Shown here in pieces: positions 1-28,509 of a stretch of 28,509 nucleotides of DNA. Location: positions 1 through 28,509 of the IMG/VR virus record IMGVR_UViG_3300022602_000318, one strand, 5' to 3'. A program made the position numbers and the translations under genes. Under the pieces are notes generated by a model, which worked only from the letters and a program-made list of their open reading frames with translations, was not told the DNA's origin and did no database searches. Within the stretch, counting starts at the first letter, position 1; every line of letters starts with the position of its first letter. The DNA comes from a virus.

Positions 1-2
1 AT

Positions 3-3000
3 GACTGGTTTGATACAACTAAGTTGCCAGATATTGTTAATAATGTTATGGGTAACTATAACACGATTTTAGCAATTGCTCAAAAATCAGGTGTTGTTGG
101 TGAGAATGGTATGGGAACAGTTTGGGGTGCATGGCAAACTGTTTGGACTGGACAACCAGTCGTTCAACCTGGATCACTAGTAACATTAAATCAAAGTAAT
201 TCATCAGCTGCTACTTTAAATGCTCTTGGTGGTAACTGGCACTCAGCTGGTAACTGGAGTTTACGTACTCTTACATATGAAACAACTGCCACACAGATAA
301 ATCAGGTAAGTACTGGAATTCAAACAAGCATTCAAAGCACAACTGATTACCAAACTGTTGGCACTAATATTGTTTCTACTGCTGTTATTCCTTATATCCG
401 CTCAAGAAATGTTCTTGTTCAGGTTATTGGTTTAAAACCACAAACTAGAATTTACCCATATTTTGATGGTGTCTCTGTTGATGCATATTGCACACCATCT
501 ACTAATATGGTTTACACATTAGCCTCTGGTTCTTTTGATGACTCAACTAATGCGGGTGCATTAGGTTCTGTTGCTGCTCGTCAAATAGCTGGTGATCCAG
601 CTGTTTGTTTAAATTCTGGTGATGTTATCAAAGGTGCTATTAGTAACGCAACTGCAGTTATTATTAACAAATATACTGATTATACAACTAATGCCCTTCA
701 CTTAGAATTAGCAAATGTTATTGGAACATTCCAAACTAATGAAACAATCACTGGTTCTATTTCTAACGCAGTTGGTGCGGTAGTTTCTGTTACTACCCCA
801 TCAAATACAAATCTAGTAACTAATAAACTTGGTCAATTAAACTTCCTGTTTGATATTCCAAATAATTCTTCATTAAGTTTCCGTACTGGTTCTCGTATAT
901 TTACTTTGTTAGATACTAATACATTTACTGGTCAATTTACAACTAAAGCAACTGGAACATACACTGCTTCTGGAACTTTACAGACTGAACAAACAACAAT
1001 TAATGCTGTACAAAATGCAACTGTTGTTTCTGAGCAAGTTACTCAAAATCAAACCATCTACTCAACTGGAACTAAAGTTGTATCAGATACTGGTTGGTAT
1101 GACCCACTTGCTGAATCGTTCTATATTTCTTCTCCAGGTGGAGCATTCTTAACATCAATTGATATTTACTTTGCTTCTAAAGATCAGAATGTTCCTGTTA
1201 CATTACAATTACGTAACATGGTTAATGGAACTCCTGGTTCTTTAATTCTACCTTTCTCTGAAGTAACATTAAATCCAGATCAAGTTAACATCTCTTCAAA
1301 TGATGTTATTATTAAAGATGGTTCTTCTTGGCCAACTTTTGACACTGCAACGAGATTCACATTCCCAACTCCTGTCTATGTTCAGGATGCTACTGAATAT
1401 TGTTTCGTGTTAAAATCTGATTCCAATGGATATAATGTCTGGGTATCAAATATTGGTGACATAATTCCAGGAACTGACACTGTTATTACTGATCAACCAT
1501 ACGCTGGTGTTATGTTCTTATCTCAGAACGCATCAACTTGGACACCTGATCAGAATCGCGATATTAAATTTACTATCAATCGTGCTGTGTTTAATACAAG
1601 CGTTGTTGGTAATGTTGAATTTACTAATGATGTTGTTCCTTATGACAATTTAGAAAAGAACCCATTCCAAACTAACGTAGGATCTAATACTGTTCGTGTT
1701 TGGCATTATAACCATGGTATGCCAGTTGGTTCAACAGTTACTATTGATGCTTCTCAATTAGATCAAGATATTACTGGAACAATCACAACATCTGCGACTT
1801 CAGCAACTGTTACTGGTACTGGTACTGCATTTACTACGCAATTGGTTGTTGGTTCTTGTCTATATGATGATAACATGACTCTAATTGGTCAAGTAGCTTC
1901 TATTGCAAGTAATACATCATTAACATTAACTGGTAACGCATCAGAAGCATTAACTGGTTACCAACCAGTATACATCAATCCAATTAATGGTATTCCTGCT
2001 TCTCAAATTGTTGGAAATCATACTATTTCCAATGTTTTGCATGATGCTTATACTATTACTACAAGTTCTACAGCGACTGTTGCTGGGTATCAGGGTGGTT
2101 CTGGTTGGAGAGCAACTAAGAACATTCAGTTCGATGTTATCAATCCAACTGTTCAGATTCAAACATTCCCACAATGTACAACTAACTTCTCAGCTAAGAC
2201 TACTAGTGGTAAATCAGTAAATGGTGGAGAAACTCCTTACATTACTAACAGCGTGTTTACACCTTGTTTGAATGGTAGCAATAATACATATTTTGCTCCA
2301 CAGATGATTGCTTCTCAAGTAAACGAAACTACTAATTTGAGTGGTAATAAATCATTAACATTCTCTGCTACAATGAGCACAACTGTTGATTCTGTATCAC
2401 CTGTTATTGATACTACTCGCGCAAGTTTAATTTGCGTATCTAATGCAATCAATCAACCAACTGAATCTAATACTGATCTAGCTGCTCTTGATATTATTGC
2501 TGCATTTAGTGGTTCGACTGGTGCGTTTACTTTAACTGGCAATACCATTACGTCAACTAACTATGCGGTTCGTGCTGCTCTTGCAACTATTACTCCTGGA
2601 AGTTATATTACAATTACTAATGCAACTAATATCGCCAACGATATTACTGTCATGGTAACTGGTTACACTGATACAAGTCCAGGATTATTTGCTTCTACTT
2701 CTACTGGCACTGGCACTCTAACAGTAAACGGCACATTTACTACTGAGTCTACTTCACCAGCAACTGTTTCTCTTCGTCAATTATTCGTTGATGAAACTGG
2801 ACCTACTGGAAGTTCTGTTATAAGTAAGTATGTAACTCAACCAATTAAATTGGCTGCGGCTTCTACTTACACTAAGGTATTAATTTCTGCGAATATTCCT
2901 GTTGGTGCTGCTGCTCAGGTATATTATAAGACTTGTTTAGGTGACTCTAACCAATTAAAAACTGAAGATTATGTATTGATGACTCCAGACGCAAACATCC

Positions 3001-3158
3001 CATATGTGCAAGCTGGAGACCCAAGTTTCCATGATATTTCTTATACTGTTTCAAATGGTGCTCCATACGATACAATTTTGGTTAAAATATCAATGACATC
3101 TTCTTCTAGTTCTTTAGTTCCACTTGTTAAAGATTTTAGAGTAATTTCTTGTGCATAA
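3..3158 (+). CDS. Large virion structural protein (baseplate/fibre-type), 5' end truncated by window
   Basis: The reading frame is open from base 3 and runs into the window edge, so the true start lies upstream. The residues before the first possible start (TTG at 24) read DWFDTTKL and look like normal coding sequence. About 1050 residues are visible, rich in Thr, Ser, Asn and Val, with predicted beta structure and no membrane segment. Near residue 357 (counted from base 24) is GWYDPLAESF, followed by a GGAFLTSIDIYFASKD-type stretch. I know this combination from large virion proteins of T4-like marine phages. Two small beta modules are visible: a GDVIKGAISNATAVI / NETITGSISNA unit near bases 610-795 and a GTGTAFTTQLVVGS unit near 1800-1960. 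Position ahead of fibre genes in a late operon supports a baseplate or fibre role. The exact role is unknown. Confidence 0.75.
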   Translation, partial: DWFDTTKLPDIVNNVMGNYNTILAIAQKSGVVGENGMGTVWGAWQTVWTGQPVVQPGSLVTLNQSNSSAATLNALGGNWHSAGNWSLRTLTYETTATQINQVSTGIQTSIQSTTDYQTVGTNIVSTAVIPYIRSRNVLVQVIGLKPQTRIYPYFDGVSVDAYCTPSTNMVYTLASGSFDDSTNAGALGSVAARQIAGDPAVCLNSGDVIKGAISNATAVIINKYTDYTTNALHLELANVIGTFQTNETITGSISNAVGAVVSVTTPSNTNLVTNKLGQLNFLFDIPNNSSLSFRTGSRIFTLLDTNTFTGQFTTKATGTYTASGTLQTEQTTINAVQNATVVSEQVTQNQTIYSTGTKVVSDTGWYDPLAESFYISSPGGAFLTSIDIYFASKDQNVPVTLQLRNMVNGTPGSLILPFSEVTLNPDQVNISSNDVIIKDGSSWPTFDTATRFTFPTPVYVQDATEYCFVLKSDSNGYNVWVSNIGDIIPGTDTVITDQPYAGVMFLSQNASTWTPDQNRDIKFTINRAVFNTSVVGNVEFTNDVVPYDNLEKNPFQTNVGSNTVRVWHYNHGMPVGSTVTIDASQLDQDITGTITTSATSATVTGTGTAFTTQLVVGSCLYDDNMTLIGQVASIASNTSLTLTGNASEALTGYQPVYINPINGIPASQIVGNHTISNVLHDAYTITTSSTATVAGYQGGSGWRATKNIQFDVINPTVQIQTFPQCTTNFSAKTTSGKSVNGGETPYITNSVFTPCLNGSNNTYFAPQMIASQVNETTNLSGNKSLTFSATMSTTVDSVSPVIDTTRASLICVSNAINQPTESNTDLAALDIIAAFSGSTGAFTLTGNTITSTNYAVRAALATITPGSYITITNATNIANDITVMVTGYTDTSPGLFASTSTGTGTLTVNGTFTTESTSPATVSLRQLFVDETGPTGSSVISKYVTQPIKLAAASTYTKVLISANIPVGAAAQVYYKTCLGDSNQLKTEDYVLMTPDANIPYVQAGDPSFHDISYTVSNGAPYDTILVKISMTSSSSSLVPLVKDFRVISCA

Positions 3159-3396
3159 TGCGAAATATTTAAAAGTCCAGGGTTATGAGGGTCTCGTAAG
3201 AGACACCTCTACTGGAGCTATTATAAATACAAATAGAACAGAATTAGATAATTACCTCCGCCAAAAGGAGATAGTTGAACAAAGGGATCTTCAGATTTCT
3301 AAGAATACTGAAGACATAAATAATATAAAGAATGATCTTCACGAAATTAAATCGTTGATTTATCAACTTTTGAACACTACTAAGGGTAACAAATGA
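3151..3396 (+). CDS. Small virion-cluster protein with C-terminal coiled coil
   Basis: This 81-residue protein starts with GTG and overlaps the 3' end of the upstream gene by 8 bases. The ATG at 3158 is out of frame and stops after four codons, so GTG is the best start. The N-terminal part contains VQGYEGLVRDTSTGAIINTN, a pattern I associate with small hypothetical proteins in tail clusters of T4-like marine phages. Residues about 45-75 form a heptad-like stretch (IVEQRDLQISKNTEDINNIK and onward) that predicts a coiled coil, which would suit an oligomerising partner or chaperone of the next gene. It ends in an ATGA overlap with the following fibre gene, so the two are probably translationally coupled. 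The function is unknown. Confidence 0.65.
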   Translation: MHNAKYLKVQGYEGLVRDTSTGAIINTNRTELDNYLRQKEIVEQRDLQISKNTEDINNIKNDLHEIKSLIYQLLNTTKGNK

Positions 3397-4613
3397 CAAC
3401 ATATACAGTAGGCGCACCAACTTTAGTTTTAAGAGGCTCTAAGGGAAGCCCTCTTTTAAACTCTGAAGTTGATGCCAACTTTACAAATTTAAGCAATGCA
3501 GTACAAACTTCACTATTGGCAAGCACTTATACTGCAGCAGATGTTCTTGCAAAATTAAACTCTGTAACTGCATATAACCAATCTTCTGGTTTAAATGCAG
3601 ATACAATGACTTGGAATGGTGGTAATAGGGTTGCTGGAAGTGCGCAGGTAAATAATACGATTGTTGCTCGTGATGGTAACGGTGCTTTTACTGCAACAAC
3701 TATTAACGCTACTACTTTTAATGGCACTTTTGCTGGTACTGCTGCGATTACTGGTGGTACTATTACCCTTGGTACTCCACTTGCTATTACTTCTGGTGGT
3801 ACTGGCGCAGCCAATGCTGCCTCTGCTAGAACAAACTTAGGTCTAGCAATCGGAACAAACGTAGAAGCATGGAGCGCAAACTTAGATGCATTATCTGGCG
3901 TAACTTCTGCTGCTGATACATTAGCATATTTTACTGGTTCAGGAACTGCCTCTACTACTTCATTACCTTCATACGGTAGAAGTTTGATTGGATCTTCAAG
4001 TTCTTCTGCTGCTCAAGCAACCCTTGGATTAACTATTGGTTCTCAAGTTCAGGCATATTCATCTAACCTTGCGGCTCTTTCTGGTACAGGTACTGGTATT
4101 CAAGTTATTACAGGTACTGGTACTGCAGCGGCAAGAACAATTACTTCAGATGGTAGTATTACAATCACTAATGCCAATGGCGCTGGTGGTAATATTAACC
4201 TTGCTGTTACTTCTTATGTTTCTTCCGTACAAGGTCAAACTGGAGCTGTTACTGTTTCAGTTCCTGTTACTGCTGTTCAGGGTCAAACTGGTTCAGTAAC
4301 TGTTACTAATATTTCTGGTTCTGCTGGCTACGCTTCTAATGCTGGTTACGCTTCTAATTCTGGTGGCGGTTGGCCAGGAGCTTTATCTCAATTCCATAAC
4401 AACTTAGGTAACTATGGTGGATGGGTTCCTCATGGTAACAAAGGTATGGGGCAACGAGCTTCTACTTGGACTAGCGCTGCTGGTGCATACAACCACAATC
4501 ACCAACCTGGAGGTCACCACGCATTTAATTGTCATAATAATATGCATATTGATACTGGACAAGGTTTAGATGCATATCACCACTTTATTAACTGCAGAAA
4601 TTGTAACTGCTAA
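3393..4613 (+). CDS. Tail-fibre-like protein with His/Cys-rich C-terminal tip
   Basis: This 406-residue protein overlaps the preceding gene by ATGA and has an AAGGG ribosome site at 3382. The N-terminus (LVLRGSKGSPLLNSEVDANF) is typical of phage fibre proteins that attach to a baseplate. The middle is low-complexity Gly/Thr/Ala/Ser repeat sequence. It includes SGGTGAANAASARTNLGLAIG and a second TNLGL-like unit (AQATLGLTIGSQVQAYSSNL), both common in trimeric fibre shafts. The last 40 residues are very different: His at 368, 370, 375, 376, 381, 385, 396 and 397, and Cys at 380, 401, 404 and 406. In T4 the gp37 fibre tip binds iron through HxH motifs, so metal binding at this tip is plausible but unproven. 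It is likely a host-contact fibre. No gp38-type adhesin or assembly chaperone is recognised beside it. Confidence 0.75.
   Translation: MTTYTVGAPTLVLRGSKGSPLLNSEVDANFTNLSNAVQTSLLASTYTAADVLAKLNSVTAYNQSSGLNADTMTWNGGNRVAGSAQVNNTIVARDGNGAFTATTINATTFNGTFAGTAAITGGTITLGTPLAITSGGTGAANAASARTNLGLAIGTNVEAWSANLDALSGVTSAADTLAYFTGSGTASTTSLPSYGRSLIGSSSSSAAQATLGLTIGSQVQAYSSNLAALSGTGTGIQVITGTGTAAARTITSDGSITITNANGAGGNINLAVTSYVSSVQGQTGAVTVSVPVTAVQGQTGSVTVTNISGSAGYASNAGYASNSGGGWPGALSQFHNNLGNYGGWVPHGNKGMGQRASTWTSAAGAYNHNHQPGGHHAFNCHNNMHIDTGQGLDAYHHFINCRNCNC
4485..4613 (+). other. His/Cys-rich C-terminal tip of the fibre protein
   Basis: This encodes residues 365-406 of the fibre, with eight His and four Cys in 39 residues, including HNH at 368-370, HH pairs at 375 and 396, and a terminal CRNCNC. 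The rest of the protein has almost none of these residues. The pattern suggests a metal-binding or disulfide-locked tip. A substrate site for a modifying enzyme is another possibility. Confidence 0.5.
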
Positions 4614-4625
4614 AGGTAAACAAAA

Positions 4626-5588
4626 ATGTCAATAAAATATGTAACTTCTCTTGTTGATGCAAAGAGACTAGCACGTCATGGATTTGTGAGTAAGCAATGG
4701 GAACAGAGTTTTCTTGATGCTGGTTTTTTAGCAGCCCAAGAACTTCTACCAATAAATCAAAGATCTATTGTTGACAATAAGTCAGTCTCAGAAAATGTCA
4801 ATTTTGAATATAAATTTGATTATCCAAATATTTCTGATCAAACAACAATTAGAGTAACATTTACAAACACAACAGAAAATAAAGTTGCATTTACGTTTGT
4901 TCTAGAATTTACTCCTACTTTGTTGAGCACATTTACTTCTCAAACTGTATATGTTTTAAAACCAGAATATTACATAAATTTAGACGGAAATATAACAAAT
5001 AGTTTTGGTGTGCAACTGCCAGGAGCTCCTATTTCTGAAGAAGTGAATGATTCTGACTTTATAAATTTTTCTAATTATACACTTACAGATAAAGTTGAAC
5101 GCAAACATTTTACTAGCCCACATATAATAAAAATTTTTTCAACAAAAGATAATCCTACTTTACAAGATTTAATTTTTATTGTATATAAACCAGTGGCACC
5201 TGGAACAAATGTACAACATAGTCCTTTAGATCCAAGTATTGACACAAGTAAATGGGGGACACATTCTATTACTGTAACTGGAACTGCAGTTGATGAAAAT
5301 TCTCATATAAAAGACATTTCTATTCTAAAAGATTTGTTATTTCCAATTACAACTACATCTACTACATCAAATGGTTTAATAACAGTAACTGTAAATACTG
5401 ATCCTAGCATTTCTGAAGTTTATTTAATTTCTAAAGTTGGATTTATTGCTAAAAACGTAGTCACATTAACTAATGGAACTGGATCTTTTAACATCTCAAC
5501 TACTGGTTTAGTTACTGGCGATCAAGTTAATATTAAAATCGGATATAAATATTGGAGTAACGTAACTACGTTCACACAAACTATCTAA
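4626..5588 (+). CDS. Unknown 320-residue beta-rich protein of the virion/accessory cluster
   Basis: It starts at ATG 4626 behind an AAAGG site that overlaps the stop of the fibre gene. I do not recognise a family. Residues 1-45 look helical (VDAKRLARHGFVSKQWEQSF). From about residue 60 onward the sequence alternates Thr/Val/Ile/Asn strands, with a C-terminal segment near 245-320 resembling an Ig-like or fibre beta domain (LTNGTGSFNISTTGLVTGDQ). There is no signal peptide, membrane helix or cysteine. Codon use is more AT-rich than in the neighbouring fibre gene. Its 3' end contains an exact TATAAATA late-promoter octamer at 5544 that would serve the next gene. It could be a virion accessory protein, or a partner or substrate of the radical SAM enzyme encoded 20 bases downstream. 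Confidence 0.6.
   Translation: MSIKYVTSLVDAKRLARHGFVSKQWEQSFLDAGFLAAQELLPINQRSIVDNKSVSENVNFEYKFDYPNISDQTTIRVTFTNTTENKVAFTFVLEFTPTLLSTFTSQTVYVLKPEYYINLDGNITNSFGVQLPGAPISEEVNDSDFINFSNYTLTDKVERKHFTSPHIIKIFSTKDNPTLQDLIFIVYKPVAPGTNVQHSPLDPSIDTSKWGTHSITVTGTAVDENSHIKDISILKDLLFPITTTSTTSNGLITVTVNTDPSISEVYLISKVGFIAKNVVTLTNGTGSFNISTTGLVTGDQVNIKIGYKYWSNVTTFTQTI
5544..5551 (+). promoter_or_regulatory. T4-type late promoter candidate for the radical SAM gene
   Basis: An exact TATAAATA, the T4 late promoter consensus, ends 57 bases before the radical SAM start codon. It lies inside the end of the upstream coding sequence, so it could be chance in AT-rich DNA. Confidence 0.4.
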
Positions 5589-5608
5589 TTTAATTAACTT
5601 GGAATGAT

Positions 5609-7000
5609 ATGGCGAAATTTGTTATAACTGTAAAACACCCTGAAAAAGATGAACTTCGAAAAGTAGTATATGATAGTTCCGTTAGCACCTTAATTTGGGA
5701 AAACGGAACTCCTGTATTACAAGATGTTAAAGTACAAGAAGATGTACAACAACCAGCCAAAATCCAACATGGAAAGAAAGACCTAAAGACTGTAAAAATA
5801 CAGTTGGGTCTTTCATGCAATTTTGAATGTGATTATTGCAATCAAAGATTCGTCCCACATGCTGATCAAACAAACCCAGACGACGTTCAACCATTTGTTG
5901 ATAATATGCACAATTGGTTCGAAGGTGGAAAAGATGGTCTTGGTTCAGGAACTAAAATTGAATTTTGGGGTGGGGAGCCACTAGTTTATTGGAAAACATT
6001 AAAACCACTGGCAGAAGCACTGCGAGTAAAATATCCAAAAGCGATTTTCGGAATTATTACTAATGGTAGTTTACTCGATTCTGAGAAAAACGAATGGCTA
6101 GAAAATTTAGGATTTGGAGTTTCAGTTTCTCATGATGGTCCAGGTCAATTTGTTCGTGGTCCAGATCCATTAACTGATGCACAATCTAAAGCAGGAATTA
6201 TAGATTTATACAAACGTCTGGCTCCAAAAGGTAGAATGACGTTTAATTCTATGATAAACTCTAAGAATATTAGTCGCGCAGATATCGAAGAATATTTTGT
6301 GAATTTTGTTAAAGATAATATTGGCGAAGAGTATCTAAACTATTTAATCATAGGGGAAGGTGGATTCGTTGATGCTTATGATGAAGGTGGTCTTGCTAAC
6401 TCGTTGTTAGATGGCGAAGAAGATGTTAAATATAGAAACCTTGCCCTAAACGAAATACGACTCGGTAAAGTTAAAAGGTTTTCTATAATTGAAGACAAAT
6501 ACAAAGATTTTATAGTATCTTTAATGAATGGAACAAGAATTGAATCTGTTCCACAAAAATGTGGTATGGATAAATCCGATGATATCGCACTTGATTTAAA
6601 TGGAAATGTTCTTACATGCCAAAACGTAAGTGCAGTTTCTGTTAATCCAGCTGGTGTTTCTCATCATATTGGACATGTATCTGATTTGTCTGCTGTTGAA
6701 TTAAAAACATCTACTCACTGGAGCGACAGAGAAGAATGTCCAAAATGCCCAGTCGTTCATATATGTAAAGGTGCTTGTATGTTTTTATCTGGGGATCTAT
6801 GGGAAGCATCATGCAATAATGCATTTAGCGATAATATCCTTATTTTCACTTTGGCAATTGAAGAAGCCACAGGTGGATGGATTCCTGGATATATCGATGG
6901 TCCATTAAGAGAAGACAGAAAAGATGTGTACTGGTGGGTAAATGGTAAGCCAGAAAACACCAGAAAAGCGAAAAAAATTATTCCAATTATGGCGGTGTAA
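5609..7000 (+). CDS. Radical SAM/SPASM protein (peptide- or protein-maturase type)
   Basis: This is a 463-residue enzyme. C70, C74 and C77 form the CxxxCxxC radical SAM cluster (LSCNFECDYCNQRF), and FWGGEP at 119-124 is the GGE SAM-binding motif. The C-terminal SPASM domain is complete: C318, NGNVLTC ending at C337, then C377-x2-C380-x5-C386-x3-C390, and C402. This predicts two auxiliary 4Fe-4S clusters. Members of this family (anSME, QhpD, PqqE, RiPP maturases) mostly modify peptides or proteins, though some act on small molecules. Residues 1-57 precede the barrel and may bind a substrate. No key residue is missing. It starts at ATG 5609 after GGA, 20 bases behind an unknown gene, and is followed 1 base later by a 92-residue protein. 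The final 40 residues (Trp-rich, then basic) are of unknown function. The family is certain; the substrate is unknown. Confidence 0.92.
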   Translation: MAKFVITVKHPEKDELRKVVYDSSVSTLIWENGTPVLQDVKVQEDVQQPAKIQHGKKDLKTVKIQLGLSCNFECDYCNQRFVPHADQTNPDDVQPFVDNMHNWFEGGKDGLGSGTKIEFWGGEPLVYWKTLKPLAEALRVKYPKAIFGIITNGSLLDSEKNEWLENLGFGVSVSHDGPGQFVRGPDPLTDAQSKAGIIDLYKRLAPKGRMTFNSMINSKNISRADIEEYFVNFVKDNIGEEYLNYLIIGEGGFVDAYDEGGLANSLLDGEEDVKYRNLALNEIRLGKVKRFSIIEDKYKDFIVSLMNGTRIESVPQKCGMDKSDDIALDLNGNVLTCQNVSAVSVNPAGVSHHIGHVSDLSAVELKTSTHWSDREECPKCPVVHICKGACMFLSGDLWEASCNNAFSDNILIFTLAIEEATGGWIPGYIDGPLREDRKDVYWWVNGKPENTRKAKKIIPIMAV

Positions 7001-7001
7001 T

Positions 7002-7280
7002 ATGAGTTTTATAAATGGATTTTTAGTAGAAATAAACCAGTTTCCAAGATTTGAGGATTTGTATACAATAAAAGATTACTTCTTTTACGACTCAAATACG
7101 AAAGAATATGGCTACAGGGATACAGTTATCCCAAAAGAGCAGATTATAAATAATGAATTGATGACAGAAGAAATTCTTGCAAATCTTATAAATAATAAGA
7201 TACCTGTTATGAAACGAATTATTGACATAAATAAACAAGAAGAGACATGGGTTTTTAACCTTAAAGAGGAACAAAAATGA
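7002..7280 (+). CDS. Unknown 92-residue protein between the radical SAM and TRAP genes
   Basis: I take ATG 7002 as the start: it is 1 base after the upstream stop and gives MSFINGFLVEINQF. An in-frame longer reading would begin inside the radical SAM gene. The stop overlaps the next start as ATGA. The protein has no cysteine, signal peptide or membrane helix. It is rich in Asn, Ile, Lys, Glu and aromatic residues and ends in ETWVFNLKEEQK. It is clearly more AT-rich than the TRAP gene that follows. Tight coupling on both sides suggests a shared task with its neighbours, for example a substrate, a recognition/carrier protein or an adaptor. No RRE/PqqD fold is recognisable by eye, and function cannot be assigned. 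Confidence 0.6.
   Translation: MSFINGFLVEINQFPRFEDLYTIKDYFFYDSNTKEYGYRDTVIPKEQIINNELMTEEILANLINNKIPVMKRIIDINKQEETWVFNLKEEQK
7145..7233 (+). promoter_or_regulatory. Cluster of three NATAAATA late-promoter-like octamers ahead of the TRAP gene
   Basis: TATAAATA occurs at 7145-7152 and again at 7197-7204, and CATAAATA at 7226-7233, all on the coding strand within the 92-residue gene. The last two end 73 and 44 bases before the TRAP start. The local sequence is very AT-rich, so some or all may be chance. Confidence 0.3.
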
Positions 7281-8224
7281 CAACTAAGCATGTAAAATGG
7301 GTTATTGCCCACGAACCAATCGGTTTGTTTTTGAAAGTAGCAGAGAGATTTGCTCAGGAAGTTAATGAAAAAACTAATGGTGCATTTGACATCGAAGTTC
7401 TTTCCTTAACAGATTATACAAACAAATACAATGGTGGTCAAAAGATTACTAAAGATGCACTAATGAAGTTGGTTGATACTGGCGCAATTGAAATGAGCCA
7501 CATCTATACAACTTGGTTAGCAGATTATAACAAAGATCTGCATGCTCTAGATCTACCTTTCTTATTCCGCGATCATGCTCATGCTGATGCAGTTTTAGAA
7601 GGACAGGTTGGTTTAGATCTATTGGCTGGTGTTGCTGCACATTCTAACACCCACGCTATGTCTTTCACTTACTCTGGTGGCTACCGTGTTGTTCCAGCTA
7701 ACTTCAAAGCTGACACTGTAGAAGCATGGCAAGGTCGTACTGTTCGTACCAGCCGTTCTCCAGTTGCTGTTGAAACCTTCAAGTTGCTTGGTGCTGAACC
7801 AAAAGAACACATCGCTTTAGAAGAAATGAACGCAGCTGCTGATGCTGGTTTGATTGAAGCTGGTGAATCTACTTATGTTCGTGTTTTCCCATTGGATCAA
7901 CACAAGAGTTTCAAAGTTGTTAACGATACAGCGCACAGTTTGTTCTTGACTTCTATCATTGTTAACCAAGACTTCTTTAATCAGTTCGATGCTGAAACTC
8001 AAGAGATCTTATCTACTGCTGCATTTAATGCTGCTCGTCAAGAACGTCGCGAGTCTGTTGCTGATATTCCAAACATCTTGGCTCAATGTGAAGCTGAGGG
8101 TGTTGAAGTTGTTAAGATGACTGCTGAACAAGAAGCACGTTTCAAAGAAGTTACTGCTCCAGTTTACGCTAAGTTTGCTGACTACTTCACTCCAGGTCTA
8201 GTTGAGAAAATTCAACTACATTAA
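7277..8224 (+). CDS. TRAP transporter substrate-binding protein, DctP family, lacking a signal peptide
   Basis: This 315-residue protein matches the mature part of DctP-type periplasmic binding proteins nearly end to end. KWVIAHEP (7-14) is the first strand. ALDLPFLFRDHAHADAVLEG (90-109) is the family's DLPFLF block. WQGRTVRTSRSPVAVETF (151-168) holds R157, matching the arginine that binds the substrate carboxylate. NAAADAGLIEAGESTY (185-200) corresponds to the second lobe motif. The normal N-terminal signal peptide is absent: the protein begins MTTKHVKWVIAHEP, so it should stay in the cytoplasm or enter the virion. No TRAP membrane (DctQ/DctM) genes are present. Codon use is less AT-rich than its neighbours, with many AAC, TTC, CGT and GGT codons, as in the sheath gene. 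The AGAGG site at 7265 is strong. The family is near certain; the role in a phage is unknown. Confidence 0.9.
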   Translation: MTTKHVKWVIAHEPIGLFLKVAERFAQEVNEKTNGAFDIEVLSLTDYTNKYNGGQKITKDALMKLVDTGAIEMSHIYTTWLADYNKDLHALDLPFLFRDHAHADAVLEGQVGLDLLAGVAAHSNTHAMSFTYSGGYRVVPANFKADTVEAWQGRTVRTSRSPVAVETFKLLGAEPKEHIALEEMNAAADAGLIEAGESTYVRVFPLDQHKSFKVVNDTAHSLFLTSIIVNQDFFNQFDAETQEILSTAAFNAARQERRESVADIPNILAQCEAEGVEVVKMTAEQEARFKEVTAPVYAKFADYFTPGLVEKIQLH

Positions 8225-8233
8225 TTTTAATAG

Positions 8234-8241
8234 TATAAATA
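8234..8241 (+). promoter_or_regulatory. T4-type late promoter candidate overlapping a terminator
   Basis: An exact TATAAATA sits in the intergenic space, two bases before the terminator stem. T4 late transcripts start a few bases downstream of this octamer, so RNA starting here would lack part of the 5' stem and could escape termination, feeding the PP-loop gene at 8281. Confidence 0.5.
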
Positions 8242-8242
8242 T

Positions 8243-8270
8243 AGGGAGCTTCGGCTCCCTTTTTATTTTT
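8243..8270 (+). terminator. Rho-independent terminator after the TRAP gene
   Basis: A perfect 7-bp stem AGGGAGC (8243-8249) pairs with GCTCCCT (8254-8260) around a TTCG tetraloop, followed by TTTTATTTTT. This is the clearest terminator in the window and closes the radical SAM-92aa-TRAP unit. Confidence 0.92.
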
Positions 8271-8280
8271 GAGGATTATT

Positions 8281-9372
8281 ATGAATCAAAACATTTTTAA
8301 AGAACTACAAAATTCAAAATTTATAGATCAAAGCAAAGAACGAATATTATATTACGACAAATCAAATGTTTCCAATTTAGCGAAACATGACCATCGTAAA
8401 ATATTTAATTTCCTAAGCCCGAATGGATCATACGAACTATTTAACATGTATGAGAAATTTGGTCTGAATAAACATAACGCAGTATATGATAGAAGTGGGC
8501 AAATACCACACTATTTAAATATGGCAGAAGGTTTGCATCCAATGCCAGGATTTATCCCAAATTACAATAGTTCGTTTTATGAAATTGCAGAAAAAAGATC
8601 TAAAGAATTATTGTCGTTAAACAAACCAATCAAGGTTATGTGGTCAGGTGGATTAGACAGCACCTTTATTTTGTTTATGTTAAGCGAATATGCTACTGAC
8701 AAAGATCAAGTCCAGGTCTATGGAACATATAATTCTATAATTGAATCTGGTGATATGTTTGATCGAGTTATTAAAAATAAATTTAAACACGAGATAACAG
8801 CAGGAAAACGAAACGATCTAAAATATAATGATGACTCGATTTACGTAAGCGGTATGTGCGGAAACCAACTGTTTGGACCAACAGATGATATGTTCGCTAA
8901 TGGAGATCACGCTCTGTTCCACCATACTCTTGGAACTCCAGAAACGATTTATGAATCTTACGAAAAACATATAGATCCAGAATTGATACAGTTTTTGATG
9001 CCTGCAATTAAAGCAAGTGCAAGAAAAATTGAGACAGTTGCTGATTTAAGATGGTACTGTATATTCAATTTAGATTGGTATACTGCAATATACGAGCATA
9101 AAATCCTTCTTGACAAAGATCGTGCTGATAAAATACATGGTTTCTTTGATTCAAATGAATTTCAAGAATGGGCTGTAAACACAAAAGATCCATTTACAAA
9201 AGTCAAGGGTGATGCTAATACACATAGATGGCAGATGAGAGAAATCCTCAGCGACAAATTTGGTGAGATTGAATATGCGAAGAATAAACCAAAGAAAATT
9301 TCCAATTTTGGTATAACAGAACCAGATTGGATCTTCCTTTTGTCAGATTACAGGAATGTTTATATCGGGTAA
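8281..9372 (+). CDS. Asparagine-synthetase-like PP-loop ATPase (AANH superfamily) without glutaminase domain
   Basis: This 363-residue protein starts at ATG 8281, 6 bases after GAGG at 8271. An upstream in-frame TTG at 8269 has no ribosome site. The PP-loop SGGLDST is at 122-128, where ATP is bound and a carboxylate is adenylated. SGMCGNQLFG (190-199) corresponds to the SGxGGDELFG block of AsnB, with the acidic DE replaced by NQ. DLRWYCIFNLDW (255-266) resembles the following AsnB helix. The N-terminal 110 residues are not an Ntn glutaminase: there is no Cys2. It therefore must use ammonia, another nucleophile, or an internal amine. Related folds include AsnB, lasso-peptide cyclase, beta-lactam synthetase and sugar amidotransferases such as WbpG. 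It is more AT-rich than the TRAP gene. The family is fairly sure; the reaction is unknown. Confidence 0.8.
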   Translation: MNQNIFKELQNSKFIDQSKERILYYDKSNVSNLAKHDHRKIFNFLSPNGSYELFNMYEKFGLNKHNAVYDRSGQIPHYLNMAEGLHPMPGFIPNYNSSFYEIAEKRSKELLSLNKPIKVMWSGGLDSTFILFMLSEYATDKDQVQVYGTYNSIIESGDMFDRVIKNKFKHEITAGKRNDLKYNDDSIYVSGMCGNQLFGPTDDMFANGDHALFHHTLGTPETIYESYEKHIDPELIQFLMPAIKASARKIETVADLRWYCIFNLDWYTAIYEHKILLDKDRADKIHGFFDSNEFQEWAVNTKDPFTKVKGDANTHRWQMREILSDKFGEIEYAKNKPKKISNFGITEPDWIFLLSDYRNVYIG

Positions 9373-9391
9373 TCCACTAAATTGCATATCT

Positions 9392-9399
9392 TATAAATA
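9392..9399 (+). promoter_or_regulatory. T4-type late promoter candidate
   Basis: An exact TATAAATA lies in the 60-base gap between the PP-loop gene and the gene at 9433, 33 bases before its start. Intergenic position and exact match make this one of the better candidates. Confidence 0.55.
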
Positions 9400-9432
9400 A
9401 AGAGGTATAAGAATAATGTTTGGGATTAAAGA

Positions 9433-9792
9433 ATGGCGACAATCAGTAACCTTTTTGTTGATGCAGGTAGCGATTACAGCAACATAATTACTGTTGCTGG
9501 AAGCAATGGCCAGCCATTAAATTTAACTGGATATACTGTTGCATCAGAGATGAGAAAGTCATATCTCTCAAAAACAGCATATCCATTTACTGCCACAATT
9601 TATAGTGCATCAAGCGGTGAAATTCGCCTCCAACTTGCTGGAGGTGTCTCAGCACAAATGTGGCCAGGACGTTACCAATATGATGTTGAAATTACTTCTG
9701 CTACTGGAGCAAGAACCAGAGTAGTAGAAGGAATTGTCACAGTTACACCTGAAATTACCCAAGTTGGCGTTTCAGGTGTTCCATCATTGTAA
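9433..9792 (+). CDS. Small beta-sandwich virion protein (BppU N-terminal-like)
   Basis: This 119-residue protein begins MATISNLFVDAGSDYSNIIT. The layout is a DxGsDys start, an NLTGYTVASEMRKS strand, a GEIRLQLAG strand, then GRYQYDVEITSATGARTRVV and a closing VTVTPEI strand. This resembles the N-terminal domain of phage baseplate upper proteins and small structural proteins found beside fibres in T4-like marine phages. There is no signal peptide or cysteine. It starts after GGGATTAAAGA, a weak ribosome site. It is followed 9 bases later by a 75-residue protein and then a long fibre, so it probably forms part of a fibre or baseplate attachment. Assignment is by resemblance only. Confidence 0.65.
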   Translation: MATISNLFVDAGSDYSNIITVAGSNGQPLNLTGYTVASEMRKSYLSKTAYPFTATIYSASSGEIRLQLAGGVSAQMWPGRYQYDVEITSATGARTRVVEGIVTVTPEITQVGVSGVPSL

Positions 9793-9801
9793 GGATTATT
9801 G

Positions 9802-10029
9802 ATGGCAACTAATAATCTAATCGTAACAGTACAACAAGATAATCTAACTACAGTATCATCGAATTTGAACAATCCAATTTATCTTGAATCGTTAAGTAAT
9901 GTTGGTAACGTTGATACAACTACAAATGGCGTTACGCAAGGATCAATTTTAATATACCAAACAGCAACAAGTAAATGGACAGCTTCTACTACCCTGGACG
10001 CCCAGGATATGGAAGGTGGCGAATTTTAA
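9802..10029 (+). CDS. Small structural-cluster protein, unknown
   Basis: This 75-residue protein uses ATG 9802 (MATNNLIVTVQQDNLT), with AAGGA at 9791 overlapping the previous stop. A TTG one codon upstream is less likely. Asn and Thr are abundant. The middle, LESLSNVGNVDTTTNGVTQG, and the following QGSILIYQTATSKWTAS resemble linker motifs of phage fibre proteins, where a NGSILVYN...KW pattern is common. It ends in the acidic DAQDMEGGEF. Position between a small beta protein and a long fibre, with a 14-base gap to the latter, suggests a fibre-attachment or virion decoration role. I cannot name a family. Confidence 0.6.
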   Translation: MATNNLIVTVQQDNLTTVSSNLNNPIYLESLSNVGNVDTTTNGVTQGSILIYQTATSKWTASTTLDAQDMEGGEF

Positions 10030-10043
10030 TCGGAGAATAAAAG

Positions 10044-12971
10044 ATGGCATCTACAATAAGAATTAAAAGATCATCAGTAAACGGTAATCCAAGTACCCTT
10101 GCTGCTGGTGAATTAGCCTACTCATCATACAGCGGTGCTGGTGGTAATAGACTTTACATCGGTACTGGTACAGAGACTGCAGGTAATGCTGCTAACCATG
10201 CTGTTATCGGTGGTACATACTATACTGGTTTAATCGATGCCTCTACTGCTGGCACATTAACAACTAACGCATCGTCAATTCCAGTTCTTTCTGCAACTGG
10301 TACTATTGATCAGTGGTTGGTTGGTAACACAAAATTAACTGGCAATACATTAAGCACAACCAACACAAACGGTAACTTAATTCTTGCACCAAACGGTACT
10401 GGTCTAGTTCAAATTTCTGGTAACTGGACTTTACCTTCTGCTGTTGGTACAAGCGGATACGTATTAACTACTAACGGATCTGGAACTTCTAGCTGGCAAC
10501 CTTCTGCTGCTACTCTAAGTTTAGCAGCTGGTGGTGGTACTACTGGTTCTATCGCTCTATTAACACAAACATTGACAATTGCTGGTGGTAATGGTATTAC
10601 TACTTCAGTATCTGGTCAAACTGTTACAATTTCTTCTATCGGCGCTGGTGGTTATACATCTACTGCTACTGGTGGAACAACAACCACTTTAACAGCATCT
10701 AGTTCTGCTAATCAGTTCTTTACTGGTACAACTACTCAGACTGTTAAATTACCTGATACATCAACATTAACTCTTGGTCAAGAGTTTATTATTACTAACA
10801 ACAGTACTGGTGCGTTGGCAATTCAGACTTCTGCTGGTGGTTCTATTAACTCAATCCCAGGTGGTTCACAAGCTACATTTACTGTTGCTTCTACTGCTGC
10901 TCAAACTTGGATTGCAGAGTTTACTGGTAATAACACTGTAACAGGTACTGGTGCCGCTGTTCTTGCTAACAGCCCAGCATTAACTTCTCCATCTTTCAGT
11001 ACTATTGTTAACAGCGGTACATTAACGCTACCAACATCAACTGATACATTAGTTGGTCGTGCCACTACTGATACATTTACTAATAAGACTTTTGATACTG
11101 CTGGTACTGGTAACGTATTAAAGATTAGTGGTAATCAAATAACATCTTACACTGGTTCTGGTGCAGTTGTTATGTTGTCTAATACACCAACTGTTACTGG
11201 TGCTATTAATTTTAACGGATCTGGTTCTGGTCAAACATCTCTTGCAGCTTCTGCGACTGCTTCTGGTACTTTAACACTACCAGCTACAACTGATACATTA
11301 GTTGGTAAAGCTACAACTGATACATTTACTAACAAGACAATTGATACAGCTGCAACTGGTAACGTATTAAAGATTAACGGTAACCAAGTAAACGCATATA
11401 CTGGTACTGGTTCTACTGTTGTTCTTTCTGCTGCTCCAACAATTACTGGTCACCCAACAATTGAAGGTGTTACTTCTACTGGTGCAACTGGTACTGGTAA
11501 CTTGGTATTCAGCAATACACCAACTCTAGTAACTCCAGTATTGGGTTCTGCTACTGCTACTAGTATTGTAGCATCAAATGGATTCCTTTCTACTAGCACA
11601 TATGGTGGAACATACTCTGACGGTATCGTTATTGATTATACTACTGGTCTTGGTCGTATTTCAGTTGGTTCTGGTGATGGTATTTCTTTATATAACAACA
11701 CAGATACAACTCGCCAAGCGATTTTCGCAGTTGGTTCTACTGGTGCAGTAACACTACTTGGTGGTTCTATTACTGGTACTACTGCAGTTACTATCACTGC
11801 TGGTGGCACAAACTCTAACATTAACTTGGTTCCAACTGGAACTGGTACTGTTGACCATGGTGGTGCTCGTCTAACATCTGTCGGCACACCAACTCAATCT
11901 ACTGATGCTGCTACTAAAGGATATGTTGATGGTCTAAAATCTGGTCTTGATGTCAAGTATCCAGTTCGTTTAGCTACAACTGGAACAAACTTATCAGCAG
12001 CAGCTTCTGGATCGCAAGCTGGTAAAACACTTACTAACAATAGCACACAGGTAGTGTTGACTATCGACTCTGTTCCTGTAGTTAATGGTGATCGTATCCT
12101 TGTTAAAGATCAAACAACCCAAGCTGATAACGGTATCTATGTTGTTACTAGCAATGGTTCTGCTTCAACTAACTGGGTATTAACTCGATCAACTGACTTT
12201 GATGGTACAACATCTAACAACTACAATGGTACTGTTACTGCTGGTGCTTTCGTATTCGTTGAACAAGGTACAATTAACGCAAACAATGGTTACGTTGTAA
12301 CTGAAGCAGTAAACGATGTACCAACTTTAGTTGTTGATACTAACCCAATCGTATTTGTTCAGTTCTCTGGTGCTGGTGAAATTACTGCTGGTTCTGGTTT
12401 ATCTAAGTCTGGTAATACTTTATCAGTAAACGTAGATAATACAACATTATCAATTAACGCTGGTAACCTGCAAATCAAATCAACATATGTTGGTCAGAAT
12501 AGCATTACTACTCTTGGTACAGTTACTACTGGTACTTGGCAGGCTGGTGTTATTGGTGGAACATACGGTGGTACTGGTGTTAACAACGGATCTAATACTA
12601 TCACTCTTGGTGGTAATATTTCTACTGCTGGTTCTTTCACTACTACTGGCGCATACTCTTTAGGTTTAACAGTAACTGGTGCTACTAGCGTAACTCTACC
12701 AACATCTGGTACTCTTGCTACTTTAAGTAACTCTGAAACATTAAGCAATAAGACTATTACTTCTTCTAGTTTCAGTGGTACTACTGTTTCTGCTTCTGGT
12801 CTAGTAACTTTTACTAATGCTACTGATGCATCTTCTACTAGTTCTGCTGGTGTTGTAATGTCTGGTGGTCTTGGTGTTGCTGGTCAAATTTATGTTGGCA
12901 CTAACATTACTGGTTCTGGCGCAACAACTAGCACATTAAGTGGTTTTACCATTGATGGTGGAACTTACTAA
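10044..12971 (+). CDS. Long tail-fibre-like adhesin, 975 residues, with internal repeats
   Basis: It starts behind CGGAG. The N-terminus IRIKRSSVNGNPSTLAAGEL followed by LYIGTG is the beta-prism type of domain seen at the start of phage fibres and of the Mtd adhesin. The shaft is Gly/Thr/Ser-rich. An 83-residue unit containing TLTLPTSTDTLVGRATTDTF, NKTFDTAGTGNVLKISGNQ and a PTVTG ending occurs twice in tandem (bases about 11011 and 11260). A degenerate third form (TLPTSGTLATLSNSETLSNK) lies near 12700. Between them, about residues 615-780, is a less repetitive domain (TKGYVDGLKSGLDVKYPVRL; VNGDRILVKDQTTQADNGIY), a module I know from many tail fibres. It ends TIDGGTY, then a terminator. No signal peptide or membrane helix is seen. 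Most likely it is a trimeric fibre. Confidence 0.8.
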   Translation: MASTIRIKRSSVNGNPSTLAAGELAYSSYSGAGGNRLYIGTGTETAGNAANHAVIGGTYYTGLIDASTAGTLTTNASSIPVLSATGTIDQWLVGNTKLTGNTLSTTNTNGNLILAPNGTGLVQISGNWTLPSAVGTSGYVLTTNGSGTSSWQPSAATLSLAAGGGTTGSIALLTQTLTIAGGNGITTSVSGQTVTISSIGAGGYTSTATGGTTTTLTASSSANQFFTGTTTQTVKLPDTSTLTLGQEFIITNNSTGALAIQTSAGGSINSIPGGSQATFTVASTAAQTWIAEFTGNNTVTGTGAAVLANSPALTSPSFSTIVNSGTLTLPTSTDTLVGRATTDTFTNKTFDTAGTGNVLKISGNQITSYTGSGAVVMLSNTPTVTGAINFNGSGSGQTSLAASATASGTLTLPATTDTLVGKATTDTFTNKTIDTAATGNVLKINGNQVNAYTGTGSTVVLSAAPTITGHPTIEGVTSTGATGTGNLVFSNTPTLVTPVLGSATATSIVASNGFLSTSTYGGTYSDGIVIDYTTGLGRISVGSGDGISLYNNTDTTRQAIFAVGSTGAVTLLGGSITGTTAVTITAGGTNSNINLVPTGTGTVDHGGARLTSVGTPTQSTDAATKGYVDGLKSGLDVKYPVRLATTGTNLSAAASGSQAGKTLTNNSTQVVLTIDSVPVVNGDRILVKDQTTQADNGIYVVTSNGSASTNWVLTRSTDFDGTTSNNYNGTVTAGAFVFVEQGTINANNGYVVTEAVNDVPTLVVDTNPIVFVQFSGAGEITAGSGLSKSGNTLSVNVDNTTLSINAGNLQIKSTYVGQNSITTLGTVTTGTWQAGVIGGTYGGTGVNNGSNTITLGGNISTAGSFTTTGAYSLGLTVTGATSVTLPTSGTLATLSNSETLSNKTITSSSFSGTTVSASGLVTFTNATDASSTSSAGVVMSGGLGVAGQIYVGTNITGSGATTSTLSGFTIDGGTY
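11011..11460 (+). repeat. Two tandem copies of an 83-codon fibre repeat
   Basis: The DNA beginning near 11011 recurs about 249 bases later near 11260. Shared blocks are ACTGATACATTAGTTGGT and TGGTAACGTATTAAAGATTA. The copies differ mostly at scattered positions and by conservative substitutions, which indicates an old in-frame duplication. Confidence 0.75.
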
Positions 12972-12978
12972 GTAGTTA

Positions 12979-12984
12979 TATAAT
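12979..12984 (+). promoter_or_regulatory. TATAAT -10-like element overlapping the start of a terminator region
   Basis: TATAAT occurs within GTTATATAATACAG, three bases before the stem of the terminator at 12987. No clear -35 is visible, and it matches the late octamer at only six of eight bases. The layout repeats that seen at 8234. Confidence 0.25.
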
Positions 12985-12986
12985 AC

Positions 12987-13020
12987 AGAAGGGATTTTTA
13001 TCCCTTCTTTAACCTTTTTA
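12987..13020 (+). terminator. Rho-independent terminator after the 975-residue fibre gene
   Basis: A perfect 9-bp stem AGAAGGGAT (12987-12995) pairs with ATCCCTTCT (13000-13008) around TTTT, followed by TT and, after AACC, TTTTT. The interrupted T tract makes it slightly weaker than the 8243 terminator. Confidence 0.85.
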
Positions 13021-13029
13021 GGAAGATGA

Positions 13030-13695
13030 ATGAGTAATAAATTTCTACTCAAAAAATCATCAGTTGCGAGTAAAGTTCCGCAACCGACAGATTTACAATA
13101 CGGTGAATTAGCATTAAATTATGCTGACGGCAAACTGTATTATTTAAATTCTTCAAATTCAATAAGTTCGTTTTCTGCGAACATTGACCTGTCGGCATAC
13201 GCCACACTAACAGGTACACAAACCCTTACAAATAAAACAATATCGTCGCCAAGTTTAAATGGTACGATATCGTTAGATTCAACCACATTAATTTCAATTA
13301 ATGGTAGTACTGGTTCTTCTGGTAATTATCTTGCTCGTGGACCTTCTGGTTTAACATGGACAAATCCACCAGCTGGCACTTTAGCAACTCTTACCGATGT
13401 AAATATAAGTAGTCCTCAGGTACAGCAGGTTTTAACTTATACTGGATCTAATTGGGTAAACGCAGCATCTAACGCTGTTGTCGCCTCCGCTGTTTTCGCA
13501 TCATCTCAATATGATATGGGATATGTATATGACTCAAACGTAACTGTTCATGAAGACGAAGGTTCAATTACGTCAATAGCAAGTACCATTTATGACTTGG
13601 GTGTTCTAAGTTTTACTGGTATTATTTCGTTAAACAACATCGACCAATCAGTCAAATCCGACTATCTTGGTTATTCTATTATTTTTGGATTCTAA
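13030..13695 (+). CDS. Fibre-like virion protein, 221 residues
   Basis: It starts at ATG 13030 after GGAAG; the ATG at 13026 stops after three codons. The N-terminal domain LLKKSSVASKVPQPTDLQYG followed by ELALNYADGKLYYLNSSN is the same fibre attachment type found at the starts of the 975- and 648-residue proteins. It is followed by a LTGTQTLTNKTISSPSLNGT linker and a GNYLARGPSGLTWTNPPAGT unit. The C-terminal 75 residues (SQYDMGYVYDSNVTVHEDEG onward) are not repetitive and may be a trimerisation or contact domain. It comes directly after a terminator and is 9 bases from the next gene, so it probably heads its own transcript. A short tail fibre or whisker-like accessory is plausible. Confidence 0.7.
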   Translation: MSNKFLLKKSSVASKVPQPTDLQYGELALNYADGKLYYLNSSNSISSFSANIDLSAYATLTGTQTLTNKTISSPSLNGTISLDSTTLISINGSTGSSGNYLARGPSGLTWTNPPAGTLATLTDVNISSPQVQQVLTYTGSNWVNAASNAVVASAVFASSQYDMGYVYDSNVTVHEDEGSITSIASTIYDLGVLSFTGIISLNNIDQSVKSDYLGYSIIFGF

Positions 13696-13704
13696 GGATA
13701 TACA

Positions 13705-16605
13705 ATGGCACGTCAGTTAATTGAAAAATACATATTTACTCCAGGTGTTCCTGGACAAGGAACCGTACTATTTCCTGGTAAAGTTGATCTTACACAATTA
13801 TTAATTATTGCGAATAAAACAGCGCAGACAAACATCTATGCTATCGGAGATCCAACTAAGAATGGTACTGCTGTCTATAACGCAGCAGATACTACATTTA
13901 CTCCGCAACCAAGCGGATATGGTTATACATTCGCAACACAAACTTCTGAGCAATTAGGAACAACTTTAGTTACTCTTGCGTGTGACACATCAGCAATGTT
14001 GTCGTCAGATAAAATTGCGATTTATACTGATGCTCCTAAAAACATTGGTAACATTGTTCGCCCTTATTTCTTTGGTGTTGATGCCATTGAACGTCAGCGT
14101 GTTGCTGAACCACAGGCGATGATTGACGCTGACTTTGAATATGGTCTTCAACCAACAAAGTGGCAAAACTATTCAGATAACAGATTGATTCCTGGTATCT
14201 TTGAACGTCCAGGTCTTGACTTGTTTGCAACTAATATTACATCAGATGGTGGTAACCCATCTGTTATGACAGTAACATGTTCTCAGGCTCATGGTTTATC
14301 CGCTGGCAATCCTATCGTTGTGTTCGGTTTAACTGGTGCATCTAACTATGCTCGTGCTGAAGGATCATTCGTTGTTATCTCTGTTCCAACTACAACTACA
14401 TTTACTTACTACGCTAAAGGTATTGTTGGAACTTCTGGACTTTCTGTTTATCAGGCATCAACTTATGTTCGTAAAGGTGGTTTCTACGCTGGTTCACAAA
14501 TTCCAATTGCATCTGTAACATCAGATGGTAATTCTCCATCTAAGATTACTGTAACATGTTCTGCCAATCATGGTATTGTTCCAGGAACTCCACTAATTAA
14601 TACTGTTCAATCAAGCGGAACTAACCATGTTTACATGCAAGGTAACTTCTATGCTGAAACAGTAACATCACCAAATATCTTTACATTTACTGCTCAGGTT
14701 GGTGGTGCTGTACAAAACTCTGGTATCTCAATTACTTCTCACGTTCGTTCTGATGCGTTCGTTCAACACAGACCATTTGATGGTGGTATTAACTTGGGAA
14801 CATTCGTTCCTGCACATGGCGCATCTATCTCTCGTCAAACTAAAAAATATATTCGTTACCAATCTGGTAAGGGTATTATGTGGACTTCTGGTGTTTTGTT
14901 TAACCCAGTTCTCAACCTTGACCAAATTTCTGCAAATGGAACAACAGTCGGTTCAGTAATTACTGTTACTACTGAAGTTGACCATGGCGTTCAGGCTGGT
15001 GCAACTGTTACAATTTCAGGTGTTGTTACAAACGGATACAACGGCACATATGGCGTCGCTTCAATTGTTAACGAAAATACATTTACTGTATCTGCAACTA
15101 CTGCTCTTGGTTCTGCATCTTCAGTATTAACAAACTTACCTCGTGTTACAGTTACTAACTGGCATGGCGCAACTACTCGTTGCGGAACATTCGATGATCA
15201 AAATGGATTGTTCTGGGAATATGATGGTCGCGAATTAGCAGTCGTAAAACGTGCCTCTGTTTTCCAAACATCAGGGTTCGTTTCTGTTACTCCAGGTTCT
15301 CAGGTAGTAACTGGTACTTCTACTCGTTTTACTCAACAATTAAAAGTTGGTGACAACGTAGTTATTCGTGGTATGTCTTATAAGATTAATACAATTACCA
15401 GCGATACTGCGATGACAGTTAACCCATCATATCGTGGTATTAATGCATCAAGTCTTATCAAGATGTCTTTGACCATTGATACTCGTTATCCACAATCTCA
15501 ATTCAACTTTGATAAAATTGACGGAACTGGTATCTCTGGTTATAATCTTGCAGTGAATAAAATGCAGATGTTAGGTATTAGCTGGTCATGGTATGGTGCT
15601 GGTTTTATTGACTTTATGTGTCGTGGTTCAGATGGTAACATGATTCTTGTACATCGTATGAAACAGAATAACGTAAACGATGCTGCTTACATGCGTTCTG
15701 GTAACATGGTTGCTCGTTATCAGGCGATTAATCAATCAGCTTCAGATCGTCTAATGGCAAGTATGACTTCTTCTGATACTACAATGACATTAAACGACAC
15801 ATCAAGATTCCCAACAACTGGTGGTACTGTTCTGGTTGAAAATGAATTGATTAATTATACTGGCGTTTCTGGTAATAATTTAACTGGTTTAACCCGTGGC
15901 GCATCAATGACAATGTTTATTGGTGGATCTAATAAAACATTTACTGGTGGGGCAGCAGCATCTCATGCTGTTGGTAATGGATATAACGCAGTAATTTTAG
16001 TTTCATGCACAACATCTCCAATTGTTAACCACTGGGGTTCTTCTTATATTACTGATGGTCGTTTTGATAACGATCGTGGTTACTACTTTAATTATCAACA
16101 ACAGATTAGTGGATTGGCAAGCGGAACTTCGCAAACTGCGTTCTTCCTCCGTCTTGCTCCTTCAGTATCAAACTCAATCGCTGGCGCATTCGGCGATAGA
16201 GATCTAGTAAATCGTGCGCAGTTATTACTACAACAGCTACAGATTCAATCTGACCAATCTGTTCAGGTTCAGGGTATTTTGAATCCAGGTAACATCGATG
16301 CATCAGCACTAACATGGACAAACGTAAATACAGTTGGTTTAGGTTCTCAACCTTCGTTTGCCCAAATTTCAACAAGTGTAAATACTGCTGCTACTCCAGG
16401 AGAACAGATTTTCGGTACTCTGGGTCAACCAGGAGGTTTCGCTTCTATTGACTTATCAAACTTGAAAGAATTTGGTAACTCAGTAATTGGTGGGTATAGT
16501 AACTTCCCAGACGGTCCAGACGTCTTGGCGGTTGTGATTAAGAATAACAGTTCTACTACAGCAAACCCAATCGTAAACTTATTCTGGTCAGAAGCGCAAG
16601 CATAA
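13705..16605 (+). CDS. Large multi-module virion protein, 966 residues (baseplate/fibre type)
   Basis: The N-terminal 150 residues end in AMIDADFEYGLQPTKWQNYS, a hallmark of a large virion protein of T4-like marine phages. Several small beta modules follow. Three related units, each with SDGG or SANG, then TVTC.xxHG (His 196, 289, 427) and a FT(Y/F/V) strand, lie at residues about 175-250, 270-345 and 405-470. Next are GSQVVTGTSTRFTQQLKVGD (about 532-551) and a DTSRFPTTGGTVLVENELIN unit leading to LTGLTRGAS. The C-terminal region contains IAGAFGDRDLVNRAQLLLQQ, also familiar from this protein type. AAGGA precedes the start. It is probably a baseplate-linked structural protein with carbohydrate- or protein-binding insertions. 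Which T4 protein it replaces, if any, cannot be told. Confidence 0.75.
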   Translation: MARQLIEKYIFTPGVPGQGTVLFPGKVDLTQLLIIANKTAQTNIYAIGDPTKNGTAVYNAADTTFTPQPSGYGYTFATQTSEQLGTTLVTLACDTSAMLSSDKIAIYTDAPKNIGNIVRPYFFGVDAIERQRVAEPQAMIDADFEYGLQPTKWQNYSDNRLIPGIFERPGLDLFATNITSDGGNPSVMTVTCSQAHGLSAGNPIVVFGLTGASNYARAEGSFVVISVPTTTTFTYYAKGIVGTSGLSVYQASTYVRKGGFYAGSQIPIASVTSDGNSPSKITVTCSANHGIVPGTPLINTVQSSGTNHVYMQGNFYAETVTSPNIFTFTAQVGGAVQNSGISITSHVRSDAFVQHRPFDGGINLGTFVPAHGASISRQTKKYIRYQSGKGIMWTSGVLFNPVLNLDQISANGTTVGSVITVTTEVDHGVQAGATVTISGVVTNGYNGTYGVASIVNENTFTVSATTALGSASSVLTNLPRVTVTNWHGATTRCGTFDDQNGLFWEYDGRELAVVKRASVFQTSGFVSVTPGSQVVTGTSTRFTQQLKVGDNVVIRGMSYKINTITSDTAMTVNPSYRGINASSLIKMSLTIDTRYPQSQFNFDKIDGTGISGYNLAVNKMQMLGISWSWYGAGFIDFMCRGSDGNMILVHRMKQNNVNDAAYMRSGNMVARYQAINQSASDRLMASMTSSDTTMTLNDTSRFPTTGGTVLVENELINYTGVSGNNLTGLTRGASMTMFIGGSNKTFTGGAAASHAVGNGYNAVILVSCTTSPIVNHWGSSYITDGRFDNDRGYYFNYQQQISGLASGTSQTAFFLRLAPSVSNSIAGAFGDRDLVNRAQLLLQQLQIQSDQSVQVQGILNPGNIDASALTWTNVNTVGLGSQPSFAQISTSVNTAATPGEQIFGTLGQPGGFASIDLSNLKEFGNSVIGGYSNFPDGPDVLAVVIKNNSSTTANPIVNLFWSEAQA

Positions 16606-16608
16606 ATA
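16601..16608 (+). promoter_or_regulatory. T4-type late promoter candidate
   Basis: CATAAATA overlaps the stop codon of the 966-residue gene and lies 19 bases before the start of the next gene. It matches the NATAAATA form of the late octamer. Confidence 0.4.
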
Positions 16609-16627
16609 TACAAATTAGAGGAATACC

Positions 16628-18574
16628 ATGTCATCACAAGTACAATTTAGAAGAGGTACAACTACCCAGAATAACGCATTCACTGGAGCTGCAGGTGAAT
16701 TATCTGTAGACTCAACATTAAATGTGTTGCGTTTACACGATGGTACTACTGCTGGTGGTAATCCTATTCTTAGCGCAAACGCAACTCAGACAGCATTAAA
16801 CAAAACATTTAGTACTGGTTCATACTGGCAGGGTAGCCCAGTTGCATTGGCATATGGTGGTACTGGTTCAAACCTTACTGCCAATGCTGGTTCTGTTGCG
16901 TATTCTACTGCTTCTGGTCTTGCTCTTACTGCTTCTGGTACTTCTGGTCAAATTTTAGTTTCTGGTGGTATTGGCGCACCGACATGGGTTTCTTCATCTT
17001 CTATTTCTGCTGGTTCCGCAACTAACGCTGTTACTGCCACAAACATTCAAGGTGGTTCTGCTGGTCAGTTGGTAATTCAACAGGACGTGAGTACAACTAC
17101 TTTCATTACTGCTGGTGCAGCAGGTACGTTCTTAAAATCAGCTGGCGCTGGTTATGCTCCAACATGGGCAACTGGTCAGGTTACATTTGGTTCAACATCT
17201 GTTGCTCTTGGTAACACAGGCACAGATATTGCTGGTTTAACTACATTGACTATGTCAAATGGAAGTTATGGTAGCGGAACAATCGGATCTCTTGGTATAA
17301 CTGGTTCTGGTCCATGGACTGTAACAATTACTGGTATTTCATCAACAACTGGTATTATGCCAGGACAGAATATTACTGCAGCTGCTGGTACTGGTTCTCT
17401 TTTCGGTGGAACACCTACTAGCGTAGTAGTTGCCAGCATTGTTTCGTCAACAAGTATTACTGTTACAGTTACTGGTGGAACAACACCAACTGTCGGTAGT
17501 ATTAGTTCTATTACAACTTTTGGTTATCTGCAAGTTCCCGTCGGTGGAACTGCTCAAAGACCTTGGGTTCCAGCCACTGGTATGATTCGCTATAACAGCG
17601 ATCAGGTTTCGTTTGAAGGATATTCTTCTGGCGCATGGTCTTCTCTTGGTGGTGTATCTTCAGTTGACAAATATACATACATTAGAGCAGAAACTTCTGC
17701 TGGGGCATCTAATGGCGAATTAGAATTTTTTGCTAAAAACTCTGCTGGTAATGCTGCGTTAAAAGTTGCTGGTATGAATTACTCTCGTTTCTTAGAAGCG
17801 ACTGGCACTGTTCTTGGAACGCAAACTACTCAAAACGTATTTAATACAGTTGCAACTACTTTAAATATTGGTGGTGCTGCAACTACAGTTTCTCTTGGTG
17901 CTGGTAGCGGAACAACAACTGTTAACAATAACATGATTGTTGCTGGAACATTAACAGTAAATGGCGCTACAACTTATGTTACTGGTAATAATACTGTCTA
18001 TACAGACAACATGATTGAATTGCATGCACCTACTGGTGGTGTTGGTGGAACATGGTCTACTAATGATGGTAAAGATATTGGTATTCGTATGCACTACTAT
18101 AATAGTGGTGATCAAAACGCAGCATTAATTTTCTCAAACGACGAAAATAATTTAGAATTTTACAAAACTGGTTCTGAAAATGGATCAGGAGATTTTGTTG
18201 GAACCGCATACGGAACATATAAAGGTAAAGCATTTAATCATCAAGATTGGGTTGTTCATGATGCATTCAGTTTAACTACTTCTGGCATTACACCAAACGC
18301 AATATATACGTTCCCAACTTCTTTATATAGATCTGGAGAATTCAAAATACAAACTGTTAATGGTTCTGCGTATAGAATTTCAACATTAATGTTTGTTCAT
18401 GATGGAACAAACGTAACTCTATCAGAAAACTACGCAGACGCAACAGAAATTCAAACTGCAGCAACTAATACAACATTCACTGCTTCTATTGCAACAGGAG
18501 CATTGACAATATATGCAACTGTTTCTTCTGGTAATAGTGCCATAAAAGGCGCAGCAACATTAATTACTGTCTAA
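16628..18574 (+). CDS. Tail-fibre/adhesin protein with Mtd-like N-terminal domain, 648 residues
   Basis: A strong AGAGGA site at 16616 precedes the start. The N-terminus SSQVQFRRGTTTQNNAFTGA followed by GELSVDSTLNVLRLHDGTT fits the beta-prism domain at the N-terminus of the Mtd adhesin and many phage fibres: a RRGT strand, aGEl, then LRLHDG. Repeat-rich shaft sequence follows, including two GSLGITGSGPWTVTITGISS-like elements. From about residue 450 there is a non-repetitive C-terminal region: GNNTVYTDNMIELHAPTGG, then NDGKDIGIRMHYYNSGDQNA. The latter is a recurring head domain in marine phage fibres. It ends with a beta sandwich of about 90 residues. It lies 10 bases before gp13, the usual place for structural accessory genes in these phages. 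Confidence 0.75.
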   Translation: MSSQVQFRRGTTTQNNAFTGAAGELSVDSTLNVLRLHDGTTAGGNPILSANATQTALNKTFSTGSYWQGSPVALAYGGTGSNLTANAGSVAYSTASGLALTASGTSGQILVSGGIGAPTWVSSSSISAGSATNAVTATNIQGGSAGQLVIQQDVSTTTFITAGAAGTFLKSAGAGYAPTWATGQVTFGSTSVALGNTGTDIAGLTTLTMSNGSYGSGTIGSLGITGSGPWTVTITGISSTTGIMPGQNITAAAGTGSLFGGTPTSVVVASIVSSTSITVTVTGGTTPTVGSISSITTFGYLQVPVGGTAQRPWVPATGMIRYNSDQVSFEGYSSGAWSSLGGVSSVDKYTYIRAETSAGASNGELEFFAKNSAGNAALKVAGMNYSRFLEATGTVLGTQTTQNVFNTVATTLNIGGAATTVSLGAGSGTTTVNNNMIVAGTLTVNGATTYVTGNNTVYTDNMIELHAPTGGVGGTWSTNDGKDIGIRMHYYNSGDQNAALIFSNDENNLEFYKTGSENGSGDFVGTAYGTYKGKAFNHQDWVVHDAFSLTTSGITPNAIYTFPTSLYRSGEFKIQTVNGSAYRISTLMFVHDGTNVTLSENYADATEIQTAATNTTFTASIATGALTIYATVSSGNSAIKGAATLITV

Positions 18575-18584
18575 GGTATAACAA

Positions 18585-19715
18585 ATGGCTATTCCAACAA
18601 CTAGAGAAGAATTTAAGTGGTATTGCCTTAGAACTCTTGGAGCACCTGTATTAGAAATTAACGTAGATGACGATCAGATCGAAGATCGTATCGATGAAGT
18701 ATTAGATTATTGGCAGTTGTATCATTATGATGGTATTGAGCAGCTTTATATTGCTCAAGCTATTAGCGCATCAACAATGATATTAACAACAAATAATGCT
18801 CAAAATTTTCAGATTGGCGATACAATTACTGGTTTAACTTCTAGAGCAACATGTACGGTTACAGAAGAAACAGTAAGAACCTCTAATGGTAATATACTTT
18901 TAGTTAAAAACTTTGCTGGTGTTAATGCTCCATCAATGACTGGGAATAATAATAGTGGTGTTGTCGATACAACTTATTATTCAGGTAAACCATTTGATCC
19001 AGCAAAACCAGATGTAACATATGGAAGCACTCCTGCTCAATTTGGTGGGTTTTTACCTGGAGAAACAATTACTAATCAGTATGCTGCTCCTGGCGCACCA
19101 CAACCTGCTGCTGGACAAGTTGTTACTGCAACACTATCATCAACAACTCCAGTTGTTTATGGACAATATGATAATCGTTATATTGATATTCCAGATAACA
19201 TTTACGGTATTACAAAAGTTTATAGTATTGGTCAGGCTTCTTCTTCAAAAAATATTTTTGACCTTCAATATCAATTGCGTTTGAATGACCTTTATGATTT
19301 AACTTCTACATCTATTGTTTATTACAATACTGTTATGAACCATCTAGATTTATTAGATTTTGAATTAAATGGTCACGACCTTTATCGTTTTAATAGATTA
19401 CAAAATCGTTTGTATCTAGATGTTAACTGGCAAACAGATTTATCTTTTGGTCAATATGTTTTGATCCAAGGATATGGTATTATGGATCCAAACAAATGGT
19501 CAAATATTTGGAATGAGAACTGGATTAAGCGTTATGGTGTTGCAGTATTCAAACGCCAATGGGCAACCAACATTAAGAAATTCTCTGGTTTACAACTTCC
19601 AGGTGGTGTAACACTTGACGGCGATAAGTTATACGCTGAAGCCATGGAAGAAATTAGAGAACTACAAGACGAATTACAAAATAAATCGGCTCCATTAGAA
19701 TTCTTCATGGGCTAA
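18585..19715 (+). CDS. gp13: Neck protein gp13 (head completion)
   Basis: TTREEFKWYCLRTLGAPVLE and NVDDDQIEDRIDEVLDYWQL (residues 5-45) are the strongly conserved start of gp13 in T4-like phages. The protein forms part of the neck that closes the filled head and joins it to the tail. At 376 residues it is longer than the roughly 309 of T4. The extra length is explained by an inserted region at about residues 58-190, which contains a GDTITGLTSRATCTV module and a Pro/Gly-rich linker. After the insertion the conserved sequence resumes at NRYIDIPDNIYGITKVYSIG and ends with LYAEAMEEIRELQDELQNKS. AAGG precedes the start, and gp14 begins 1 base after its stop. The order gp13-gp14-gp15 confirms the call. 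Confidence 0.9.
   Translation: MAIPTTREEFKWYCLRTLGAPVLEINVDDDQIEDRIDEVLDYWQLYHYDGIEQLYIAQAISASTMILTTNNAQNFQIGDTITGLTSRATCTVTEETVRTSNGNILLVKNFAGVNAPSMTGNNNSGVVDTTYYSGKPFDPAKPDVTYGSTPAQFGGFLPGETITNQYAAPGAPQPAAGQVVTATLSSTTPVVYGQYDNRYIDIPDNIYGITKVYSIGQASSSKNIFDLQYQLRLNDLYDLTSTSIVYYNTVMNHLDLLDFELNGHDLYRFNRLQNRLYLDVNWQTDLSFGQYVLIQGYGIMDPNKWSNIWNENWIKRYGVAVFKRQWATNIKKFSGLQLPGGVTLDGDKLYAEAMEEIRELQDELQNKSAPLEFFMG
18756..19154 (+). other. Inserted region in gp13
   Basis: Residues 58-190 separate the conserved N- and C-terminal parts of gp13. The first half carries a GDTITGLTSRATCTV module resembling NETITGSISNAVGAVVSV in the large protein at the left edge. The second half is Pro/Gly-rich. Boundaries are approximate. 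Confidence 0.5.
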
Positions 19716-19716
19716 T

Positions 19717-20616
19717 ATGGCAACAATAAACACATACTTCACCCAAGGAACTCGTGGTGAGCAAGAACTTATTGAAGATATTATCATTGAATCATTAAAG
19801 ATTTATGGTAATGAGGTTTTCTACATTCCAAGAACTCTTGTTTCTTTAGATAATGTTCTTGGAGAAGATCGACTTTCTCAATTTAAAACAGCATTTCCTA
19901 TCGAAATGTATTTTGAAAATGTTGATTCATTTGGTGGGCAGGGAGCATTTATACAAAAGTTTGGATTGACTGTTGAGCAATCAGCAACTCTTGTTGTTTC
20001 TCGCAGACGTTGGCAACAATTTATTGGTCGTTATAATGTTACTAATATCCCAACAAGACCAAATGAAGGCGACTTAATTTATTTCCCACTATCTGGTGGA
20101 TTGTTTGAGATTAAATTTGTTCAACATCAAGATCCATTTTATCAATTGGGTAAACTTTATGTGTATAAATTGCAAATAGAATTGTTTCAATATGCTTCTG
20201 AGTTCCTTGATACTGGAGTTGAAGAAATTGATGCGTTTGAAACTCTTAAAACTTTCAATACCAATGTTACTAGAAATGGCAGTGGTGGTGTTGTGGCAGT
20301 TACAGTAACTAATGGTGGTTCTAATTACACTACTCCATCCATAACTTTTACAAGTACATCTGGTCGTGGGGCTGTTGCTACAGCAACAGTTGTTAATGGT
20401 GCAATTCAAACAATTACTGTTACGAATTCAGGAACTGGATATCAACAACCACCTGTTATTAATATAACGGATCCAACTGGAACAGGTGCAACTGCAACGG
20501 CTGATGTTGAAATTAATATTGATTCTGATGGGTTTGGGGAAAATAATACTTTTAAAACTGCGGCATCTCCTGTGCTTAACTTCGATGAAAATAATCCCTT
20601 TGGAGAAATACAATAA
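19717..20616 (+). CDS. gp14: Neck protein gp14 (head completion)
   Basis: This 299-residue protein begins MATINTYFTQGTRGEQELIE. With DIIIESLKIYGNEVFYIPRT and GQGAFIQKFGLTVEQSATLV it gives the conserved gp14 signature of T4-like phages. The protein assembles with gp13 in the neck. At residues about 186-267 it carries two copies of a GG(S/T)xY...P repeat, one around NGGSNYTTPSITFTS and one around NSGTGYQQPPVINIT, spaced 38 residues, like those in the sheath gene. T4 gp14 is shorter (about 256). The final 30 residues (NTFKTAASPVLNFDENNPFG) return to conserved tail sequence. It begins 1 base after gp13, and its stop overlaps the gp15 start as TAATG. Confidence 0.88.
   Translation: MATINTYFTQGTRGEQELIEDIIIESLKIYGNEVFYIPRTLVSLDNVLGEDRLSQFKTAFPIEMYFENVDSFGGQGAFIQKFGLTVEQSATLVVSRRRWQQFIGRYNVTNIPTRPNEGDLIYFPLSGGLFEIKFVQHQDPFYQLGKLYVYKLQIELFQYASEFLDTGVEEIDAFETLKTFNTNVTRNGSGGVVAVTVTNGGSNYTTPSITFTSTSGRGAVATATVVNGAIQTITVTNSGTGYQQPPVINITDPTGTGATATADVEINIDSDGFGENNTFKTAASPVLNFDENNPFGEIQ
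20272..20517 (+). repeat. Two GxxY beta-repeats inserted in gp14
   Basis: The two repeats have tyrosines at residues 204 and 242. Each reads roughly: strand, TNGGSNYTTP or TNSGTGYQQP, strand, TGxGAxATA. They resemble the four repeats in the sheath protein in pattern and spacing. Confidence 0.65.
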
Positions 20617-21362
20617 TGTTAAGCGGACAAGTTTATTATCATGGTTCGATTAGAAAAGCAATTGTTGCTTTTGGTAGATTGTTTAGCGACATCTATATCG
20701 ATCGTAGACAGGGAGATTCTGTTAATGGTCCAGTAATAGAACGATTACAAATACCAATTTCTTATGCACCAAAAGAAAAGTGGTTGGTTCGTGTTGAACA
20801 GGCACCAGATATTGAAAATAATTTAGTAATGGTCACTCTTCCAAGAATGTCATTTGAAATTAATGGATATCAATACGACTCTAATCGTAAACTTGGAAAA
20901 ATGACTCAGATTAAAACTTCTGGCGCATCAACAACACCAACAGTTTATACTCCAGTTCCATATAATTTAGATATATCTTTATACATTATTACTAAAACTC
21001 AAGAAGATGGTCTTCAAATTATTGAACAAATTCTTCCTATTTTTACACCTGAATATACATTGCAAGTTAACATGGTTCCTGAGATGGGAATCACAATGGA
21101 TGTTCCAATTATTTTAAATGGAGTTCAAGTTGTTGATGAGTTTGATGGCAACTTTCAAGATAGACGTTATGTTACCCATACTTTAAATTTTGAAATGAAA
21201 ATGAATCTGTATGGCGCTATTAGCAATCAAGGTATTATTACTCAGGTTAATGCTAACATCGGTGAGTCTGAGATAACAGGAACACATACAGTTTACGTTG
21301 CTCAAGGCGATTCTACAACAGCAACAGTAACATCTGAACAATGGTCTGGTCAGGGGTTATAA
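20616..21362 (+). CDS. gp15: Tail completion / sheath stabiliser protein gp15
   Basis: This 248-residue protein starts MLSGQVYYHGSIRKAIVAFG. Together with LPRMSFEINGYQYDSNRKLG and VPIILNGVQVVDEFDGNFQD it matches gp15 of T4-like phages. The protein caps the tail tube and sheath and joins the tail to the head neck. Its length is close to T4 gp15 (about 272). It starts inside the gp14 stop (TAATG). The 3' end reads AGGGG then TTATAATTGG: the stop TAA (21360-21362) is immediately followed, in the same frame, by the TTG that starts the terminase, with no gp16 between. Confidence rests on motifs and on gene order. Confidence 0.9.
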   Translation: MLSGQVYYHGSIRKAIVAFGRLFSDIYIDRRQGDSVNGPVIERLQIPISYAPKEKWLVRVEQAPDIENNLVMVTLPRMSFEINGYQYDSNRKLGKMTQIKTSGASTTPTVYTPVPYNLDISLYIITKTQEDGLQIIEQILPIFTPEYTLQVNMVPEMGITMDVPIILNGVQVVDEFDGNFQDRRYVTHTLNFEMKMNLYGAISNQGIITQVNANIGESEITGTHTVYVAQGDSTTATVTSEQWSGQGL

Positions 21363-21365
21363 TTG
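21352..21365 (+). promoter_or_regulatory. Ribosome site and TTG start of gp17 overlapping the gp15 stop
   Basis: AGGGG at 21352-21356 lies 6 bases before TTG 21363. The first internal ATG of gp17 is at residue 78, just before Walker A, so a TTG start (or another non-ATG start) is required. Stop and start are adjacent and in the same frame. Confidence 0.7.
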
Positions 21366-22940
21366 GCTGAAGTATATAATTCGAATTCGAACTTAAAATC
21401 TGCAGGAGTACAAATTGATTTTACTCCAGAAAATGTTCAAGAGTACATAAAGTGTGCTCAAGATTATATTTACTTTATTGAGCATTACTGTTATATTGTT
21501 ACGCTGGACCATGGTCTTCAGTTGTTTAAACTTTATGACTGTCAGAAAAATAAATTAAATGTAATTCATAATAATCGCCGTGTTATCCTGATGGAAGGTC
21601 GTCAACAGGGTAAAACAACTACGTCAGCTGCGTATATTCTTTGGTATACATTGTTCCAAGAAAGTAAAACAGTTGCTATTCTTGCCAACAAAGCAACAGC
21701 TGCTCGTGAAGTTTTAGATCGTTATCAAACAATGTACGAACAACTTCCCGCATGGATGCAGATGGGTGTTACTGGTTGGAACAAAGGCGACATCGAATTA
21801 GAAAATGGTTCAAAAGTATTTACCGCTGCAACTGGTAAATCTGGTATTCGTGGTAAATCTGTTAACATGCTTTATGTTGACGAAGCAGCGATTATTCCAA
21901 ACAATGTGGCTGAAGAATTCTTCACTTCTGTTTACCCTACTATTTCTGCTGGTCAAACAACTAAGATTCTTTTAAGTTCAACTCCTCTTGGTTACAATCA
22001 TTTCTGGAAATTCTGGACTGATGCTGAAAATGGACGTAATGGTTTTACTCCATTGTTTATTCCTTATTGGGAAATTCCAGGTCGTGATGAAAAATGGGCA
22101 GCTGAACAAAAGGCAATGCTTGGTGAATTAAAATACAACCAAGAAGTTGCATGTAAATTCCTTGGTTCGTCTCTAACTCTAATCTCCGCTGATGTTATCG
22201 CAAGGATGCCGATCGATGTTCGAATCTATCAGAAAGATGGATTGGATGTATACGCAAGACCACAGGCTGGACATACATATTGTATTATTGCCGACGTTGC
22301 GAAGGGTGTTGGTGGAGACTATTCTGCATTCCAAGTAATTGATATTACAGAAGTACCATATCGTGTTGTTGCAAAATATAGAAACAATGAGATTAGTCCA
22401 TTGTTGTATCCAAATATATTGTATAAAATTGGTGAAGAATATAATCAGGCATATCTTTTAGTTGAGATTAATGCCAGCGAGCAGGTTGCTCATATTATTT
22501 ACAATGAATTAGAATATGAAAACATTTTATTCGTTAATCGCCACAATCAGGGTCAGTATGTTGGCGGTGGATTTGGTGGTGGTAAAACCCAGTTGGGTGT
22601 TAACACTGATAAGAAAGTAAAACGAATTGGTTGTCATAACTTTAAAGCATTAGTTGAAGAAAACAAACTTCTTATCAATGATGCTGACACGATTTCTGAA
22701 ATCTCGACATTTATTGAGAAAAAAGGATCGTATGAAGCTGACGAAGGTTATCATGATGACTTGGTTATGCCTTTGGTTTTGTTCGGCTGGCTTACAACAC
22801 AGCCGTATTTTAAAGACCTAAATAACATAAACCTTAGAGAGATTATGTACAAGAAACAGATTCAAGCGATTGAAGATGAACTAACTCCTTTTGGATTTTA
22901 TGACGATGGAAAAGGCGATGCTGACCCATTGAACTTTTGA
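21363..22940 (+). CDS. gp17: Large terminase subunit gp17 (DNA-packaging ATPase and nuclease)
   Basis: This 525-residue motor protein pumps DNA into the prohead and cuts the concatemer. The ATPase domain has Walker A GRQQGKTT (79-86), Walker B NMLYVDEAA (168-176, catalytic E174) and the coupling motif SSTPLG (205-210). The RNase H-like nuclease domain has D311 in IIADVAKGVGGDYSAF and a closing HDD at 464-466. The translation start is TTG. T4 gp17 is about 610 residues, so this one is compact. No small terminase (gp16) gene lies between gp15 and gp17, where T4 has it. It is followed by a 78-base gap with a small hairpin before the sheath gene. Confidence 0.95.
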   Translation: MAEVYNSNSNLKSAGVQIDFTPENVQEYIKCAQDYIYFIEHYCYIVTLDHGLQLFKLYDCQKNKLNVIHNNRRVILMEGRQQGKTTTSAAYILWYTLFQESKTVAILANKATAAREVLDRYQTMYEQLPAWMQMGVTGWNKGDIELENGSKVFTAATGKSGIRGKSVNMLYVDEAAIIPNNVAEEFFTSVYPTISAGQTTKILLSSTPLGYNHFWKFWTDAENGRNGFTPLFIPYWEIPGRDEKWAAEQKAMLGELKYNQEVACKFLGSSLTLISADVIARMPIDVRIYQKDGLDVYARPQAGHTYCIIADVAKGVGGDYSAFQVIDITEVPYRVVAKYRNNEISPLLYPNILYKIGEEYNQAYLLVEINASEQVAHIIYNELEYENILFVNRHNQGQYVGGGFGGGKTQLGVNTDKKVKRIGCHNFKALVEENKLLINDADTISEISTFIEKKGSYEADEGYHDDLVMPLVLFGWLTTQPYFKDLNNINLREIMYKKQIQAIEDELTPFGFYDDGKGDADPLNF

Positions 22941-22967
22941 GAAAACCAATAAAAACTAAATAAATGG

Positions 22968-22987
22968 TAGACACGAATTTCTGTCTA
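22968..22987 (+). other. Short hairpin in the gp17-gp18 gap
   Basis: TAGACA (22968-22973) can pair with TGTCTA (22982-22987) around an 8-base loop. No T tract follows, so it is not a standard terminator; an mRNA end, processing or stability signal for the sheath message is possible. A weak late-promoter-like ACTAAATA (6 of 8) lies at 22955. Confidence 0.35.
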
Positions 22988-23018
22988 AAGTAAAACTTAT
23001 TAAACAAGGAGAATTACA

Positions 23019-25187
23019 ATGCCTTTCCAATTATCTCCAGGCGTTGCAGTCGTAGAAAAAGATTTCTCAGCAATCGTTCCTTCAGTATCTAGTTCTGTCG
23101 GTGCGTTTGTCGGTGCATTCCAGTGGGGTCCAGTTATGTCCCCAACTTCAGTTGTTTCTGAAAATGATCTAGTAAATCGTTTCGGTCAACCAAACGATTT
23201 AAACTGCACATCTTTCTTTACTGCTGCAAACTTCCTAGCATATACCAACGCAATGTTGGTAGTTCGTGCCGATACAGCTGGTCAACGTAATGCTGTTGCT
23301 ACACAATCTGGATCAGTAGTATCTTTAACTAAAACTGCAACAGGGTCTGGTTATACTTCTGTCCCAACAATTAATATTGCTGCTCCAAATATTACTGGTG
23401 GTATTCAGGCTACTGCTACTTGTACTTTAACAGGTGGTTCAGTTACTGCTGTAACAATTTCTAATGGTGGTACTGGTTATACTGGAACTCCAACAGTATC
23501 ATTCTCTAACCCTCAAGTGCCTGGTGGAACTCAAGCTACTGGTACTGTTGTAGTATCTGGCGGTGTTATCACTGGTATTACAGTTACTAATGGTGGTACT
23601 GGTTACACATCTGCTCCAACTGCTACAATTACTGGCGCAGGTACTGGTGCGATTGTTGGTACTGTTTCTATTTCTGGTTCTGGTATTGCAACTGTAACTA
23701 TTACAAATCCAGGATCTGGTTATACTTCTAACCCTGTTATTACAGTTAATGGTGGTGGTGGCACTGGTGCTACAATCACAGCAACTGCTACTGAATCTGG
23801 TGTTAAGATTAATAACAACAGTGTTTATCTACAAAATTTTTCTACTGGCCAAGGAACTTATGGTCCTTTTGCTGCTAAGTATCCAGGTTCATTAGGTAAC
23901 TCTATCGAAGTTCAAATAGTTGACTCTTCATCTTTTACTGGATGGCAATACGCTTCTAGTTTCCCAGTTGCACCAAGCACTTCTTCTTATGCTGCTGGTG
24001 TTGGTGGTTCTCTAGATGAATTGCATGCTGTTGTTATTGACTCATTAGGTTTATGGACTGGCCAACCAGGAACTATATTAGAAACATTTGCATTTATGTC
24101 TAAGGCATCTGATGCTGTTGGTTCTGATGGTACTAATGAATATTATGTAAATGTAATTAATTCAAAATCAAATTACGTATGGTGGATGGATCACCCATCA
24201 GTTGGAACAAACTGGGGTAATACTGCTCATAATACTACATTCGTTCCAGCTGGAAGCGCATTAACATTACAGTTGTCAGGTGGTGTTGATGATTATACTC
24301 TAACTGATTCTATGTTAGAAAATGGCTGGGCATTATTCTTAGATGATACTTCTTATGACATTAATCTATGCCCACTAGGTGCTGTTTCTTCAAATGTAGC
24401 AACATATGTTATCAATAACATTGCTGAAGTTCGTTTAGACTGTGTTGTATTCTGCTCACCACAGAATGCTGATGGCACACCAATTATCGGTTCTGGTTCT
24501 ACAGCAACTACTGCTATGACTACTTACCGTAATAATCTACCAAGCACTTCATACGCTGTAATGGATTCTGGTTGGAAATATCAATATGATCGTTACAATG
24601 ACAAATATCGTTTCGTTCCATTAAATGGCGACGTAGCTGGTTTATGTGCTCGTACTGATCATACTAATGACCCATGGTTCTCACCAGCTGGTTTAAATCG
24701 TGGTCAAATTAAGAACGTAGTTAAACTTGCAGTTAACCCAACTCAAGCAGATCGCGATGTTCTATACGCTGCTGGTATTAACCCAGTTGTTACTTTCCCA
24801 GGCGAAGGTACTGTTCTGTTTGGCGATAAGACTCTATTGGCTAAACCATCTGCATTCGATCGTATTAACGTGCGTCGTCTGTTTATCGTTCTTGAGAAAT
24901 CAATTGCGACTGCTGCTAAGTTCCAGTTGTTTGAATTCAACGACAGCTTTACACAGGCTCAGTTCAACAACCTAGTAACTCCATTCTTACGCACTGTACA
25001 AGGTCGTCGTGGTATTACTGACTTCTTGGTTGTATGTAACAGCACTAATAATACTCCTGATGTTATTGATGCAAATCAATTCGTTGGTGATATTTACATC
25101 AAGCCAAATCGTTCTATTAACTTTATTACTCTGAACTTTGTTGCTGCTCGCTCTTCAGTAAGTTTCACTGAATTGGCTGGCGGTTAA
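23019..25187 (+). CDS. gp18: Contractile tail sheath protein gp18
   Basis: A strong AAGGAG site at 23006 precedes the start. The N-terminus MPFQLSPGVAVVEKDFSAIV then SSSVGAFVGAFQWGPV is the conserved sheath start. The C-terminal third, with RINVRRLFIVLEKSIATAAK and a TPFLRTVQGRRGITDFLVVC block, is the sheath core that forms the interlocked contractile tube. The length of 722 is above T4 gp18 (about 659). Residues about 98-260 carry four copies of a 39-42-residue repeat (SNGGTGYTGTPTVSFSN type), inserted before the conserved FAAKYPGSLGNSIEVQI. Codon use resembles that of highly expressed genes. It lies between gp17 and gp19, as in T4. Confidence 0.95.
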   Translation: MPFQLSPGVAVVEKDFSAIVPSVSSSVGAFVGAFQWGPVMSPTSVVSENDLVNRFGQPNDLNCTSFFTAANFLAYTNAMLVVRADTAGQRNAVATQSGSVVSLTKTATGSGYTSVPTINIAAPNITGGIQATATCTLTGGSVTAVTISNGGTGYTGTPTVSFSNPQVPGGTQATGTVVVSGGVITGITVTNGGTGYTSAPTATITGAGTGAIVGTVSISGSGIATVTITNPGSGYTSNPVITVNGGGGTGATITATATESGVKINNNSVYLQNFSTGQGTYGPFAAKYPGSLGNSIEVQIVDSSSFTGWQYASSFPVAPSTSSYAAGVGGSLDELHAVVIDSLGLWTGQPGTILETFAFMSKASDAVGSDGTNEYYVNVINSKSNYVWWMDHPSVGTNWGNTAHNTTFVPAGSALTLQLSGGVDDYTLTDSMLENGWALFLDDTSYDINLCPLGAVSSNVATYVINNIAEVRLDCVVFCSPQNADGTPIIGSGSTATTAMTTYRNNLPSTSYAVMDSGWKYQYDRYNDKYRFVPLNGDVAGLCARTDHTNDPWFSPAGLNRGQIKNVVKLAVNPTQADRDVLYAAGINPVVTFPGEGTVLFGDKTLLAKPSAFDRINVRRLFIVLEKSIATAAKFQLFEFNDSFTQAQFNNLVTPFLRTVQGRRGITDFLVVCNSTNNTPDVIDANQFVGDIYIKPNRSINFITLNFVAARSSVSFTELAGG
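23310..23798 (+). repeat. Four GYT beta-repeats inserted in the sheath gene
   Basis: GYT occurs at residues 111, 153, 195 and 234, a spacing of 42, 42 and 39. Each unit ends in a (G)TxATxTxxxxGG pattern. The DNA copies are related but not identical. Confidence 0.75.
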
Positions 25188-25190
25188 TCA

Positions 25191-25198
25191 GATAAATA
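25191..25198 (+). promoter_or_regulatory. T4-type late promoter candidate for the tail tube gene
   Basis: GATAAATA lies in the 40-base gap between sheath and tube genes, ending 29 bases before the tube start. It matches NATAAATA. Confidence 0.45.
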
Positions 25199-25227
25199 AA
25201 GAAAAGAAGAATAACAAGGAGAATTAA

Positions 25228-25815
25228 ATGGCAAATATTGCTGATTTTAAAGCCCAGATGATTGGTGGCGGTGCTCGCCCTAATCAATTCTACGTACAAC
25301 TAACATTCCCATCGTTTGTAACTTTGGGTCCAGTTGCTGGTCAAAGAGCACAGTTTCTATGTAAAGCTGCTCAATTACCAGCTTCTACTATTGAGAACAT
25401 CGGTCTACTATATAAAGGTCGTCCAGTAAACTTTGCTGGTGAACGTACATTCCAACCATGGACTGTTACTGTTTATAACGATACTTCTTTTGGTATTCGT
25501 AATGCTCTTGAACAATGGCAATCTGGTATTCAAAATTACGACACTACTGATGGTCGTGTTAATCCAGTTGACTATCAAGTTGACTTGGCTGTTTATCAAT
25601 TAGATCGTTCTGGCGCAATCATTAAAACATATCGTTTCATTGATGCATTCCCAACTAGCATTTCTGCAATTGGTTTGGATTACGAACAACAAAACGCTAT
25701 TGAACAGTTTGATGTAGAGTTCCAATACAACTACTTCACTTCTGACACTGGTGCTCAAGCTGGATTTGGTGCTTCTGTGGCTATTAATACACCACTAGGC
25801 ACTTTCCCAGTTTAA
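25228..25815 (+). CDS. gp19: Tail tube protein gp19
   Basis: An AAGGAG site precedes the start. The protein is 195 residues (T4 gp19 is about 163). MANIADFKAQMIGGGARPNQ followed by FYVQLTFPSF is the typical beginning of the tube subunit. KAAQLPASTIENIGLLYKGR and the REDFT-type middle (FAGERTFQPWTVTVYNDTSF) are conserved too. The protein stacks as hexameric rings to form the inner tube inside the sheath. The C-terminus (FASVAINTPLGTFPV-like) is Ala/Gly-rich. The upstream gap contains a GATAAATA octamer, and the portal gene starts 22 bases after its stop behind GAAGG. The sheath-tube-portal order is as in T4. Confidence 0.93.
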   Translation: MANIADFKAQMIGGGARPNQFYVQLTFPSFVTLGPVAGQRAQFLCKAAQLPASTIENIGLLYKGRPVNFAGERTFQPWTVTVYNDTSFGIRNALEQWQSGIQNYDTTDGRVNPVDYQVDLAVYQLDRSGAIIKTYRFIDAFPTSISAIGLDYEQQNAIEQFDVEFQYNYFTSDTGAQAGFGASVAINTPLGTFPV

Positions 25816-25837
25816 TTTTAACTGAAGGTTTTATATA

Positions 25838-27439
25838 ATGCAGCTATTTGGCTTCGAGATTTTACGTAAAAAACAGAGCGAAGTGGATACGATAGTATCC
25901 CCTTCTCCTTCTGATGGATCGACCGTAATAAACACTGGTGTTAATGCTGGTGGGTATTACGGTATGGTCATGGATCTTGATGGTGTCATCAAGAACGAAA
26001 ACGACTTAATTAGACGTTACCGTGAAGTTTCTCAATATAGTGATTGTGATAATGCCATTGAAGATATTGTTTCTGAAGTAATTGTTTATGATGAAGAAGA
26101 TCAAACAATTTCAATTAATTTAGATGATGTTGAATTATCTGAAAAAATTAAAAAAACTATTCGTGATGAATTTAATCATATTTTAAAATTATTAAAATTC
26201 CAAGAAAAAGGTCATGATATTTTTCGTTCTTGGTATATTGATGGAAGAATTTATTACCATATTCTTTTAGATGAAGCTAATTTAAAAGCTGGTATTCAAG
26301 AATTACGTTATATTGATCCACGTAAGATCCGTAAAATTAAAAACGTAATTAAAGAAAGAACTCCACAGGGAGTTGAAGTTGTTAAACAAGTTGAAGAATT
26401 TTACTTGTATAATGACAAAGGTATTACTGAGCAGACAACTCAAGGTGTAAAACTGTCACTAGATTCAGTCGTCTTTGTTCCATCAGGATACATGGACGCA
26501 AATACTGGAATGATGATGTCTTATTTACATAAGGCAATTAAACCAGTTAATCAGTTAAAGATGTTAGAAGACTCAATGGTCATCTACCGTATTAGTCGTG
26601 CCCCTGAACGTAGAATATTTTATGTTGACGTGGGTAACCTACCTAAAGTAAAAGCCGAACAGTACGTAAACGATATTATGAACAAGTTTCGTAATAAGAT
26701 TGTTTATGATGCTGACACTGGCGAAACACGAAATGATCGTCGCCATCTGTCAATGATGGAAGATTTCTGGATGCCTCGTCGCGAGGGTGGTAAAGGTACT
26801 GAAATTACTACACTTCCAGGTGGTCAAAATCTTGGCCAGATCGAAGATATCGAATACTTCCAAAAGAAATTATACCATGCATTGAATGTGCCGATTGGTC
26901 GCATGCAAGAGCAAGATGGTTTTAGTATCGGTCGTTCTCAAGAAATTAGTCGCGATGAAGTTAAGTTTAATAAATTCATTGTTAGAATTCGCAATAAATT
27001 TGCAACATTATTCACTGAAACTCTTCGTGTTCAGTTAATTGCTAAGAATATTATTCGCCCTGAAGAATGGGATCCAATTGCACAAGACATTCGTTATAAC
27101 TACATAGAAGATAATCACTATGCTGAATTAAAAGATGCTGAAGTTTTAACTCAACGTCTTGCTGTTTTACAACAAATTGAACCATATCTTGGTAAATTTT
27201 ATTCTATGGACTGGGTTCGTAGAAATGTTCTTCAACTTACAGAAGATGAGATTGAAGAAATGCAACAAGAAATGGATTCAGAAGAAGAATATCATATGGA
27301 TAATGCAGAACGCGATGGCGTTGTTGCTGGTGCTGCTCAAGCTGCGCAACAGAATTATCTACAAAAATATGCACCACAATCGGCTGAGGCTCCAGTAGCT
27401 GATGCTCCTTTGCCGATGGGTCAAGGTAAACCACAATAA
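25838..27439 (+). CDS. gp20: Portal vertex protein gp20
   Basis: This 533-residue protein is close to T4 gp20 (about 524). Conserved blocks are NENDLIRRYREVSQYSDCDN, VIYRISRAPERRIFYVDVGN (starting near residue 247) and PRREGGKGTEITTLPGGQNL (starting near 313), followed by YHALNVPIGRM. These are diagnostic of T4-like portals. The protein forms the dodecameric ring through which gp17 pumps DNA and to which the neck attaches. The C-terminal 60 residues are acidic and then Gln/Ala/Pro-rich (VVAGAAQAAQQNYLQKYAPQ), as often seen at portal ends. Its stop overlaps the AAGGAG ribosome site of the next gene, so the two are coupled. Confidence 0.96.
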   Translation: MQLFGFEILRKKQSEVDTIVSPSPSDGSTVINTGVNAGGYYGMVMDLDGVIKNENDLIRRYREVSQYSDCDNAIEDIVSEVIVYDEEDQTISINLDDVELSEKIKKTIRDEFNHILKLLKFQEKGHDIFRSWYIDGRIYYHILLDEANLKAGIQELRYIDPRKIRKIKNVIKERTPQGVEVVKQVEEFYLYNDKGITEQTTQGVKLSLDSVVFVPSGYMDANTGMMMSYLHKAIKPVNQLKMLEDSMVIYRISRAPERRIFYVDVGNLPKVKAEQYVNDIMNKFRNKIVYDADTGETRNDRRHLSMMEDFWMPRREGGKGTEITTLPGGQNLGQIEDIEYFQKKLYHALNVPIGRMQEQDGFSIGRSQEISRDEVKFNKFIVRIRNKFATLFTETLRVQLIAKNIIRPEEWDPIAQDIRYNYIEDNHYAELKDAEVLTQRLAVLQQIEPYLGKFYSMDWVRRNVLQLTEDEIEEMQQEMDSEEEYHMDNAERDGVVAGAAQAAQQNYLQKYAPQSAEAPVADAPLPMGQGKPQ

Positions 27440-27449
27440 GGAGAATATG

Positions 27450-28049
27450 ATGAGTACAACTTTCGATTTAGTACAAGCGATTATCAATAAAGACGCAGTT
27501 GAAACTGAAACTGCTTTTAATGCAGCAATGGCAGAAAGAGTTTCTGCTGGTATTGATGCATTACGCACTAATGTTGCGCAGAATATGTTTACTCAACAAG
27601 CAGTAAGCGAAGAACACAACATTTATGAAGCGACTGACGTAGATGCTACTTCTAAGCATGCTGAACATATTGCTTCAGCAGATACAGATGATGAAGCAAA
27701 AAAACGAATCGCAAAAGTTCCAACTAAACATCTTCAAGCAGCACATCATTGGAATCTTGGATATTCTGGTTCAGAACACAAATATAAAAAACATGTAAAA
27801 TCAGAATTAGAAAATCGTGGGAAACTGTTATCTTCTTCTGAATCGTCAAAGCGTTTTGATGAAGCGTTTGATATTTCCGAAAAGAACTGGATTGCTGGTG
27901 CAATTAAAAAACCAGGAGCAGAAACTGCAGCGGCAAAACGTGCTGGTATGTCTACTCATGAGTACATGGAAAAACATAAACATGATTCTGGCAAAGCAGG
28001 TAAGCGTGCTCGTCTTGGTTTAACTCTTTCTAAATTAAACAAAAAATAA
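27450..28049 (+). CDS. gp67: Prohead core protein gp67-like, with C-terminal extension
   Basis: ATG 27450 is chosen over ATG 27447 because it is 6 bases from AAGGAG (27438). The protein has 199 residues. Residues 1-47 (FDLVQAIINKDAVETETAFN, then AAMAERVSAGIDALRTNVAQNMF) match the T4 gp67 pattern: LIEAI.., an AMA block, and an I.....IA.N.. helix. T4 gp67 is only about 80 residues and acidic. Here a basic extension follows. Its last part reads GAIKKPGAETAAAKRAGMST, EYMEKHKHDSGKAGKRARLG. I recall similar KPGA...AAKRAG...H.H.SGK.GKRARL motifs at the ends of other phage structural proteins, perhaps nucleic-acid binding. The start of the preceding frame (27402) lies inside the portal gene and is unlikely. 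Confidence 0.75.
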   Translation: MSTTFDLVQAIINKDAVETETAFNAAMAERVSAGIDALRTNVAQNMFTQQAVSEEHNIYEATDVDATSKHAEHIASADTDDEAKKRIAKVPTKHLQAAHHWNLGYSGSEHKYKKHVKSELENRGKLLSSSESSKRFDEAFDISEKNWIAGAIKKPGAETAAAKRAGMSTHEYMEKHKHDSGKAGKRARLGLTLSKLNKK

Positions 28050-28050
28050 A

Positions 28051-28509
28051 ATGTACTTTAAAGAGTTTATTACTTCTTTAAAAAATACTTCTGGCTATAA
28101 AGCGTTAGAAGAAGCGAAACAACACAATAAACAAATACAAGAAAAACAAAAACTGGCTGAATCAATCGCTAAAGATACGTACCAAGAAATTTCAGAAAAC
28201 ACAGTTGCCAGTATTATTAAAGAACATCACAATATTAAAGTTACTGACACATTAATAGAATCATATCTAGAACTCGCTTCTTCTAATATTTTTACTGTTG
28301 ATCCAGTTGTTCATAAGATTCGCTCTTTAAATAAGATTGATAGAATTGTTGATAATAAATTGCATTATGTTCTTGCTGATGGTACATTGGTTGCAATAAA
28401 TGAGTCAACGCAAGATAACCTAAATAAGTTATTGGAAAATCAAAAAGATATTATTGAGTATATGAGAGAATCAAAAGAGAATTTCTTTTATGTACTTGAA
28501 CAAATAGAG
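28051..28509 (+). CDS. Prohead-region protein in the gp68 position, 3' end cut by window
   Basis: An open frame from ATG 28051, starting 1 base after the previous stop, runs off the end of the window with 153 codons and no stop. It begins MYFKEFITSLKNTSGYKALE and has a helical, Lys/Gln/Glu-rich stretch to about residue 45. A compact segment follows, SNIFTVDPVVHKIRSLNKID, then VLADGTLVAINESTQDNLNK. The end is helical again. There is no good ribosome site, so translational coupling to the gp67-like gene is likely. In T4 the order is 20-67-68-21, so by position this is gp68 or another prohead core gene; the sequence itself does not settle it. It does not look like the gp21 protease. Confidence 0.6.
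   Translation, partial: MYFKEFITSLKNTSGYKALEEAKQHNKQIQEKQKLAESIAKDTYQEISENTVASIIKEHHNIKVTDTLIESYLELASSNIFTVDPVVHKIRSLNKIDRIVDNKLHYVLADGTLVAINESTQDNLNKLLENQKDIIEYMRESKENFFYVLEQIE

Follow-up and report, generated by a model that had tools for sequence, protein, structure and literature searches.

A peptide tail of alternating X-Cys type at the C-terminus of phage adhesins and the gene of a radical SAM/SPASM enzyme are coupled, and this coupling is near-obligate and specific across many lineages and carriers. In the window, i.e., the whole stretch of 28,509 nucleotides of viral DNA that was analysed, the core consists of three genes, which encode an Asn/Cys-tailed fibre, an Ig-like protein and the radical SAM/SPASM enzyme. 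With a probability of roughly 0.8, as judged from the sequences, this core would be a RiPP-like system for maturation of the phage's own adhesin. That a SPASM enzyme might mature a virion adhesin had been proposed in a preliminary description of the DNA. The idea is now strongly supported by genome association, with the fibre's C-terminal Asn/Cys tail as the likely substrate.

All pertinent genes lie on the plus strand. The left border gene (3151..3396; PHROG match, phrog_473), which is also found in cyanophages, is outside the system. Next to it, and amid structural genes, is the gene of a tail fibre protein of 406 amino acids (3393..4613; PHROG tail-fibre matches), the probable substrate. 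Directly 5' of its stop, positions 4590..4610 encode NCRNCNC, the probable modification site; the C-terminus reads ...HHFINCRNCNC-stop. There follow the genes of the Ig-like protein (320 amino acids, 4626..5588), the enzyme (463 amino acids, 5609..7000), an orphan protein (92 amino acids, 7002..7280), which is separated from the enzyme gene by one base, and a DctP-like TRAP solute-binding protein (7277..8224), which overlaps the orphan gene by ATGA. A convincing intrinsic terminator (8243..8260; stem AGGGAGCTTCGGCTCCCT, then the T run in TTTTTATTTTT) precedes the gene of an AsnB-like PP-loop ATP pyrophosphatase that lacks a glutaminase domain (8281..9372). The longest frame of the latter opens at TTG 8269 (8269-9372), with ATG 8281 as the likelier start. 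The right border gene (9433..9792; PHROG match, phrog_1084) is L-shaped fibre assembly-like. In cyanophage DSL-LC02 the phrog_473 and phrog_1084 genes adjoin and the slot between them is empty.

Much of what the preliminary description had claimed was thus confirmed: its four genes, i.e., the radical SAM/SPASM, orphan, DctP and PP-loop genes, are present by profiles, homologues and fold; the 1-base gap, the ATGA overlap and the terminator behind the DctP gene are there; and the flanks are two conserved T4-like structural genes. The placement of the genes also stands. Two points, however, need correction: the 320-residue gene belongs with the enzyme gene, and the key feature, the C-terminal end encoded by the fibre gene before it, lies just beyond 4626-9372.

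The coupling was seen from both sides. Tails were collected by a scan for NCNCNC-stop that was blind to the enzyme; those with at least 4 kb of downstream sequence were considered, and an enzyme gene was counted if it lay in the same orientation at a distance of no more than 5 kb. Among the matches listed, 36 of 40 distinct real tails were followed downstream by a radical SAM gene of the family, as against 0 of 12 short-frame matches. The four distinct tails without a family enzyme nearby (L167, L173, L178, L211) belong to other proteins. In the reverse count, by program scan and by reading of the window, L002 and L262, an Asn/Cys tail was found upstream in 131 of 136 distinct enzyme loci; at five (L248, L281, L290, L308, L310) a tail of this form was not seen. 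These loci stem from freshwater phages, from probable beta- and alphaproteobacterial prophages and from two isolated phages, Achromobacter JWF and 2-1. In the bacterial-genome loci, Asn/Cys C-termini occur in 59 of 1142 upstream reading frames, in 0 of 1483 downstream ones and in 2 of 3388 on the opposite strand. Chance or base composition is rejected as the source of the coupling by the short-frame matches, the downstream frames and the opposite strand. When sites are compared, tail and enzyme are jointly present or jointly absent: Mosig, L374 and L386 have related fibres with neither tail nor enzyme at the site, and an enzyme of this family is absent throughout their records. Such co-occurrence could, of course, reflect one shared host-recognition island.

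The tail of the window is short. The homologous tails of its relatives are of the NCNCNC type with X-Cys alternating, and among fibre homologues that share the N-terminus, some terminate in an Asn/Cys tail and others in different domains. The carriers vary, whereas the enzyme family remains the same: fibre C-termini, proteins of about 90 amino acids, Cys/Asn-rich proteins of 117-135 amino acids and Hint-domain fibres, in which the Hint domain directly follows the repeat (seen in 8 loci). On the enzyme tree the carrier switches at least 20 times and the tail is retained. Within the NC repeat the choice among synonymous codons varies as if made independently at each position; selection therefore acts on the peptide, and slippage of a DNA repeat is rejected as the origin of the tails for the same reason.

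Features that characterize a SPASM maturase are found in the enzyme and its neighbourhood: the CxxxCxxC motif (C70, C74, C77) and the seven cysteines of the SPASM domain (318, 337, 377, 380, 386, 390, 402) are invariant in 15 diverse members, and a Cys-containing putative precursor is encoded nearby. PF04055 is matched above its cut-off, TIGR04085 with 31.0 bits (cut-off 27) and phrog_1802 with 1.3e-67. The nearest NCBIfam models are peptide or protein maturases (e.g., geopeptide, PapB, QhpD). A known equivalog was not reached: among the 25 listed of 45 NCBIfam matches, the general SPASM domain alone attained its cut-off. By reading of the alignment, a typical RiPP recognition domain is not evident in the approximately 50 N-terminal residues.

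Many phages and prophages with Asn/Cys tails carry, a few genes further 3', their own enzyme of the Cys-peptide cross-linking type and therefore probably modify the host-contact tip chemically. The fibre would be made with a C-terminal (X-Cys)n tail, usually (Asn-Cys)n; the SPASM enzyme encoded downstream would modify this tail before or during virion assembly, and a modified tip for host contact would result. That the tail is the substrate is very probable from the genomic pattern. A role of the modified tip in receptor contact or tip stability is reasonably likely. The nature of the product is more tentative. By family resemblance, Asn-Cys thioethers are the foremost candidate, and thioether cross-links between Cys and neighbouring residues of the ranthionine or sactionine type have a chance slightly below even. 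We lean, if only slightly, towards a still wider reading: a widespread system by which tailed phages and prophages would give their adhesins a chemically altered tip. A dedicated radical SAM enzyme, near which 2-oxoglutarate oxygenases are often encoded, would turn the (Asn-Cys)n C-terminus into a multiply cross-linked receptor-contact peptide, and Hint domains would be a recurrent means of exposing or activating this C-terminus.

The same system might also perform another chemistry, such as epimerisation of alternate residues, carbon-carbon (cyclophane) linkage or oxidation of Cys to formylglycine, which is quite possible at somewhat less than even odds. Epimerisation of alternate residues would agree well with a pattern that strictly recurs at every second position, and the NCBIfam matches include the cyclophane maturases YhhB and FxsB and the anaerobic sulfatase maturase, as which the copy of phage JWF is annotated. 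Yet the tails display neither an invariant aromatic partner nor, by reading, the CxPxR motif of sulfatases, and what stays constant in them is Cys, which usually serves as the donor in thioethers. None of this is decisive.

It is unlikely, albeit worth considering, that the tail works unmodified as a metal-binding or disulfide-bonded tip and that the enzyme acts on a different target, be it the Ig-like protein, some other protein of the virion or a small molecule, all genes being parts of one host-recognition cassette. The tail region of the window is, by reading, also His-rich, and the linkage of the Ig-like protein to the enzyme is nearly as tight as that of the tail, with a homologue nearby in 45 of 48 phage loci and 37 of 47 bacterial-genome loci. 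However, the Ig-like gene is undetected at several tailed enzyme loci (e.g., L261-L263, L294, L296, L302), whereas the tail is present in 131 of 136, and in the type of 117-135 amino acids the tail gene may end just 12-19 bases 5' of the enzyme gene. The Ig-like protein has a variable N-terminal part and a conserved C-terminal Ig-like domain (alignment of 25 rows; AlphaFold pTM 0.83, Ig-like matches). In the preferred maturation of the fibre tail, it probably acts as a partner protein within the virion or as a substrate carrier.

The orphan, DctP and AsnB-like proteins are an optional second module, separate from the core. The orphan is a real gene, since 27 other distinct homologues exist, mostly just upstream of DctP; profile searches found no known domain in it. 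DctP is a member of its fold family (PF03480, 9.5e-43, 147 bits, cut-off 23.4; solved relatives). The protein starts MTTKHVKWVIAHEP, at the mature domain, and a cognate DctQ/DctM permease is not among the annotated reading frames of the window. In the PP-loop protein the SGGxDS motif is invariant, and the AlphaFold model (pTM 0.90) matches asparagine, carbapenam and beta-lactam synthetases; PF00733 remains below its cut-off (13.3 bits, 21 required), and another domain was not found. Nitrile synthetase and LarE were discarded as families, the sequence similarity being merely local to the PP-loop and the fold favouring an AsnB-like protein.

Carboxylates are bound by proteins of the DctP type and activated by AsnB-like folds. 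This would fit a single pathway in which radical SAM enzyme, orphan, DctP and AsnB-like protein produce a small carboxylate ligand, carry it or attach it to the tip of the fibre, and DctP and PP-loop genes indeed accompany the core in 30 of 48 complete phage loci. In 17 of the 48, however, they and the orphan are missing, DctP occurs in 0 of 47 bacterial-genome loci and, by reading, lacks a signal peptide, and both the DctP and the PP-loop gene are present in phages, some of them fragmentary records, in which no such enzyme was found. The pathway is quite improbable. Of the preliminary description, the single four-gene cassette had to be given up, for the core travels without the rest, and the small ligand on the binding protein received no direct support. 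That unrelated accessory genes merely collected by chance in a hypervariable host-recognition island is very improbable and already disfavoured for the core: the slot does lie within a known variable island, from VrlC to the neck genes (PMC7029224), and the DctP gene moves between contexts, but the coupling persists among phages that are unrelated and also at bacterial-genome loci where the genes are ordered differently.

If the maturation of the adhesin tail is true, receptor-binding tips of phages need not consist of plain protein in every case; phages and prophages in large number would meet the host with enzyme-made modified peptides. This would bear on the understanding and sequence-based prediction of adsorption and host range, give many unexplained phage radical SAM genes a testable function and add a new enzyme-substrate pair for peptide cross-linking. 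The widespread system, if real, would to our knowledge be the first RiPP-type chemistry as part of a virus particle. A published description of the tail-enzyme coupling was not found in a search with most subscription papers and preprints outside its coverage.

Among known systems, PapB is known for Asp/Glu acceptors. It is the ranthipeptide maturase of the precursor PapA (PMC9413430). The likeness consists in a radical SAM/SPASM enzyme and a precursor with regularly spaced Cys, and the PapB model NF047865 is the second best NCBIfam match of the window enzyme (1.4e-13). The score, however, is 50.8 bits against a cut-off of 340, and ranthipeptide precursors contain Cys-X3-Asp/Glu, whereas the phage tails alternate X and Cys. 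The phage enzyme would work like the ranthipeptide maturases without being a member. QhpD, the maturase of quinohemoprotein amine dehydrogenase, is a SPASM enzyme whose target is a protein and not a small natural product; the window enzyme matches its model TIGR03906 (7.6e-12), yet with 45 versus 453 bits, and the substrate of QhpD is an enzyme subunit, not a virion adhesin. The profile of the anaerobic sulfatase maturase anSME (PDB 4k36, 4k37) covers most of the window enzyme, but TIGR03942 yields 31.6 versus 349 bits; a sulfatase is absent from the inspected neighbourhoods. The 8281-9372 protein shares the PP-loop and the overall fold with AsnB-type synthetases, but not the glutaminase domain, and TM-scores are only 0.3-0.4. 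The window DctP shares the fold family of TRAP receptors, but not their export signal peptide. In pelagi- and cyanomyophages the host recognition cluster lies between VrlC and the neck genes, and radical SAM gene cassettes were noted in it; substrate, tail and mechanism were not proposed (PMC7029224). The window cassette occupies the same genomic place, whereas pelagiphage Mosig has no member of the enzyme family. As to classical RiPPs, finally, in which a protease removes a leader peptide and the product is exported, the putative core peptide of the present system forms the C-terminal end of a protein of virion type.

The 28.5-kb window is a fragment of a T4-like phage, with T4-like structural genes (fibre proteins, neck proteins, terminase, tail sheath, tail tube and portal) on its flanks. 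The genes named in the preliminary description, their spacing and the terminator were all borne out by ORF analysis and family searches. Related loci were collected: 44 for the radical SAM gene, 53 for DctP and 18 for the PP-loop gene. Most of the radical SAM loci have, about 0.8-1 kb upstream of the enzyme, a fibre gene with an alternating Asn-Cys end (...NCNCNC-stop). The window fibre (3393-4613) terminates in NCRNCNC-stop (4590-4610), and the fibre of the closest relative (L002; enzyme 83% identical) likewise in NCRNCNC. Since a tailed fibre lies upstream in most of these loci, window and L002 included, the core of the system is the fibre tail, an Ig-like protein (4626-5588) and the radical SAM/SPASM enzyme (5609-7000).

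The tail was also approached blind to the enzyme, by scanning viral contigs for DNA encoding NCNCNC-stop; at least 120 stretches were found. Real tails are those at the end of ORFs of at least 80 aa with at least 4 kb downstream, and a homologue of the window enzyme was counted if it lay within 5 kb on the same strand. Among the matches listed, 36 of 40 distinct real tails are followed by such an enzyme, as against 0 of 12 short-frame matches; the four tails lacking it belong to unrelated-looking proteins. Seen from the enzyme, 131 of the 136 distinct loci with usable upstream DNA carry the tail, 128 of them matching a strict pattern and three (window, L002, L262) recognised by reading. Asn/Cys C-termini in the bacterial-genome loci number 59 among 1142 upstream ORFs and 2 among 3388 ORFs on the other strand, with 0 among 1483 downstream ORFs. 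Conservation of the repeat is at the protein level: both codons are shared by 27% of neighbouring NC units, no more than the 28% expected if codons were independent.

The same holds when loci are picked by their left border gene, phrog_473 (3151-3396 in the window): wherever enough DNA is present, tail and enzyme are both there or both missing. Two exceptions are only apparent, since L320 is the L002 contig with its NCRNCNC tail, and L340 stops before the position that the enzyme occupies in L339. The site is empty in cyanophage DSL-LC02, where phrog_473 adjoins a gene like phrog_1084, which in the window is the right border gene of the slot (9433-9792); in pelagiphage Mosig, L374 and L386 a fibre without Cys tail fills the slot. 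No match to the enzyme was found anywhere in these four or in three more cyanophages. Downstream of its fibre slot, Mosig (L314, 12319-18228) has a different gene set in the same island, annotated as MoaA-like radical SAM, carbamoyltransferase, methyltransferase and nitroreductase.

The system is not confined to viral contigs. It occurs in the isolated Achromobacter phages JWF (KP202971) and 2-1 (OQ974181), and a single search of bacterial and archaeal genomes, made with the enzyme alignment, yielded 79 loci, mostly in Burkholderiales (Limnohabitans, Rhodoferax, Polynucleobacter, Burkholderia) and Alphaproteobacteria (Magnetospirillum, Thalassobacter, Rhodospirillaceae). These are probably prophages, because in the four loci read gene by gene (L288, L263, L291, L303) fibre-like or other phage tail-like ORFs adjoin the enzyme. 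Where upstream DNA suffices (n = 60), 53 have a strict tail and 47 an Ig-like gene. A divergent cousin with another repeat lies on a Parasutterella muris contig (L310, ~7000-11200): beside two adjoining radical SAM-like genes, of 326 and 436 aa, and one for an Ig-like protein, it has three small proteins in which Cys recurs at intervals of three to five residues (CTYCAYCTHC; NCTTVNCTTVNC).

The carriers change while the tail stays. It may be fused to the fibre C-terminus, as in the window; end separate Cys/Asn-rich proteins of 117-135 aa (L050, L336, L380, L128), in some phages directly 3' of a tail-less fibre that ends like a self-chaperone (S74-like, by reading); end proteins of ~85-110 aa, often in tandem (L041, L162, L184); or directly precede a Hint domain, as in JWF (...NCNCDCNCNCSC-FPAGT...) and L234, L261, L294, L296, L302, L305 and L307. 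A quick tree of 112 enzymes, with some open forks, needs 20 changes of carrier type, and three for the Hint type. As the Hint domain recurs exactly after the repeat, where otherwise a stop codon stands, the repeat seemingly must become a true C-terminus. Other NCNCNC-ending proteins, of 204 aa (L130, L160, L178, L193, L211), 186-191 aa (L127, L173, L185) and 194 aa (L167), have no such enzyme nearby.

The Ig-like protein (AlphaFold pTM 0.83) has a C-terminal domain resembling intimin and CBM Ig folds, and seven uncharacterised viral matches at E < 0.001. It may either join the virion as a co-assembled protein or serve as a carrier of the substrate.

The orphan (7002-7280), DctP-like (7277-8224) and PP-loop (8281-9372) genes had been grouped with the enzyme as one cassette, but are an optional second module. 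Of 48 complete phage loci, 30 have DctP and PP-loop genes alongside the core, with the orphan recognised in 19 of these, and 17 lack both; in 47 bacterial-genome loci DctP is absent throughout and a PP-loop gene present in two. The PP-loop protein is AsnB-like in fold and lacks the glutaminase; the window DctP has no signal peptide. Genes 67-82% identical to the latter also lie near other AsnB-like PP-loop genes and signal-peptide binding-protein-like genes, in phages where no homologue of the enzyme was found. A separate DctP/PP-loop system is possible in seven enzyme-less phage contigs (L059, L061, L074, L075, L080, L086, L095), where a signal-less DctP lies near AsnB-like PP-loop genes and, in several, binding-protein-like genes with signal peptides. 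Phage contig L084 (5058-7940) carries an apparently whole TRAP transporter, i.e., DctQ-like, DctM-like (by reading) and DctP with signal peptide (Pfam), adjoined by a second, signal-less DctP. In L090 (2349-5337) and L097, IscU-like and IscA-like (Fe-S assembly) genes directly follow orphan, DctP and PP-loop (by reading). Identities to L046-L049 and L057 of 93-97% for DctP, but only 60-69% for the enzyme, suggest a recent exchange of DctP between phages.

What does the enzyme do? In 15 diverse members it keeps CxxxCxxC and every one of the seven SPASM cysteines without exception. The named models nearest to it describe maturases of peptides or proteins, and among the matches listed only the general SPASM domain scores above its cut-off; of solved chains, 8vpo, 5wgg and anaerobic sulfatase maturases match its sequence best. 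The tail is very likely its substrate (probability about 0.85). The product is a more tentative matter, at slightly under even odds: the enzyme would link tail Cys to neighbouring residues via thioethers, a chemistry favoured by these enzyme features and maturase-like models, taken with the spacing of the tail cysteines, one at every other position. Further tail chemistry is hinted at by 2-oxoglutarate oxygenase-like genes, which lie near the enzyme in 25 of the 47 loci from bacterial genomes and in 8 of the 48 from phages. Such 2-oxoglutarate/Fe(II) oxygenase-like genes lie between Cys-tailed proteins and the enzyme in L041 (6160-7998), L030 (6207-8001) and L288 (9186-9833).

No description of this tail-enzyme system was found in the literature searched. 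The nearest prior note concerns two pelagimyophages whose host-recognition clusters differ by radical SAM protein-related cassettes (PMC7029224); unlike the coupling described here, it names neither substrate nor tail. PapB makes thioether links across 0-6 intervening residues, albeit with Asp or Glu as acceptors (PMC9413430), so an alternating Cys pattern is chemically reasonable. The enzyme class, then, is already known; new, as far as could be seen, are the pairing of such an enzyme with the tail of a phage adhesin, the (Asn-Cys)n type of precursor and the range of the system.
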